Source: Rhizobium lentis
GTDB lineage: Bacteria > Pseudomonadota > Alphaproteobacteria > Rhizobiales > Rhizobiaceae
Length of the DNA stretch: 64,000 nucleotides
Direction: 5' to 3'
NCBI RefSeq assembly: GCF_014200175.1
Contig: NZ_JACHBD010000003.1
Span: 186,001 to 250,000 of the forward strand
In this document: positions 1-64,000 of the stretch, one piece after another
Layout of the letters: each line of letters opens with the position of its first letter
Position numbering within the stretch: position 1 is the stretch's first letter
Made by a program: the position numbers and the translations under genes
The notes under the pieces: model-generated
Databases searched by the model: none
What the model saw: the letters and a program-made list of their open reading frames with translations, nothing else
Told to the model about the DNA's origin: nothing

Positions 1-1025
1 AGAAGCACGGGCGAGCCGCTGCGCGGATCGGTCACGAAAGCGGCGAGCGGCGCACTTTCGGCGCCGGGCGGCAGGTCGGGAAAGAGTGGCCGCAGCTCGG
101 CGGCGGTGCCGACGAGCACGCCGAGCTTGCCTGGACCGGCGGCCGGAAGCGAAGCGGTGTTGAAGGCAAAGATCTGGTTCGGCATGCTGCTCAGCACCGA
201 CAGGCCCTGCGTCAGCCGCAGCAGCGGCCCGGTGGTTCCCGGCTGCTCCAGCGCCGGGACGACGATATCGAACTCTGTCCTGCCGGTGCCGTCGACGCCG
301 ATGGCGCGGATTGCGTCCGCGCTCGAGAGCTCCGCGGCATTCCCGCCGGCGAAGCTCAGATAGGTTCCGGCCGGATCGATGTTCGACCATAGCTCATAGG
401 TGGATTGAATGCTGCAATCGGTGCGATGGCGCTGATCGGCTTGGAAGGTGACGAGGTTGGCGCCCGGCTGCAGCAGACCGGGGGGAACCTCGAACGTGAC
501 AGCCGATGGACCGTCCGGCGAGCCGACGCGCTGCTGGCCGATCGGGCGATTGTTGAGATAGACGGTCAGCGCCGAGGCCTCTGGCGCGACGACGACCGAA
601 TTCTGATAGGCGAAGGTGAAACTTGCCCTGGCCGCCGCCTGCTCGGGCGTCAGATAGACGGACCATGAGCGGCGGTCGTATTCGCCGCCGAGGCTGAATT
701 TCGAAAAGGGCACCAGATAATGCCTGATATCGCTGGGCTTTGGCGAAGCGGCATTTGCTGCCGCGCCAGGCTGGGGCGCCGGCTGTGGCTGGACAGTGAT
801 CGGCGCGGGAACGGGCGCTGCCGGTGTCGCCGGTGCAGGCCTTACGGACACAGGAGGCGTGACGGGCACCGGTGCCGTCGCCGCGGGCGGAGCGGGCGGC
901 ATCGGTCTCGGGGCAACGGATGCACCGGGCGGGCGTTCGCCGGACATGTCGAAGGGTGCGGTCTGCGCCTGGGCGAAGGCGGAAGCGTTTAGTAGGAGTA
1001 GCGAGGCAGCGACGATGCTTTTCAT
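1..1025 (-). CDS. bcsB: Cellulose synthase regulatory subunit BcsB (3' part missing, off window)
   Basis: Periplasmic partner of the cellulose synthase BcsA, needed for export of the glucan across the inner membrane. The start is the ATG whose first bases overlap the bcsA stop (ATGA), giving a signal peptide (MKSIVAASLLLLNASAFAQA) followed by a Pro/Ala-rich linker of about 70 residues. Then comes a beta-rich carbohydrate-binding region with YLNNRPIG and a cysteine in the HRTDCSIQS stretch, typical of BcsB. The frame is open to position 1, so about 340 N-terminal residues are visible and the C-terminal membrane anchor lies outside. It is translationally coupled to bcsA. The assignment rests on context plus the visible N-terminal pattern. 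Confidence 0.88.
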   Translation of the reverse strand, partial: MKSIVAASLLLLNASAFAQAQTAPFDMSGERPPGASVAPRPMPPAPPAATAPVPVTPPVSVRPAPATPAAPVPAPITVQPQPAPQPGAAANAASPKPSDIRHYLVPFSKFSLGGEYDRRSWSVYLTPEQAAARASFTFAYQNSVVVAPEASALTVYLNNRPIGQQRVGSPDGPSAVTFEVPPGLLQPGANLVTFQADQRHRTDCSIQSTYELWSNIDPAGTYLSFAGGNAAELSSADAIRAIGVDGTGRTEFDIVVPALEQPGTTGPLLRLTQGLSVLSSMPNQIFAFNTASLPAAGPGKLGVLVGTAAELRPLFPDLPPGAESAPLAAFVTDPRSGSPVL

Positions 1026-3214
1026 CCGGCATTGACCTTTGCCGCCTGCTGCTGTGCCTCCCGTTCCGGCCGCATGCTGCGGAAGAGGTAAACGAGGCCG
1101 CGGCTGGTCTGATAGAGCGCCGTGCCGACGAACCAGATGGTGCCGCGGATGAGGCCCGGATTGCGGCGGCGCGAGGCCTGGAATTCGGTCCACTGGCCGG
1201 AATTGGCGAACATCAGGTCGGCGATCAGGCGGTGGTCGAGGGCACTTTTCGGCACATACTGGCAACCGACATTGCTGATATCGCCCGACGGCTCGATGTT
1301 GCGGACAATCAGCGGCAGGGTTTCCAGCTCGGCGCCGCTATAGGGCCGGAAGCGGATTTCGCCGGGGGCGCCGACCATCATCTCATCCAGCTGTTTATTG
1401 AAGATGTGAAGTCTCGCGCCATGGACGGAAACATCCTCGATCGAGGCCGCGTACCATTTGCCGTTGGCGCCGAATTCGCAGCGCCGGTTGACGCGAACGC
1501 GGCGGGACAGGGCGCGCTCGCCGCGTTCCGACACGACGCCCAGCGCGCAGCCGGCCATGATCAGGTTGATGACATTCCACCCGCCGACGACGAGCGTGAC
1601 GTCGGCCTTATAGGGTTCGGCATAAATTCTGTAGAAGGTGATGACGAGCGCAATGATCTGCACCGCAAAGATGACGAAGAACGGACGGCTGATCTCCGAC
1701 AGGCGGCTGACGGCAATCGATTCGTCCTTGGCGGTGACCTTGAAGGTCGGCTTCCTCGGATTGAGCATGACGGAGACGACCGCCGGCAGCAGATGCACCG
1801 TCTGGACATATTCGTAGAGTTCGGAAATCCACGGCCAGCGGAACGACCCGTAGAGGTAGTTCTGCATCATCAGGTTCACCAGCATATAGGCAAACGTGTA
1901 GGCCAGGAACTCGCCGCCGGAGGCGGTGAAGATCTCCAGATCGAAGAACAGGTAGAAGAGCGGTGCAAACAGAAAGATCGTGCGCGGGAACGGGAAGAGC
2001 CAGAAAAGCGTCGAAGACATGTAGCAAAGGCGTTGCGGGATCGACAGTCCGCGTTTGAGCAGCGGGAATCGGAAACGCAGGATCTGCATCATGCCTTGCG
2101 CCCAGCGGCTGCGCTGGCCGATGAAGCTTGCGAAGGTGGCCGGCTGCAGGCCGGCGATCAGCGGCTTGTCGACATAGATGCTGTTCCAGCCGCTGCCATG
2201 CAGCGCTAAGGCCGTCTCGCAATCCTCGGTGATGCTGATGCCGGAAAAGCCGTTCTGCGATTCGAGCGCCCTGCGGCTCAGCACAGCGGCCGAACCGCAG
2301 AAGAAGGCGGCATTCCATTTGTCCAGGCCGCGCTGGATGATGCCGTAGAACATCTCGTTCTCGCTCGGCATCTTGTCAAAGGTGCGCAGGTTGCGCTCCA
2401 ACGGATCCGGATTGATGAAGAAGTGCGGGGTCTGGACGAGGAAGAGCTTCGGATCGTCTTCGAAATAACCGACGGTCTCGAGCAGGAAGTCGCGGGCCGG
2501 CGCGTGGTCCGCATCGAAGACGGCGATGAGTTCGCCGGTCGAATGTTTCATGCCGTTGTTGAGATTGCCCGCCTTGGCATGCTCGTTGCGGTCACGCGTG
2601 AGATAGGTGACGTCAAGATCCTGGCAAAGCTGCTTTAGTTCGACGTGGCGGGCCGCCGCCGCCTGGGCCTCGAGCAACTTGCCGGAATTGCGTTTTTGCA
2701 AGGTGCCGCCATCGTCGAGCAGCCAGACATGCAGCTTATCGGCCGGATAGTCCATGGCCTTGGCGGCAGCCAGCGTGTTTCCGAGAAGGCCGGAATCCTC
2801 ATTGTAGGAGGGCACGAAGACATCGACATGGGGCAAACGCCCGGGATTGGCGGCACGCGAAGGGCGCGGCGGCAACGGCGTGGCGACGATGAAAAGGCTA
2901 AGCGCCAGCATCGCGACGCTATACATTTCGGCAAGGTAGAGCAGCAGGCCGGGAATGAAATTCTCAGGCTGGTTCACCGGCGGCAAGGTGTTGGTGGTGC
3001 GCCAATAGACGTAGCGCAGCACGATCGACGTGCCGAAAGCGAGTGCCACCAGGCGCCACGTCCCCTCGCCCTTCAGGATCTTGATCAGCGCCATTACCGT
3101 GACGACAGTGATGCTGGTGATCAGCTGGGTCTGCAGGTTAACCGGCAGGGTGATCAGCACGATCATGCAGAGCGAAACCAGGGCCCATATGAAGACGCTG
3201 CGGGCTTTGCGCAT
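1022..3214 (-). CDS. bcsA: Cellulose synthase catalytic subunit BcsA
   Basis: Family 2 glycosyltransferase of the inner membrane that polymerises UDP-glucose into beta-1,4-glucan. With the start at 3214 (preceded by GAAGGAAC) the protein has 730 residues, the usual length. An upstream in-frame ATG at 3301 adds 29 residues without membrane character and is less likely. Catalytic signatures are in order: DDG near residue 168, DAD near 235, TED near 330 and QRSRW near 369, with membrane helices before and after. A C-terminal PilZ domain (about 571-670, with RRVRVNRR and DVSVHG) should bind cyclic di-GMP, so synthesis is probably allosterically activated by that messenger. Operon order is bcsN-bcsA-bcsB. 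Confidence 0.96.
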   Translation of the reverse strand: MRKARSVFIWALVSLCMIVLITLPVNLQTQLITSITVVTVMALIKILKGEGTWRLVALAFGTSIVLRYVYWRTTNTLPPVNQPENFIPGLLLYLAEMYSVAMLALSLFIVATPLPPRPSRAANPGRLPHVDVFVPSYNEDSGLLGNTLAAAKAMDYPADKLHVWLLDDGGTLQKRNSGKLLEAQAAAARHVELKQLCQDLDVTYLTRDRNEHAKAGNLNNGMKHSTGELIAVFDADHAPARDFLLETVGYFEDDPKLFLVQTPHFFINPDPLERNLRTFDKMPSENEMFYGIIQRGLDKWNAAFFCGSAAVLSRRALESQNGFSGISITEDCETALALHGSGWNSIYVDKPLIAGLQPATFASFIGQRSRWAQGMMQILRFRFPLLKRGLSIPQRLCYMSSTLFWLFPFPRTIFLFAPLFYLFFDLEIFTASGGEFLAYTFAYMLVNLMMQNYLYGSFRWPWISELYEYVQTVHLLPAVVSVMLNPRKPTFKVTAKDESIAVSRLSEISRPFFVIFAVQIIALVITFYRIYAEPYKADVTLVVGGWNVINLIMAGCALGVVSERGERALSRRVRVNRRCEFGANGKWYAASIEDVSVHGARLHIFNKQLDEMMVGAPGEIRFRPYSGAELETLPLIVRNIEPSGDISNVGCQYVPKSALDHRLIADLMFANSGQWTEFQASRRRNPGLIRGTIWFVGTALYQTSRGLVYLFRSMRPEREAQQQAAKVNAG

Positions 3215-3330
3215 CGACGTTCCTTCGAAATTGCTCGCCGAGGCATCGTCCGACACCCGGGCACTCTCGCTGGAACAGGATGATTTCGGCCAGCTCGCCA
3301 AAATCTGAATCCTGTTCTAATTAAAGAGTT

Positions 3331-3375
3331 AGCATGATGCCGCCCGAAAACCGCTCCCGCTTTCGGCATCATGCT
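3331..3375. repeat. Palindromic intergenic repeat between bcsN and bcsA
   Basis: A 12-bp perfect inverted repeat (AGCATGATGCCG at 3331-3342 against CGGCATCATGCT at 3364-3375) encloses a 21-base loop. It starts right after the bcsN stop and lies 117 bases before the bcsA start, so the operon transcript would carry it as a hairpin. From memory, the sequence type is one of the common palindromic repeats of Rhizobium intergenic regions. It lacks a T-run on the minus strand, so it is not an obvious terminator. Confidence 0.75.
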
Positions 3376-4356
3376 CTATCTCCGGCAGACGGCCGTCATG
3401 GCCGCGTCGCCTATGCAGTCCGGTGAGGGCACGGTGACACCGATCGCCCTTGCCGATTGTACCAACGGTGCGTCGGCCGCCTCCGGCGCCGCGCTCGACT
3501 GTGGCGCTTCGCCCGGCAGTGGCACCCGCGGGCCGATGGGCGCCGGCAGCGATGCGGCGCCTTGCGCCGGCTGCCCGCTCGGGGCGCTGCGAAGTGGAGC
3601 TGTCCGCGGCAGGCGGACGACGGCAGGCGCCGGCTCATAACCGATCGGCATCGGGCTGGCGCGATATCCGCCCACGTCGGGATAGATCGGATCGCCGGTA
3701 CGCCCGAGCGCCGCATCGGCGGGCGGCGGGGCGCCATAGGGATTCCAGATCACGCCGTCGAAGGTGCCTGATATGGTGTAGCCGTAGACAATGCCGAGTA
3801 GCTGGCGCTCGGATGCGCGCGCGTCGCATAGGCGCAGACGCAGCTGGATCATGCCAAAATTGCGGGCCTGCGTATTGGCGGCCGCGGTCGAGCGTATCTG
3901 TTGCCAGGCAAAGATGCAGGCGTCGCCGGCGCGGCTTCGGCCGGAGGCATAGCCGAATGGGCCGTAAGCGTTCTGCAGGAAGGTTGCCGAGGTCCCCATC
4001 AGCACGCCGGGGGCCGCATGGGCCATTTCGCGGGCAATAGCGCTCTCGTTGATCATGCTGAAACTGGCATTGCCTGTTCCGGGATTGGCGCCGGACGCGC
4101 CGAAGAACTGGATCTTCAGAAAATTCTGGCCGGGCACCGAGGAGGACGTAAACAAGGAGACCGTCTGCTCGACACCATTGCCACGCTTGCGCTCGACGAC
4201 GCTGACGATCGACGGGCCACCTGGCGGCGGCAGAACCAGCGCCTTTTCAGGCGCCACCGTCTCCGGCCCGGAAGGCTGCCGCACACCGCCTGTCGACGTG
4301 CAGCCGGCCATCAAGCCCGCCACTGCCACCAGCGATATCGTCTTCCGCAAGCGCAT
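3376..4356 (-). CDS. bcsN: Cellulose biosynthesis protein BcsN (lipoprotein)
   Basis: Member of the BcsN family found beside bcsA in Rhizobiales; its molecular role is not established. The 326-residue product begins with a lipoprotein signal (VAVAGLMAGCTS, cysteine at about residue 19), so it is probably anchored in the outer or inner membrane facing the periplasm. The middle part contains NAYGPFGYASGR and CIFAWQ motifs, followed by a Pro-rich, low-complexity C-terminal third (about 230-310). It is the first gene of bcsN-bcsA-bcsB, with 161 bases to bcsA. No strong ribosome site precedes the start; the next gene upstream is divergent, so a promoter should lie in 4357-4672. Confidence 0.85.
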   Translation of the reverse strand: MRLRKTISLVAVAGLMAGCTSTGGVRQPSGPETVAPEKALVLPPPGGPSIVSVVERKRGNGVEQTVSLFTSSSVPGQNFLKIQFFGASGANPGTGNASFSMINESAIAREMAHAAPGVLMGTSATFLQNAYGPFGYASGRSRAGDACIFAWQQIRSTAAANTQARNFGMIQLRLRLCDARASERQLLGIVYGYTISGTFDGVIWNPYGAPPPADAALGRTGDPIYPDVGGYRASPMPIGYEPAPAVVRLPRTAPLRSAPSGQPAQGAASLPAPIGPRVPLPGEAPQSSAAPEAADAPLVQSARAIGVTVPSPDCIGDAAMTAVCRR

Positions 4357-4672
4357 GTCTTAAGCCGCCGCAATCGTCTTTCCAGATATCCATTCGCAAA
4401 CCGGAGCGCGACGGACCTTCGAATCAACGACCATCCGGCCGCTCACCCGACATAAGCCGCCGACATGGTTAATGAAGAGTAAAGAGCCCGCCCCTGATGC
4501 CGCGGGAAGATTCGCACTGAACAATGTTCGGACTGCTCAACCCTATGGTGCACAAAGTCGTTTAGCAACAAACAATCGGCATGCCCGACCCCCGCCAAGG
4601 CGGGCCAGGGCGGAACTATGCTGCATGGCCGACGTTGCCTCGATGTCCAGGGTTTAAAAAGGAGATCATCCC
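4357..4672. other. Divergent intergenic region bcsN / small secreted protein
   Basis: Holds no convincing gene. It must contain the promoter of the cellulose operon (minus strand) and that of the small secreted protein (plus strand). The only clear signal is the strong ribosome-binding site AAAAAGGAG just upstream of the ATG at 4673. Confidence 0.5.
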
Positions 4673-4987
4673 ATGCGCAAGATCATGTTGGCTACGGCCG
4701 CCATGCTGACCATCTGCTCGGCCGCCTTCGCACAGAGCACCGTCATCGTCACCGATCCCGCGCCAACCGGCTCCGTCGTCCTACCCGGCGAGGTGCGCAC
4801 TTATGTCATGGAGCAAAACACACCATCGGTGGTCTATGATGGTGAGATCACGGTCGGCGCGACCCTACCGGATACCGTCGAGGTCCATACCGTGCCTAAT
4901 GTCGACGGCTATGGCTACACGGTCATCAACGAGCGGCGCGTCATCGTCGAGCCAAAGACGCACCGCGTAATCCAGGTTCTTGAATAA
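4673..4987 (+). CDS. Small exported DUF1236-type protein
   Basis: 104 residues with a clean signal peptide (MRKIMLATAAMLTICSAAFAQ). The mature part has the short repeated pattern VxxGxxLPDxVxxxxVP near residues 60-77 and a terminal VINERRVIVEPKTHRVI segment; this arrangement is what is annotated as DUF1236 in Rhizobiales. Function unknown, periplasmic location inferred. A very strong ribosome site (AAGGAG, 8 bases upstream) fixes the start. It is transcribed alone, convergent with the histidine kinase gene, whose stop lies 39 bases further on. Confidence 0.8.
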   Translation: MRKIMLATAAMLTICSAAFAQSTVIVTDPAPTGSVVLPGEVRTYVMEQNTPSVVYDGEITVGATLPDTVEVHTVPNVDGYGYTVINERRVIVEPKTHRVIQVLE

Positions 4988-5025
4988 GGTAAAGGTGAAA
5001 CTGAAGACGTGCGTCGCGCGCGACC

Positions 5026-6672
5026 TCAGGTCCCCTCGTCTCCCACCCGCACCGGCATATTCAAGAGTTCGCGGATCTTATGGGCGAGCTGCTCCAGGCT
5101 GAAAGGCTTGGCGAGCAGCGAAACGCCGTGATCCAGCACGCCATTGTGGACGATCGCATTGCGAGTGTAACCCGTGGTGTAGAGGATCCGGATTCTTGGC
5201 CATTTTTCCTGAACGGCGTCGGCAAGCTGACGCCCGCTCATCTGCGGCATCACAATATCGGTGAAGATCAGGTCGATATCGGAATTCTCCTCGAGAAGGA
5301 GAAGTGCCTCTATGCCGCTTCCCGCTTGCAATACGGTGTAACCGAGCTCATGCAGGCTTTCGGCGGTCATGGTGCGGACGTGTTCATCGTCCTCCACCAC
5401 CAAAATCGTATCGTTGACGCTGCCCTGGGGGATCGGCTGTGCGCCGGCGGCAGCGAGACGCGCATCTGCCTTGCCGACATGGCGTGGCAGATAGATCTTC
5501 ACCGTCGTTCCGCGGTCGATCTCCGAATAGATCTTGATATGGCCGCCGCTCTGCTTGATATAGCCGTAGACCTGACTTAGGCCGAGGCCGGTCCCCTTGC
5601 CGGGTCCCTTGGTAGTGTAAAACGGATCGAAGGCGCGGTCGATCACATCAGGCGACATGCCGGTGCCGGTGTCGGTCATGCTAATCATCACATACTGGCC
5701 TGCTTCGACTTCCGAATGCATCCGCGCATAACGCTCATCCAGTTCGGTATTGGCAGTTTCGATTGTAAGATGACCGCCGCCAGGCATGGCGTCGCGTGCA
5801 TTGACGGCCACATTCAACATGGCGTTTTCAAGTTGGCTCAAATCGGCAAAGCTCGGCCAGAGGCCGCCGGCGAGCACCGTCTCAATCCGGATATGTTCGC
5901 CGAGCGTGCGTCGCAGTAACTCCGACATTCCGCCGACCAGCTTGTTGACGTCGATCACCTCCGGGGCGAGCGGCTGCTGGCGCGAGAAAGCGAGAAGACG
6001 CGCGGTCAGCAGCGCGGCCCGCTGAGCCCCGTCTCTGGCATTCTGAAGAGAGTTCAGCAGGCGCGGATCCTCATGTCCGGTCATGCGCCGCTGGGCAAGA
6101 TCGAGATTACCGATGATGATTGCCAGCATGTTGTTGAAATCGTGGGCGACGCCGCCTGTGAGCTGACCGATCGTCTCCATCTTCTGCAACTGCCGGACCT
6201 GCGCCTGGGCGGCGGCATTCTCTTCCATCTCGTGCCTGAGTGCGGCAGTGCGCTCGGCCACCGTCTCCTCCAGGCGCGCATTGAAACCGTTGAGCTCGGA
6301 GCGGAGGCGGCTCTGCCTGCCATGGGCGATGATGATCATCTCCATCAGTCCGATGATGATCGCGGCATTGACCAGATAGGTCGAAAGCCCAACCCATTGG
6401 CCGGCGCTGACCGGCCAGAATGCGTCATGCGGCTCGACGAAAAACTGCTGAACGACGAAGACCGCGACCATGGCCGCGACAAAGCCCGGTCCTGCGCCGC
6501 CGATGAAACTGGCGAGCAAGATCGCCGGGAGGAAACTCAGGAAGGGAAAACCGGAGAGATAATCGCTGGCGGCGAGTCGCAGAAGAAACGTCAGACCAAC
6601 GAAGGCAACCGCCAGCGGATAGGTATAGCCCGGCCTGTGACGCAGCCAATCCGTGGCACTCAGCAAATCCAT
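5026..6672 (-). CDS. Membrane hybrid sensor histidine kinase with C-terminal receiver
   Basis: 548 residues. The N-terminal 115 residues are hydrophobic, with about four membrane helices resembling the DUF4118/KdpD-like sensor region, and no periplasmic loop of any size. A short coiled coil (about 118-165) leads to the HisKA domain with the phosphoacceptor His177 in GGVAHDFNN, then the ATPase domain (N291 in NARDA, DTGTGM near 334-339, GKGTGLGL near 359-365). A receiver domain follows from about 422, with the acceptor Asp472 (FTDIVMP) and Lys522. The dimerisation domain belongs to the group common in soluble PAS kinases of rhizobia. It is divergent from a single-domain response regulator at 7048, a likely partner. 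The input signal is unknown. Confidence 0.9.
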   Translation of the reverse strand: MDLLSATDWLRHRPGYTYPLAVAFVGLTFLLRLAASDYLSGFPFLSFLPAILLASFIGGAGPGFVAAMVAVFVVQQFFVEPHDAFWPVSAGQWVGLSTYLVNAAIIIGLMEMIIIAHGRQSRLRSELNGFNARLEETVAERTAALRHEMEENAAAQAQVRQLQKMETIGQLTGGVAHDFNNMLAIIIGNLDLAQRRMTGHEDPRLLNSLQNARDGAQRAALLTARLLAFSRQQPLAPEVIDVNKLVGGMSELLRRTLGEHIRIETVLAGGLWPSFADLSQLENAMLNVAVNARDAMPGGGHLTIETANTELDERYARMHSEVEAGQYVMISMTDTGTGMSPDVIDRAFDPFYTTKGPGKGTGLGLSQVYGYIKQSGGHIKIYSEIDRGTTVKIYLPRHVGKADARLAAAGAQPIPQGSVNDTILVVEDDEHVRTMTAESLHELGYTVLQAGSGIEALLLLEENSDIDLIFTDIVMPQMSGRQLADAVQEKWPRIRILYTTGYTRNAIVHNGVLDHGVSLLAKPFSLEQLAHKIRELLNMPVRVGDEGT

Positions 6673-6689
6673 TCCTTACCCCTTCTCAC

Positions 6690-6795
6690 AGCGCCGCGCG
6701 TCCTTTCAGACGCGCGCAAAGGACGCTGCAACGCTTTGAATTACTGCATAATTTTTTCCGTAAAGCGATTCCGATTTCGGGAATTATGCTGTAGC
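6690..6795. repeat. Composite rhizobial intergenic repeat
   Basis: The segment between the divergent kinase and regulator has short internal inverted repeats (CGCGCGTCCTTTCAGACGCGCG at its start, then a CGATTCCGATTTCGGG hairpin near 6768-6783). I recognise this order of blocks as one that recurs between genes in Rhizobium genomes. The recurrence cannot be confirmed from this window, although a related palindrome occurs at 60230-60249. Confidence 0.5.
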
Positions 6796-7047
6796 CGTCG
6801 CTGAAACTGCATCCCAGCTTTTGCACAACGAATTTCGCCGGGCAATATGCTGTTTCGAAAGCGCGGCGCGATCTTTCAGATTCGCTTGCCGGGCCTTAGG
6901 CTTTTATGTTTACACATATCGTGCCGTAGACCGCGGCGCGGCTTTTGCACAACAGGTCTTACCACCGCTGCGTGCGGCATCTTGACGAGCTGCACAAGCG
7001 GTCCACATAAACTTCGTGCCCAGCAAGGGGAATGGGTGGACGGGATC

Positions 7048-7395
7048 ATGAAAGATATATTCATCGTCGAAGACGATGCGCTGATCGCTATGCTGCTTGA
7101 GGATATGCTGAGCGATCTCGGCTATCGGGTTTGCGCGACTGCGCCCGATCTGGAACGGGCGCTCGCAGCTGCCAAGGACACGGAATTCGACGCCGCCATC
7201 CTCGACGTCTCACTTGCCGGCCGAAGTTCGCTGCCGGTCGCAAAGCTGCTCGACGAGCGCGGCAAACCCTATCTCTATGCGACGGGCTATGGCAGTGCAC
7301 CAGAAGGCAGCACCCCAAGCACGCTGCCGGTGCTGCGCAAACCTTTCCAGCTCAGCGAGCTCGAACAGGCGATGAAACTGCTTGTTGAAGCCTGA
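7048..7395 (+). CDS. Single-domain response regulator (receiver only)
   Basis: 115 residues forming only a receiver domain: acidic pocket FIVEDD (residues 5-10), phosphoacceptor Asp53 in AILDVSLAG, and the conserved Lys98 in LRKPF. There is no output domain, so it should act by phosphotransfer or protein contact. The frame is open for 200 bases further upstream, but that part does not look like protein of this family; the ATG at 7048, following AAGGGGAATGGGTGGA, fits the usual start of receivers. Its position, divergent from the hybrid kinase, suggests a phosphorelay pair. This is inferred from proximity only. Confidence 0.88.
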   Translation: MKDIFIVEDDALIAMLLEDMLSDLGYRVCATAPDLERALAAAKDTEFDAAILDVSLAGRSSLPVAKLLDERGKPYLYATGYGSAPEGSTPSTLPVLRKPFQLSELEQAMKLLVEA

Positions 7396-7406
7396 GGAGT
7401 GTTTCC

Positions 7407-7949
7407 TCAACGCACCTGATCGAGCAGACGCTTGCATTCGAGGAGGTCGTAAAGCGCCTCCTGCAGCAGCGCCCTGTCTTCCTTGCCGATGCTCGACTTG
7501 CCGATCGAGACTTCCGGCTGATCGTCGTCTCCGGCGACGAAGTTGAAGAACCGGCGGGTGATGGGCGGCTTTGCGCGGCCGACAATCTGGTCCTCCTCGG
7601 CCATGCCGACGCGCGGCTCGCCCGATCCCGTCTCCTGCACGCCCGAGGCAAGCGCCTCGACGCTGGCGAGATCGCCATGGCCGACCGATATGACGAACTT
7701 GTTACCGTTGGTCTTCAGAAGCTTCTGCACGCCTTTGATCGTATAGCCGTGATCATAGAGCAAATGCCGGATGCCCTTTAGAAGGTCGACATCCTCCGGC
7801 CGGTAGTAGCGACGGCCGCCGCCGCGTTTCATCGGCTTTATCTGAGGAAACCGCGTTTCCCAGAAGCGCAGCACATGCTGCGGCAGATCAAGATCGTCTG
7901 CAACTTCGCTGATGGTGCGAAAGGCATCGGGGCTCTTGTCCAACGTCAT
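7407..7949 (-). CDS. MerR-family transcriptional regulator
   Basis: About 180 residues from the ATG at 7949 (another in-frame ATG at 7994 adds 15 residues without an evident ribosome site). The N-terminal winged-helix MerR domain is clear: [24 protein letters not shown] followed by [33 protein letters not shown]. The C-terminal half is polar and has no metal-binding cysteines, unlike metal-responsive MerR proteins. It follows ihfA on the same strand, as in the conserved alphaproteobacterial order plsX-fabH-ihfA-merR. The effector is unknown. Confidence 0.9.
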
Positions 7950-8100
7950 ACTGCTACGCAACCTCGCAGGCTCGATCCAACGGCGACTCACCATATTTCA
8001 AAGGTTTGGCGCCGACAATTCAAGTCATGTGTCGACGTTGCGCACAGGCGATGGATGATGCGGGAGAAAAAAGCCGTTCCGAGCAGGCGGAAGACCGATA

Positions 8101-8439
8101 TCAGAGAGCCGGATTCTGCGGCTTCAGCTTGACCTTGCGAGCGACATGCGCCTTGAGGATGCGCGTCTTCAGCACGTTCGATGCCTTGAAGGTCATGACC
8201 CGGCGGGGAGAGATCGGAACCTCCTCGCCGGTCTTCGGGTTGCGGCCGATCCGCTCGTTCTTGTCGCGAACCTGAAAGGTGGCGAAGGAAGAAAGCTTGA
8301 CGGTCTCACCACGCACGATGGCGTTGCAGATTTCGTCGATGACGGTTTCGACAAGTTCGGCGGATTCTGTCCGGGAAAGGCCAACCTTTCGGAAAACGGA
8401 TTCCGCCAGGTCTGCTCGCGTCACTGTTTTTCCGGTCAT
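8101..8439 (-). CDS. ihfA: Integration host factor subunit alpha
   Basis: 112-residue DNA-bending protein of the HU/IHF family. The family signature is complete ([20 protein letters not shown], with the intercalating proline in RNPKTG), and the protein starts [11 protein letters not shown] as rhizobial IhfA does. The C-terminal tail is slightly extended and basic ([13 protein letters not shown]). It forms a heterodimer with IhfB, encoded elsewhere, and serves in recombination, replication and sigma-54 promoters. It lies between fabH and merR on the same strand; the 104 bases to fabH may hold its own promoter. Confidence 0.97.
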
Positions 8440-8543
8440 GGTCCCCGCCCATTACAAATTATTTTGTGAAAGCGATCGAAGAGTATTTGTCTTGCGCCTC
8501 ACGGTCAAGCTCTTGTTCGCCGCCAGTTTTTTAGGATTTGCGC

Positions 8544-9515
8544 TTACCAGCGCAGCAGCACGGCGCCCCAGGTGAAGCCGCCGCCCATCGCTTCGAGCAT
8601 CACCAGGTCACCTTTCTTAATGCGGCCGTCGCCGGCAGCGGTCGCAAGCGCGAGCGGGATCGAGGCGGCCGACGTATTGCCGTGCAGATCGACCGTGACG
8701 ACGACCTTTTCCGCATCGATGTTCAGCTTCTTCGCCGAACCGTCGATGATGCGTCGATTGGCCTGGTGCGGCACCAGCCAGTCAAGATCTTCGGCGGTGG
8801 TGCCGGTCGAATCGAACGCTGCCTGGATGACATCGGTGATCATGCCGACGGCGTATTTGAAGACCTCGCGGCCTTCCATGCGCAGCTTGCCGACGCTGCC
8901 CGTCGTCGACGGTCCGCCGTCGACATAAAGCTTGTCCTTGTGCGAACCGTCGGAGCGCAGATGCGCGGTCAGCACGCCGCGGTCGGAAGACGTCCCCTCG
9001 CCTTCGGCCGCCTCCAGCACGATCGCGCCGGCGCCGTCGCCGAAGAGGACGCAGGTTGTGCGGTCGTTCCAGTCGAGAATACGCGAAAAAGTCTCCGCAC
9101 CGATCACCAGAACGCGTTTTGCAAGGCCGCCGCGGATATAGGCGTCCGCAGTCGTCACCGCGTAAACGAAACCGGTACAGACCGCCTGAACGTCGAAGGC
9201 GAAGCCGTGGCGCATGCCGAGACGGTTCTGGATGTTGACCGAGGTCGCCGGAAACGTGTTGTCGGGCGTCGAGGTGGCGCAGATGATGAGATCGATGTCG
9301 GCGGGCGTCAGGCCGCCGTTTTCGAGCGCCGCACGCGCGGCCGCCTCGCCGAGCGAGGCCGTCGTCTCGTCGTCACCGGCCACGTAACGCTGGCGGATGC
9401 CGGTGCGCTGGACGATCCATTCGTCCGACGTATCGACAATGGCTTCCATATCTCGATTGGTCATCACGCGCTTCGGAAGTGCGGCTCCGAATCCGCGAAC
9501 CACTGAACGGATCAT
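8544..9515 (-). CDS. fabH: 3-oxoacyl-ACP synthase III (FabH)
   Basis: Condenses acetyl-CoA with malonyl-ACP to start fatty acid synthesis in the cytoplasm. 323 residues from the ATG at 9515 ([10 protein letters not shown]), the family length. The catalytic triad is visible as Cys113 (AVCTGF), His250 (LVPHQANRR) and Asn280 (LHGNTS), and the terminal [18 protein letters not shown] is typical. An alternative ATG at 9539 overlaps the plsX stop (ATGA) and would add 8 residues, so translational coupling with plsX may use that codon. Transcribed after plsX. Confidence 0.97.
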
Positions 9516-9535
9516 ATTCGATTGAACCCCATCGC

Positions 9536-10582
9536 TCATGCCGCTTCCGGGCCCATCGGGGGCAGGCGCTTGGCATGATATTTCTTAAGATCGTTTTCTA
9601 TTTTCTGATTGAGGCCGTTCTTGGCCATGTCGTAGCCGACCTCGATCGCGGCGGCGATGCCTTCGGCATTGGCGCCGCCATGGCTCTTGATGACGATGCC
9701 GTTCAGGCCGAGAAACACGCCGCCGTTGACTTTGCTCGGATCGAGTTTCTCGCGAAGCATGTCGAAGGCGCCTTTGGCGAAGAGGTAGCCGATGCGGGCG
9801 AGCAGCGTGCGCGACATGGCCGCACGCAGATATTCGGCGATCTGCTTGGCCGTGCCTTCGGCGGTCTTGAGCGCGATATTGCCGGAGAAGCCTTCGGTGA
9901 CGACGACGTCGACCGTCCCCTTGCCGAGATCGTTACCCTCGACGAAGCCGGAATATTCGAGCGAATCGATATTGGCCTCGCGCAACAGCCGACCGGCCTC
10001 CTTGACCTCTTCCTGGCCTTTCACCTCTTCGACCCCGACGTTCAGAAGGCCGATCGTCGGGCGTTCGATCTCGAAAAGCGCGCGCGCCATGGCGCCGCCC
10101 ATCAGGGCGAAATCCATCAGCTGCTGCGAATCGGCGCCGATCGTCGCGCCGACATCGAGCACGATGCTCTCACCCTTCAGCGTCGGCCAGATCGCTGCGA
10201 TCGCCGGGCGTTCGATATTGGCCATGGTGCGAAGACAGAACTTCGCCATCGCCATCAGTGCCCCGGTATTGCCGGCGGAGACCGCCACATCGGCATCTCC
10301 CGTCTTCACCGCTTCGATCGAACGCCACATGGTGGAGACATAGCGGCCGCGGCGCAGCGCCTGACTCGGCTTCTCTTCCATGCTGACCGCAAGCTCGCAA
10401 TCGTGAAAGACCGATTTTTCCCTAAGTTTCGGAAATTTGGCGAGAACAGGATCGCACTGTTCCTTAAGACCGTAAAAAACGAAGGAAATATCCGGATGCC
10501 GATCCAGCGCCTTGGCAGCGCCGGGGATGACAACCTGGGGACCAAAGTCGCCACCCATGAGGTCGAGAGATATTCTGATCAC
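9536..10582 (-). CDS. plsX: Phosphate acyltransferase PlsX
   Basis: Converts acyl-ACP to acyl-phosphate for phospholipid synthesis, peripheral on the inner membrane. I chose the GTG start at 10582 (AGGGA six bases upstream) because the family begins [11 protein letters not shown]. The in-frame ATG at 10627 would add 15 residues. 348 residues with [22 protein letters not shown] and [14 protein letters not shown] motifs. Operon: DUF177 gene, plsX, fabH, probably ihfA and merR. Confidence 0.96.
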
Positions 10583-10681
10583 GCGTCCCTGATCCTTCTT
10601 TCCGCCGAGGGGCGAAATTTCGGCCAAAATACCGGTTTTGGCGTCGCATACAACTGAATTGTGCCAAACGCCAGAGTGGCT

Positions 10682-11236
10682 TCAGTCCTTTTTCCAGTCC
10701 TTGAGAACCGCGAAAGCGGAGGGCTTTTTATCGTTCTCGCCGCTATCCTCGATATGACCTCCGAACTCGACGCCCTCTTTGCGCGGATAGGGATCGATCG
10801 CAAGAGCGGCGAATTCCGCGACCACCTCGCCGGCATCGATCGTATCGCCGACAAAGGTCTCGGGCAGATCAGGACCGTCCGGATCGAGCAGCATTTCGCC
10901 GGCGTCATTGCCGGGCTGGCGGGCAAGCTTGGAGCCCTCCGGCACGAAAATCTGCTCGAAGTTTTCGTCGATGGCGGCTTCGACCGGCTCCAGCGTCACG
11001 ACGCAGGACTGGACGATCTTCGCCTGCACGCTGCCCTTGACGCGCACGCCGTCGCGCTTCCAGCGCGCAATCTGCAGATCGGCGCTCAGATCCTCGACGG
11101 AGACGACGTTCCAGGCCTCGGCGAGCGCCTTCAATTCGTTGGCGTCGGCCTCGATATGGACCTCGACGGGGTTGGCGGAGATATGGCCGACCTTCACGCG
11201 ATAGGAGAAGGGAACATCGTCCCGATCGTTTTTCAT
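10682..11236 (-). CDS. DUF177 (YceD-like) protein
   Basis: 184 residues. YceD/DUF177 proteins occur next to rpmF or plsX in most bacteria; E. coli YceD has been linked to 23S rRNA maturation, but the role here is not proven. Visible family traits are the beta-rich core with VRVKGSVQAKIVQSCVVTLEPV and an acidic C-terminal part. A strong ribosome site (AAAGGAGGAGACG) precedes the ATG. It begins 12 bases after the stop of the chaperone gene and is followed by plsX, so it is inside one operon. rpmF is absent here. Confidence 0.87.
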   Translation of the reverse strand: MKNDRDDVPFSYRVKVGHISANPVEVHIEADANELKALAEAWNVVSVEDLSADLQIARWKRDGVRVKGSVQAKIVQSCVVTLEPVEAAIDENFEQIFVPEGSKLARQPGNDAGEMLLDPDGPDLPETFVGDTIDAGEVVAEFAALAIDPYPRKEGVEFGGHIEDSGENDKKPSAFAVLKDWKKD

Positions 11237-11247
11237 CGTCTCCTCCT

Positions 11248-11796
11248 TTAGGCGGCCGGTGGGCAGGCGACCGGTGGCAGCGTTGCCGAGCCGCTGGCAA
11301 TCATCTCTTCCGAAATGGCGGACAGATGGGCTTCTGCCGCCACCATCCAGCCGGCAAGACCGGACATGTCAGCCGGCGCCGGGCTTTCGGGGTAGATATT
11401 GCGCTGCAGCGCCAGCGCAAGCGCTTCGCCCTCGCCGGCATCCATCGCCTTTGAATAGGTTTCGAGCCGGCCGTAGAACATGCCGGCGAGCTTCTTCATC
11501 CGTTTCGGCACGCTGTTGTCACCGATGCCGAGTTCGCGGATAGAATAGTCGATGTCCTGGAAAAAGGCGTCAACGATCTCCTGGGCGATCTCCTGGCCGC
11601 TGACTGCAGAGGCGCGCGTACGGCGAAAAAACAGAATCATCACGATCGACAGCATTTCGAAACGGCCCATGACCGTATCCGGCACATTGAGCCGCTCATA
11701 GAGTTCGGGCATGCGCGCGGCGGCCGTCAGCGCCGCGTATTGCCTGTCGACGATCGCCTGATTGTTGTTTTTCTTGCGGAAGAGCCCGAAGATCAT
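11248..11796 (-). CDS. Ubiquinol-cytochrome c chaperone family protein
   Basis: 182 residues of the CBP3/UQCC1 family, which assists assembly of the cytochrome bc1 complex at the membrane in mitochondria and alphaproteobacteria. The core is seen in LSIVMILFFRRTRA, EIVDAFFQDIDYSIRELGIGD and VPKRMKKLAGMFYGRLETY. I start at the ATG at 11796 (MIFGLFRKKNN); the frame is open further upstream to 12030, but that part looks non-coding. It heads the DUF177-plsX-fabH group and is divergent from bamE, an arrangement common in Rhizobiales. Confidence 0.9.
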   Translation of the reverse strand: MIFGLFRKKNNNQAIVDRQYAALTAAARMPELYERLNVPDTVMGRFEMLSIVMILFFRRTRASAVSGQEIAQEIVDAFFQDIDYSIRELGIGDNSVPKRMKKLAGMFYGRLETYSKAMDAGEGEALALALQRNIYPESPAPADMSGLAGWMVAAEAHLSAISEEMIASGSATLPPVACPPAA

Positions 11797-12038
11797 TGTT
11801 TTTTCCGGAAATGCCTCATTCTTCACGCCGGTCGGCCTCTGGCCTTGTTGCATGATTTCCAAAGCTGGTTTACCGAAGCAGGCGCGAATTGCAATGCCGA
11901 TCGTGGCCAGTTTCGGGCCGACGCCTTCGAGGCGTTGGTGAAACAAATTCGGGACATTCGACCCGGAATGGCCACAATGGTTTTGCAGGAGGAAGCGTGC
12001 AAGGCCCAAACGGCTGATATCGACACTCAAGGGAGTAG

Positions 12039-12572
12039 ATGTCGTTGAAGAAACGGTATTTCAAGTCTGACATGAAGTTCTTCAGCAGCGCGGCCATTGC
12101 CTTCATAATCGCCTCCACATCAGCTCTTTCGGGCTGCCAGACCAGCACCGTGCTCAACGGCGGCTATGTCGTCGATCAGCAGTCGCTCAATCTCGTTCCG
12201 GAAGGCTCCAGCCGCGAACAGGTGCTGCTGTCGCTCGGCACGCCGTCGACGACGGCGACCTTCGACGGCGAAGTCTTCTATTATATCTCGCAGCGGCGCA
12301 CGCGCGCCGTCGCCTTCCAGAAGCTGAAGGTCGTCGACCAGACCGTTCTGGCCATCTATTTCGACAAGGACGGCGTCGTCAGCCGCCGCGCCAATTATAC
12401 GCTTCAGGACGGCAAGGTGTTCGACACGATCGGACGTGTCACGCCGACCGGCGGCAAGGAACTCACCTTCCTGCAGCAGATGCTTTCCGGCGGCAGCGCC
12501 GCGAGCGCTGCCCGCAGCCTGTTCGGCGGCGGCGCCGGCGGCACACCGCAGAATCCGAGCAGCCTGCGCTGA
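12039..12572 (+). CDS. bamE: Outer membrane assembly lipoprotein BamE (SmpA/OmlA)
   Basis: Component of the BAM machine that folds outer membrane proteins. 177 residues with a lipoprotein signal (IIASTSALSGCQTS, cysteine near residue 33), followed by the OmlA core: LNLVPEGSSREQVLLSLGTPSTT, then FYYISQRR and AIYFDKDGVV. The C-terminal Gly/Ala-rich tail (LFGGGAGG) extends beyond the conserved domain. The start at 12039 follows GGGAG; a second ATG at 12072 would give a more typical signal length and cannot be excluded. It has its own terminator. Confidence 0.92.
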   Translation: MSLKKRYFKSDMKFFSSAAIAFIIASTSALSGCQTSTVLNGGYVVDQQSLNLVPEGSSREQVLLSLGTPSTTATFDGEVFYYISQRRTRAVAFQKLKVVDQTVLAIYFDKDGVVSRRANYTLQDGKVFDTIGRVTPTGGKELTFLQQMLSGGSAASAARSLFGGGAGGTPQNPSSLR

Positions 12573-12590
12573 TCGGACATGGCTTCAACG

Positions 12591-12624
12591 AAAAACCCGC
12601 CGGAGCGATCCGGCGGTTTTTTTT
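12591..12624 (+). terminator. Rho-independent terminator of bamE
   Basis: Perfect 8-bp stem CCGCCGGA / TCCGGCGG (12597-12604 with 12609-12616), loop GCGA, directly followed by eight T. It starts 19 bases after the bamE stop. Confidence 0.95.
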
Positions 12625-12679
12625 AGTGGATGTCATCTCGGCCGGGGCACGCATCTCGGCCCTGTAAATTGTCGAGGCC

Positions 12680-12823
12680 TGCCCCTCATCCGCCTGCCGG
12701 CACCTTCTCACCGTTTTGACGGGGAGAAGGGGATATGCCGCACCCTCTCGATCCCACGCAAACCTCTCGCATGGCACGTCCCCTCTCCCCGCTTTTACGG
12801 GGAGAGGGTTAGGGTGAGGGGCA
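12680..12823. repeat. RIME-like repeat with inverted ends and two internal hairpins
   Basis: Ends are inverted (TGCCCCTCA at 12680 against TGAGGGGCA at 12815-12823). Inside are two hairpins, the second an 11-bp perfect stem CCCTCTCCCCG / CGGGGAGAGGG (12781-12791 with 12798-12808). The layout of two palindromes in about 145 bp matches my memory of rhizobial intergenic mosaic elements. It lies downstream of both bamE and hppA, in a convergent spacer. Confidence 0.75.
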
Positions 12824-12871
12824 GTGGTTTGGTCAACTATCTAGCCGGTTGCACACATCGCCGTTGCGGCA

Positions 12872-15010
12872 TCAACCCGCGAGAACAGCGAGCAGCAGCA
12901 GCGCGACGATGTTGGTGATCTTGATCGCCGGGTTGACGGCGGGGCCGGCGGTGTCCTTGTAGGGATCACCGACGGTATCGCCGGTGACGGAGGCCTTGTG
13001 CGCCTCCGAGCCCTTCATGTGACGCACGCCGTCCTTATCGACGAAACCATCCTCGAAGCTCTTCTTGGCATTGTCCCAGGCGCCGCCGCCAGAGGTCATC
13101 GAGATGGCGACGAAGAGGCCGTTGATGATGACGCCGAGCAGCGATGCGCCAAGCGCGGCAAAGGCTGAGGCCTTGGAGCCGGAGATCAGAAGCACGCCGA
13201 AATAGACGACGATGGGCGCCAGCACCGGCAGCAGCGACGGCACTATCATCTCGCGGATCGCCGCCTTGGTCAGAAGGTCGACAGCCTTGCCGTAATCCGG
13301 CTTTTCCGTGCCCTGCATGATGCCCGGCTTCGCCTTGAACTGACGGCGCACCTCCTCGACGATCGAGCCGGCGGCGCGGCCGACGGCTGTCATGGCGATG
13401 CCGCCGAAGAGATAGGGGATCAGACCGCCGAACAGCAGGCCGGCGACCACATAGGGGTTCGACAGCTCGAAGGAGATCGTGCCGATATTGGCGAAGTATG
13501 GATATTGGTCGCCATGGGCGGCAAAATATTGCAGGTCGTTGGCGTAGGCGGCAAAGAGCACCAGGGCACCGAGACCCGCCGAGCCAATGGCGTAGCCCTT
13601 GGTGACGGCCTTGGTGGTGTTGCCGACAGCATCGAGCGCATCGGTCGACTTGCGCACCTCCGGCGGCAGGTGCGACATTTCGGCGATGCCGCCGGCATTG
13701 TCGGTGACCGGGCCGAAGGCATCGAGCGCAACGATCATGCCGGCAAGACCGAGCATGGCGGTGACCGCGATGCCGGTGCCGAAAAGGCCGCCGAGCTGAT
13801 AGGTGGCGAGAATGCCGCCGACGATGACGATGGCCGGCAGGGCGGTCGATTCCAGAGAGACCGCCAGACCCTGGATGACGTTGGTGCCGTGACCGGTCAC
13901 CGACGACTGGGCTATCGAAACGACCGGACGCTTGCCGGTGCCGGTATAATATTCAGTGATGACGACGATCAGCGCGGTGACGACGAGGCCCGCAAGGCCG
14001 CAGACGAAGAGGTTGGTGCCCGTCACGTCGGCGCCGGCAACGGTGCCGAGCGAGCCCCAGCCGACCGTCAGCGACGTGGCGGCGCCAAGACCGACGATCG
14101 ACAGCAGCCCAGTGACGATGAGGCCCTTGTAGAGGGCGCCCATGATCGAGCCGTTCGAACCGAGCTTGACGAAGAAGGTGCCGATGATCGAGGTGATGAT
14201 GCAGGCGCCGCAGATCGCCAGCGGATAGACCATCGCGGACTCGAGGATCGGCGCGCCGGCAAAAAAGATCGCGGCGAGAACCATGGTGGCAACGACGGAG
14301 ACCGCATAGGTCTCGAAAAGGTCGGCGGCCATGCCGGCGCAGTCGCCGACATTGTCGCCGACGTTATCGGCAATCGTCGCCGGGTTGCGCGGATCGTCCT
14401 CAGGTATGCCGGCTTCCACCTTGCCGACGAGGTCGCCGCCGACATCGGCGCCCTTGGTGAAGATGCCGCCGCCGAGACGGGCGAAGATCGAGATCAGCGA
14501 AGCGCCGAAGCCGAGCGCCACCAGCGAATCGATGACTTCGCGCGAGCCGCTCTCATGGCCGAGACCGACGGTCAGAATAGTGTAGTAGATGGAGACGCCG
14601 AGCAGCGCGAGACCCGCCACCAGCATACCGGTGATCGCACCCGACTTGAAGGCGATGTCGAGGCCGGCGGAGAGGCTTGCGGACGCGGCTTGCGCGGTGC
14701 GCACATTGGCGCGAACGGAGACATGCATGCCGATGAAACCGGCAGCGCCGGACAAGACGGCGCCGATCAAGAAACCGATGGCGGCCGTGGCGGAAAGAAG
14801 CAGCCAGGCTGCGATGAAGACAACGACACCGACGAGGGCAATGGTGCGATACTGGCGCGTCAGATAGGCCTGGGCGCCTTCGCGGATATAGCCCGCGATC
14901 TCCTGCATCCGGCTATTGCCCTGATCGGCGGCAAGCACCGACCGGGTTGCCCAGGCGGCATAGACCACCGAGAGCAGACCGCATGCAATTACGCATAAAA
15001 GAATGGTCAT
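12872..15010 (-). CDS. hppA: K+-insensitive proton-pumping pyrophosphatase
   Basis: Membrane pump coupling pyrophosphate hydrolysis to proton export. 712 residues from the ATG at 15010, preceded by GGGAGGAAAG; longer in-frame starts upstream are not credible. About 16 membrane helices. Substrate-site motifs are present: [20 protein letters not shown], then [30 protein letters not shown] and [15 protein letters not shown]. The [10 protein letters not shown] stretch has Lys where K+-dependent enzymes have Ala, which marks the K+-independent class. It is monocistronic, with a 199-base spacer to nusB upstream. Confidence 0.96.
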
Positions 15011-15209
15011 TTCGCTCTTTCCTCCCATAGGCCGGAGTTCACTCCTCCTCCGGCAGATACGCCGCCGACTCGCCTTCCTCTCCACAGAAATGCCACAGCT
15101 AAGCGGTCCGGAGATTGCGTGGTCGATCACGTGGCGTCAAGACCGCAGCGGGCGAAAACCACTACGGTACGAAGAAAGACGCAGGGAGATTATTCGGTCG
15201 GCTAAGGAC

Positions 15210-15698
15210 TTACTTCTTCGCTTCGCCGCGAACCTGCTTGGCGATGCGGTCGAGCACGGCATTGACGAGCTTCGGCTCGTCGTCATCGAAAAACGCCTGC
15301 GCGATCTCGACATATTCGGTGACGATGACCGCCACCGGAACGTCCTTGCGGTCAAGGAGTTCGAAGACGCCGGCGCGGAGGATGGCGCGCACGGTGCTGT
15401 CAAGCCGCGACAGGGCCCAATCATCCTGCAGCGCTGCAGCGATAAGCGGATCGAGGCGGACCTGATCGCGCACCACGCCGGAGACGATGGAGCGGAACCA
15501 GCCGGCATCGGCCTTCAGATAGGTCGCGCCGTCGAGTTCCTGCCCGAGGCGGTGCGCCTCGTATTCGGCGACGATTTCCAGAACGCCCGTGCCGCCGACA
15601 TCCATCTGATAGAGCGCCTGAACGGCAGCAAGACGGGCAGCGCCCCGCTGGTTCGCAATCTTGACCGGCCGTTCCGTCTTGTCGTCACTCATTCTCAT
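15210..15698 (-). CDS. nusB: Transcription antitermination factor NusB
   Basis: 162 residues. Binds boxA RNA with NusE for rRNA antitermination. The alpha-helical NusB fold is visible: [17 protein letters not shown] at the N terminus, then [47 protein letters not shown]. The ATG overlaps the ribH stop by four bases (ATGA), so the two are translationally coupled. The ribH-nusB pair is a standard arrangement. Confidence 0.97.
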
Positions 15699-16150
15699 GC
15701 ACCCAGTTTCTGCTTCAGCTCGATCATCGTCAGAGCTGCGCGAGCGGCAAATCCGCCTTTGTCCTTGTCCGAGCGGCGCGCGCGCGCCCAGGCCTGTTCG
15801 TCATTTTCCACGGTCAGGATGCCGTTGCCGATGGCAAGGGACTCGCTGACCGCGAGATCCATCAATGCGCGCGAGGATTCGTTCGATACAATATCGAAGT
15901 GATAGGTCTCGCCGCGGATGACCATGCCGAGGGCGACATAGCCGTCATAATGCGTGCCGCCATTGTCGTCTCCATCGAGCGACATGGCAATCGCCGCCGG
16001 AATTTCCAGCGCGCCGGGAACGGTGACGACCTCAAAGGTGGCGCCGGCCTCCTGCAATGCGAAGGTCGCGCCTTCGAGCAGGGCATCGGCCATGTCGTCG
16101 TAGAAGCGGGCCTCAACGATCAAAATATGGGGAGCGGTCTCTCTCGGCAT
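15695..16150 (-). CDS. ribH: 6,7-dimethyl-8-ribityllumazine synthase
   Basis: Penultimate step of riboflavin synthesis: condenses 5-amino-6-ribitylaminouracil with dihydroxybutanone phosphate. 151 residues, the length of the type 1 enzyme. Recognised by [45 protein letters not shown] (with the catalytic His in TYHFD) and [13 protein letters not shown]. It is followed by nusB. In many alphaproteobacteria it is close behind ribE; here 3.75 kb of opposite-strand genes separate the two. Confidence 0.97.
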
Positions 16151-16483
16151 GGTTCACCTTCGGTTTATCGGGCGTTTTCCACTCGGCAGGCCGCGGTCAA
16201 AACATGCCTTCATCAGAATGGCAAGCACTTTCGCCCGATGCCGCAACGCCAAAGACGAAATATCGGCAAAGGGATAGCTGCACAGCTGAGCGGGCCTTTC
16301 AAACCAGTTTCCCAGGTCGCCTGGAAAACGGCAATTCGAAGGCAATTTTCATGAAGAATTTTTAATGGATTCTCAGTGACTTAATCCATTGAATCGCGAA
16401 TAGGGCAACGCCAATTCCATGTCGTGACGAGACGATCTCCTGCAAAGACAGCCGACCGTCAAAGCAGATGAAAGGATACAATC
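16151..16483. other. Divergent spacer ribH / small secreted protein
   Basis: No gene found. It should carry the ribH-nusB promoter and that of the plus-strand gene at 16484. No FMN riboswitch (RFN) pattern could be recognised upstream of ribH. Confidence 0.5.
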
Positions 16484-16843
16484 ATGAACCGCGTTGTCAC
16501 AATCACCTTCGCCACCGCCCTCTCCTCGCTTGCATTTGCCGGCGCCAGCCGGGCCGAAAGCCTTGGAATGAACACCGCCCACGGCATCGAGCAGACGCTC
16601 AGAACCTACCAGGGCAATGACTTCAACGTCGAGCAGGTCCATAACTGGCGCAATCTCGACGACGAGACGACGGGCCCGCGCTCGGCACCGGAACGCTCCA
16701 GCCAGGCCATTCGCGGCATCCAGGCCTCGATCGACGCCAACAGGTCGCTTGCCCATCGGCTCAACAATGAAGGCGTCGACGTCCGCAACATCGTCAATGC
16801 CGAACAGGCCGCTGACGGAAGCCTGACCTTCTACGTTCGCTGA
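16484..16843 (+). CDS. Small secreted protein of unknown function
   Basis: 119 residues beginning with a signal peptide (MNRVVTITFATALSSLAFAG, cleavage likely after ASRA). The mature part of about 95 residues is polar and helical, with NNEGVDVRNIVNAEQAADGSLTFYVR at the end. I recognise no domain. A ribosome site AAAGGA lies upstream. It is the first gene of the islet between ribH and ribE, and its base composition is slightly lower in GC than its neighbours. Confidence 0.75.
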   Translation: MNRVVTITFATALSSLAFAGASRAESLGMNTAHGIEQTLRTYQGNDFNVEQVHNWRNLDDETTGPRSAPERSSQAIRGIQASIDANRSLAHRLNNEGVDVRNIVNAEQAADGSLTFYVR

Positions 16844-17019
16844 GGTTCCAGCGCATTGCCAACGCAGAGCGTCCCGGCGCGTTCCGCCGGAAGCGCGGCG
16901 CTCGAAGCATGGGCGGCGGTCTCCTCTCCGCCCATGCCGGGGATATCCCGGATCAACGCAGACGGGCATTGAATTCTCCGCCAAAATGATAGCTTCTCTT
17001 TCTGCAACAGGAGGACATC

Positions 17020-17523
17020 ATGGCGACGGAATCCAAAGCGGTGATCAATATCGCCGATCTCGCGCTCGACCACTGGAAACAGGGCGAGTTCTACGAAGGC
17101 GCCGACGCCTCGTTCGGCGCACGTCTTGGTCTGGCGGGCCTCGGCATCAGCTATAATGAAGTGCCGTCGGGCAAATCGAGCTGCCCGTTCCACAATCACC
17201 ATGTCGAAGACGAACTCTTCTACGTGATCGCGGGCACCGGCGAATACCGCTTTGGCGACGAGCGCCATGCGATCAAAGCCGGCGACGTGCTCGGCGCGCC
17301 GGCCGGCGGGCCTGAAACAGCGCACCAGATCATCAATACCGGCATGGCGACCCTCGTCTATCTCGGCATCTCGACGATGGCGAAGACCGAGATCGTCGAA
17401 TATCCCGATTCCGGAAAGTTTCTTGCCAAGACCAATAGAGATGGAGCAAGGCCCGGGCGATTCCGCCATATGGGACGCGCGGAAAATCCGCTCGATTATT
17501 GGGACGGCGAAGCCGGCGCCTGA
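17020..17523 (+). CDS. Cupin-domain protein
   Basis: 167 residues with a single cupin fold. The metal motif is seen as CPFHNHHVEDELFYVIAGTG (two His and a Glu) and the second motif as AGDVLGAPAGGPETAHQIINTG. The C terminus has an FLAKTNRDGARPGRFRHMGR extension seen in predicted sugar- or oxalate-related cupins. Substrate unknown. A strong ribosome site (AACAGGAGG) precedes it. The GNAT gene follows after 25 bases, so the two may be cotranscribed. Confidence 0.87.
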   Translation: MATESKAVINIADLALDHWKQGEFYEGADASFGARLGLAGLGISYNEVPSGKSSCPFHNHHVEDELFYVIAGTGEYRFGDERHAIKAGDVLGAPAGGPETAHQIINTGMATLVYLGISTMAKTEIVEYPDSGKFLAKTNRDGARPGRFRHMGRAENPLDYWDGEAGA

Positions 17524-17548
17524 CCGTACAGCTTCCAAGGGAACCGAT

Positions 17549-18064
17549 GTGACCAACATTCCGACGCTCGAAACGCAGCGATTGATACTTCGCCCTCACC
17601 ACCTCGACGATTTCGAAGCGCATGCGACGTTGTGGGCGAACGAGGATGTTGTCCGCCTCATCAGCGGCGCGCCGTCAACACGCGAGCAGAGCTGGGCTCG
17701 TATGCTGCGCATTGCCGGCATGTGGCATCATATGGGCTTCGGTTTTCTTGCGATCGAGGAAAAGGCCAGCCGTCGATTTGTCGGCGAAGCCGGATTTCTC
17801 GAAGCCCGCCGCGAAATGGAACCGTCAATCGAGGGAACGATGGAGGTCGGCTGGGCGCTGATGCCTGCGTCCCAGGGCCGCGGTTATGCTACCGAGGCGC
17901 TGACAGCCCTGATCGGCTGGGCGGAAGCGCGTTTTCCGGGAAAGGCAATGAGCTGCATCATCAGCCCCGAGAATGCGGCGTCACTCAGGGTCGCAGCCAA
18001 GCTCGGCTTCCGCGAGACGGCGCGGGCGCGGTATAATGGCGAAGTCATTCAGTTTTCGCGTTAG
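17549..18064 (+). CDS. GNAT-family N-acetyltransferase
   Basis: 171 residues from a GTG start (AAGGGA eight bases before it). The pattern is that of the RimJ/RimL-like branch: LETQRLILRPHHLDDF at the start, then MEVGWALMPASQGRGYATEAL as the acetyl-CoA loop and SCIISPENAASLRVAAKLGFRE near the C terminus. The acceptor is unknown. Followed, without terminator, by damaged polysaccharide genes. Confidence 0.9.
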   Translation: MTNIPTLETQRLILRPHHLDDFEAHATLWANEDVVRLISGAPSTREQSWARMLRIAGMWHHMGFGFLAIEEKASRRFVGEAGFLEARREMEPSIEGTMEVGWALMPASQGRGYATEALTALIGWAEARFPGKAMSCIISPENAASLRVAAKLGFRETARARYNGEVIQFSR

Positions 18065-18103
18065 GGAATTTCGTCAAGCGGGTTGCCCAGCCCGTCGATA
18101 TGG

Positions 18104-18711
18104 GTGGAGACCATTGCGGTCTTGTTGACACCTGCCGATATCACGGGTGGCGACGGCAGGCTTAAGGCGATCGGCCTCGGCGAAGACGTGTTCTGGGGAC
18201 TGCTGTCCAGCAAATTCGAGGTAAAATCCGTCACAGACTTCCCATCGTTCGTCACCGAGGCGGAAAAGGCCAGGGCGGAAGGTGCGGATGCGTATCTCTA
18301 CAATCCGCTGATCGGCCACGCCGCCATTTACAGCAACGTCTGGGAGCATTCGCTGCTTGGCGGCCATCCAGGCATGGAGCCGATCTTCCTGCATATCCAG
18401 CAGCTTGGCTACCCCATCGCGCCGCCGCAAGACAAAACCGCCTTCATGTTCTGCAACTATTTCTGCGGCAATAGAAAGTTCTGGTCTGGGTATTTCGCCT
18501 TCTGCGAACGCATTCTGGAATCGCAGGAAAATGAAGCGCGCCGCGGCACGCCGGCGGGCATTGCCTATGCCGGTTCAGCGCAATATTCACGCGACGCCAA
18601 CGCGACGATGCGCCCCTTCGTGATCGAGCGCCTGCTCGGACTCTATGTCCAGCAGGCTACTGCCACAGGATTGAAGATCGCCGCCTTCGTGCCGGCGCCT
18701 GCCGATTTCGA
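18104..18711 (+). pseudogene. Fragment of an unrecognised, probably polysaccharide-related gene
   Basis: An open frame of about 200 residues starts just after the GNAT stop (possible GTG at 18104, TTG at 18083) without a good ribosome site. It contains ITGGDGRLKAIGLGEDVFWG, FMFCNYFCGNRKFWSGYF and MRPFVIERLLGLYVQQ. The aromatic FCNY...FW pattern reminds me of uncharacterised proteins in rhizobial surface-polysaccharide clusters, but I cannot name the family. Its C-terminal end is lost: near 18711 the sequence switches, in a different frame, to the tail of rmlD. The frame itself continues to 18811 with unrelated residues. Probably the remnant of a deletion between two genes. Confidence 0.55.
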
Positions 18712-18957
18712 GTCGGCAGCGGCGAAGCAAGCTGGGCGGACTTCGCCGAAGAGAAATTCGCGGCGCTTCTTAAATCCGGCGGCAGAAACGTCAGCGTCGA
18801 GCGCATCCTGACGGCGGACTATCCGACACCGGCGAAGCGCCCCGCCAATTCACGCCTCAACGGCGACAAGCTCGCCAGAACCTATGGAATCCGGCTCCCG
18901 GAATGGAAGCAGTCCATGACGATCGTGATGCAAGACCTTTTGAGTAAAGGTCTTTAA
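18712..18957 (+). pseudogene. rmlD: C-terminal remnant of dTDP-4-dehydrorhamnose reductase
   Basis: About 81 codons remain, reading VGSGEASWADFAEEKF through DYPTPAKRPANSRL and YGIRLPEWKQSM to TAA. This is the characteristic end of RmlD (the final step of dTDP-rhamnose synthesis). Roughly the first 200 residues of the enzyme, including the NAD-binding Rossmann motif and the YxxxK catalytic pair, are absent, and there is no start codon. It is followed at the normal spacing by rmlA, so this is what is left of an rmlD-rmlA operon. Confidence 0.85.
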
Positions 18958-18966
18958 GGAGAAAGC

Positions 18967-19832
18967 ATGAAGGGGATTATTCTGGCCGGCGGCACGGGCA
19001 CGCGTCTGATCCAATCACGCAGGCCGTCTCGAAACAGTTGATGCCAGTCTGCGACAAGCCGATGATCTACTATCCGATGACGACGCTTATGCTCGCCGGC
19101 ATCAGGGAGCTGCTGATCATCACCACGCCCCACGACGTCGAAGCCTTCAAGCGCCTTCTCGGCCACGGCTCGCAATGGGGAATTTCGCTGAGCTATGCCG
19201 TACAGTCTAGCCCGGACGGCCTCGCCCAGGCCTTCATTGGCGCCGACTTCGTGCATGGCGACAACTCGGCTCTCGTTCTCGGCGACAACATCTTCTACGG
19301 GCACGGACTGCCGGAAATCATGAAATCCGGCACGAGTCGGCGGGAGGGCGCGACGGTGTTCGCCTATCACGTCACCGATCCGGAACGCTATGGCGTCGTC
19401 GGCTTTGACGAAAAGATGAGTGCGCTGTCAATCGAGGAGAAGCCGAAGGAACCAAAATCGAACTGGGCGGTGACCGGCCTCTATTTCTACGACCAGCAGG
19501 TGGTCGATATCGCCGCCAACCTGAAGCCGTCCCCGCGCGGCGAATTGGAAATCACCGATGTCAACCGCACCTATCTCGAGCGCGGCCAGCTTTTCGTGGA
19601 GCTGATGGGCCGGGGCTATGCCTGGCCCGACACCGGCACGCCGGACAGCCTGCACGATGCCGCAGGTTTCGTCAGCACGCTGGAGAAACGCCAGGGCTTC
19701 AAGATCGCCTGCCCCGAGGAAGTCGCCTGGCGCATGGGTTACATCTCGCAGGACGACCTCGCCAGACTTGCGGAGAAGCACGGCAAGAGTGCCTACGGCC
19801 AGTATCTGACGAAGCTATCGCCGGTTTGGTGA
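18967..19832 (+). pseudogene. rmlA: Glucose-1-phosphate thymidylyltransferase, frameshifted
   Basis: Start ATG at 18967 with AAGGAG upstream gives [14 protein letters not shown], the nucleotide-binding loop. The frame then breaks: instead of the codons for the usual Tyr-Pro before [11 protein letters not shown] there are only five bases (ATCCA), so one base is missing near 19009-19013 and the frame stops soon after. From about 19014 the rest of the enzyme is intact in the next frame ([52 protein letters not shown]) to the stop at 19832, a full-length protein of about 288 residues if the base is restored. Either a recent pseudogene or a sequencing error. Confidence 0.88.
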
Positions 19833-19904
19833 GCTGTCTGGACGGCCAGACGCGCTGTCACTTTCAACCCGCGGATCATACGGGAAATCGACAGCAATTT
19901 CGTG

Positions 19905-20516
19905 TTATGCGCTGGGAAATTCCGCCAGCCGGGCGGCGTAGCGCGCCATAGTGTCGACTTCGAAATTGACGAAATCACCGGCCTGGCGCTCGCCCCAGGT
20001 GGTGACCTCAAGCGTGTGGCGGATGAGCAGGACGTCGAAATCCGTGCCGTCGACCGCGTTGACCGTCAGCGAGGTGCCATCGAGCGCGATCGACCCCTTT
20101 GGGGCGACGAATTTCGCCAGATGTTCGGGTGCGCGCAGGCGGTAACGCGTGGCGTCGCCCTCCGATGTCACCGAGAGGATTTCCGCCTTGCCATCGACAT
20201 GGCCGGAAACGATATGGCCGCCGAGCTCGTCGCCGATCTTCAGCGACCGCTCAAGGTTGATGCGGCTGCCTTCCCGCCAGGTGCCGATCGTCGTCAGCCG
20301 CAGCGCCTCCTCCCAGGCCTCGACCTCAAACCAGCGGTCGTTGCTGCCTTCCTGCGGCAGGCCAGTCACCGTGAGGCAGATGCCGGAATGGGAGATGGAG
20401 GCGCCCATATCGATGGTGGCGGGATCGTAACTCGTCGCAACGCGGAGCTTGATGCCCTCCTTTAGCGATGAAACGGACTCGATCATGCCGATATCAGTGA
20501 CAATTCCGGTGAACAT
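19905..20516 (-). CDS. ribE: Riboflavin synthase (alpha subunit)
   Basis: Dismutates two lumazines into riboflavin plus the pyrimidine precursor. 203 residues from the ATG at 20516. Two homologous lumazine-binding barrels: MFTGIVTDIG with SHSGICLTVTG in the first and GHIVSGHVDGKAEI with LDGTSLTVNAV in the second. The start overlaps the ribD stop by one base (TGATG), which couples translation. Last gene of glyA-nrdR-ribD-ribE. The next riboflavin gene, ribH, is displaced by the islet downstream. Confidence 0.97.
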   Translation of the reverse strand: MFTGIVTDIGMIESVSSLKEGIKLRVATSYDPATIDMGASISHSGICLTVTGLPQEGSNDRWFEVEAWEEALRLTTIGTWREGSRINLERSLKIGDELGGHIVSGHVDGKAEILSVTSEGDATRYRLRAPEHLAKFVAPKGSIALDGTSLTVNAVDGTDFDVLLIRHTLEVTTWGERQAGDFVNFEVDTMARYAARLAEFPSA

Positions 20517-21826
20517 CAACTCTCTCTTTCATATTCATCCAGGCGATCTGCGCCGAAGATACGCGTGCCCATATGGGCGAAACCGGATGGTATGTCGGTT
20601 GCATCAAGCGGCGATTCAATACCGTCCGCGCCGATGATGACGGGCGCCTGGTAAAGCTGGATGCGGTCGACGAGACCGGCTTCCAGGAAAAGCCGCGCCG
20701 TCTTGGCGCCCCCCTCGACCAGAAGCGAAGAAATGCCGCGTGTCGCAAGCGCCGGCAGCAGGATTTCCGGATGATAGGGATTGCAGTAGACGATCTCGAC
20801 GCCGGCGGCTTCCAGTGCGGCGCGGCGGGAGTCCATGTCGGTGGCGTTGGTGGGTGCGGTACCCCCCTCTGCCCTGCCGGGCATCTCCCCAACAAGGGGG
20901 GAGATCGGCTGGGGGCTGGCGCCCGGCCCTACATCTGCTGTTGATCGTGATGACGAGACATCTTTGGAATTCGGATCCCGCTCCTTGCTGATCTCCCCCG
21001 TTGTTGGGGAGATGTCCGCCAGGACAGAGGGGGGTAAACCCTCCGCATCCGCCGACAAGGGCCACACCTGCTCGCTCGCCACCAAGATCACCGGCACGTC
21101 CCGCGCCGTCGCAACCAACTTGCTCGTCAGCGGCAACGCCAAAGACGGATCGAGTACGATGCGGATCGGCGACTGCGCCTCCATGCCGAGTGTGCGCACC
21201 GTCAGCAGCGGATCGTCCGATATCGCCGTGCCGATGCCGACCAGGATCGCGTCGGTTTCGGCGCGCAGCGCCTGCACCTCGGCGCGGGCCTCCGCGCCGG
21301 TGATCGCCACCTGTCCCTCCCCCGCACGGCCGATCATGCCATCGGCAGAAACGGCAAGCTTGAGAGTCACATAGGGCCGGGACTTCGTCTGGCGGGTGAG
21401 ATAACCGGCCAGCGAACGCCGGCCCTCGGCTTCCAGCACACCTGCATCGACCTCGATGCCTGCGTCACGCAGCATGGAAATGCCGCGGCCGGAGACCCGC
21501 GGATCGGGATCGGTGACGCTGATGACGACGCGGGCGACGCCATAGGCGATCAGCGCCTCGGCACAGGGCGGCGTCTTGCCGTGATGCGAGCAGGGTTCGA
21601 GGGTGACATAGGCGGTGGCGCCGCGGGCAGCCTCGCCGGCTTCGGCAAGCGCCTGCGGCTCGGCATGCGGCCGGCCGCCAAGGGCGGTGACCGCCTGGCC
21701 GACGATGATGCCATTCTTGACGATCAGGCAGCCAACAGAAGGGTTGGTGGCGGTGCGGCCGAGATGCCGGCGCGACAGCCGGATCGCCGCCGCCATGAAA
21801 CCTTCGTCATCCGGCTTGACGTTCAT
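20516..21826 (-). CDS. ribD: Bifunctional pyrimidine deaminase/reductase RibD with in-frame insert
   Basis: Carries out the second and third steps of riboflavin synthesis. 436 residues, against about 360-380 usually. The deaminase domain (1-145) has its zinc site in HAE (54-56) and PCSHHGKTPPC (78-88). The reductase domain (about 150-436) has KLAVSADGMIG and LLVEGGAKTARLFL. Between LVASEQ (ends 253) and RRAALEAAG (begins 334) lie about 80 residues of unlike, Ser/Pro/Gly-rich sequence. They are encoded by an element with long inverted arms (20861-21036) without breaking the frame. Both catalytic domains are otherwise complete, and the insert should lie in a surface loop of the reductase domain. 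Confidence 0.95.
   Translation of the reverse strand: MNVKPDDEGFMAAAIRLSRRHLGRTATNPSVGCLIVKNGIIVGQAVTALGGRPHAEPQALAEAGEAARGATAYVTLEPCSHHGKTPPCAEALIAYGVARVVISVTDPDPRVSGRGISMLRDAGIEVDAGVLEAEGRRSLAGYLTRQTKSRPYVTLKLAVSADGMIGRAGEGQVAITGAEARAEVQALRAETDAILVGIGTAISDDPLLTVRTLGMEAQSPIRIVLDPSLALPLTSKLVATARDVPVILVASEQVWPLSADAEGLPPSVLADISPTTGEISKERDPNSKDVSSSRSTADVGPGASPQPISPLVGEMPGRAEGGTAPTNATDMDSRRAALEAAGVEIVYCNPYHPEILLPALATRGISSLLVEGGAKTARLFLEAGLVDRIQLYQAPVIIGADGIESPLDATDIPSGFAHMGTRIFGADRLDEYERES
20861..21036. repeat. Palindromic element inserted in frame in ribD
   Basis: Left arm 20861-20905 and right arm 20990-21036 are inverted copies of each other with only a few mismatches. Both contain the core CTGCCNGGCATCTCCCC / its complement and an inner hairpin CTCCCCAACAAGGGGGGAG, with about 85 bases of spacer between the arms. 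The whole is about 176 bp. The same architecture, size and core occur at 61161-61338 between moaD and moaE. It translates without stops in the ribD frame. Confidence 0.9.
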
Positions 21827-21829
21827 GGC

Positions 21830-22306
21830 TCATCTGTCCAGCGGGTCGCGGGCGATCTTGGCGTTGATTTCGGAAATGACCTTCTCGAAATCCTCGGCAA
21901 GCGAAAAATCCCGATAGACGGAGGCGTAGCGCACGAAGCCGACATCGTCGAGGCTCTTCATGGCTTCCAGCACCTGCAGGCCGATCTGCTCGGAGGAGAT
22001 TTCGGTCTCGCCGGAACTTTCCAGCCGGCGGACGATGCCGGAGACGGCGCGCTCGATACGGTCACGCTCGACCGGGCGTTTGCGCAGCGCCACTTCGAAG
22101 GAGCGCACCAGCTTGTCGCGGTCGAAGGGCACCTTGCGGCCGGTCTTCTTGATGACCATCAGCTCGCGCAGCTGCACGCGCTCGAAGGTGGTGAAGCGGC
22201 CGCCGCAATCCGGACAAATACGCCGCCGGCGGATGGACGTATTGTCCTCCGCCGGGCGCGAATCCTTGACCTGAGTATCTTCCGAACCGCAATAGGGGCA
22301 GCGCAT
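21830..22306 (-). CDS. nrdR: Transcriptional repressor NrdR
   Basis: 158 residues. Represses ribonucleotide reductase genes in response to the dATP/ATP balance. Zinc ribbon Cys3, Cys6, Cys31, Cys34 ([23 protein letters not shown]), then the ATP-cone domain ([16 protein letters not shown] through [13 protein letters not shown]). It is 3 bases upstream of ribD and 9 bases downstream of glyA, so clearly in one operon. Confidence 0.97.
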
Positions 22307-22315
22307 CGCTACTCC

Positions 22316-23614
22316 TTACCCCATGTAGTCATACATTGGGAAGCGGTCTGTGAGGTTGACCACCTTGCCGCGCACGGCGGCTTCGACGGCGGCATTGCCT
22401 TCGTCGGAATTGGCAACCTTCAGGCCGTCGAGAACCTCGACAATCAGGTTGCCGATTTCGCGGAATTCGGCTTCCTTGAAGCCGCGCGTCGTGCCGGCCG
22501 GTGCGCCCAAGCGCACGCCCGAGGTGACGAAGGGCTTTTCCGGGTCGAAGGGAATGCCGTTCTTGTTGCAGGTAACGTAGGCGCGGCCGAGCGCTGCCTC
22601 GGCGCGCTTGCCGGTGGCATTCTTCTTGCGCAGGTCGACGAGCATCAGGTGGTTGTCGGTACCGCCGGAGACGACATCGAGACCGCCTGAGATCAGCGTT
22701 TCGGCAAGCGCCCGGGCGTTTTTGACGACCTGGGCGGCGTATTCCTTGAACTCCGGCTGCAGCGCCTCGCCGAAGGCGACCGCCTTGGCGGCGATGATGT
22801 GCATCAGCGGGCCACCCTGCAGACCGGGGAAGACGGCCGAATTGAACTTCTTGGCGAGATCCTCTTCATTGGTGAGGATGACGCCGCCGCGCGGGCCGCG
22901 CAGCGACTTGTGCGTCGTCGTCGTCGCGACATGGCAGTGCGGGAACGGCGACGGATGCTGGCCGCCGGCGACAAGACCGGCGATGTGGGCCATATCGACC
23001 ATCAGATAGGCGCCGACCGAGTCGGCGATCTCGCGGAAGCGCTTCCAGTCCCAGATGCGGGAATAGGCGGTGCCGCCGGCGATGATGAGCTTCGGCTTGT
23101 GCTGTTCGGCCTTGCGGGCGACGTCATCCATGTCGAGCAGGTTGTCGCCTTCGCGCACGCCGTAGGAGACGACGTTGAACCACTTGCCGGACATGTTGAC
23201 CGGCGAACCATGCGTCAGGTGGCCGCCCGAATTGAGATCGAGGCCCATGAAGGTATCGCCGGGCTGCAGCAGCGCCAGGAACACGGCCTGGTTCATCTGC
23301 GAGCCGGAATTCGGCTGGACGTTGGCGAAATTGACGCCGAACAGCTTCTTGGCGCGCTCGATCGCCAGTTCCTCGGCAATATCGACGAACTGGCAGCCGC
23401 CGTAATACCGCTTGCCCGGATAACCCTCGGCATATTTGTTGGTCATGATGGAGCCCTGAGCTTCAAGCACGGCGCGGGAGACGATGTTCTCGGAAGCGAT
23501 CAGTTCGATCTCGTGCCGTTGGCGACCGAGTTCCTTTCCGATCGCGCCGAAAATCTCGGGATCGATGTCCGCAAGCGAGCGATTGAAGAAGGATTCGGTG
23601 GAAGCATTGGTCAT
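22316..23614 (-). CDS. glyA: Serine hydroxymethyltransferase
   Basis: PLP enzyme interconverting serine and glycine while charging tetrahydrofolate. 432 residues from the ATG at 23614 (GAGGAG seven bases before). PLP lysine is Lys236 in [14 protein letters not shown]; other family motifs are [21 protein letters not shown] and [13 protein letters not shown]. First gene of the glyA-nrdR-ribD-ribE operon; its promoter should lie between 23615 and the terminator at 23775. Confidence 0.98.
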
Positions 23615-23774
23615 GGGCGGGCTCCTCAACTGGAATGCGCGAAGGTATTATCCTTCCCCTTTGGCAAGGGCAATACGAAGAACGACATTTGCTGAGCAAA
23701 GCGCGCGCTCCAGTCATTTTGCGACGCGCGGCGCCGATGAATCGCAGCTCCGGTATAATGCGCCCTCGCCGGAA

Positions 23775-23803
23775 TAAAAAAACCGCGCCGGGAAGGCGCG
23801 GTT
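23775..23803 (-). terminator. Terminator of the L,D-transpeptidase gene
   Basis: On the minus strand AACCGCGCC, loop TTCCC, GGCGCGGTT and then a run of seven T. It begins 27 bases after the ldtP stop and separates ldtP from glyA. Confidence 0.92.
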
Positions 23804-23829
23804 CGAGGGCGCGAGGCAGAGGTCGCCGC

Positions 23830-25134
23830 TTATTGCACCGGCTGTTCCATGCCAGCCGTGGTATCGAGCGCCAATTCGGCATTGCCGTCCATCTGATAGA
23901 TGTCGTCACGGAACTGGACGATGCCGTCGGGCATGCCCCAGGCAGAGATATAGACGAAATAGACCGGAACTTCCGCCGCGAGCTTGATCGGCGTGTTGAC
24001 GCCGCTTGCGATCACCTGCTCCATCTGCTGGCGGCTCCAGCCGGGAGTTTCGCGCAGCAGCCAGTTCGTCAGGTCGCGCACGTTCTGGACACGAACGCAG
24101 CCCGAAGATTCGAAGCGCATCAGCTTGTTAAACAGGCCCTGCTGCGGCGTGTCGTGCATGTACTCGCCGTTCTTGTTGTAGAAGTTGATCTTGGTCGACG
24201 CCATGGCGTTGATCTTGCCCGGGTCCTGGCGGAACATCAGGTTCGGCGCCTCGCCGTTCCAGTCGACGGTTTCCGGGGCGACTTCGTTGCCCTTGCCGTC
24301 GATCAGGCGGATGGCGTTCTTTTCGAGATAGGTCGGATCCTTGCGCATCAGCGGCATGATGTCCTTCTCGACGATCGAGCGCGGCGCGGTCCAATAGGGG
24401 TTAAGGATGACCTCGTAGATCTTCGAATTGACGAGGTGCGTCGGGCGGCTCAAGCGGCCGACGACCGCAGTGTGACGGGTCGCGACGCTGCCGTCTTCAA
24501 CAGCCTCGACATAGGCGGCCGGAATATTGACCATCACGTGGCGGCGGCCGAGATCTTCCGGGAAGGTCTGCAGGCGGACAAGATTGGTGTTCAGTTGCTG
24601 CAGACGGACGTCGGCTGGGATGTTCATCGCCTTCAGCGTGAATTCGCCGAGGACGCCATCGGACGGCAGGCCGTGACGCGCCTGGAAGCGCTTGACGGCG
24701 CCGTCGACATAAGAATCGAAGGCGCTCGACATGCCGGCTTCGCGCGGCAGGTCGCCGGTGATCGCCAGACGCTGGCGCAGCGCCTGAACGGCGGGATGGC
24801 TGACGCCCAGTTGCAGGCGCTGGTCGCCGGGATTGACTTCAGGCCAGCCGCCGGCAGCCGCGATCTGCTGGTACTGCATGATCGCCTGCTGGGCGCTCGC
24901 GACTGACTGGGGCCCAAGGATCGGGGTGTTGGAAACGACGGCGCTTGCCGTGCGCGAAGCCGCCTTGGCGTCGAACTGGTCGTCCCAGTTGCCGCGGCGC
25001 GGCGCGTTCAGGAGCCCATCGAGCGCCGATTGCGCCAATGCAGGCCCGGCAGCAAGCGCGCCGGCGCCAACCGTTGCTGCCGACGCCAGGAAAGCGCGGC
25101 GCGAAAGAGCTTCAATTCCGTTTTTCTTCGACAT
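23830..25134 (-). CDS. ldtP: Periplasmic L,D-transpeptidase (YkuD domain)
   Basis: 434 residues from the ATG at 25134. A twin-arginine-like signal (LSRRAFLASAATVGAGALAAG) leads to export. Residues about 105-175 form a peptidoglycan-binding domain (HPAVQALRQRLAITGDLP, YVDGAVKRFQARHGLPSDGVLGEFTL). The YkuD catalytic domain follows with His327 (HDTPQQGLF) and the catalytic Cys346 (SSGCVRV). The enzyme makes 3-3 cross-links in peptidoglycan or attaches proteins to it. The gene lies downstream of a MarR regulator equivalent to LdtR, which controls ldtP in Liberibacter and Sinorhizobium, hence the symbol. The frame opens four codons earlier with GTG at 25146. Confidence 0.9.
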   Translation of the reverse strand: MSKKNGIEALSRRAFLASAATVGAGALAAGPALAQSALDGLLNAPRRGNWDDQFDAKAASRTASAVVSNTPILGPQSVASAQQAIMQYQQIAAAGGWPEVNPGDQRLQLGVSHPAVQALRQRLAITGDLPREAGMSSAFDSYVDGAVKRFQARHGLPSDGVLGEFTLKAMNIPADVRLQQLNTNLVRLQTFPEDLGRRHVMVNIPAAYVEAVEDGSVATRHTAVVGRLSRPTHLVNSKIYEVILNPYWTAPRSIVEKDIMPLMRKDPTYLEKNAIRLIDGKGNEVAPETVDWNGEAPNLMFRQDPGKINAMASTKINFYNKNGEYMHDTPQQGLFNKLMRFESSGCVRVQNVRDLTNWLLRETPGWSRQQMEQVIASGVNTPIKLAAEVPVYFVYISAWGMPDGIVQFRDDIYQMDGNAELALDTTAGMEQPVQ

Positions 25135-25507
25135 AGTCCCAACCACTGAATGCCGCGACGAGGAAAGCCGCGGCTCTTTGCGATATCACTGCGCCTTAAC
25201 GCAGATCTCTGTGCATTCGTCGTCCCGGCGCATCAAAAAATTCCGCTAGCCCCATCACAGAAGCGCGATGCAACAGCCTGAATATTCCGATCAGTTCAAG
25301 CGCCGGTTGTTAAACCTTCCGCTGCCACACCAATATGGCCAATTCGTGTTACCGGCTCGGAAGACAGACCGCCGCCTGCCGGAGACACGACGCAACGAAC
25401 CATGACGGGCTAAACGGTGCCGGTTAATAACGGCTAAAAAACGGCTTGAATACAGGCGACAACGCTTGCTTGCCCTGCGTTGCAAAGATGCCACGCGGGC
25501 AAACGGC
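25135..25507. promoter_or_regulatory. Promoter region of ldtP
   Basis: Non-coding stretch of 373 bases between the ldtR terminator and ldtP, too long for a simple operon link and locally richer in A/T (TTGTTAAACC, GGTTAATAACGGCTAAAAAACGG near 25420-25443). The likely site of LdtR binding. I could not define an operator by eye. Confidence 0.5.
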
Positions 25508-25539
25508 AAAACCGGACGCGCAGGGACACGTCCGGTTTT
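25508..25539 (-). terminator. Bidirectional-looking terminator after ldtR
   Basis: 11-bp perfect stem AAAACCGGACG / CGTCCGGTTTT (25508-25518 with 25529-25539) with a 10-base loop, 28 bases downstream of the ldtR stop. The T-stretch is part of the stem on both strands. Confidence 0.88.
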
Positions 25540-25567
25540 CTGCAACCCTGAAAGGAGGTCAGGGATT

Positions 25568-26083
25568 TTAGAGACGATACATGATCGAGTCGTTCCAGAA
25601 GCGGTCGAGGCGCTGGAGCAGCTTGTTCATCTGGGTGAACTCGTCGGTGCCGATGCCGCCGACTTTGTCGATCGAGGCGATATGGCGCTCGTAGAGCTTG
25701 GCGACCGTCTCGGCGATGTCCTGGCCGGTTTCGGTCAGGCTGATGCGGACCGAGCGGCGGTCGATGCGCGAGCGCTGATGGTTGATGAAACCGAGATCGA
25801 CCAGCTTCTTGACGTTGTAGGAAACGTTGGAGCCGAGATAGTAGCCGCGGGAGCGCAGCTCGCCGGCGGTCAGCTCGGAATTGCCGATGTTGAAAAGGAG
25901 CAGCGCCTGGATGGCGTTGACGTCGCTGCGGCCCTGCCGGTCGAACTCATCTTTGATGACATCGAGAAGACGACGGTGAAGACGTTCAACAAGATGAAGG
26001 GATTCCATGTAAAGATCACGGATGCCCTGATCCTGCTGGTCACGGAAGTTCGATACCGCCTGCGGCTTGATTTTCGTGTTCAT
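25568..26083 (-). CDS. ldtR: MarR-family regulator LdtR
   Basis: 171 residues with a winged-helix MarR domain: AIQALLLFNIGNSELTAGELRSRGYYLGSNVSYNVKKLVDLGFI and the wing RSRIDRRSVRISLTETG. The N-terminal extension (QQDQGIRDLYMESLHLVERLHRRLLDVIKDEFDR) and the C-terminal WNDSIMYRL fit LdtR, described as the regulator of the neighbouring L,D-transpeptidase and of osmotic tolerance. It has its own terminator, so ldtP must have a separate promoter that LdtR could bind. Naming is by homology and context. Confidence 0.88.
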   Translation of the reverse strand: MNTKIKPQAVSNFRDQQDQGIRDLYMESLHLVERLHRRLLDVIKDEFDRQGRSDVNAIQALLLFNIGNSELTAGELRSRGYYLGSNVSYNVKKLVDLGFINHQRSRIDRRSVRISLTETGQDIAETVAKLYERHIASIDKVGGIGTDEFTQMNKLLQRLDRFWNDSIMYRL

Positions 26084-26212
26084 ATTGACTGCCTCACTGT
26101 TTGATTGGCGGTGTCGTTTTCTTCCCGCCTTGAGTGAGACCCTATCGAATACATATAAAATTCGACTTAAACCGCAGGCTTAACGGAGCCTTACTGGAAA
26201 CCCCACGTTGTC

Positions 26213-26650
26213 TCAGGGTAAATCAACGCTTACCTGGCGGCGCTGCCGGCGCTTTTCCAGCCACAGCAGCAGGCGGAAAATGCAGTAGACGGCGGCGACC
26301 ATGAGATGCAGCAGGATGATCAGCTTGTTGGGGCCGAAAATATCCGGCAGCAGGCCATACATCAGGACCTGGCCGCCGGCGGCGAGCACCCAGATGACCG
26401 GCCCCCAGGAGACGGTGAGCCATAGGCCGAGGGACGCGACGGGGAAAAGCACGGCAAGACTGGTGCTTGCCACCTTCCACGGCAGGCTCAACAGATCGAA
26501 GCGGCCGGCGCCGACCAGCGAATAGCCGACGAGCATCGCCCAGTATTGCAGGCCGAACCAGAAGCAGGATACGGCGACCAGCCGCAGGAAGAGAATGAAG
26601 AGGAGATCCGCCAGTGTGCGTTTCGGGATCGTCGGACTATCGGTTTCCAT
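26213..26650 (-). CDS. Small four-helix membrane protein of unknown function
   Basis: 145 residues from the ATG at 26650. After a polar start (METDSPTIPKRTLADLL) come about four hydrophobic segments (FILFLRLVAVSCFWFGLQYWAML, ASTSLAVLFPVASLGLWLTV, GPVIWVLAAGGQVLMYGLL, LIILLHLMVAAVYCIFRLLLWL) and a basic tail KRRQRRQ. It looks like a conserved Rhizobiaceae inner-membrane protein (possibly the DUF6163 group). The frame is open upstream to 27382, but that is antisense to hemB. It is divergent from hemB. Confidence 0.82.
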   Translation of the reverse strand: METDSPTIPKRTLADLLFILFLRLVAVSCFWFGLQYWAMLVGYSLVGAGRFDLLSLPWKVASTSLAVLFPVASLGLWLTVSWGPVIWVLAAGGQVLMYGLLPDIFGPNKLIILLHLMVAAVYCIFRLLLWLEKRRQRRQVSVDLP

Positions 26651-26780
26651 GGCGCAGACATCGGTTCCGGTTGTATCGTCATAAGGGTGTTTTCCGCCGC
26701 GGCCAATCGTCCGGTTTGGATTTCCCGGGCGCCATGATAATGAGCGCTCCGATAAATGGAATGGGCTGGGGACAGATATC

Positions 26781-27794
26781 ATGCAGGACAGAACGCATCT
26801 CGTCGACGACATCACCGGCCATCGCCGCATGCGGCGCAACCGCAAGGCGGATTGGACGCGCCGGCTGGTGCAGGAGAACCGGCTGACGGTCGACGACCTG
26901 ATCTGGCCGATCTTCATCGTGCCGGGTTCCGGCATCGTCGATCCGATCGCGGCCATGCCGGGCGTCAACCGCATGAGCATCGACAAAGCCGTCGAAGCCG
27001 CACGCGAAGCGGCCGGCCTCGGTATTCCGGCGCTCGCCACATTTCCGAACATCGAAATGGAACTGCGCGACGAGACCGGCTCGAACAGCCTGGAAGCCAA
27101 TAACCTGATCAACCAGACGACGGCGGCGATCAAGAAGGCGGTCCCCAATATCGGCGTCATCACCGACGTGGCGCTCGACCCCTTCACCAGCCATGGCCAT
27201 GACGGGATCCTGAGAGACGGCGAGATCGTCAATGACGAGACGGTCGACCAAGTGGCGCGCGCCGCGGTGATGCAGGCGGATGCCGGCGCCGACATCATCG
27301 CGCCGTCGGAGATGATGGATGGGCGCATCGGCGCGATCCGCATGGCGCTCGACGCGGCCGGCCACCAGAACGTCGGCATCATGAGCTATGCGACGAAATT
27401 CGCTTCCGCCTTCTATGGCCCCTATCGGGAGGCGATCTCGACCGGCGGACTGCTGAAGGGCGACAAGAAGACCTATTATATCGACCCCGCCAACGGCACC
27501 GAGGCGATCCGCGACGCTGCCCTCGACGTCGAGGAAGGCGCCGACATGCTGATGGTCAAGCCGGGCCTGCCCTATCTCGACATCTGCTGGCGGATGAAGG
27601 AGGCTTTCGGCCTGCCGACCTTCGCCTACCAGGTCTCCGGCGAATATACGCAGATCAAGGCGGCGGCGATGAATGGCTGGATCGACGGCGAGCGAGCGAT
27701 GCTGGAAACGCTCTTGTCGTTCAAGCGGGCGGGATGTGACGGCATCCTCACCTATTTCGCGGTCGAGGTGGCGAAAATTCTCGGAAAACGGTGA
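26781..27794 (+). CDS. hemB: Delta-aminolevulinic acid dehydratase
   Basis: Condenses two 5-aminolevulinate molecules into porphobilinogen for haem. 337 residues. The two Schiff-base lysines are Lys206 (YATKFASAFYGP) and Lys260 (LMVKPGLPYLD). The metal-binding loop reads DVALDPFTSHGHDG, without the cysteines of zinc enzymes, so it belongs to the magnesium-dependent type usual in rhizobia. Followed after 72 bases by the RDD gene. Confidence 0.97.
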   Translation: MQDRTHLVDDITGHRRMRRNRKADWTRRLVQENRLTVDDLIWPIFIVPGSGIVDPIAAMPGVNRMSIDKAVEAAREAAGLGIPALATFPNIEMELRDETGSNSLEANNLINQTTAAIKKAVPNIGVITDVALDPFTSHGHDGILRDGEIVNDETVDQVARAAVMQADAGADIIAPSEMMDGRIGAIRMALDAAGHQNVGIMSYATKFASAFYGPYREAISTGGLLKGDKKTYYIDPANGTEAIRDAALDVEEGADMLMVKPGLPYLDICWRMKEAFGLPTFAYQVSGEYTQIKAAAMNGWIDGERAMLETLLSFKRAGCDGILTYFAVEVAKILGKR

Positions 27795-27866
27795 GTGTAG
27801 GGCGATTATTGTATTTCGCCCTACCGACACCATATCAGCGGCATCGCTTTTTCGCAGGAGATCGAG

Positions 27867-28325
27867 ATGAGCTACAACCCCAATCCGCTTTTTGCCGCAC
27901 CGGAGGACTGGCGCGCCTATAGCGGCGTGTTGAGCCGCCGTGTCCTTGCCTTCATCCTCGACTACCTCATCGTGGCGCTGCTGTGGATCCCCGCAGCGAT
28001 CGTGCTTTTCTTCCTGTCGATCATCACGCTCGGGCTAGGCTTCCTTCTCTACCCTGCCCTCTTCGTCATCGTCGCCGGGATTTACTTCGGCCTGACCGTC
28101 GGCGGACCGAGCCAGGCCTCGCTCGGCATGCGGGCAATGGGGATCGCGATCGTGCGCGTCGATGGGCGGCCGATGGATTTCCTGACGGCGATCGTCCATC
28201 TGGCGCTGTTCTGGATCCTCAACTCGGTGCTGACGCCGCTCATCCTGCTTGCCGGCCTGTTTATCGAACGCAGCCGCCTCATCCACGACCTCTTGGTCGG
28301 CACGGTGACGGTGCGCACCGCTTGA
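27867..28325 (+). CDS. RDD-family membrane protein
   Basis: 152 residues with the RDD pattern: Arg and Asp at the start of the first helix (YSGVLSRRVLAFILDYLIVALLW), a second hydrophobic block (LGLGFLLYPALFVIVAGIYFGLTVGG), SLGMRAMGIAIVRVDG, and a third helix ending with IERSRLIHDLLVGTVTVR. Function unknown; some family members are Na+/H+ antiporters. A good ribosome site (CAGGAG) lies upstream. Probably cotranscribed with hemB, with a terminator-like hairpin following. Confidence 0.88.
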   Translation: MSYNPNPLFAAPEDWRAYSGVLSRRVLAFILDYLIVALLWIPAAIVLFFLSIITLGLGFLLYPALFVIVAGIYFGLTVGGPSQASLGMRAMGIAIVRVDGRPMDFLTAIVHLALFWILNSVLTPLILLAGLFIERSRLIHDLLVGTVTVRTA

Positions 28326-28330
28326 AACGC

Positions 28331-28364
28331 GGCGGAGACGAAATAAAGTCTCCGCCTTCCCTTT
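28331..28364 (+). terminator. Hairpin after the RDD gene
   Basis: 9-bp perfect stem GGCGGAGAC / GTCTCCGCC (28331-28339 with 28348-28356), loop GAAATAAA, followed by TTCCCTTT. The T-run is imperfect, so terminator strength is uncertain. Confidence 0.7.
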
Positions 28365-28504
28365 GCCGCCTGTTGCAGACGCTCCATATTTAACTTTAGA
28401 AGACTGAAATGAAGGACGGGAATCGTCCGGCTGTTGACGTTTTCTATTCTTAGGTCATGCTGTCAGAAAACGGCACTGTCTCGACAAGGAAACTTCCGCG
28501 ACAA

Positions 28505-29278
28505 ATGAATACGCAGACAACGCCATCCCCGCAGTTTTATCTGACGGCTCCGGCTGCGTGTCCGTATCTGCCGCATGAGATGGAGCGCAAGGTCTTCACC
28601 CATTTGGTCGGCCCGCGTGCGGCCGAGATGAACGACATCCTGACACAAGGCGGTTTCCGCCGCTCGCAGAACATCGCCTACCGTCCGGCCTGCGAATCCT
28701 GTCGCGCCTGTGTTTCCGTGCGGATTCTTGCCCAGGAATTCAAGCCGACGAAATCGATGAAGCGGGTGCTTGCCGCCAATTCCGATGTCATCGCCACCGA
28801 ATTCACCGCCCAGCCTTCCAGCGAACAATATTCGCTCTTCCGACGCTATCTCGATTACCGCCACCAGCAAGGCGGCATGTCCGATATGACCGTGCTCGAC
28901 TATGCGATCATGGTGGAAGACACGCATGTGAATACGCGAATCGTCGAATACCGCCGGCGCGAGGAAGGTTCCGGACTGGAAGAGCGGCCGAAGGGCGAGC
29001 TGCTTGCCGCTGCTCTGACCGATACGATGAGCGACGGGTTGTCGATGGTCTATTCCTATTTCAATCCGGGGCTCGAGCGGCGTTCGCTCGGCACCTTCAT
29101 GATTCTCGACCATATCAGGCGCACCAGGGCGCTCGGCCTACCGCATGTCTACCTCGGCTACTGGGTGCAAGGGTCGCGGAAAATGGACTACAAGACGCGC
29201 TTTCAACCGCAAGAACATCTTACCCCGCGCGGCTGGGAACGTTTCGATCCCTCCCTGCGCGAAAGCAACCAGGACTGA
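28505..29278 (+). CDS. bpt: Aspartate/glutamate leucyltransferase (N-end rule)
   Basis: 257 residues from the ATG at 28505; a start at 28457 would add 16 residues but is not supported by the family. Transfers Leu from Leu-tRNA to N-terminal Asp or Glu, marking proteins for ClpAP. Family signatures: the cysteine cluster [30 protein letters not shown], and [24 protein letters not shown] followed by [15 protein letters not shown]. The next gene starts on the base after its stop. Confidence 0.93.
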
Positions 29279-30163
29279 ATGTCCCCCACCGCTCGTTCCG
29301 ACCATCGGAAGGGTCTGCTGCTAACGGCGATCGGCGGGCTGGCGCTTTCCATGGATATCCCGCTCGTCCGTCTTGGCGATGGCGATATCTGGTCAATCCT
29401 GGGCGTGCGAAGCGCAGCCACGGTTCTCGCCACGTTCCTCATCCTTGGCGCAATGCGCCTTACCTCGGGCAGATGGCCGGTGCTCGTTCCGGGGCGGGCC
29501 GGCGTGCTCGCCGGTCTGCTCTATGGCCTCTCCTCCCTCAACTTCGTGCTCGCCGTCTTCAATACGGCCACAGCCAATGTCGTCTTCATCGTCGCCTTCA
29601 ACCCGATGTTCGGGGCACTTCTTTCCTGGACTTTTCTCAAGGAGAAGCCACAGGCCGCAACGCTGGTCGCCATGCTGTTCATGGTCGTCGGCGTCGGACT
29701 GATCGTGAGTGATGGGCTTTCCAGCGGCCATTTCTTTGGCGACGCCATGGCCGTTATCAGCGCGCTTATACTTGCGGCGGCCATCACAATCGGGCGCGCC
29801 TCACGCCGGGACATGGGCTTCGTACCGCTGCTTGCCGCCATACTGCCGGCCGCGCTCGGGCTTGCGCAAGCTCTGCCCTTGGGGCTTTCCATCGCCCATC
29901 CCGGATGGATCCTGCTCAACGGCGCCATCGTAATGCCGGTCGCCTTTTGGTGCCTGGCGACCGGGCCGCGGTACCTCTCTGCCCCAGAGGTCGGCATGTT
30001 CTACCTGCTCGAAACCGTACTCGCCCCGATCTGGGTCTGGCTGATCTTTGCGGAAACGCCGGCGACGATGACGCTCCTTGGCGGCGGCATTTTGGTGGCG
30101 GCGATCACCGGGCATTGCTTCTGGATGGTGCAGAGAAGGCGCGTTAGGCCATTGGCGGATTAG
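29279..30163 (+). CDS. DMT-superfamily (EamA) transporter
   Basis: 294 residues with about ten hydrophobic segments in two EamA repeats; small acidic or conserved motifs such as NTATANVVFIVAFNPMFGALLSWTFLKEK end the first repeat and ETVLAPIWVWLIFAETPATMTLLGGGILV the second. Substrate unknown; such proteins export amino acids or metabolites. It starts immediately behind bpt (spacing zero), so it is probably cotranscribed. A decayed toxin-antitoxin pair follows 30 bases downstream. Confidence 0.88.
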   Translation: MSPTARSDHRKGLLLTAIGGLALSMDIPLVRLGDGDIWSILGVRSAATVLATFLILGAMRLTSGRWPVLVPGRAGVLAGLLYGLSSLNFVLAVFNTATANVVFIVAFNPMFGALLSWTFLKEKPQAATLVAMLFMVVGVGLIVSDGLSSGHFFGDAMAVISALILAAAITIGRASRRDMGFVPLLAAILPAALGLAQALPLGLSIAHPGWILLNGAIVMPVAFWCLATGPRYLSAPEVGMFYLLETVLAPIWVWLIFAETPATMTLLGGGILVAAITGHCFWMVQRRRVRPLAD

Positions 30164-30194
30164 ACGTTGCCGCCTGGTCTATCCCTCATGTTAT

Positions 30195-30383
30195 AACTGC
30201 GTTACCATCCCGAAAGAAGTTCTCGACCGTCTTGGATTGAAGACGGGCGACTCGCTGGAATTGGAGATTGAAAGCGGCGGCATCAAAACAAAGCCCGTCG
30301 ATGAGGATCTGTTTCGTCAACTTGAGGCGGCGCATTATTTCATGGACAAGTATAAGGTTGCCGTGAAAAAGCTGGCCGAATAA
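30195..30383 (+). pseudogene. AbrB/MazE-type antitoxin, 5' truncated
   Basis: The frame reads VTIPKEVLDRLGLKTGDSLE, the DNA-binding swapped-hairpin core, and continues to YKVAVKKLAE and TAA. The first 10-15 residues of the family (the first strand and start codon) are missing. Upstream codons in this frame (PSCYNC) are unrelated and contain no start, while the nearby ATG at 30188 is out of frame. Its stop overlaps the toxin ATG (TAATG). Most likely the front end was removed when it was joined to the DMT gene. Confidence 0.75.
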
Positions 30384-30774
30384 TGGCCTTCAAATTCCTG
30401 ACGAGACCCTTGGTGGAAACTCTGCAGAAAATGCAGATCGAGCGCTTCGGTGGTCTCGCCGGCCTGCGTGACGAAGGCGCGCTGGAATCCGCTCTCGGGC
30501 GGCCGATGCACAAGGCGCACTATCGCTGCTGCGACGACGCTGGCGAACTCGCCGCCGCCTATCTTTTTAGCCTTGCCCGCAACCACGCTTTTGTCGATAC
30601 CAATAAGCGGATCGCCATCGTCGCCGCAGGCGTTTTCCTTCTCGAAAACGGCTACGAGATCGAACCGACCGATGCCAATCTCTACGCCTTCGTTCTTGCC
30701 GTCGCCGCCGGCGAGATCGATGAAGAAGGTGCGACCCGCTTCCTCAGGGATTCAGCGTGCCGCTCAACCCGTAG
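30383..30774 (+). pseudogene. doc: Doc-type (Fic fold) toxin with 3' frameshift
   Basis: The body is complete: MAFKFLTRPLVETLQKMQ, GLRDEGALESALGRP, and the Fic signature HAFVDTNKRIA, whose His, Asp and Asn/Lys/Arg form the active site for phosphorylating EF-Tu in Doc. The frame goes wrong near 30750: GATTCAGCG should read GAT TTC AGC to give the expected end DFSVPLNP and a stop at 30772. One T is missing, so the frame continues to 31333 as a 316-residue product antisense to the next gene. The toxin core is intact, so activity is possible. Confidence 0.78.
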
Positions 30775-31222
30775 CCTTCATCTGCTGCTGTTCCAGTTCC
30801 CTGCTGAGTCCTTCGAGCACATGCGCCCAGCCTTTCCGGGTCTTTTCCTCGTGTTCGGCCCATTCGGCGCACATTTCGTGGGTCAGCGTCAGACGGCTGC
30901 CGCCGCCGAGCGGCTCGATGTCGATTTCGACGCGGTCGCAATTGTGGTCGTGGTCCTCGACGGAAAAGCTGAAGACCATGCGCCGCGGACGCTTCAACTC
31001 CAGGAACACCCCCTGGTGAAAGGCGTCGCCGGTCGGGCGGCGGTCGACGATGAAAAAACGGCCGCCGACATGCGGATCGATGTCGGCGCGGATGACGTGA
31101 CCGTCATCGGTGGCAAACAGGAAGCGGCGGGCGATTTCAGGGTTGAGCCAGGCGTCATAGACGACAGCGGGCGGCGCTCTGTAGGTATGGCTGACATGCA
31201 ATTTGATGGTGCTGGCGGGCAT
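30764..31222 (-). CDS. SRPBCC (AHSA1-like) domain protein
   Basis: 152 residues from the ATG at 31222, preceded by GGAGGAAAA. An upstream in-frame start adds 44 unlikely residues. Bet v1-like fold pattern: HTYRAPPAVVYDAWLNPEIARRFLF at the start, DPHVGGRFFIVDRR, GVFLELKRPRRMVFSFSVE and LTLTHEMCAEWAEHEEKTRKGWAHVLEGL. Such proteins bind hydrophobic ligands; no specific role is known. Its end overlaps the toxin gene from the opposite strand. Confidence 0.88.
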   Translation of the reverse strand: MPASTIKLHVSHTYRAPPAVVYDAWLNPEIARRFLFATDDGHVIRADIDPHVGGRFFIVDRRPTGDAFHQGVFLELKRPRRMVFSFSVEDHDHNCDRVEIDIEPLGGGSRLTLTHEMCAEWAEHEEKTRKGWAHVLEGLSRELEQQQMKATG

Positions 31223-31381
31223 CGATTTTCCTCCGGTAGGGCACGCGCGTCTTTCCCAGGCGCACAGGCCACAGCCGTTCCATCCGCCCACAGAACTGGC
31301 CTTCTCTTCTGTTGGGTAACAGCGGTGAAATAGAGAAGTTCCGGCGCCCGCCAAGAGCCGGGCGCGGAATTTTTATGGCTC

Positions 31382-31465
31382 AGAGCATTTCCGTTGTGTG
31401 CGAATCAAGAAAATGCTGCGTCTCTTCGTTTTCATGCAATTCCAGACACAAAAGGAATTGCTCTA
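31382..31465. repeat. Palindromic repeat at the end of parC
   Basis: Contains an 8-bp perfect inverted repeat GCAATTCC / GGAATTGC (31436-31443 with 31454-31461), and its outer ends AGAGCATTTCC and GGAATTGCTCT are also inverted with one mismatch. The same GCAATTCC / GGAATTGC core is found at 61920-61963, so two copies of the family are visible in this window. It abuts the parC stop. Confidence 0.65.
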
Positions 31466-33718
31466 CCCGGCGAATTTGCCGCTGCGCGGAAAACCCTTCG
31501 GCACCGTGCGGCCGGCGCTGGCCCGGTCGCCCAGCCATTCGGCAAGCTCGTCCCTGTTCTTCGTGAAGGTGCGGCCGGCACTGTCTTCCCAGACGAGGCC
31601 GTCCGATATCGCAAAGCAGCGGACGTCGGAAATGCCGCCATCCTTGTAACGCTGCAGGCGAACGCCCTTGCCGCGCGACATTTCCGGCACCTGCGCTAAG
31701 GGAAAGACCAGCAGCTTGCGGTTTTCGCCGACGACGGCGACATGGTCGCCGCTGACGGGCACCAGCAGCTGCGTCTCCTCAGGCAGCGCGACATTCATGA
31801 TCTGCTTGCCCTTGCGCGTATTGGCGACCAGCTCGGCCTCGGCAACGACGAAGCCGTTGCCGGCTGTGGAAACGATCAGCTGCTTGCGCGCAGGGTCGTG
31901 TACGAAAGCGGTCAGCACGGCCTGGTCGTTGTCCATGTCGACCATGATGCGCAGCGGCTCGCCGTGGCCGCGACCACCCGGCAGCTTGTCGCCGCCGAGC
32001 GTGAAGGCCTTGCCGCCTGTCGTGACGATCAGGATCTTGTCCGTCGTCTGCGCCGGGAAGGCTACCTTCAGGCCGTCGCCCTCCTTGAAAGTCAGCGTCG
32101 CCGTGTCGGCGATATGGCCTTTCAGCGCGCGGATCCAGCCCTTTTCGGATATGACGACGGTGATCGGTTCCTTCTCGATCATCGCCTGCTGAATGGCTTC
32201 CTCGTCGGCTTCGGGCGCGTCGGCGAACTGAGTGCGGCGGCGGCCGACTTCGGTCGCCTTGGCGAACTTCTTCTTCACCTCGCCGATTTCCCAGGCGACC
32301 GTCTGCCACTGCTTGTCGTCGGAGGCAAGCAGTGCTTCGATCTCGCCCTTTTCCTTGGTGAGTTCGTCGAACTCCTTGCGGATCTCGAACTCTTCAAGCT
32401 TGCGCAGAGAGCGCAGCCGCATATTGAGGATCGCCTCGACCTGATTGTCGGTGAGATCCCAACGCGCCACCATGACCGGCTTCGGCTCATCCTCCTCGCG
32501 GATGATCCTGATCACCTCATCGATGTTGAGATAGGCGATCAGCAGGCCGCCAAGGATTTCGAGACGTTTTTCGATCGCCGCCAGACGGAAGCGCGAGCGG
32601 CGCTGCAGCACCTCGCGGCGGTGATCCAGCCACTCTTTCAGCACCTCGTTCAGCGCCATGACCTTGGGGATGCGGCCCATCGACAGAACGTTCATGTTGA
32701 GCGGGAAGCGGCTTTCGAGCTCCGTCAGCTTGAACATCGATTCCATCAGGATCGTCGGATCGACGCTCCTGGATTTCGGCACCAGGACGACGCGGATGTC
32801 CTCGGCCGATTCGTCGCGAATATCTTCGAGCAGCGGCAGCTTTCGCGCGATCAGCAGTTCGGCGATCTTCTCGATCAGCCGCGATTTTTGCACCTGGAAG
32901 GGAATTTCGGTGACGACGATCTGGTAGCCGCCGCGGCCGAGATCCTCGGTTTGCCATTTCGCCCGGACACGGAAACCGCCGCGGCCGGTGCGATAGCTCT
33001 CGATGATGCTGTCGCGGCTGTCGATAATGATGCCGCCTGTCGGAAAATCCGGGCCGGGAATGAATTCGACGAGCTTTTCGACGGTGGCATCGGGATGCTT
33101 GATCAGATGCAGGGCGGCATCGCAAAGCTCATGGGCATTGTGTGACGGGATCGAGGTCGCCATGCCGACGGCGATGCCGGAGGAGCCGTTGGCAAGCAGG
33201 TTCGGGAAGGCGCCGGGAAGGACGACCGGCTCGGAATTCGACTCGTCATAGGTATCGCGGAAGTCGACGGCATCCTGGTCGATGCCCTCGAGCAGCAATT
33301 CGGAAACTGCCGTCATCTTCGATTCGGTGTAACGCATGGCGGCGGGGCTGTCGCCGTCGATATTGCCGAAATTGCCCTGGCCATTGACCAGCGTGTAGCG
33401 CTGCGAAAAATCCTGGGCGAGACGAGCGAGCGCATCGTAGATCGACTGGTCGCCGTGCGGATGGTAATTACCCATCACTTCACCGACGATCTTGGCGCAT
33501 TTCCTGAAGGCCGACGTCGGCCTCAGCCCCATCTCGTTCATCGCATAGACAATGCGGCGATGAACGGGCTTCAACCCGTCGCGCACGTCGGGCAAAGCGC
33601 GATGCATAATGGTCGACAGCGCATAGGCGAGATAACGCTGCTCGAGCGCCGCCTTGAGGTCGACCGGTTGGATATTGTCGTCGTCTCCGCCGGAAGGCGG
33701 CAAAATCTCTTGTCCCAT
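31463..33718 (-). CDS. parC: DNA topoisomerase IV subunit A
   Basis: 751 residues. Cuts and rejoins DNA for decatenation of sister chromosomes, together with ParE encoded elsewhere. The active tyrosine is Tyr130 in [10 protein letters not shown]; the N-terminal winged-helix region shows [21 protein letters not shown] and the quinolone-resistance region [15 protein letters not shown]. The C-terminal beta-propeller blades carry the repeats typical of ParC ([18 protein letters not shown] near the end). The length distinguishes it from GyrA. Confidence 0.96.
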
Positions 33719-33953
33719 GGGTCTTGACTAGCCCAGAAGCGGCCTGCGGGCAAGGAATCCGGGGTATTGCAGCTGTGGATGAAGTCTTGGCACCGACATC
33801 AAAGGATGAGACAAACGTTCGGCCGCAAATTTGGACTTCGTTTGCCGTTCCTTTCAACGGAAATTTAGAAGTCCGCAAATACAAAGCGGGCCCAATCCGT
33901 AGTAGCGTAACTGCAGATTTCCAACCGCCACCACGCCACCAGAGGAATCACCC

Positions 33954-35141
33954 ATGAAAATTTACCGGACAACGCGGCTGATGCTGTCGGGCGCAGCCTT
34001 TTTCTCGCTCGCCGGCTCGGCCTTCGCTCTCGACGGCGCCGATCTGTTGAAGAAGATCAATGCCGCCTATGAAGCGCAGGGCGGAACGATTTCGGCTGAC
34101 GGCATCAATATCGACGGCACAACCGTTACATTGAAGAATGTTACGGTTAAGCCGACCGGCGGCGAAAGTCTGCCCATCGGCGAAGTCACCCTTTCCGGCG
34201 TCGAAGAAGACGAGGATGGCGGCTATTACATCGAAGAAGCGGCCTTCCCCGACATCAACAAGACGGGAGACGGCGTAACCGTGACGGCGCAGGAGCTGAC
34301 ACTGGGTGGCATTTCCGTCCCGGCAACGCCGGGGGGCGACACACTCGATGGCATGATGCTTTACGAGACTGCCCATACCGGCCCGCTGAAAGTGGTCAAG
34401 GACGGCACGGAAGTCTTCTCAGTGCTTCAAAGCGATATGAATTTGACGCTGCGCGAGGACGAATCCGGCTTCGATTTCGACGGCGCCTTCAAGAGCATGA
34501 AGGCCGATCTCACCAAGACTGACGATCCCAAGAGCAAGGATGCGATCGAGAAGCTCGCCCTGCAGCACGTCCAGGGCGACATCACCATGAAGGGCGCCTG
34601 GGAGCTCGGGCCCGGCACGATCGACGTATCGGAAATCGGCTTCGACTTGACCAATATCGGCAAGCTCAACCTCGGCTTCAAGATCTCCGGCTATACGATG
34701 CCGTTTGTGAAGTCGATGCAGGATGCGATGAAGGAGTCCGAAGCCAATCCGAACAAGGAACAGGCGCAGCAGGCACTCGGCCTTGCCATGCTGGGTCTGA
34801 TGCAGCAGCTGTCCTTCGAAGGCGCACAGGTGCGCTTCGAAGATGCCTCGATCACTAAGCGCGCGCTCGATTATGCCGGTTCGCAACAGAACATGTCGGG
34901 CAAGCAGATGGCGGATTCGCTCAAGGCGATGACGCCGATCATGCTGGCGCAGCTCAACATCCCGGAACTGCAGAACGCCGTTTCGGCTGCGGTCAACACC
35001 TTCCTCGACGACCCGAAGAGCCTGACCGTCAAGGCCACCCCTGAAAAGCCGGTGCCGTTCCCGATGATCGTCGGCGCTGCCATGGGCGCTCCGAACACGC
35101 TGCCGCAGGTGCTCGGCGTCAAGGTTTCTGCCAACGACTGA
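33954..35141 (+). CDS. Exported protein of unknown function
   Basis: 395 residues beginning with a signal peptide (TTRLMLSGAAFFSLAGSAFA). No membrane helix follows and no cysteine is seen, so it is probably periplasmic. The mature part alternates beta-rich segments (ISADGINIDGTTVTLKNVTVKP, ITMKGAWELGPGTIDVSEIGFDL) and helices, a pattern like lipid- or envelope-associated proteins of rhizobia annotated as DUF proteins. I do not recognise the family. It is transcribed alone, divergent from parC, and ends at a strong terminator. Confidence 0.85.
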   Translation: MKIYRTTRLMLSGAAFFSLAGSAFALDGADLLKKINAAYEAQGGTISADGINIDGTTVTLKNVTVKPTGGESLPIGEVTLSGVEEDEDGGYYIEEAAFPDINKTGDGVTVTAQELTLGGISVPATPGGDTLDGMMLYETAHTGPLKVVKDGTEVFSVLQSDMNLTLREDESGFDFDGAFKSMKADLTKTDDPKSKDAIEKLALQHVQGDITMKGAWELGPGTIDVSEIGFDLTNIGKLNLGFKISGYTMPFVKSMQDAMKESEANPNKEQAQQALGLAMLGLMQQLSFEGAQVRFEDASITKRALDYAGSQQNMSGKQMADSLKAMTPIMLAQLNIPELQNAVSAAVNTFLDDPKSLTVKATPEKPVPFPMIVGAAMGAPNTLPQVLGVKVSAND

Positions 35142-35160
35142 TCGCTTTGATCTGACGACG

Positions 35161-35195
35161 AAAGGCCCGGCCGTTCGCACCGCCGGGCCTTTTAT
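35161..35195 (+). terminator. Rho-independent terminator
   Basis: 11-bp stem AAAGGCCCGGC / GCCGGGCCTTT (35161-35171 with 35182-35192), loop of ten bases, followed by TTATCTTTC. It lies 20 bases after the stop of the exported-protein gene. Confidence 0.92.
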
Positions 35196-35221
35196 CTTTC
35201 TGAAGGCGACCCTCTCTCCGG

Positions 35222-35369
35222 CCTCATCCTGAGGTGCCCTGCAGCGACCTTGAAGGACGAGGCTGGCCACCGAGGTTCATCTTCCAGCGTGGATATTGGC
35301 GTAGCGTTCAGCCACCCGCCCCCATCCTTCAAGGCTCCGGCCGTTGGCCTGCATATCTCAGGATGAAGG
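35222..35369. repeat. Nested palindromic intergenic repeat
   Basis: Two nested perfect inverted repeats: outer CATCCTGAG / CTCAGGATG (35225-35233 with 35357-35365) and inner CCTTGAAGGA / TCCTTCAAGG (35248-35257 with 35325-35334). The block fills the spacer between two convergent genes. From memory this CCTCATCCTGAG...CCTTGAAGGA type is frequent in rhizobial genomes. Confidence 0.75.
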
Positions 35370-35424
35370 CTGATCGAGTTGCCGTGCCCTAAGGAGGCCG
35401 ATCGGCGCCTTGCAGCCTGTTATA

Positions 35425-37215
35425 TCAGTCCTTCTTGACCGGCGGGATCGGCCGAATTGAGAGCTCGCGCAGCTGCGTCGGGGTTGCCGGGGTCGGCGCG
35501 CCCATAAGCAGGTCCTGGGCCTGCTGGTTCATCGGGAACAGCGAGATCTCACGCAGGTTCTTGGCGCCGACCAGCAGCATGACGATGCGGTCGATGCCGA
35601 AGGCCGCACCGCCATGCGGCGGGGCGCCATACTGGAAGGCGCGGTAGAGGCCGCCGAAACGGTCTTCGACGTCCTGCTGGCTGAGGCCGACCTTCTCGAA
35701 GGCCGCGACCATGGTTTCCGGCGACTGGTTGCGGATCGAGCCCGAGGCGATTTCGAAGCCGTTGCAGACGGCATCGTACTGGAAAGCCTTGATCGTTAGC
35801 GGATCCTGGTTCTGCAGCGCGTCGAGGCCACCCTGCGGCATCGAGAACGGGTTGTGGGCGAAATCGACCTTCTTCTCCTCGTCGTTCCATTCGAAGAAGG
35901 GGAAATCGACGATCCAGCAGAGTTCGAAGCGATCGCGGTCGACGAGGTTCAGTTCTTCGCCGGCCTTGGTGCGGGCCTCACCGGCAAACTTGTAGAACTT
36001 TTCCGGCTCGCCGGCGACGAAGAAGCAGGCGTCACCATCGCCGAGGCCGAGCTGGGTGCGGATCGCTTCGGTGCGCTCCTCGCCGATATTCTTGGCGAGA
36101 GGACCGGCACCTTCGAGCTTGTCGTTTTCGCTGCGCCAGAAGATATAGCCGAGGCCGGGCTGGCCCTGGCTCTGCGCCCAGGCGTTCATCCGGTCGCAGA
36201 AGGCACGTGAGCCGCCGGTCTTTGCCGGGATCGCCCATATCTGAACCTTCGGGTTGGAAGCGATCATGCCGGCGAAGACCTTGAAGCCGGAGCCGGCGAA
36301 ATGCTCGGTCACCGCTTCCATGACGATCGGGTTGCGCAGATCCGGCTTGTCCGTACCATATTTGCGGATCGCCTCGTCATAGGGGATGCGCGGCCATTCC
36401 TTGGTGACCGGCTTGCCTTCGGCGAACTCCTCAAAAATCTGGGTCATCAGCGGACCCATGGTGTTCCAGACGTCTTCCTGGGTCACGAAGCTCATTTCGA
36501 GGTCGAGCTGGTAGAATTCGCCGGGCAGGCGGTCGGCGCGCGGATCCTCATCGCGGAAGCACGGCGCGATCTGGAAGTAGCGGTCGAAACCGGCAACCAT
36601 CAGCAGCTGCTTGTACTGCTGCGGCGCCTGCGGCAACGCATAGAAGGTGCCAGGATGAATGCGCGAGGGCACGAGGAAGTCGCGCGCGCCTTCCGGCGAG
36701 GAGGCCGTCAGGATCGGCGTCGTATATTCAGTGAAGCCGACAGCGCCCATTTCGCGGCGCATCGCCGATATCACCTGGGTGCGCTTGACGATGTTCCGGT
36801 GCAGCGTTTCGCGGCGAAGATCGAGGAAGCGGTATTTGAGGCGGACGTCTTCAGGATATTCAGGCTCGCCGAAAACCGGCAGCGGCAATTCCTTGGCGGC
36901 AGAGAGCACCTCGATCTCCTGCGCGTAGAGCTCGATCTCACCGGTCGCCATCGTCTTGTTGACGGTGTCTTCGGTGCGGGCTTTGACGAGGCCGTCGATG
37001 CGGATGACCCATTCCCCACGGACGGTCTCGGCCAGCTTGAAGCCCGGGCTGTCGGGATCGGCGACGACCTGGGTGATGCCATAATGGTCGCGAAGGTCGA
37101 TGAACAGAACGCCGCCATGGTCGCGAACGCGATGGACCCAGCCGGAGATACGGACGGTCGAGCCGACATCCGTCTTGCGGAGGGCGGCGCATGTGTGGCT
37201 GCGATAGCGATGCAT
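35425..37215 (-). CDS. aspS: Aspartyl-tRNA synthetase
   Basis: 596 residues from the ATG at 37215 (AGGA ten bases upstream); the frame also opens at 37233. Class II synthetase with an N-terminal OB-fold anticodon domain ([26 protein letters not shown]), motif 2 ([24 protein letters not shown]) and motif 3 ([13 protein letters not shown]), plus the bacterial GAD insertion domain between motifs 2 and 3. Alphaproteobacterial enzymes of this type are often non-discriminating and also make Asp-tRNA(Asn). Divergent from the multicopper oxidase gene. Confidence 0.97.
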
Positions 37216-37468
37216 GATCTCAATTCCTGGCATGTGGCTTAAGACGGCAGCAAGGGTCCAAAGCCATCAAGCGCCGACAAGAAAATCGGGCGGAAAAGCG
37301 CATGGACGCTCCGATTTGTCAAGGCTTGGCGCGTGCCCGCCGCGCGATTGGCGCGCGTTTATGGCGAAGCAGCTGCCCGCATGCTGCGGCAGTTTGGCCG
37401 CGCCTGCGGTATTGATGAAGATGTCGGTCAACTTTAAAAGGAGGTGCATTTTCATCGTGGAGCCATGC

Positions 37469-38860
37469 ATGCCTTTGCTGACCCGCCGCAACCTTCTCAA
37501 GGCATCCGCCGTCGCGGGCGCCTACGGCGTCGGCATGGGCATTGCCGGCAAATTCGGGCTTGCTGCGGCCGCACCGGCGCCGCAGCTGCTGACCGCTGTG
37601 AAGATCGAGGCCATGCTGACCGGGGGGGTACCGACCCGGGATGTCATGAGCTGGGGCCATGACGGCATGCCGCCGGTTCTGAGGATGACTAAAGGACGGC
37701 CCTACGCGGCACGGCTGAACAACCAGCTGGACGAGCCGACGACGATCCACTGGCATGGGCTGCGGATCGACAACCGCATGGACGGCGTGCCCTTCGTGAC
37801 GCAACCCTATATCTACACCGGCGACAGTTTCGATTATGCTTTTACGCCACCCGATGCCGGCACCTTCTGGTATCACCCGCACTGCAACACGCTGACGCAG
37901 TTGGGACACGGCATGACCGGCATGCTCGTGGTCGAGGACCCGGCCGATCCCGATTTCGATGCCGAGGTGCTGCTGAACCTGCGCGACTGGCGGCTTGGCG
38001 GCGACGGACAGTTCATCGCCCCCTTCCGGCCGCGCGACGCCGCCAAGGGCGGCACCTACGGCACGGTGCGCACCGCCAACTGGCTTCAGGAGCCGCAATA
38101 TGATGCGCCGGCCGGGGGACTGGTGCGGCTGCGCATCGCCATCACCGACGTGACGCGCATTTTCTCGCTGAAAATGGCGGGCGCCGATGCGAGCGTCATC
38201 GCCATCGACGGCAATCCGGTGCCGAAACGCTTTCCCCTCGAGCTCCTGCAGATCGGGCCCGGACAGCGGCTCGACCTTGCCGTGCGCATGCCGGACGGCG
38301 AAGGCGCCGTCGCGACGCTCGAGGACATCCGCGGCACGACGCCGAAGACGATCGCCAGTCTCCGCGCCGTCGGACAATCGCTCAAACGCAATGTCGGCGA
38401 TCTCGGCCCGCTTGTCGAAAACCCTGTCCCGAAGGCCGATCTTTCCGCTGCCGAAGAGATCCCACTGGTGCTGAGCGCCACTGCGGAAAATGCCTCTGTC
38501 GAGAGTATCTGCGGCACGCTCGGCTACAGTTTCTGGGCAATCAACAAGGTGCCTTGGGCCGGCGACACCCCCGACCCGACGGCGCCGCTAGCGGAACTGA
38601 AGCTCGGCAAGAGCTATGTCTTCAATCTGGAGAACACCACGCCGCACGCCCATCCGATCCATCTGCACGGAATGAGCTTCACGGTAATCTCTTCCTCGAC
38701 GCGGGAGGTGATGCCGCTCGTCTCCGACACCTACCTCGTCCAGCCGGACGAGAAGGTGCAACTGGCCCTCGTCGCCGACAATCCCGGCGACTGGGTGCTG
38801 CATTGCCACATCATCGAACATCAGAAGACCGGCATGACCAGCTATGTCAGAGTGAGCTGA
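37469..38860 (+). CDS. Tat-exported multicopper oxidase
   Basis: 463 residues from the ATG at 37469; a GTG four codons earlier is possible, with AAAAGGAGG at 37436-37444 as ribosome site. Twin-arginine signal LTRRNLLKASAVAGA. Copper ligands are all present: HWHG (94-97), WYHPHCNT (His136, His138), HPIHLHG, and the C-terminal HCHIIEHQKTGM with the type 1 copper cysteine. The fold resembles CueO/FtsP-like three-domain oxidases without a methionine-rich insert. Likely role in copper or iron oxidation or tolerance in the periplasm. No copper-responsive regulator is adjacent. Confidence 0.93.
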   Translation: MPLLTRRNLLKASAVAGAYGVGMGIAGKFGLAAAAPAPQLLTAVKIEAMLTGGVPTRDVMSWGHDGMPPVLRMTKGRPYAARLNNQLDEPTTIHWHGLRIDNRMDGVPFVTQPYIYTGDSFDYAFTPPDAGTFWYHPHCNTLTQLGHGMTGMLVVEDPADPDFDAEVLLNLRDWRLGGDGQFIAPFRPRDAAKGGTYGTVRTANWLQEPQYDAPAGGLVRLRIAITDVTRIFSLKMAGADASVIAIDGNPVPKRFPLELLQIGPGQRLDLAVRMPDGEGAVATLEDIRGTTPKTIASLRAVGQSLKRNVGDLGPLVENPVPKADLSAAEEIPLVLSATAENASVESICGTLGYSFWAINKVPWAGDTPDPTAPLAELKLGKSYVFNLENTTPHAHPIHLHGMSFTVISSSTREVMPLVSDTYLVQPDEKVQLALVADNPGDWVLHCHIIEHQKTGMTSYVRVS

Positions 38861-38990
38861 AGCATTTGCTTGCCTCAGTTTGGACGTGATTCTTCGCCAG
38901 CAATGCGCGAAGCTTATGCTGTTGTATTGACATATCGAAGCGAAAGGAGAAGGAAGGTTCAACCGACCTTTTCCTTGCGAATGAATTGAT

Positions 38991-40136
38991 ATGATCGAAA
39001 CCACCGCCGATTTGGCGGCCGCCTGCAAAGAGCTGGCCAAGTCCGACTTCATTACCATCGACACCGAATTCCTGCGTGAGACGACCTTCTGGCCGGAACT
39101 CTGCCTGATCCAGATGGCAAGCCCGACACTGGAGGTTCTCGTCGATCCGCTGGCCAAGGGCATCGACCTCGCCCCCTTCTTCGAGCTGATGGCCGATACG
39201 AAGGTGCTGAAGGTCTTTCATGCGGCACGCCAGGACATCGAAATCATCTTCAATCGCGGCAATCTCATTCCACATCCGATCTTCGACACTCAGGTCGCCG
39301 CCATGGTCTGCGGCTTCGGCGACAGCGTCTCCTACGATCAGCTGGTCAGCCGCATCAAGAACGTCCACATCGACAAGTCGTCGCGCTTCACCGACTGGAG
39401 CCGCCGGCCACTTTCCGAAAAGCAGCTGGAATATGCGCTGGCCGACGTCACCCACCTGCGCGACGTCTATCTGTCGCTGAGTTCACAGCTCGACCGCGAA
39501 GGCCGCACGTCGTGGCTCCGCGAGGAAATGGACATTCTCGAGGCCCGCGAAACCTACGACATGCATCCTGATGACGCCTGGCAGCGGCTGAAGATGCGAC
39601 TGCGCAAGCCGCAGGAGCTGGCGATCCTGAAATATGTCGCCGCCTGGCGCGAGCGCGAGGCGCGGGCGCGTAACGTGCCACGTTCGCGCGTATTGAAGGA
39701 CGACGCGATCTATGAGATCGCCCAGCAGCAGCCCAAGGATGCCGAAGCGCTCGGCCGATTGCGCACCATTCCGAAGGGCTGGGAGCGCTCCGCCTCCGGC
39801 ACGGCCGTCGTCGAAGCCGTCAATGCGGCACTCGCTCTTCCGAAGGCAGATATGCCGCATGTGCCGCGGCAGACGCAGGCGCCGGAGGGCGCAGCTGCCG
39901 CAGTCGAGCTGTTGAAGGTGCTGTTGAAGCTGATCTCGGAAAAACACGGCGTCGCGCCGAAGGTGATCGCCAACAGCGAGGATCTCGACAAGATCGCCGC
40001 TGATGGCGAGAAGGCTGACGTCGCTGCTCTGCACGGCTGGCGGCGCGATCTTTTCGGCGAGCCGGCGCTGCAGCTGATCCAGGGCCAGATCGGACTGCGA
40101 TTCGCGGGCCGGAAGGTTGAAACCGTCGCGCTCTGA
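38991..40136 (+). CDS. rnd: Ribonuclease D
   Basis: 381 residues. 3'-5' exonuclease of tRNA maturation. The DEDD catalytic residues are in FITIDTEFLRE, VFHAARQDIEIIF and YALADVTHL (the last Asp followed by the Tyr/His motif). An HRDC domain follows at about residues 205-290 (RKPQELAILKYVAAWRERE), and then a second helical domain. The alphaproteobacterial length is normal. In 38861-38990, the AAAGGAGAAGGAAGG stretch may belong to a leader rather than to its ribosome site. Confidence 0.95.
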   Translation: MIETTADLAAACKELAKSDFITIDTEFLRETTFWPELCLIQMASPTLEVLVDPLAKGIDLAPFFELMADTKVLKVFHAARQDIEIIFNRGNLIPHPIFDTQVAAMVCGFGDSVSYDQLVSRIKNVHIDKSSRFTDWSRRPLSEKQLEYALADVTHLRDVYLSLSSQLDREGRTSWLREEMDILEARETYDMHPDDAWQRLKMRLRKPQELAILKYVAAWREREARARNVPRSRVLKDDAIYEIAQQQPKDAEALGRLRTIPKGWERSASGTAVVEAVNAALALPKADMPHVPRQTQAPEGAAAAVELLKVLLKLISEKHGVAPKVIANSEDLDKIAADGEKADVAALHGWRRDLFGEPALQLIQGQIGLRFAGRKVETVAL

Positions 40137-40213
40137 CACCAAATCGAATTCGCTTGACGCTGTTTTCCCAGCTGAAACAATGGCCGGGTGAAACTGCGAA
40201 GCGAAGGGGCGGC

Positions 40214-41275
40214 ATGCGGGAAATATCTCCGACGCAGAACTGGATCCTGATCGTCCTCGTCCTCGCGGTGAGCGGCGTCGTCTATGATTCGATGTTCTAC
40301 TCCGATCAGACGCCGGTCATCGGGGCGATCTTCGCGCTGTTCATCGGCATGCCGATCATCGCCTTCGAGCGCAAGGTGCTGTTCCGCGGGCTCTACCGGC
40401 GCGTCCAGAAGCTGCCGACCTTCGCCTTCATCATCACCGAACTGGTGATCTACGAAATCCTGATGAGCATCGGTTTCGCCTTCGCCGGCCTGTTGCTTCG
40501 CTCGCTCGGCGTGCTGAAGCCGTCGTCGCTCCTCGATCTCATCATCATGCCGTTCGACGTCTTCCTCTATGCGCTTGCCGTCTGCTCGGCGCTGATCTTC
40601 ATCCTGCGCGTGCGGGAGCTGCTCGGTCGCGAAGTATTCATCAGCATGCTCATCAGCCGCTATCGCAATCCGGTCAAGGAAGAGCGTGTCTTTCTGTTCA
40701 TCGATCTCGTCGATTCGACGGCTTTTGCCGAAAAGCACGGCGACCTCCGTGCGCAGCAACTGCTGAGCTCGCTGTTTGCGACCTTCGCCGAGCCGGTGCG
40801 GCGCCACAAGGGCATGATCAACGACTATGTCGGCGATGCGGCGATCATTACCTGGCCGCTTGCCCGCGGCGTCAAGGATGCGCGCTGCGTGCGCTGCATC
40901 TTCGATATCATTGCCGATATCGAAGCCAATGCCGCCGGCTGGCGGAAAAATTACGGACAGGTGCCGAAGCTTCGCGCCGCTCTTCATGGCGGCGAGATCA
41001 TCACCGCAGAAGTCGGCGTCGATCACCACAAGATCAGCTATTTCGGCGATACGGTTAATACGACCGCCCGGCTGGAGACGCTCTGCCGCAGCCTGAACCG
41101 GCAGGTGCTGATCTCCGCGGAGCTTGCCCGGCGCATGACCTTTCCCGACGACATCTCCTGCGACGATCTCGGCATCCATGCCGTCAAGGGACGCGGCCAG
41201 GCGCTCGGCGTCATGGCGCTTTCCTCGCGGGCGGTGACCGTGCTCAACACGCCCGCGGTCGTTTTGCACGGCTGA
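40214..41275 (+). CDS. Membrane-bound class III adenylate/guanylate cyclase
   Basis: 353 residues from the ATG at 40214 (AAGGGGCGGC before it). Four hydrophobic segments occupy residues about 10-30, 35-52, 70-95 and 108-132, and a class III cyclase domain occupies about 155-330. Metal ligands lie in LFIDLVDST (Asp164) and YVGDAAI, and the transition-state Asn/Arg motif in GDTVNTTARLE. Rhizobia have many such cyclases, each with a different input domain; the signal sensed here is unknown. The purine-specifying residues are not decisive by eye. Likely monocistronic. Confidence 0.9.
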   Translation: MREISPTQNWILIVLVLAVSGVVYDSMFYSDQTPVIGAIFALFIGMPIIAFERKVLFRGLYRRVQKLPTFAFIITELVIYEILMSIGFAFAGLLLRSLGVLKPSSLLDLIIMPFDVFLYALAVCSALIFILRVRELLGREVFISMLISRYRNPVKEERVFLFIDLVDSTAFAEKHGDLRAQQLLSSLFATFAEPVRRHKGMINDYVGDAAIITWPLARGVKDARCVRCIFDIIADIEANAAGWRKNYGQVPKLRAALHGGEIITAEVGVDHHKISYFGDTVNTTARLETLCRSLNRQVLISAELARRMTFPDDISCDDLGIHAVKGRGQALGVMALSSRAVTVLNTPAVVLHG

Positions 41276-41380
41276 GCAACGCTCTTATCACCAGTCACCA
41301 AAGCTTCACCCAACCGTCAATTCGCTGACACGGAAGCCCTGCTAAGCGGAAGCCATTCGCATCCGTTCCATGGGGATATT

Positions 41381-42739
41381 ATGAAGAACGTCCTTTTTGC
41401 TTCCGTATCGCTTTTCATTCTAATTGCCGGTCCCGTTTCGGCCGATCGGCAACAATTCCCGTCCAAGCTCGCCGGCCAGGCGATCCTGCCTGCCAACACC
41501 ATGGTTGCGGCTCCGGCCGACGCCTCCGATTTCCTCAAGCATTCCGGCAAGTTCACGACGCCGGACCGCAGGCGCGCCGAAGCGCTCGGCACCGTTCCCG
41601 GCAAGGACGGCGCACGTGTGACTGACCTGAAGCTTCCGTTCGACGGCCAGCCGATCCAGGGTTTCTCGGGCATCAAGACCATGGCCGACGGCACCTTCTG
41701 GACGCTCTCCGACAACGGCTTCGGCTCCAAGGCCAATTCTTCCGACTCCATGCTGTTCCTGCATGAGATGAAGTTCGACTGGGCCGCCAACAAGGCCGAA
41801 GTCGTCAAGAACCTCTTCCTCTCCGATCCGAACAAGATCGCTCCGTTCCCGATCATGCTCGAAGGCACCGACACGCGCTACCTCACCGGCGCCGACTTCG
41901 ACATCGAATCGATCCAGCCGGTTGCCGATGGTTTCTGGCTCGGCGACGAGTTCGGCCCCTATATCCTGAAATTTGATACGGCGGGCCGCCTGACCGATGT
42001 CATTGCGACCACACTCGACGGCAAGCCGGTGCTGTCGCCCGACAATCCGCTGATTCAGCTGCCGGGCAATCCGGCCGCGAAGATGCCGGTCTTCAATCTG
42101 AAGCGCTCCGGCGGCTTCGAAGGCCTTGCCATGTCGAAGGACGGCGCCAAGCTCTACGGCCTGCTCGAAGGCGCCATTTACAAGGATGACGGCACGATGG
42201 AAACGGCCGACGGCCACACCGCCATCCGCATTATCGAATTCGACGTCGCCGCCAAGAAGTGGACCGGCCGCAGTTGGCTCTATCCGTTCGATGACAAGGG
42301 CGTGTCGATTGGCGACTTCAACATGCTCGACGATACGACCGCTCTCGTCATCGAGCGCGACAGCGGCGCCGGCACCAAGGACAAGGCCTGCGCCGATCCG
42401 AAGCAGCCGAAGCCGGATTGCTTCGAGGCGCCTGCCGAGCTGAAGCGCGTCTACAAGATCGAGTTCAACGACGCCAATGCCGGCAAGGCCGTCCGCAAGA
42501 TCGGCTATATCGACCTCTTGAACATCCAGGACCCCGACAACAAGAAGAAGGCCGGAGCCAAGGACGGCGTCTACGACATGCCGTTCGTGACGATCGAAAA
42601 CGTCGATCGCGTCGACGCCACCCACATCATCATCGGCAACGACAACAACCTGCCCTTCTCAGCCGGCCGCGCCGTCGACAAGGCGGATAATAACGAGTTC
42701 AGCCTGCTTGAGGTTGGTAAGTTTTTGAACGCGAAGTAA
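41381..42739 (+). CDS. Exported phytase-like esterase
   Basis: 452 residues with a signal peptide (MKNVLFASVSLFILIAGPVSA). The mature protein matches the family annotated as esterase-like activity of phytase: FSGIKTMADGTFWTLSDNGFGSKANSSDS near the start, then DIESIQPVADGFWLGDEFGPYILKFD, GGFEGLAMSKDGAKLYGLLEGA and a terminal NVDRVDATHIIIGNDNNLPFS. A beta-propeller fold is expected. It probably liberates phosphate or cleaves esters in the periplasm. Notably it lies beside the polyphosphate genes ppx-ppk (convergent). The phosphate link is an inference. Confidence 0.9.
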   Translation: MKNVLFASVSLFILIAGPVSADRQQFPSKLAGQAILPANTMVAAPADASDFLKHSGKFTTPDRRRAEALGTVPGKDGARVTDLKLPFDGQPIQGFSGIKTMADGTFWTLSDNGFGSKANSSDSMLFLHEMKFDWAANKAEVVKNLFLSDPNKIAPFPIMLEGTDTRYLTGADFDIESIQPVADGFWLGDEFGPYILKFDTAGRLTDVIATTLDGKPVLSPDNPLIQLPGNPAAKMPVFNLKRSGGFEGLAMSKDGAKLYGLLEGAIYKDDGTMETADGHTAIRIIEFDVAAKKWTGRSWLYPFDDKGVSIGDFNMLDDTTALVIERDSGAGTKDKACADPKQPKPDCFEAPAELKRVYKIEFNDANAGKAVRKIGYIDLLNIQDPDNKKKAGAKDGVYDMPFVTIENVDRVDATHIIIGNDNNLPFSAGRAVDKADNNEFSLLEVGKFLNAK

Positions 42740-42811
42740 TTCGGGTTTGATGTGAGATGGAGGGGCGGTGCGGAAGTGCCGCCTTTTTCTTTGGTTTACG
42801 CACCCACTTCC

Positions 42812-42949
42812 TCCCTCATTCCTGTGCTCGTCACAGGAATCCAGTGCGCTCAAGTCCTTGAGCGCGGGAGACTCTTTAAAGGCAAGTGAGTCATTCACCG
42901 CGCGGACGCGCGGTGGCTGGATTCCTGTGACGAGCACAGGAATGAGGGA
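42812..42949. repeat. Palindromic element with 33-bp perfect inverted ends
   Basis: 42812-42844 and 42917-42949 are perfect reverse complements over all 33 bases; each arm carries the sub-palindrome CCTGTGCTCGTCACAGG. The 72-base centre contains smaller palindromes (GCGCTCAAGTCCTTGAGCGC, CCGCGCGGACGCGCGG). It fills the convergent spacer between the phytase-like gene and ppx. The whole can fold as one long hairpin or cruciform. Confidence 0.92.
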
Positions 42950-42999
42950 GAGTGGAGGGATGGCGCCGTCAACAACGGCCCGCCTTAAAAATCTCTGCC

Positions 43000-44520
43000 C
43001 TATTCGAACCGAAACGCCAGCCTCTTATTCGTCAGCCGCGACAGCTGCTGCAGGCGGCCGTCCAGGCGTTCGCCGGCGAAATCGCGGTATTCGGAGGGAA
43101 CGACGAATTCGAGGTCGAAGTCCGGGTTCGATGATTTGCGGAAGGTCAGGTTCTTGACGATGCCCGGCATCGAGGCCGAGAAGAGGTAGACGACGCGGAG
43201 CATGCCGCCGAGCAGCTTGGCGCGCTCGATGAAGGGTGGCGTGGCGATCTGCGCAAGCGGGCCGGTGGCGCCGTCGTCGTGCAGCCCCTCGAAACGGTAA
43301 TAATTGGTCAGTGCGATGAAGGCACGGCCGGGATGGCTGATGCCGACGAAGGAAGAGTGGGCGATGACGTTCAGTGCCTGCAGGCCACGATAATCAGGGT
43401 GGGCGCGCCAGCTGATATCGGCTAGCAGACAGGCGGCCTGACGATAGCGGCTTTCCTCTTCGGTTTCCTGGACGTCGAAGAAGGGCATCATCCGGCCGGT
43501 CCATTCCGCCAGTTCGCGGGCATGCTCGGGCGAACGGGCACGCAGGATCGCCAATTCACCGGCGGCGGCCAGCAGCGGATCGAGGCGTCGCTCACCCTCA
43601 GACAGCAGCGAGTAGAGATACCCCTCGCGCACGCCCTGCGCCGAGAAGGAAATCATCGACGGCCTCATCGCGCTCAGCACTTCCTTCATGGCGACGGCGC
43701 CGAAGGGCAGCAGCGACCGGCGGTGCTTGGACACGGCTTGCAGCGCCGGCTCTCTGGAATCGCGTGCGGTCACCACCTGTTCGAGGAACAGCATCATCGC
43801 CTCGAGCGAGACCTCATACCCCTGCATCATGTGCAGCGGATAATGGGTGATTTCCATGTGCAGCTTAGCGATGTTTCGCCAGGTGCCGCCGACGGCGTAG
43901 AAGGTGCGCCCCTCGCCTTTCGACAAGAGCTTTGCCGTCTTCACCTGCTTGCGGGCGAAGGCTCTAGCCTTGGAAAGCGAACCGCCGGCATATTCCGACA
44001 GGCGCAGGCCGCCGAGTGGCAGTGTGATGCCCTTGCCCACTTCCTTGCCCTTGATGTCGATCAGCTCCAGCGAGCCGCCGCCGAGGTCGCCGGCGATACC
44101 GTCTGGATCGTAGAAGCCGCTGATGATGCCGAGCGAGGCGAATTTCGCCTCTTCCTCGCCCGACAGCACGCGAACCTTGCGGCCGAGGATGGTTTCCGCC
44201 TGATGGATGAAATCGGGACCGTTGCTCGCCTCGCGCGCCGCGGCCGTCGCCAGCACATACATGGTGGCGGCGCGCGCCTGATCGGACAGGGCCTTGAAAC
44301 GGTGCAGCGCCGCCAGAGCCCTGATGACGCTCTCTTCATTCATCTTGCCGGTGACGGCTATGCCCTTGCCGAGGCCGCAGAGGACCTTTTCGTTGAAAAG
44401 GATGGTCGGCGAGCGGGACAGGCCCTCGTAGACGACGAGACGGATGGAATTCGATCCGATGTCGACAACGGAGACCGGAGCGATCCCCGGAAGGCGCCCC
44501 TGGGCTTCAGATTCAACCAT
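43000..44520 (-). CDS. ppx: Exopolyphosphatase
   Basis: 506 residues of the Ppx/GppA family. Hydrolyses terminal phosphate from polyphosphate. ASKHA-fold motifs: VVDIGSNSIRLVVYEG at residues about 19-34, GDLGGGSLELIDIKGKEVG, and AVGGTWRNIAKLH. A C-terminal HD-like helical domain follows (QAACLLADISWRAHPDY). It begins 12 bases after the ppk stop, so synthesis and degradation enzymes are in one operon (ppk-ppx), a common arrangement. Confidence 0.95.
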   Translation of the reverse strand: MVESEAQGRLPGIAPVSVVDIGSNSIRLVVYEGLSRSPTILFNEKVLCGLGKGIAVTGKMNEESVIRALAALHRFKALSDQARAATMYVLATAAAREASNGPDFIHQAETILGRKVRVLSGEEEAKFASLGIISGFYDPDGIAGDLGGGSLELIDIKGKEVGKGITLPLGGLRLSEYAGGSLSKARAFARKQVKTAKLLSKGEGRTFYAVGGTWRNIAKLHMEITHYPLHMMQGYEVSLEAMMLFLEQVVTARDSREPALQAVSKHRRSLLPFGAVAMKEVLSAMRPSMISFSAQGVREGYLYSLLSEGERRLDPLLAAAGELAILRARSPEHARELAEWTGRMMPFFDVQETEEESRYRQAACLLADISWRAHPDYRGLQALNVIAHSSFVGISHPGRAFIALTNYYRFEGLHDDGATGPLAQIATPPFIERAKLLGGMLRVVYLFSASMPGIVKNLTFRKSSNPDFDLEFVVPSEYRDFAGERLDGRLQQLSRLTNKRLAFRFE

Positions 44521-44532
44521 TTAGGTCCAGTA

Positions 44533-46737
44533 TTACTTGTTGTTGCGGCCTTCGAGCAGGCCGGCGATGAGCTTCGGCGCGCTGGACTTCAAAGCTTCAC
44601 CACGGCCCGAAAGGCTCGGATTGGTCATGAAATACTGCTGCGCATTGAACGGTTCCTCGCCCCTGCGCACTTCCATGCGGCGCGACGTACCGTCGGGCAA
44701 TATCTCGTAGCTTTGTTGATTGTCAATCACGTTGCCGAGCATAATCTGTGACAAGACTTGCTCGTGAACGGTCGGATTCGTCAGCGGGACCATCGTTTCA
44801 ACGCGGCGGTCGAGATTTCTCGGCATCATGTCGGCCGAACCGATGTAGACCAGCGCCTTGTCGGACGGCAGGCCGTGGCCATTGCCGAAGCAGAAGATGC
44901 GGCTGTGCTCGAGGAAGCGGCCGACGATCGACTTGACGCGGATCTTCTCCGAGAGACCGGGCACCTGCGGACGCAGGCAGCAGATGCCGCGCACGACGAG
45001 ATCGATCTCCACGCCGGCGTGGCTGGCGCGATAGAGCGCGTCGATGATATCGGGATCGACAAGCGAATTCATCTTCATCCAGATCGCCGCCGGCGCGCCG
45101 TTGCGGGCATGCAGGATCTCTTCCTCGATGTGGCGCAGGATGCGCGGGCGCATCGTGTAGGGCGAAATCGCCAGCTGCATACCCTGTTCCGGCTCGCCAT
45201 AGCCGGTGATGAAGTTGAAGATGTTCGCCATGTCGTGGGCGATAACGGGATTGCAGGTGAAATAGGAGAGATCCGTATAGATCTTGGCGGTGATCGGGTG
45301 GTAGTTGCCGGTCCCGAGGTGGCAATAGGTCCTGAGCTTGCCCTCCTCACGGCGGACGACCATCGACATCTTGGCGTGGGTCTTGAGCTCAATGAAGCCG
45401 AAGACGACCTGCACACCGGCGCGTTCGAGGTCGCGCGCCCAGCGGATGTTCGCCTCTTCGTCGAAGCGAGCCTTGAGCTCGACCAGCGCCGTCACCGATT
45501 TGCCGGCTTCGGCGGCGTCGATCAGCGCACGCACGATCGGGCTGTCGTTCGAGGTACGGTACAGCGTCTGCTTTATCGCCAGGACGTCAGGATCGCGCGC
45601 AGCCTGGAGAAGAAACTGGACGACCACGTCGAAAGACTCATACGGGTGATGGACGACCATGTCCTTCTCGCGGATGGCGGCGAAGCAGTCGCCGGCATGT
45701 TCGCGGACGCGCTCGGGAAATCGCGCATTGTAAGGCTGAAACCTGAGATCGTCGCGCGGCGCCTTGGTGATCTCCGACAGAGTGTTCAGCGCCAGGAGTC
45801 CCGGCAGAACGGCGACGCGATTGTCGGGGATGCTGAGTGCGTGCACGACGAACTGGCGCAGCGAGGCCGGCATTTCAGAATCGGTCTCGATGCGGATGAC
45901 CTTGCCGCGGCGCCGCCGCTTCAGCGCCGTTTCGAAGAAGCGGACAAGATCCTCGGCCTCTTCCTCGACTTCGATATCGCTGTCGCGGATGACGCGGAAA
46001 GTACCCGAGCCCTGCACCTCGTAGCCCGGATAGAGCCGGTGGATGAAGATGTTGGCGACATCTTCGAGCGTGATGTAGCGGATCGTATTCGCATCATCCG
46101 GCAGGCGGACGAAGCGGTCGAGCGCCGGCGGCAGGCGCAGGAGCGCCGTCATCGGCTCGCGGCCGTTCTTGCTGACGAGCTGCAGGCCGATCGAGAAGCC
46201 GAGATTGGGAATGAACGGGAACGGATGGGCCGGGTCGATCGACAGCGGCGTCAAGACCGGAAAAATCGCCTGTTCGAATTCGGCGGCCAGCCACTGGCGG
46301 TCGGCATCGCTGAGCGCGCCGGGGCGCACGATCAGGATGTCTTCCTTGGCGAGGTATTGCTGCAGCACGGCGAGTGAGGCCTGCTGCTCCATCTGCAGAT
46401 GGTCGATCTCCTGCAGGATCGAGTCGAGCTGTTCGGCCGGTGTCTTTCCGTCGGGGCTGCGGATGGCGATATTCTGGCGCACCTGGCCCTCGAGACCGGC
46501 GACGCGCACCATGAAGAACTCGTCGAGGTTGGCGGCCGAGATCGACAGAAAACGGACGCGCTCGAGCAGCGGGTGCTCGGTATTCAGCGTCTCTTCCAGC
46601 ACGCGGCGATTGAATTGCAGCCAGGAGAATTCGCGGTTGATGAAGCGCTCCGGGCTGGTTAGCAGCTCTCCCAGCGGTGGGGTGTTGTCGTTGGTTTCCG
46701 GAGTGAGTTCCTGATGTTCTGCGACTGCGCTATCCAT
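44533..46737 (-). CDS. ppk: Polyphosphate kinase 1
   Basis: 734 residues. Makes polyphosphate from ATP at the membrane periphery. Domains: N ([18 protein letters not shown] at the start), head, and two phospholipase-D-like catalytic halves. The autophosphorylated His and its partners lie in [17 protein letters not shown] and [21 protein letters not shown]; the ATP site includes [24 protein letters not shown]. First gene of the ppk-ppx operon; the upstream spacer of 64 bases separates it from hdaA. The N terminus ([17 protein letters not shown]) is a low-complexity extension. Confidence 0.96.
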
Positions 46738-46801
46738 GGTCCACTACCCCGTTTTCAATCGCGACGGCAATTATATCAGTTTCACGACGGAACTGTGACA
46801 G

Positions 46802-47515
46802 TCAATCGGCCGGTTCCGAATTTCCCAATTCATTCAATACTTCGGCAGCAAGAGACCGGGTGATCTTCGTGCCCCGGGACAGGGCCAGCCGGTCGAGCCT
46901 TTCCACGATCGTCTGGGCCGCGTTCAGCGATCGCTCCATACGGTTAACGATATAGAGCACGAGTTTGTCATCTATATAAAGCTGCCGGTCGGCGAAGAGC
47001 TTGACGATAACCTGCGACAGCAGCGCTTCGTCGGGTTCGCCGATCTCGACGATCGTCGCAGCCTTCAGGCGCGAACGCAGATCGGGCAGAGAGACCGGCC
47101 AGGAGATCGGCCAGAGGCGGCTGGTCATCAACAGGCTGGTGCCATGTTCGCGAACGCTGTTGATGACGTGGAAGAGCGCATTGTCGTCAAAGCCGAGGCG
47201 GTCGGCATCCTCGAACAGCACCGGGCCGGCGGCGGCGGCGACGGCGGCGTCCGAGCCAAGCTCGGGATGAATGCTGACGGCGCCGCTTAGTTCCCGCCAG
47301 ATGCGGGCGAGATGCGATTTCCCCGAACCGACCGGACCGGCAAGCACGACGACCGGCGATGGCCATGCCGGCCAGGCATCGACGATCGACACGGCGGCGG
47401 CAAGACGTTCCGAGATCAGGAGATCGTCGCGGCCGCTGGCGGAATCGTGCGAAAAGACCAGCGGCAGCTGCTCTCCGGCCTTGCGCTTCGGATCAGCGTT
47501 CTTCACGTCATTCAT
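46802..47515 (-). CDS. hdaA: DnaA-inactivating protein HdaA
   Basis: 237 residues from the ATG at 47515. Homolog of the DnaA AAA+ domain; with the sliding clamp it stimulates ATP hydrolysis by DnaA after initiation. A clamp-binding motif QLPLVF is at residues 16-21, Walker A is GPVGSGKSH (60-68) and Walker B VLFEDADRL. No DNA-binding domain IV, as expected. Its start lies inside the end of the AI-2E gene (8-base overlap), which is a conserved neighbour in rhizobia. A long upstream extension of the frame is antisense-like and was not used. Confidence 0.92.
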   Translation of the reverse strand: MNDVKNADPKRKAGEQLPLVFSHDSASGRDDLLISERLAAAVSIVDAWPAWPSPVVVLAGPVGSGKSHLARIWRELSGAVSIHPELGSDAAVAAAAGPVLFEDADRLGFDDNALFHVINSVREHGTSLLMTSRLWPISWPVSLPDLRSRLKAATIVEIGEPDEALLSQVIVKLFADRQLYIDDKLVLYIVNRMERSLNAAQTIVERLDRLALSRGTKITRSLAAEVLNELGNSEPAD

Positions 47516-48632
47516 TGGGAACTGATTTCGTCTTCTGAGCGCGGCCACTCGGCGACCCGCCAAAATAAAGATCGCTCTGAAGGTAGCGCGAAAGCGCGAA
47601 ACGAACAAGGACGCCGACGGCGGCGGCTGCCGGCACCGCGACCAGAAGCCCGACGAAGCCGAAGAGCGCGCCGAAGGCAAACAGCGCAAACATAAGCCAG
47701 ACCGGATGGAGGCCGACGCTGGAGCCGACGAGCTTCGGCTGCAGAATGTTGCCTTCCAGGAATTGGCCGCTGAAGAAGACGACGAGCACCAGCCCGATCC
47801 AGGGATAATCCGGCCAGAACTGCACGATCGCCACCCCGACGGAAAGAACGAGGCCGACCAGCGAGCCGACATAGGGGATGAAACTGATCATGCCGGCAAA
47901 GAGGCCGATCAGCAGGCCGAAATTCAAGCCGACGAGCGAGAGGCCTGCGGCATAATAGATGCCGAGGATGAGGCAGAGCGAACCCTGGCCGCGAATGAAG
48001 CCGGCGATCGCCTGATCGATCTCCTTGGCGATCTGGCGGACATCGGCGACATAATCGCGCGGAATCCACTGATCGACCTTGGCGATCATGCGGTCCCAAT
48101 CGAGCAGGATATAGAAGGCGACTACCGGGGTGACGACGAGCAGCGAGATGACGTCGACGATCGCCTTGCCGGAATTCCAGATCTGCGCGAAGAGCCCGGT
48201 CAGGAAGCCCATGCCTTCGGAAAGAATGCCGGAGAAATTATCCTTGATCGTGCCGGCCTGGCTCCGGACCCATTCCGGCAGAAGCGAGTTTTTGGAGGTG
48301 TCAATGAACTGCTGCAGCTGGCTGATATAGCCCGGCAGCCGCTCGGCGAAATCGTTGAACTGGCTGACGAGCACGGGAATAAGGATCATCAGCGCCAGCG
48401 TGAAGGTGATGACAAAGGCGATCAGGATGACGATCGTCGCCATCATGCGGCTGAGGCCAAGTCGCTGCAACCGGTCTGCCACCGGATCGAGGAAATAGGC
48501 GATCGCCATACCGGCGATGAAAGGCAGAAGGATCGAGCTGAAGACATAAAGAAAGGCGATGAAGAAGACGAGCACGGCCAGCCAGAAGAATATCTGGCGC
48601 TTGAGACTGTTGCCGCTGACATGCTGTGGCAT
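47508..48632 (-). CDS. AI-2E family (PerM) transporter
   Basis: 374 residues with about eight membrane helices in the AI-2E arrangement: two at the start (FFWLAVLVFFIAFLYVF, FIAGMAIAYFLDPVADRL), a soluble middle (DFAERLPGYISQLQQFI), then the C-terminal block with IPYVGSLVGLVLSVGVA and EGNILQPKLVGSSVGLHPVWLMFALFAFGALFGFVG. Substrate not defined; family members export autoinducer-2 or act as Na+/H+ antiporters. Upstream of and overlapping hdaA; divergent from purM. Confidence 0.92.
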   Translation of the reverse strand: MPQHVSGNSLKRQIFFWLAVLVFFIAFLYVFSSILLPFIAGMAIAYFLDPVADRLQRLGLSRMMATIVILIAFVITFTLALMILIPVLVSQFNDFAERLPGYISQLQQFIDTSKNSLLPEWVRSQAGTIKDNFSGILSEGMGFLTGLFAQIWNSGKAIVDVISLLVVTPVVAFYILLDWDRMIAKVDQWIPRDYVADVRQIAKEIDQAIAGFIRGQGSLCLILGIYYAAGLSLVGLNFGLLIGLFAGMISFIPYVGSLVGLVLSVGVAIVQFWPDYPWIGLVLVVFFSGQFLEGNILQPKLVGSSVGLHPVWLMFALFAFGALFGFVGLLVAVPAAAAVGVLVRFALSRYLQSDLYFGGSPSGRAQKTKSVPNE

Positions 48633-48878
48633 CGCTTCCCCGCTGATCGCTCGCCGCCGCTAAACGCCGCGTCTTCCCCGACGCGGTCATTCAGCACATA
48701 GGATGCAGGCGTAAAGATGGTCAACCCTGTCGCGGTAATTCCGGAAAATGCCGGCTGAAGACGCGGGAAATTGGGGGCTTTTCCCATGCAGCGCTTGCAT
48801 AAACGGCCCTGTCATGCAATTGCGACCGGCAGATGACGCGGCGTGTCGGCCGCCTGAAAACAGCCATCGGAGACCAGC

Positions 48879-49952
48879 ATGAGCCAGTCTGGGAAAAACG
48901 GCCTGACCTACAGCGATGCGGGCGTCGATATCGATGCCGGCAATCTCCTTGTCGAGAAGATCAAGCCGGCGGTACGCTCGACGCGCCGTCCCGGCGCCGA
49001 CGGCGAGATCGGCGGCTTCGGCGGGCTCTTCGACCTCAAGGCCGCGGGCTTTACCGACCCGGTGCTCGTCGCCGCCAATGACGGCGTCGGCACCAAACTG
49101 AAGATCGCCACCGAAGCCGATTACCACGACACCGTCGGCATCGACCTCGTCGCCATGTGCGTCAACGATCTGGTGGTCCAGGGCGCCGAACCGCTGTTCT
49201 TCCTCGATTATTTCGCCACCGGCAAGCTCGACCCCGACCAGGGTGCTGCGATCGTCGGCGGCATTGCCGCCGGCTGCCGCGAGGCCGGCTGTGCGCTCAT
49301 CGGCGGCGAGACGGCTGAAATGCCGGGCATGTATTCCTCCGGCGATTACGATCTTGCCGGCTTTGCCGTCGGCGCTGCCGAACGCGGCAAGCTGCTCCCT
49401 TCCGGTGACATCGCCGAGGGCGACGTGATCCTCGGCCTCGCCTCCTCCGGCATTCATTCCAACGGCTTCTCGCTGGTTCGCAAGATCGTGGAACTGTCCG
49501 GCCTCGGCTGGGACGCGCCGGCGCCGTTCGCCAAAGGTAAGAAGCTCGGCGAAGCCCTGCTCGAGCCGACCCGCATCTATGTAAAACCGCTGTTGAAGGC
49601 GATCCGCGAGACCGGTGCGCTGAAGGCGCTCGCCCATATCACCGGCGGCGGCTTCCCGGAGAATATTCCGCGCGTGCTGCCGAAGCACCTGTCGGCCGAG
49701 ATCGACCTTGCGGCCGTCAAGGTACCGCCGGTGTTTTCGTGGCTCGCCAGGACGGGCGGCGTCGAAGCCAAGGAGATGCTGCGCACCTTCAACTGCGGCA
49801 TCGGCATGATCGTCGTCGTCGCCGAGGAGAATGTCGCCGCAGTATCGGACGCGCTCAAGGCCGAAGGCGAAAAGGTCGTCACGCTCGGCAGCATGATTGC
49901 CCGCGCCGAAGGCGCTGCCGGCACGGTCTACAAGGGTACGCTTGCCATATGA
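48879..49952 (+). CDS. purM: Phosphoribosylformylglycinamidine cyclo-ligase
   Basis: Fifth step of purine synthesis, forming aminoimidazole ribotide. 357 residues. PurM fold motifs: [46 protein letters not shown], and [13 protein letters not shown]. Starts MSQSGKNG. The stop overlaps the purN start by four bases (ATGA), so the pair is translationally coupled. Confidence 0.97.
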
Positions 49953-50620
49953 GCACGCCGCGCAAACGCGTCGTCGTCTTCATATCGGGTGGCGGCTCCA
50001 ACATGATGGCGCTGGTCGCGGCTGCGAAGGCCGCCGATTATCCGGCCGAGATCGTCGGCGTGATCTCCGACAAGGCGGAGGCCGGCGGGCTTGCCAAGGC
50101 AGCGGCCGAGGGCATCGCCACCTTCGCCTTTCCCCGCAAGGATTACGCCAGCAAGGATGCGCACGAGGCGGCGATCTTTTCGGCGCTCGACGAGCTCTCG
50201 CCCGACATCCTCTGCCTGGCCGGCTATATGCGGCTGCTGACGCCGACTTTCATCCAGCGTTATGAAGGCCGGATGCTCAACATCCACCCTTCCCTGCTGC
50301 CGCTCTTCCCCGGCCTGCACACCCATCAGCGCGCCATCGACGCCGGCATGCGCATTGCCGGCTGCACCGTACATTTCGTCACCGAAGGCATGGACGAGGG
50401 ACCGGTGATCGGCCAGGCCGCCGTTCCGGTACTTTTCGGCGACACAGCCGAAAGCCTTGCCGCACGGGTGCTGACCGTCGAACACCAGATCTATCCGCAG
50501 GCGCTGCGGCTGTTTGCAGAAGGCCGCGTGACGATGCAAGGCGGCAAGGCGATCGGCGCCGAGGCTTCGGGCGTTGCGCCCAAAGCTCAGCTCATCTCAC
50601 TGATCGGCGATCGCGCTTAA
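49949..50620 (+). CDS. purN: Phosphoribosylglycinamide formyltransferase
   Basis: 223 residues from the ATG at 49949, inside the purM stop. Formyl-THF-dependent GAR transformylase. Substrate loop ISGGGSNM (12-19) and catalytic Asn111, His113 and Asp149 in [12 protein letters not shown] and [12 protein letters not shown]. The gene ends 4 bases inside the stop of the convergent phnM-like gene. Confidence 0.96.
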
Positions 50621-51786
50621 GCCGCCAGCACCCGCAACGGATGCAGCGTGCCGTCGCTGTAGACGAAGCGGCCGGCGCGGAAAGTGGCGCGGATGCGGTT
50701 GATGTCGCCCGGCTCGACCGCCACCAGATCGGCGCGCTGGCCGATGGCGATTTCGCCCCGGTCCAGGAGACCGGCGGAGCGGGCGGCGTTGCCGGTCGCC
50801 ATGGCGACGGCGGCCGGCAGGCCGCCATCCACCGTGTCGGCGAGCTTGAAGATGCCGGGCACGAATGCGGCCGGGTGATAATCGGCAGCGATGACGCTGA
50901 GCAAGCCCGCCCTTCCGGCATCGAGAGCGCTGAGATTGCCCGACATCGACTGGCCGCGCAACGCGTTCGGCGCACCCATCAGCGTCCAGAGCCCTCGGCG
51001 GCGCGCCTCTTCGGCTGCCGGGGCGGTGACCGGAAACTCGCTGATGGTAACGCCGAGGTCGTGCATTTCGGCCACCTTCTCGACGCTGTCATCGTCATGC
51101 GAGGCAAGCGACAGCCTGTGCTTCAGCGATAGCGCGACGATCTCTCTCAGCTTGGCCTCGATGTCCGGGTTATTGCGCATGGCGATGCGCTTGGCGACGA
51201 TCTCGGCGGCCATTTCCTCGGAGATGGCGCGGCGCTCGGAAATGCTGAGGATATAGCTTTGCAGATTGTTGTACTGTCCCTGCCCCGGCGTGTGGTCGGT
51301 CAGCGAAACCATGTCGATCTGGTCGGCATTCAGCAGGCGCTCGAGCGCAGGCGCTGCGCCAACATTGGTGATTTCATAGCGGGCGTGGACGCGGTGGTCG
51401 ATCAGCAGATCGTCGCGCAGCCGGTTGATGCCCTCGATCACCGCCGACGTCGTCTCCAGCGAGCGGACATGGCCGTAGACGCTTTCGGTGGCGAAGGAGA
51501 CAGCGGCAAAGGCCGTCGTCACACCGGCGGCGGCAAGTTTCTTGTCGAGCTCGTGGATGCCGAAATCGATCGGCATGGTCGCATTCGGCCGCGGCGCGAT
51601 CTCGCGCTCGATCATGTCACCGTGCAGATCGACGAATCCCGGCATCAGCAGCCGTCCGCCGCCATCAATCGCAGCCGCCACCACCGGCTCCGGCCGGATT
51701 TCGGCGATAGCGCCATCCTCAACACGCACGGAACCTTCGCTCACCACCTGGTCGGGGAGAACGAGGGTGAAATTACTGAGCCACAT
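50617..51786 (-). CDS. phnM: PhnM-type alpha-D-ribose 1-methylphosphonate 5-triphosphate diphosphatase
   Basis: 389 residues from the ATG at 51786 (AGGAGAAGG upstream). Amidohydrolase fold with metal ligands in FVDLHGDMIER, ARYEITN, LASHDDDS and AADYHPAAF; the sequence closely fits PhnM, which trims pyrophosphate from the C-P lyase intermediate. No other phn gene is nearby, so this is either an orphan that works with a phn cluster elsewhere or a paralog of other specificity. Convergent with purN (4-base overlap of the ends). Confidence 0.9.
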   Translation of the reverse strand: MWLSNFTLVLPDQVVSEGSVRVEDGAIAEIRPEPVVAAAIDGGGRLLMPGFVDLHGDMIEREIAPRPNATMPIDFGIHELDKKLAAAGVTTAFAAVSFATESVYGHVRSLETTSAVIEGINRLRDDLLIDHRVHARYEITNVGAAPALERLLNADQIDMVSLTDHTPGQGQYNNLQSYILSISERRAISEEMAAEIVAKRIAMRNNPDIEAKLREIVALSLKHRLSLASHDDDSVEKVAEMHDLGVTISEFPVTAPAAEEARRRGLWTLMGAPNALRGQSMSGNLSALDAGRAGLLSVIAADYHPAAFVPGIFKLADTVDGGLPAAVAMATGNAARSAGLLDRGEIAIGQRADLVAVEPGDINRIRATFRAGRFVYSDGTLHPLRVLAA

Positions 51787-51915
51787 AGGCCTTCTCCTGA
51801 CCGATCCGAGATTGGCAAGCCCGCAGCGGATAGAACCGCTCCATGACATTCGTATGAAATCGTAAGCGCTATTATCTCAACCTGGAAAACGTCATGGGCT
51901 CAACCGCCTCATCCG

Positions 51916-52506
51916 CTATCGAATTTTGTGCCTGTTCAAGGCTGCCCACTGCAGCAGCACGATCGTCTTGGTGTCGAAGATCTCGCCGGTTTCGATCATC
52001 CGGGTTGCCTCGTCCAGCGGAATTTCAAGAACCTCGATATCCTCATGCTCCTCGGCCAGACCGCCGCCTTCCGCGATGCGGTCGGCGGTATCGATGAAAG
52101 AAACGAAGAAATGGACGACCTCGGCGATAGCGCCGGGCGAGGGATAGGATTTGAAAAGGAAGCGAGCCTCACGCAGGCGGTAGCCGGTCTCCTCCATCGC
52201 CTCGCGGCGGATCGCCTGTTCGGGATGGTCGTCGTCAAGAAGGCCGGCCGGCACCTCGATCATCCAGGCGGGATCGCCGTTGAGATGGACGGCGAGACGG
52301 AACTGGCGCACGAGGACGACGAGATCGCGTTTCGGATCATAGAGCAGGATGCAAGCGGCCGGCGTGCGGTGGTAGACCTCCCGCTTCAGCCGCTGGGTCG
52401 CGCCCTTGCGGTCGATATAGTCGAGCAGATAGCTGCTCAGCCGCGTCCATCCATTCGACAGGATTTCCTCGCCGACGATCTTCACCCGTGATTTCGGCTG
52501 CATCAT
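51916..52506 (-). CDS. nudK: GDP-mannose pyrophosphatase-like Nudix hydrolase
   Basis: 196 residues. Nudix box GLLDDDHPEQAIRREAMEETGY (residues 88-109), in the spacing of the NudK subgroup, followed by YPSPGAIAEVVHFF and EDIEVLEIPLDEATRMIETGEIFDTKT, which are close to NudK of E. coli. It would hydrolyse GDP-mannose or related sugar nucleotides. Its ATG overlaps the stop of the molybdopterin oxidoreductase by four bases, so it is translated with it. No metabolic reason for the pairing is apparent. Confidence 0.9.
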   Translation of the reverse strand: MMQPKSRVKIVGEEILSNGWTRLSSYLLDYIDRKGATQRLKREVYHRTPAACILLYDPKRDLVVLVRQFRLAVHLNGDPAWMIEVPAGLLDDDHPEQAIRREAMEETGYRLREARFLFKSYPSPGAIAEVVHFFVSFIDTADRIAEGGGLAEEHEDIEVLEIPLDEATRMIETGEIFDTKTIVLLQWAALNRHKIR

Positions 52507-54641
52507 ACCGTGTCCTTGCGAAGCCAGACCTTGTTGTCGTGCACGGCCGCGCCGCCATAAGGCGCGACCGGATCGGCGCCGGTCAGGACATTGATCCCCT
52601 CGCCGTCGACATGCGCCTTGTTCGGCCAGAGGCCCTCGGCGATCAGCACACCCGGCCTGACCTCGGTGGTGATACGGGCGTGGATGCGCAGATCGCCGCG
52701 GCGGTTGCCAATGCGGACAAGGTCGCCATGCGCAATGCCGTTGGCCTCGGCATCAACAGGATTGATCATGACCTCGGGACGACCTTCCTTCTGACGCGAC
52801 GTCCTGGTTTCGGAAAAGCTCGAATTGAGGAAGTTGCGGGCCGGCGACGTGGCCAAGCGGAAGGGATGCTCGGGATCGGCCACTTCGATGACATCGACCT
52901 GATCGGGGAAGACAGGAAGCTCCCCATGCGGGCCGAGCGCGCCGATCGCCGCCGGCGGCTTGTTCGGCGCCGGCTGGTTGATCCAGTCCGGCCGGAAGTG
53001 GAACTTGCCATCGGGATGGGCAAAACCGTTGAGGAAATGCGCCTCCTCGAAAGCCGGCTGACGATCGAACCATTTGTGTTCGAGGAAATAGTCGTAACCT
53101 GGCAGGCCACTCGATTCGAGCACGCGGTCGACCATCTCGCGGGCGGTGAAGCCGAAGCCGGGACGATCGGCGACGCCGAGGCGTTTTGCCAGTTCCTCGA
53201 TGACGAAGAGATTGGTGCGCACGGTTGGCGGCGGCTCGACCAGCTTCGGCCCGAGCAGAATATGGTTCTGGCCGCCGGCCCGGTAGATATCGTCATGCTC
53301 GACGAACATCGTCGCCGGAATGACGATATCGGCGATCTCGGCCGTCTCGGTCATAAACTGCTCATGCACGGCGACGAACAGCTCGTCTCGGGCAAAGCCG
53401 CGTCTGACCAGGCGCTGCTCGGGCGCGATGTTGGCCGGATTGGTGTTCTGGATCAGCATTGCCGTTACCGGGCCGCGATGGCGCAGGGCCACCGGATCGC
53501 CGGTCAGCACGCGGCCGATCTGCGACTGATCGAGCATGCGGATATCGGCATCCTTCATCGAGCGGCCGGTCAGTTCCGCATTGTTCATGCGGAAGATATC
53601 GCTGTTCGAATGGAAGGCGCCGCCGCCCTCATATTGCCAGGAGCCGAGCACGGTGGCGACCGAGGCGGCCGCATGCATGGCGACCGCGCCATTGCGCTGG
53701 CGAGTGAAACCGTAGCCCAGGCGGAAAAAGGTCTTCTTCGTCGCGCCCACGAGGCGGGCGAAGGCCTCGATCTCCTCGGCCGAAAGGCCGGTGATATCGG
53801 CCGCCCATTGCGGCGTCCTGGTTTTCAGATGCGCTTCGAGACCTTCGGGATCATCGGCATATTTCGCCATATAATCTCGGTCGGCATAGCCGTCGCGGAA
53901 GGCGATATGCATGACGGCGCAGGCCAGTGCCGCGTCGGTGCCGGGCCTGACGATCAAGGCCATGTCGGCCTGCTTCATCGTCGGATTGTCGTAGATGTCG
54001 ATGACGACGATCTTGGCGCCGCGCTCCTTGCGTGCCTTGATGGCGTGGGTCATCACGTTGACCTGGGTCGAAACCGCATTGGTGCCCCAGATGACGACGC
54101 AATTGGTGCGGCCCATCTCGCGCGGGTCGGGGCCGCGCAGCACGCCGGTCGCCATGGTGAAGCCGGTCCAGGCCGGATTGGTGCAGATCGACGAGAAGAA
54201 ACCGGAATAGCGCTTGGCGTGGCGCAGACGGTCGATCGAATCGCGCTGCACCCAGCCCATGGTGCCAGCGTAGAAATAGGGCCAGATCGCCTCGCTTCCG
54301 TCACGTGCCTCGGCCTTGACGAAGGCTTCGGCAATCTCATCCAGCGCGTCGTCCCAGGAGATCTGCTGCCACTCCCCTGCCCCCTTGGCGCCGCTGCGGC
54401 GCAAGGGATGCATCAGCCGCTCGGGATGGTAAAGACGTTCGGCATAACGGGCGACCTTGGCGCAGATGACGCCCGCGGTGTAGGAATGATCATTGGCGCC
54501 GCGCACGCGGCCGATGCGGCCGTCCTCAGATAGTTCGACCTCCAGCGCGCAGGTGGAAGGACAATCGTGTGGACAGGCCGTGTGGCCCAGCCTGGTGTCC
54601 GACTTCGGGGATTTGGCGTCGATGGGGGTCGCAATGTTCAT
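52503..54641 (-). CDS. Molybdopterin-dependent [4Fe-4S] oxidoreductase
   Basis: 712 residues from the ATG at 54641 (upstream extension to 54707 not credible). Member of the DMSO-reductase superfamily. N-terminal iron-sulfur motif Cys23, Cys27, Cys31, Cys60 (TACPHDCPSTC, GVICAKV). Then the molybdopterin domain with MATGVLRGPDPREMG, VVIWGTNAVSTQVN and KIVVIDIYDNPTMKQ, and a C-terminal beta-barrel domain (MINPVDAEANGIAHGDLVRIGNRRG). No signal peptide, so cytoplasmic. Physiological substrate and electron partner unknown; no electron-transfer gene is adjacent. Followed by nudK. Confidence 0.9.
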   Translation of the reverse strand: MNIATPIDAKSPKSDTRLGHTACPHDCPSTCALEVELSEDGRIGRVRGANDHSYTAGVICAKVARYAERLYHPERLMHPLRRSGAKGAGEWQQISWDDALDEIAEAFVKAEARDGSEAIWPYFYAGTMGWVQRDSIDRLRHAKRYSGFFSSICTNPAWTGFTMATGVLRGPDPREMGRTNCVVIWGTNAVSTQVNVMTHAIKARKERGAKIVVIDIYDNPTMKQADMALIVRPGTDAALACAVMHIAFRDGYADRDYMAKYADDPEGLEAHLKTRTPQWAADITGLSAEEIEAFARLVGATKKTFFRLGYGFTRQRNGAVAMHAAASVATVLGSWQYEGGGAFHSNSDIFRMNNAELTGRSMKDADIRMLDQSQIGRVLTGDPVALRHRGPVTAMLIQNTNPANIAPEQRLVRRGFARDELFVAVHEQFMTETAEIADIVIPATMFVEHDDIYRAGGQNHILLGPKLVEPPPTVRTNLFVIEELAKRLGVADRPGFGFTAREMVDRVLESSGLPGYDYFLEHKWFDRQPAFEEAHFLNGFAHPDGKFHFRPDWINQPAPNKPPAAIGALGPHGELPVFPDQVDVIEVADPEHPFRLATSPARNFLNSSFSETRTSRQKEGRPEVMINPVDAEANGIAHGDLVRIGNRRGDLRIHARITTEVRPGVLIAEGLWPNKAHVDGEGINVLTGADPVAPYGGAAVHDNKVWLRKDTV

Positions 54642-54723
54642 GGCATTTGTATATTCCAAGCCTGGAATGGCCAAAAGCCAGAAAAACTCCCCATGACGCG
54701 AATTCATACGGACATCAGCGAAA

Positions 54724-55593
54724 ATGAACTACCGCCACATCTACCACGCGGGCAATTTTGCCGATGTGCTGAAACACGCCGTGCTGGCGCGGATGATCCG
54801 CTACATGCAGAAGAAGGAAGGCGGATTCCGCGTGCTCGACACGCATGCCGGCACAGGGCTCTACGACCTTTCCTCCGAGGAGGCGCAGAAAACCGGCGAA
54901 TGGCTTGAGGGCATCGGCAGGCTGATGGAAGCCGACCTCGGACCGCAGGTTTCCGAGCTGCTGGAACCCTACCTCTCGGCAATTCGCGAACTCAATCCCG
55001 AGGGCGGCATCCGCTTTTATCCCGGATCGCCGAAACTGGCGCGCATGCTATTCCGGCCGCAGGACCGACTGTCGGCGATGGAGCTGCATCCCGAGGACTA
55101 TGCCCGCTTGCACCGGCTGTTCGAAGGCGATCACCATGCCCGCATCACCGAACTCGACGGCTGGCTGGCGCTCGGTGCGCATCTGCCGCCGAAAGAAAAG
55201 CGCGGCATCGTACTCGTCGATCCGCCCTTCGAGGAAGAGGACGAATATCAGCGTCTGGCCAAGGGGCTGGAGAGGGCCTATCGGCGCTTTCCCGGCGGCA
55301 CCTACTGCCTGTGGTATCCGCTGAAGAAAGGCGCCCCGATCAAGGAATTCCACGAGACGCTGCAGTCGCTCGACATTCCGAAAATGCTCTGCGCCGAACT
55401 GACCGTACGCAGCGATCGCGGCATAACGGGACTGACGGGCTCCGGCCTCGTTATCGTCAATCCGCCTTTCACGCTGAAGGACGAATTGCATCAGCTGCTG
55501 CCGGCGCTGAAAGACCATCTGGCGCAGGACCGTTTCGCTTCGCACCGCGCCTTCTGGCTGCGCGGCGAGAACAAGACGGCCGCGGGCGATTGA
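54724..55593 (+). CDS. rlmJ: 23S rRNA m6A2030 methyltransferase RlmJ
   Basis: 289 residues. The start MNYRHIYHAGNFADVLKHAVL is the family signature. S-adenosylmethionine site in VLDTHAGTGLYDL and the catalytic DPPFE motif near residue 162. E. coli RlmJ methylates A2030 of 23S rRNA. Followed 56 bases downstream by the GST gene. Confidence 0.93.
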   Translation: MNYRHIYHAGNFADVLKHAVLARMIRYMQKKEGGFRVLDTHAGTGLYDLSSEEAQKTGEWLEGIGRLMEADLGPQVSELLEPYLSAIRELNPEGGIRFYPGSPKLARMLFRPQDRLSAMELHPEDYARLHRLFEGDHHARITELDGWLALGAHLPPKEKRGIVLVDPPFEEEDEYQRLAKGLERAYRRFPGGTYCLWYPLKKGAPIKEFHETLQSLDIPKMLCAELTVRSDRGITGLTGSGLVIVNPPFTLKDELHQLLPALKDHLAQDRFASHRAFWLRGENKTAAGD

Positions 55594-55649
55594 CCCTGCA
55601 ACCGGCTTCGGGGATAGTCCGCGCCATCCACAATCTCGTCAGGTGTCCC

Positions 55650-56246
55650 ATGAAGCTCCTTTGTTCGCCCGCATCGCCCTATTCCAGCAAGGTGCGGATG
55701 GCCGCGCATTTCCTGGGTATCGAGTTGAACGCCATCCGAGTCGACACCAATACCGGGCCGGCGATCCTGGTGGACAACAATCCGCTCGGCAAAATTCCCA
55801 CCCTTCTGACCAATGACGGCGCTTCGGTCTTCGACAGCGTGGCGATCATGCATTATCTCGACCGGCTGACGAAGGGCGGGCTCTATCCATCCAAGAAGAG
55901 CAAGCGCACCGATGCGGAAGTCCTCGAAGCGCTGTGCGACGGCGTTTGCGATTGCCTGCTCACGATCGTCTACGAGCGGCGCTTCCGCGACGAGGAAAAG
56001 GTCCATCAGCCCTGGATCGACCGGCAATGGAAGAAGGTGACGGCCGGGCTTGCCCATCTCAGCGCCAAGCCGCCGAAACTCGGAAAGAGGCTCAATGGCG
56101 GACATTTTGCACTCGCCGCCATGCTCGACTATCTCGACCTTCGATTCAAGGACCAATGGGAAGCCGATCATGGACCGTTGATCGACTGGCTGGCGCAATT
56201 CGAAAAGAAATTCCCGGCTCATAGCGAGCTCAAGGCCAGCGCCTGA
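55650..56246 (+). CDS. Glutathione S-transferase family protein
   Basis: 198 residues from the ATG at 55650. N-terminal thioredoxin-like domain with LCSPASPYSSKVRMAAHFLGIEL, NPLGKIPTLLTNDGASVFDSVAIMHYLD (the cis-Pro and the Glu/Asp-Ser glutathione contact), and an all-helical C-terminal domain. The catalytic residue would be the Ser or Cys in the first loop. Substrate not predicted. It is followed by a terminator hairpin shared with the porin gene. Confidence 0.9.
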   Translation: MKLLCSPASPYSSKVRMAAHFLGIELNAIRVDTNTGPAILVDNNPLGKIPTLLTNDGASVFDSVAIMHYLDRLTKGGLYPSKKSKRTDAEVLEALCDGVCDCLLTIVYERRFRDEEKVHQPWIDRQWKKVTAGLAHLSAKPPKLGKRLNGGHFALAAMLDYLDLRFKDQWEADHGPLIDWLAQFEKKFPAHSELKASA

Positions 56247-56279
56247 TCCGGCAGCCGATTTACGAAGGATCGTGCCAAC

Positions 56280-56307
56280 AAAAAAAGCCGGGCGACGTGC
56301 CCGGCTT
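56280..56307 (-). terminator. Terminator of the porin-like gene
   Basis: 9-bp stem AAGCCGGGC / GCCCGGCTT with loop GACGT, followed on the minus strand by a T-run (seven A at 56280-56286 on the plus strand). It may also act weakly for the plus-strand GST gene. Confidence 0.92.
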
Positions 56308-56330
56308 CCTCGTATTTCTGTCCAGTCGGC

Positions 56331-56966
56331 TTAGAACTTGACGCCGATACCGAGCTTGACGCTGTTCTCGTCGTAACCGCGCGAGAAGCTGCCGGAGTCG
56401 AGGTCGTAATCCTTGCTCTGGTAGTCGGTGTAGCGATATTCCAGGCGCGTCGTGATGTTGTTGGTCACGAAGGCTTCAACACCGGCGCCGACCGTGTAGC
56501 CGTAGTTCGTTTTGCTTTCGTCCGAGGTGCCATCGGAAACCTTGACATTGCCGAGGGCAAGACCGGCCGTGCCGTAGAGCAGGAAGGGGTTCATGTCGTA
56601 GCCGACGCGGCCACGGACGGAGCCGTTCCAGCCATACTTGTTCTTGACGCCGCCCGAGGAAACGTCGTCACCGCTGTAGCCGAGATCGGATTCAACGCCG
56701 TAAACGATCTGGCCTGCTTGCCAGTTATAGCCGGTGAAGACCTGGCCGCCGAAACCGTAGGTGTGACGGTCGGAGCCGAAGTCACCCATATTGTAGGTGC
56801 CGGCGCCGCCGAGGTAGAAGCCCTCCCAGTTGCCGGCCGGCTTGACCGGGGCGTCCTGGGCGACCGGTGCTTCCGGAACCTGATCGACGGCATCGGCCGC
56901 CTGAGCTGCCGAGATGCCCGCGATTGCAAAAGCAGAGGCCATGAGGCCAGCAATGAGTACACGCAT
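56331..56966 (-). CDS. ropB: Outer membrane beta-barrel protein (RopB/Omp25-like)
   Basis: 211 residues with a signal peptide (MRVLIAGLMASAFAIAGISAAQA). The eight-strand OmpA-like barrel is marked by NWEGFYLGGAGTYNMGDF at the start, alternating aromatic strands, GRVGYDMNPFLLYGTAGLA, EYRYTDYQSKDYDLD, and the terminal phenylalanine in SVKLGIGVKF. Rhizobial RopB proteins of this type are abundant and involved in membrane integrity and symbiosis. The long AT-rich upstream region suggests strong or regulated expression. The symbol is assigned by resemblance. Confidence 0.85.
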   Translation of the reverse strand: MRVLIAGLMASAFAIAGISAAQAADAVDQVPEAPVAQDAPVKPAGNWEGFYLGGAGTYNMGDFGSDRHTYGFGGQVFTGYNWQAGQIVYGVESDLGYSGDDVSSGGVKNKYGWNGSVRGRVGYDMNPFLLYGTAGLALGNVKVSDGTSDESKTNYGYTVGAGVEAFVTNNITTRLEYRYTDYQSKDYDLDSGSFSRGYDENSVKLGIGVKF

Positions 56967-57330
56967 ACTTTTCTCCTTTCAGTCCCGCGCCGCTTTCATC
57001 TGTCTATCAGCGAAGCATTGGCGGGGAAATTGCCAGATGTCCCTTCCGGATCGAGGCTGAAATTGAAACTGAAATGCGGATTTGAAAGAGCCAAATTGTG
57101 ATATCATTGTGGCGGCCGCATGGCTGAAATTCGATGTTGCTTAAGCGCAACATACACTTCATTAACCATACCAAAGTGTTAAACTTAAAATACTTATTTT
57201 AAGAAATCGCGTTCTTAAATAATACATAGAATATCAGGGCGACGAAGGCAGCCGCAGCGGCCTATTTATATAATCTCCCCGGCCACCTATATAGTCTGCC
57301 AACAGACTCGCGGGATCAGAAGGCAAGATC
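56967..57330. promoter_or_regulatory. AT-rich divergent regulatory region, ropB / SDR
   Basis: 364 bases without a gene and clearly lower in GC than the rest of the window, especially 57130-57235. At 57184-57203 there is CTTAAAAT-ACTT-ATTTTAAG and, overlapping it at 57199-57218, TTAAGAA-ATCGCG-TTCTTAA: two perfect palindromes that share bases. A -10-like TATATAAT lies near 57267-57274 ahead of the plus-strand gene. Likely binding region for an AT-loving regulator such as MucR; this is speculation. Confidence 0.6.
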
Positions 57331-58098
57331 TTGAACCACAAAAGACTTCGCGCGGCCCTAATAACAGGGGCTGCCAAGAGAATAGGCCGGGCAATCGCCG
57401 AAGACCTTGCTGCACATGGCTTTTCCGTCGCCATCCATGCAAACGGCTCCCTCGGCGAAGCCGAAGAGCTGGCGGCGGAATTGCGGCGGAAGGCATATCA
57501 GGCGATCGCGCTCAAGACCGACCTTACCGATATCGGCGAAACTAGCGAACTGATAAAAAGAGCGTCGGAAGCACTCGGTCCGATCGACCTGCTGGTCAAC
57601 AATGCCTCTATCTTCCGCCAGGATTCGGCTCGCGCGTTCGATGCGGAAGCATGGGCGCAGCATTTCGATATCCATGTGCGCGCGCCCTCGATTCTGGCCG
57701 CAGCCTTTGCCGAACAGTTGCCTGACGAAACGAACGGACTGATCGTCAACATCATCGACCAGCGCGTCTGGGCGCTCAATCCGGGCTTCTATTCCTATAC
57801 GCTCTCGAAGGCGGCGCTGTGGACCGCGACGCAGACGATGGCACAGACCTTTGCGCCGAAGCTGCGAGTCAACGCCATCGGCCCCGGCCCGACGGTGCGC
57901 AGTGCGCGGCAATCGGAAGAGGACTTCCAGGCTCAGATAGACGGGCTTATCATGAAGGCAGGGCCGGGATTCGGCGAGTTCGGACAAACGATTCGCTTCC
58001 TCTTCGACACGCCCTCGATCACCGGCCAGATGATTGCCCTCGACGGCGGCCAGCACCTCGCCTGGCAGACGCCCGACGTGGCGGAGATTACGGAATGA
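57331..58098 (+). CDS. SDR-family pteridine-reductase-like enzyme
   Basis: 255 residues from a TTG start (AGAAGG eight bases before). Rossmann loop [12 protein letters not shown] (12-23) and NNAS. Instead of the usual catalytic serine it has Asp143, with Tyr156 and Lys160 in the spacing D-x12-Y-x3-K used by pteridine reductase PTR1 and FolM, and [14 protein letters not shown] follows. It therefore probably reduces dihydropterin or dihydrofolate with NADPH. The stop overlaps uvrC (ATGA), so the two are translationally coupled. Confidence 0.87.
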
Positions 58099-60134
58099 AC
58101 GGACGAAAGCTGCCGGATGGCGGCGTTCTCTACGACGATACGGATGAGAGCGAAGACGATCTCGAGGTGGAAGGCGAGGTTTCCGCTGCCCCCCTCGCGG
58201 CAGCGGTCGACTGGAACGCCGGCAGCCTCAACGAGACCGGACTCATCGGCGCAGAACTGATCGGCGAATTCGTCAAGCGGCTGCCGAACAGCCCCGGCGT
58301 ATACCGCATGTTCAATGCCGAAGGCGACGTGCTCTATGTCGGCAAGGCGCGCAGCCTGAAGAAGCGCGTTGGCAATTACGCCGTCGGCCGCGTGCATTCC
58401 AACCGCATCGCCCAGATGGTGCGGCAGACGGCGAACATGGAATTCGTGACGACGCGCACGGAAACCGAAGCGCTGCTGCTGGAAGCGAATCTGATCAAGC
58501 GCTTGCGGCCGCGATTTAACGTGCTGCTGCGCGACGACAAGTCGTTTCCCTATATCCTGATTACCGGCGATCACCGGGCGCCGGCGATTTTCAAGCATCG
58601 CGGCGCCAGGGCGCGAAAGGGTGATTACTTCGGGCCGTTCGCTTCGGCCGGCGCGGTCGGGCGGACGATCAATTCGCTGCAGCGCGCCTTCCTGATCCGC
58701 ACCTGCACCGACAGCGTCTTCGAAACGCGCACCCGCCCCTGCCTGCTCTACCAGATCAAGCGCTGCTCCGGGCCCTGCACGCACGAGGTCAGCGACGAGG
58801 GTTACGCCGAACTGGTGCAGGAGGCGAAGGACTTCCTGTCCGGCAAGAGCCAAAAGGTGAAATCGCACATGGCCGAAGCGATGAACCAGGCGGCTGATGA
58901 TCTCGACTTCGAACGGGCGGCGATCTACCGCGATCGCCTGGCGGCGCTTTCACATGTGCAGAGCCACCAGGGCATCAATCCTGCTGGAGTCGAGGAGGCC
59001 GACGTTTTCGCCATTCATCACGAAGGCGGCGTCTCCTGCATCCAGGTGTTCTTCTTCCGCACCGGCCAGAACTGGGGCAACCGTGCCTATTTCCCGAAGG
59101 CCGATCCGCAGCTTTCCAGCGCCGAAGTGCTGGGTGCCTTTCTGGCGCAGTTCTATGACGACAAGCCGGTGCCGAAACAGATCATGCTGTCGGAGACGGT
59201 TGAGGAACTGGAGTTGCTCGCCGCAGCGCTCAGCGAAAAGGCTGGCCACAAGGTGTCGATCCTGGTGCCGCGGCGCGGCGAAAAACGCGATCTCGTCGAC
59301 CATGTCGTCGGCAATGCACGCGAGGCGCATGGGCGAAAACTTGCCGAGACCGCGTCGCAGTCACGGCTGCTCGAAGGCTTCAAGGACACCTTCGGGCTCG
59401 CCTATGCGCCGCAGCGCATCGAGATCTACGACAACTCGCATATTATGGGCACCAATGCCGTCGGCGGCATGGTGGTGGCGGGGCCGGAAGGCTTCGTGAA
59501 GAACCAGTACCGCAAGTTCAACATCAAATCGACCGACATCACCCCGGGCGACGACTTCGGCATGATGCGCGAGGTGATGACGCGGCGGTTCTCGCGGCTG
59601 ATCAAGGAGGAAGGCATTCCCGACCGGACGGCGCAGGCAGCTGCCGCCGACGCCGCCGACATGCCCTTCCCAGCTTGGCCCGACGTGATCCTGATCGACG
59701 GCGGCCAGGGGCAGATGACGGCGGTGCGCGCCATCCTAGCCGAGCTCGGCATCACCAACAGCGTCACGGCGATCGGCATCGCCAAGGGTGTCGACCGCGA
59801 TGCCGGGCGCGAACGCTTCTTTCCGCCGGGGCGGGAGAGCTTCACGCTGCCGCCGCGCGATCCGGTGCTCTACTTCATCCAGCGCATGCGCGACGAGGCG
59901 CATCGCTTCGCGATCGGCTCGCACCGGGCGCGGCGCAAGAAGGAAATGGTCAAGAACCCGCTCGACGAGATCGGCGGCATCGGCCCGTCGCGCAAGCGGG
60001 CGCTGCTGCAGCATTTCGGGACGGCGAAAGCGGTTTCGCGCGCCGCTCTTTCCGACCTGATGGCGGTGGAGGGCATCTCGGAGGCCGTCGCCAGGCAAGT
60101 TTACAACCATTTTCACGACGACGCCGCGAAATAG
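58095..60134 (+). CDS. uvrC: Excinuclease ABC subunit C
   Basis: 679 residues from the ATG at 58095 that overlaps the SDR stop. Nucleotide excision repair nuclease. An acidic N-terminal extension of about 50 residues precedes the GIY-YIG domain ([28 protein letters not shown]). A cysteine cluster lies in [17 protein letters not shown], followed by a UVR helix motif ([20 protein letters not shown]), the RNase-H-like 5' nuclease ([33 protein letters not shown]) and two C-terminal helix-hairpin-helices. Confidence 0.96.
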
Positions 60135-60229
60135 CCGGGGGCCGTCGTAAATTCCACGCAAAGGCAGTGAAAAGACAGAAACAATGTTGACGGTCTGCGG
60201 GCAAAGCCGTCATCTACGGCATCGGCCTC

Positions 60230-60249
60230 GAAAATCGGAATCGATTTTC
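60230..60249. repeat. Short palindrome between uvrC and pgsA
   Basis: GAAAATCG-GAAT-CGATTTTC, perfect 8-bp arms, followed by GTAAAGACGCGCGG. It resembles the CGATTCCGATTT block at 6768-6783 and probably belongs to the same rhizobial repeat type. Confidence 0.6.
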
Positions 60250-60299
60250 GTAAAGACGCGCGGCGCTATCGCGGCGCATCAGTTCAGAGAAACGATCCC

Positions 60300-60890
60300 A
60301 TGGCATCGCGTGCGTACAGCCTTCCCAACCTTCTGACTTACGGCCGCATCCTCGCCGTGCCGTTGATCGTCCTCTGCTTCTTCATCGAAGGCAGATTGTC
60401 GATCAGCAATACGGCGCGCTGGGTGGCGCTGTGGATCTTCATCATCGCCTCTCTCACCGATTTCCTCGATGGTTACCTCGCCCGCATCTGGAACCAGACG
60501 TCGAATATCGGCCGCATGCTCGATCCGATCGCCGACAAGCTGCTGGTCGCCTCGATCCTTCTCCTGGTCGCGGCCGACCAGACCATCGCCGGCTGGTCGA
60601 TCTGGGCGGCGATCACCATTCTCTGCCGCGAAATCCTGGTGTCCGGTCTGCGTGAATATCTGGCGGCGCTGAAGGTCAGCGTGCCGGTGACACGGATCGC
60701 CAAGTGGAAGACGACGCTGCAGCTCGTCGCCATCGCCTTCCTGCTCGCCGGCCCTGCCGGCGACGAGATTGTCCCCTATACGACCCAGACCGGCATCGCG
60801 CTGCTGTGGATCGCCGCATTGCTGACCATCTATACCGGCTATGATTATTTCCGCGCCGGGTTGAAACATATCGTGGATGACGAGGAATGA
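60300..60890 (+). CDS. pgsA: CDP-diacylglycerol-glycerol-3-phosphate phosphatidyltransferase
   Basis: 196 residues with four or five membrane helices. The CDP-alcohol phosphotransferase motif D-G-x2-A-R-x8-G-x3-D-x3-D is present as DFLDGYLARIW then GRMLDPIADK. First committed step of phosphatidylglycerol synthesis. Starts MASRAYSLPNLLTYGRIL. The stop overlaps the moaD start by four bases. Confidence 0.96.
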   Translation: MASRAYSLPNLLTYGRILAVPLIVLCFFIEGRLSISNTARWVALWIFIIASLTDFLDGYLARIWNQTSNIGRMLDPIADKLLVASILLLVAADQTIAGWSIWAAITILCREILVSGLREYLAALKVSVPVTRIAKWKTTLQLVAIAFLLAGPAGDEIVPYTTQTGIALLWIAALLTIYTGYDYFRAGLKHIVDDEE

Positions 60891-61141
60891 CGCGACTTGT
60901 CTATTTCGCCTGGGTGCGCGAGCGCATCGGCAAGGGTGAGGAGGAGATCGACCTCCCCTCTTCCGTCGTCACCGTCGCCGATCTTCTGAATCATTTGAAG
61001 AGCCTGGGCGAAGAATATCAGGCCGCACTTCAATATCCCGAGGTGATCCGCGTGGCGCTCGACATGGAGCATGTCGAGCATGACGAACCGATCGCGGGGG
61101 CGCGTGAAATTGGAATATTTCCGCCGATGACGGGGGGGTGA
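60887..61141 (+). CDS. moaD: Molybdopterin synthase small subunit MoaD
   Basis: 84 residues, ubiquitin-like sulfur carrier ending with the essential diglycine (PPMTGG). Starts LVYFAWVRERIG as in the family. Overlaps pgsA by four bases and precedes moaE by 259 bases, which are filled by a palindromic element, so the two subunits are probably still on one transcript. Confidence 0.95.
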   Translation: MTRLVYFAWVRERIGKGEEEIDLPSSVVTVADLLNHLKSLGEEYQAALQYPEVIRVALDMEHVEHDEPIAGAREIGIFPPMTGG

Positions 61142-61160
61142 TTGCGGTGACGGCCGTGCC

Positions 61161-61338
61161 AGATCTCCCTCCTCTGCCCTGCCGGGCATCTCCCCGACAG
61201 GTGCGGAGATTGGCTGGGAGTGCCGGCTCGCCCAAACAATCAAAGTTTCAGCCCGGCGGAAAGGTAAAGGGGCAGGAAGGTCGTGCCACGTGTGATCTCT
61301 CCACCCGTGGGGGAGATGGCCGGCAGGCCAGAGGGGGG
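61161..61338. repeat. Palindromic element between moaD and moaE
   Basis: Left arm 61161-61210 (core CTCTGCCCTGCCGGGCATCT) and right arm 61294-61338 are inverted imperfect copies around an 83-base centre; each arm can itself form a hairpin. Size, order and core match the element inside ribD (20861-21036). It lies inside the moa operon. Confidence 0.88.
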
Positions 61339-61400
61339 CTTCCGCGGCACAGCGTTTCCGCATTCTTTGCAGTTGCATCAAAGCAGCGGAGGATTTCGCT

Positions 61401-61862
61401 GTGACCATCACCCCCACCATCCGTGTCCAGCGCGAGGATTTCGACCTTCAGGCCGAGGTAGACCTGCTCTCCAAGGGCAAACCCGGCGTCGGCGCCGTCG
61501 TCACCTTTTCCGGCCTATGCCGCGATGACGGCGGCATGCTCGCCGCGCTCGAACTCGAACATTACCCCGGCATGGCCGAAGCCGAGATGAGCCGCATCGG
61601 CGCACTCGCCATCGCCCGTTTCGGGCTGCTCGGGCTGACCGCCATCCACCGCTACGGTAAGATCGCCGTGGGCGAGAATATCGTGCTCGTCGTCGCGGCC
61701 GCGCCGCACCGGCAGGCGGCGTTCGATGGCGCCAACTTCGTCATGGATTACCTGAAGACCGCGGCCCCTTTCTGGAAGAAGGAGCACGGCAAGGGCGGCG
61801 CCGTCGGCGACTGGGTCGCGGCAAAGGATGCCGACGATGCCGCACGCGACAAGTGGAAATAA
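61401..61862 (+). CDS. moaE: Molybdopterin synthase catalytic subunit MoaE
   Basis: 153 residues from the GTG at 61401 (GCGGAGGA upstream). Transfers sulfur from MoaD to precursor Z. Family motifs: GAVVTFSGLCRDDGG, ALELEHYPGMAEAEM, HRYGKIAVGENIVLVVAAAPHRQAAFDG, and the catalytic lysine region TAAPFWKKE. The C-terminal tail DDAARDKWK is typical of rhizobia. Confidence 0.95.
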   Translation: MTITPTIRVQREDFDLQAEVDLLSKGKPGVGAVVTFSGLCRDDGGMLAALELEHYPGMAEAEMSRIGALAIARFGLLGLTAIHRYGKIAVGENIVLVVAAAPHRQAAFDGANFVMDYLKTAAPFWKKEHGKGGAVGDWVAAKDADDAARDKWK

Positions 61863-61864
61863 AT

Positions 61865-61963
61865 CAGCGCATTTCCTGATTATCCGAGCGAGGGAAATGC
61901 GCTGCTCTTCTTGTTTTACGCAATTCCGGACGCAAAACCGCTGCGCACTTTTGCTGGAATTGC
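61865..61963. repeat. Two palindromes between moaE and livH
   Basis: A 12-bp perfect stem CAGCGCATTTCC / GGAAATGCGCTG (61865-61876 with 61893-61904) directly after moaE, followed by CTCTTCTTGTTTT, could terminate moaE. Behind it lies GCAATTCC / GGAATTGC (61920-61927 with 61956-61963) enclosing CGCAAAACCGCTGCGCACTTTTGC, a block I recognise as common between rhizobial genes. Confidence 0.75.
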
Positions 61964-62860
61964 TCAGAGCACCACACGCTCTCTGCGGCTCATGACCAGC
62001 AATAGGACGAGCAGCGAGAAGATGACGAGATCGCGCCAGACGAAGGGGCCGTAGGCGCCCCATAGGGTTTCGACGACGGCAAGCGCGGCAGCGCCTCCGG
62101 CCGAGCGCAGGGGATCGGAATAGCCGCCGACAGCGGCGATCAGCAGCACTTTCAATCCGAACATCAGGCCGGCGCCGAAATCCATCGAGCCGTAATAAAA
62201 GGTGGCGAGGATGCCGCAGATCGTGGCGACCAGGGCCGCCGCCGCATAGGCAACGAGGAAGACGCGGCTGGCGCTGGTGCCGCAGAGCTCGGCGGCCAGC
62301 GGATCGTCGGTGACGGCGCGCCAGATGCGGCCCCAGGCGGTGCGCCTGAGGATTAACGCACCCACCGCGACGATGGCCGCCATCAGCGCCGTGTCGATCA
62401 GCTGGATATAAGTGAGGGTCACCTTGAACGGGCCGTCGCGCCAGAAGACGACCGTGTCGTTCAGAAACGGCGGCAGCCAGATCGCCCTTGTATCGGCGGC
62501 GAGCCGGGCGGTTTCCATCAGCACGATCATGATGCCGAGGGCGGCGACGATCACCGTATTCGGCGACTTGCTGACCAGCGGCAGCATGATCGAACGGCCG
62601 ATCCAGATGCCTGCCGCCAGTGAATAGATGATCGCGGCACAGGCCCCGAGGGCAAGGGCCGCCGGCAACACCAGCCAGAAACGGTTGAAAGCGAGCTCGG
62701 TGAAAAGCAGCAGGATCTGGCCGGAGAAAGCGAAAATCGCCCCATAGGTGATGTCGGCCCGCTTGGTGACGCCGAAGGCGACGGCATAACCGAAGGCGAG
62801 CGCGGCATAGAGGGCGGCAAGCGGAACCGCATTCGCCAGCTGCTGCAGAAGATAGGTCAT
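61964..62860 (-). CDS. livH: Branched-chain amino-acid-type ABC permease (LivH family)
   Basis: 298 residues from the ATG at 62860 (GGAG eight bases before); a GTG at 62869 is the only longer start. About eight membrane helices; begins MTYLLQQLANAVPLAALYAALAFGYAVAFGVTKRADI, and the middle holds ILRRTAWGRIWRAVTDDPLAAELCGTSASRVF, the loop that contacts the ATPase in LivH proteins. A complete transporter needs a LivM, two ATPases and a binding protein, and none is nearby. It shares a palindromic promoter region with the divergent CGNR gene. Substrate unknown. Confidence 0.9.
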   Translation of the reverse strand: MTYLLQQLANAVPLAALYAALAFGYAVAFGVTKRADITYGAIFAFSGQILLLFTELAFNRFWLVLPAALALGACAAIIYSLAAGIWIGRSIMLPLVSKSPNTVIVAALGIMIVLMETARLAADTRAIWLPPFLNDTVVFWRDGPFKVTLTYIQLIDTALMAAIVAVGALILRRTAWGRIWRAVTDDPLAAELCGTSASRVFLVAYAAAALVATICGILATFYYGSMDFGAGLMFGLKVLLIAAVGGYSDPLRSAGGAAALAVVETLWGAYGPFVWRDLVIFSLLVLLLVMSRRERVVL

Positions 62861-62881
62861 TCCGGACACTCCGCGTCGCCA

Positions 62882-62921
62882 AAATTATAACTGGTAAAAC
62901 TCATTTCGCCAGTTATAATTT
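62882..62921. promoter_or_regulatory. Palindromic operator/divergent promoter between livH and CGNR gene
   Basis: Perfect 13-bp inverted repeat AAATTATAACTGG (62882-62894) and CCAGTTATAATTT (62909-62921) with a 14-base spacer. Each outward-facing arm contains TATAAT, at 62914-62919 on the plus strand and 62889-62884 on the minus strand, placed as -10 boxes of the two divergent genes. -35 matches are weak. The right arm ends one base before the CGNR start codon. Confidence 0.85.
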
Positions 62922-62922
62922 C

Positions 62923-63471
62923 ATGATGAGCTTTTCCTGGACCCCTCACCGCTTTGCCGGCGGCGCGCTGGCACTCGATGTCGCCAACAGCGTCGTTCTG
63001 CGCCACGATGCAGCACGGCGGATCGACCGCTTTGCCGTCAGCAATCAGATGCGCGACTTTCCGCAGGCTGCCGCCGAATTCTGCGCCGAGCGCGCTCTCT
63101 TCGGCAAGATCGTCCCGGTGGCTAGGGAAAACGAGGCGGATTTCATCGCGCTGCGGGAAGCGATCGACCGCTATTTCCGCGAGCGTATACTAACGGGCGG
63201 CGACGACCAATCGCTGGCGGCACTGCTGGAGGCGATGGCGAAGGTGCTGCGCGAAGCCAACCCCGGCAGCGTGGCGGCGGCGACCGCCCATTCGGTGCTG
63301 CGTCTGATCGCCATGCCCGATCCGGAGCGCATGAAGATCTGCGGCAATTGCGGCTGGCTGTTCATCGACCGCAGCAAGAACAGGAGCCGGGCCTGGTGCG
63401 ACATGGCAGTCTGCGGCAACCGCGCCAAGGCGAACCGGCACTACCGCCGCAAGAAGGAGGAAATCCCATGA
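62923..63471 (+). CDS. CGNR zinc-finger (ABATE domain) putative regulator
   Basis: 182 residues. N-terminal ABATE domain (HRFAGGALALDVANSVVLR) and C-terminal CGNR zinc finger with Cys140, Cys143, Cys159, Cys164 (KICGNCGWLFIDRSKNRSRAWCDMAVCGNRAK) and a basic tail. Such proteins are predicted transcription factors. There is no ribosome site; a -10 box 4-9 bases before the first ATG suggests a leaderless message starting at or next to 62923/62926. Its position suggests that it controls the palindrome in front of it, and with it livH. The next gene overlaps by four bases. Confidence 0.9.
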   Translation: MMSFSWTPHRFAGGALALDVANSVVLRHDAARRIDRFAVSNQMRDFPQAAAEFCAERALFGKIVPVARENEADFIALREAIDRYFRERILTGGDDQSLAALLEAMAKVLREANPGSVAAATAHSVLRLIAMPDPERMKICGNCGWLFIDRSKNRSRAWCDMAVCGNRAKANRHYRRKKEEIP

Positions 63472-63971
63472 GGAAACATCTGATCGTCACGGCGGCGGCA
63501 ATTGGCTTGGCGCTGTCCGCCTGCCAGCGCCAAGCGGAAAACCTGGTCGAGGTCACCGGCCATCTTTTCGTCTTCAACTATCGCGTGGCGAGCGCCACCT
63601 ATCTGCTGACTCTGAAGAAGACGGGACCTATTCCGGACGGTTCGGTCATCATCGCCGAATTCGAAAATCCTCAAGGCGGCGACCCGCTGGTGCTGAACCA
63701 GAAAATCTACCCGATCGACGACAAGATCGCGCTACAGAGCGAAAATCTCCATTGCGTGCGCAAGGACCGCCCCTATTCGGTGAATGTCCGGCTGGTGGAC
63801 AAGGACGGCAAGGTGCTGCAGCAATTGAAGACTGAGTTCCGCTCGGACCTCGACCAGACGGTGCTACCGAGCAAGCCGCTCGTCGTTGGTGCGCTTTATG
63901 AAAAGAACCCGGAGGTCTTCAAGCCGGACGGCACCGTCGATTTTTCGAACACCGATAAATGCCCAGAATAG
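63468..63971 (+). CDS. Small lipoprotein of unknown function
   Basis: 167 residues from the ATG at 63468 overlapping the CGNR stop (ATGA), with AAGGAGGAAA upstream. Lipoprotein signal IGLALSACQRQ, so it is membrane-anchored on the periplasmic side. The mature part is beta-rich (FVFNYRVASATYLLTLKKTG, GSVIIAEFENPQGGDPLVL) and ends DFSNTDKCPE, with a second cysteine that could pair with the CVRKD cysteine. Family not recognised. Cotranscribed with the CGNR gene. Confidence 0.85.
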   Translation: MRKHLIVTAAAIGLALSACQRQAENLVEVTGHLFVFNYRVASATYLLTLKKTGPIPDGSVIIAEFENPQGGDPLVLNQKIYPIDDKIALQSENLHCVRKDRPYSVNVRLVDKDGKVLQQLKTEFRSDLDQTVLPSKPLVVGALYEKNPEVFKPDGTVDFSNTDKCPE

Positions 63972-64000
63972 AGTGACCATAGAAAAAGCCGGAGCGAGGC

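Follow-up and report, generated by a model that had tools for sequence, protein, structure and literature searches.

A multi-copy rhizobial palindrome lies in frame within ribD of Rhizobium lentis and probably adds a disordered loop to the enzyme

The ribD gene of Rhizobium lentis carries, in frame, one copy of a palindromic rhizobial element that is found in many copies, mostly between genes. We consider it highly probable (about 85%) that this copy is an insert, likely brought in by transposition, that is expected to be translated into a disordered surface loop and that its host protein would tolerate. The element would be a MITE-like sequence moved by a transposase, and its copies would survive inside genes only at exposed loops and with a length that keeps the frame. 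The cell would tolerate such an insert because the folded part of the enzyme is left untouched.

The window, i.e., the whole stretch of 64,000 nucleotides analysed here, carries ribD on the minus strand (20516..21826). The reading frame comprises 436 codons without a stop, and Pfam recognises in its product a deaminase domain and a RibD_C domain, the latter split in two stretches. The rows nearest to this protein in RibD comparisons belong to named Rhizobium genomes; the host is a Rhizobium, not a Rickettsia. The element, delimited by its inverted repeat, its RNA fold and its alignment with other copies, spans 20860..21036 (minus strand) including the terminal TA dinucleotides, that is 177 nt or 59 stop-free codons, and occupies residues ~264-323 of RibD. 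It has two inverted arms of 60 nt (20860-20919 and 20977-21036) with 85% complementarity. Folded as RNA, the coding strand reaches -118.2 kcal/mol, whereas shuffles average -72.5 (z -10.6) and none of 200 folds as stably, so that the palindrome is far beyond chance. In the direction of the gene, a first 45-nt arm (20990..21034, minus strand), matched in frame at gene offset 792, encodes PPSVLADISPTTGEI; it is followed by a core of 83 nt (20907..20989, minus strand), then by a second 45-nt arm (20862..20906, minus strand), also recognised by arm match, that encodes ISPLVGEMPGRAEG. The initial annotation had described a RibD of 436 residues with long inverted arms and no stop codon, which the list of open reading frames, the inverted repeat and the RNA fold confirm. 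It had also credited the element with about 80 extra residues: an in-frame palindrome is indeed there, but it accounts for only 59 codons, the remainder of the surplus being variable loop sequence that flanks it. Two matches of low E-value in Rfam were plant microRNA models, far under their gathering scores, and were read as artefacts of a long hairpin.

An AlphaFold2 model of RibD, built with 48 chosen sequences, has a mean pLDDT of 81 and is matched by Foldseek to solved RibD structures. Residues 254-321 (codons at 20864..21067, minus strand) form its only stretch of at least three residues with a pLDDT under 50, lying between strand 246-250 and helix 328-340 of the reductase domain. Since low pLDDT is confined to this stretch, the insert is predicted to form a disordered surface loop, a possibility that had been raised beforehand and that the model bears out. 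The insert likely adds a floppy, harmless loop to RibD.

Further copies of the element had been expected in the genome, some of them within genes, and both kinds were found by BLAST and protein searches. BLAST of the element against its own genome gives 27 matches, reduced to about 15 elements, and nearly all the other copies lie outside recognisable genes. For example, an arm scan of the window, its sequence and the comparison across relatives reveal a second member of the family in the moaD-moaE spacer (61167..61338, no strand assigned), which is not in a gene. An arm pattern with at most two mismatches matches 134 of the 148 genomes of the genus, many of them with only one or two matches, and reaches its maximum in the relative G015 (60 forward and 49 reverse matches); the reversed control pattern gives at most one match per genome. 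With at most one mismatch, 70 of the family's 151 genomes, belonging to 55 of 109 genera, contain the pattern, and none contains the control. Two genomes from one other genus of the family (G220 and G311) stand out by far higher counts, with 160 + 163 and 121 + 116 arm matches at this same threshold. Among plasmids, 186 of 72,556 records have an arm match, mostly from Rhizobium and Sinorhizobium. On the plasmid of S. fredii NGR234 (L315), an insert of about 1.2 kb breaks the second arm, and its open frame resembles by eye an IS transposase.

In G015, 56 elements were derived from 100 of the 109 arms, i.e., among the arms listed. As arm searches allow up to 13 substitutions in 45 positions, arm matching favours conserved arms. 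Aligned with one another, the copies of this genome run from TA-CCCCCCTCTGYCCTGCCGGRCATCTCCCC... to ...CAGAGGGGGG-TA around a core that varies; the element ends are TACCCCCCTCTG, with TA at the termini. At least three of the six frames are open in 38 of 43 non-genic copies of G015 (about 24% in shuffles), which would make survival in frame easier. No target-site duplication was found, and a clean empty site was lacking, at the moaD-moaE spacer, in the relatives of G015 (whose nearest flank is 79% identical) and at three plasmid sites. A duplication of TA alone would not yield the in-frame lengths of the in-gene copies.

Going beyond the initial annotation, ribD is not the only gene invaded: FtsY and CobN also carry the element, and other palindrome families occupy the same loops. 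In the genome of the window, the N-terminal region of FtsY contains a copy (the protein was recognised by eye there and by Pfam in G015). Four of the 56 elements of G015 are in frame within conserved genes (one in RibD, one in FtsY and two in CobN), the 52 others being outside any recognised conserved gene. Pfam was run on 30 of the 38 open reading frames that span G015 elements; it recognised one FtsY, one CobN and two DUF559 or DUF1697 proteins, whose domains start after the element, and no family for the 26 others. Searched alone against 5.8 billion proteins, the RibD insert matches 85 RibD and one FtsY. In the same way, the FtsY insert gives 84 matches (67 RibD, 15 FtsY and 2 CobC) and the CobN insert gives 61 (57 CobN and 4 urea carboxylase/amidolyase). 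These matches come from Rhizobium, Sinorhizobium/Ensifer, Mesorhizobium, Neorhizobium, Peteryoungia and Brucella endophytica among others. A single reading frame, PPSxLPxISPTRGEI...ISPLVGEMxGRxEGG, is used by 62 of the 65 matched in-gene arms; the second arm of the RibD of G016 is in a different one. The database entries that have the RibD insert are annotated plainly as RibD. Many RibD, FtsY and CobN entries annotated as ordinary contain repeat-derived segments.

CobN has two invaded loops. From 56 genomes with a match, 30 loci were fetched; loop 1 was measured in 28 of them and loop 2 in 29, and the length is a multiple of three in 26/28 and 29/29, respectively. Among the 28 loci folded, long loops are far more stable than shuffles: at site 1, 14 of the 15 loops of at least 165 nt have an RNA fold z no higher than -2.9, and at site 2 all 20 loops of at least 180 nt have one no higher than -3.2. 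Short loops have a z near zero, except for site 1 of G002 (-3.0) and site 2 of G014 (90 nt, -5.7). Sorted by eye, the long loops contain members of the ribD-element family or of a variant of it, along with at least two other palindrome families. One of these others occupies CobN site 2 in the window's genome, which yields 27 BLAST matches for it; for the second, there are 98 in that genome and 95 in G012. The moaD-moaE spacer of relatives, read in 29 of 30 loci and sorted by eye as well, holds four different palindrome families or none. Two genomes, G007 (L332) and G016 (L346), carry at CobN site 1 a copy whose loop length is 2 mod 3, and their CobN is split into separate open frames; this is either the real damage caused by a bad length or an assembly error.

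RibD is present in all the 61 genomes searched. From 30 loci, 28 open reading frames were extracted (L042 and L054 failed the motif); 13 of them have a whole or half element and 15 have none, so that, as had been anticipated, the insert is absent from the RibD of some relatives while both flanks are intact. Across 80 named loci, the untruncated loops measure 15-46 residues where the element is absent and 72-112 where it is present. A tree of RibD calculated without the loop took 56 of 81 rows (the window and L105-L160 without L140). The element is in 17 of the 56, L113 being called a carrier by eye; the carriers are located within the etli-leguminosarum-sullae-mongolense clade, next to an Agrobacterium tumefaciens row and in one other row. 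Short loops are nested among the carriers, in R. leguminosarum Norway, R. ruizarguesonis, R. ecuadorense and R. sp. BK196. They display three distinct junctions, each with AGAGGGGG, the end of the second arm, beside the upstream flank, which is the pattern expected of recombination between short direct repeats. Losses could thus have occurred by recombination between repeats that share this arm end. Orthologues that lost the element (L125, L127 and L116) have 374-376 codons from stop to stop, and the RibD of G005 and G007 retains the second arm alone.

The RibD loops also hold other repeats. In six genes (L106, L111, L112, L113, G012 and G019), the arms themselves contain additional short palindromes in frame, YRGRATGLDPSF and GEARAGEAGAIDPV or their variants. 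Furthermore, L124 and L130, from Ensifer and Sinorhizobium, have a different repeat-like insert (FRSPRSRGEGARRADEG in L124), and another family may be using the RibD loop there.

Whether the ribD copies of different clades descend from one old insertion or from several independent insertions into one permissive loop bears on the history of the insert, not on its nature. Several insertions are a serious possibility, to which we give somewhat less than even odds. The RibD tree places the carriers in three or more separate clades, and the presence of the element on it needs 8 changes, at least 6 of them forced by starred branches. Moreover, the ribD core of the G015 clade is 59 nt long and resembles the other cores of the genome (best/median identity 0.80/0.70, against 0.84/0.73 among non-genic copies), and those of the leguminosarum clade are 83-92 nt long. 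However, the scars of loss in the Rhizobium clade fit one old gain followed by later losses, and conversion of a whole element would replace its core too. In G015, the cores of RibD and CobN are as similar to the other cores as these are among themselves; the FtsY core is unlike the others, which does not fit a recent conversion. For the ribD core of the window's genome, similarity to any other core does not exceed the level of shuffled sequences.

The arms and the core evolve in very different ways. In pairwise comparisons of 15 ribD genes (105 pairs), the arms have a mean divergence of 0.099, against 0.473 for the core and 0.361 for fourfold sites of the flank, and in 105/105 pairs they diverge less than both; these are 15 of 18 genes, as L121 and L122 were missed by the motif and L032 has no matched second arm. 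The frame is preserved at the same time: the length of the core is 2 mod 3 in all the 15 ribD genes and, in G015, the distance from arm to arm is a multiple of three in 4/4 in-gene copies against 10/43 others.

Such slow arms could mean that the insert has acquired a use: the loop would be functional in RibD, as in CobN and FtsY, with the arm peptides under selection as protein. The arm peptides are nearly unchanged in RibD, FtsY, CobN, CobC and urea carboxylase across several genera, and different species retain the element at the same loops. We nevertheless regard a functional loop as improbable. Changes in the arms show the same N/S ratio whether the copy lies in a gene or is a non-genic one read in that frame (Fisher p 1.0 and 0.56), the non-genic arms being all those not placed in a recognised RibD, FtsY or CobN frame, which may include a few genic ones. 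In the same way, arms are also slow in the intergenic moaD-moaE orthologue (arms 0.079, core 0.259, fourfold sites of moaE 0.421; 10 pairs from 5 genomes). Furthermore, the insert has been lost in frame in several species and its core diverges faster than fourfold sites. Peptide selection was thus rejected as the main cause of arm conservation and, as the changes in the arms bear no sign of it, upkeep at the DNA level is suggested. Arm similarity seems to be maintained in the DNA itself, through either constraint or conversion between copies, and the frame through selection on the host gene.

A hairpin as extreme as that of ribD might also remain untranslated, through ribosome bypass or RNA processing, as PMC6649704 mentions for palindromes of a yeast mitochondrion. 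Besides the strength of the fold, this would have the merit of rescuing the frame-breaking CobN copies of G007 and G016. It would need neither a kept frame nor the absence of stops, so that the frame-keeping lengths of the 15 ribD cores and of nearly all the CobN loops, together with the lack of stops in the compared ribD inserts, count against it and make it very unlikely. Lastly, the idea of an ordinary lineage-specific RibD loop, with a repeat character due to chance or to an assembly error, can practically be dismissed: the fold is far outside shuffled values, the same insert is present in independently sequenced named genomes, the many copies elsewhere in the genome refute it, and the loop without repeat character that all Rhizobium RibD would then share, named by the initial annotation as the outcome opposed to its proposal, did not appear.

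A translated palindrome tolerated by RibD thus remains the preferred reading, and the occurrence of other families in the CobN loops, along with the nested palindromes of some RibD loops, makes the invaded loops look like landing sites shared by several palindrome families. A bolder proposal, which we hold tentatively and below even confidence, is that the RibD loop, the two CobN loops and the FtsY tail are standing pads, repeatedly colonised in frame by several families whose arms are then rewritten by conversion from copies elsewhere. If this were true, essential proteins would carry a selfish segment that is continually refreshed. More generally, selfish DNA has probably reshaped housekeeping proteins repeatedly outside Rickettsia. 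These free-living, plant-associated bacteria offer a dense record of species that documents gain, nesting, half-loss and scarred loss, and the neutrality of the insert and the upkeep of arms inside genes become testable in culturable laboratory strains.

Protein-coding palindromes have been known from Rickettsia and later, as short intragenic REPs, from other bacteria. A literature search (titles and abstract openings, with few subscription journals covered) found no report of in-frame palindromes in rhizobial genes. The Rhizobium-specific intergenic mosaic elements (RIME) were reportedly described by Osteras in 1995, and the ribD element is presumably a rhizobial repeat of RIME type. Like RIME, it belongs to a repeat family of the Rhizobiaceae, most copies of which are outside recognisable genes; unlike RIME, which is named for its intergenic place, the ribD copy and some others are inside genes. 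The ribD element would probably be an intragenic form of RIME-type repeats.

The palindromic elements of Rickettsia, as portrayed in PMC2229807 and PMC10969869, measure ~105-150 bp, are also found between genes, contain open frames and are fused in frame into conserved protein genes such as gmk; one host enzyme was shown to stay active. The rhizobial element is likewise a long, multi-copy hairpin, both intergenic and in frame inside conserved genes. However, it belongs to another lineage and measures 150-180 nt or more, and the resemblance to Rickettsia put forward by the initial annotation is supported for behaviour only. Furthermore, the arms of the rhizobial element are alike between species, whereas the copies of Rickettsia are said in PMC6649704 to lose repeat identity over time.

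According to PMC3733652, GTAG- or CGTC-tagged REPs are palindromic repeats within conserved genes of several bacteria, their clusters encoding up to 82 residues, and different REPs lie near the same recB site in two Xanthomonas species. The rhizobial palindromes are comparable in being inside conserved genes and in sharing sites between different ones. Nevertheless, those REPs are described there as tagged units of 20-40 bp, whereas the rhizobial element has arms of 45-60 nt, TA-CCCCCC ends that bear no GTAG or CGTC tag and, mostly, more than 150 nt. Bacterial MITEs (e.g., ERIC, Correia/NEMIS and RUP) are presented in PMC2229807 as short inverted repeats without a transposase gene, with TA ends and with open frames that can fuse to host genes. 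The element shares with them its terminal inverted repeats, the absence of an internal transposase gene, its TA ends and its open frames, but it differs in using repeatedly the same loops of conserved enzymes. Compared with the protein-coding palindromes already known, the novelty of the rhizobial ones thus lies in larger elements, several families, shared loops and preserved arms.
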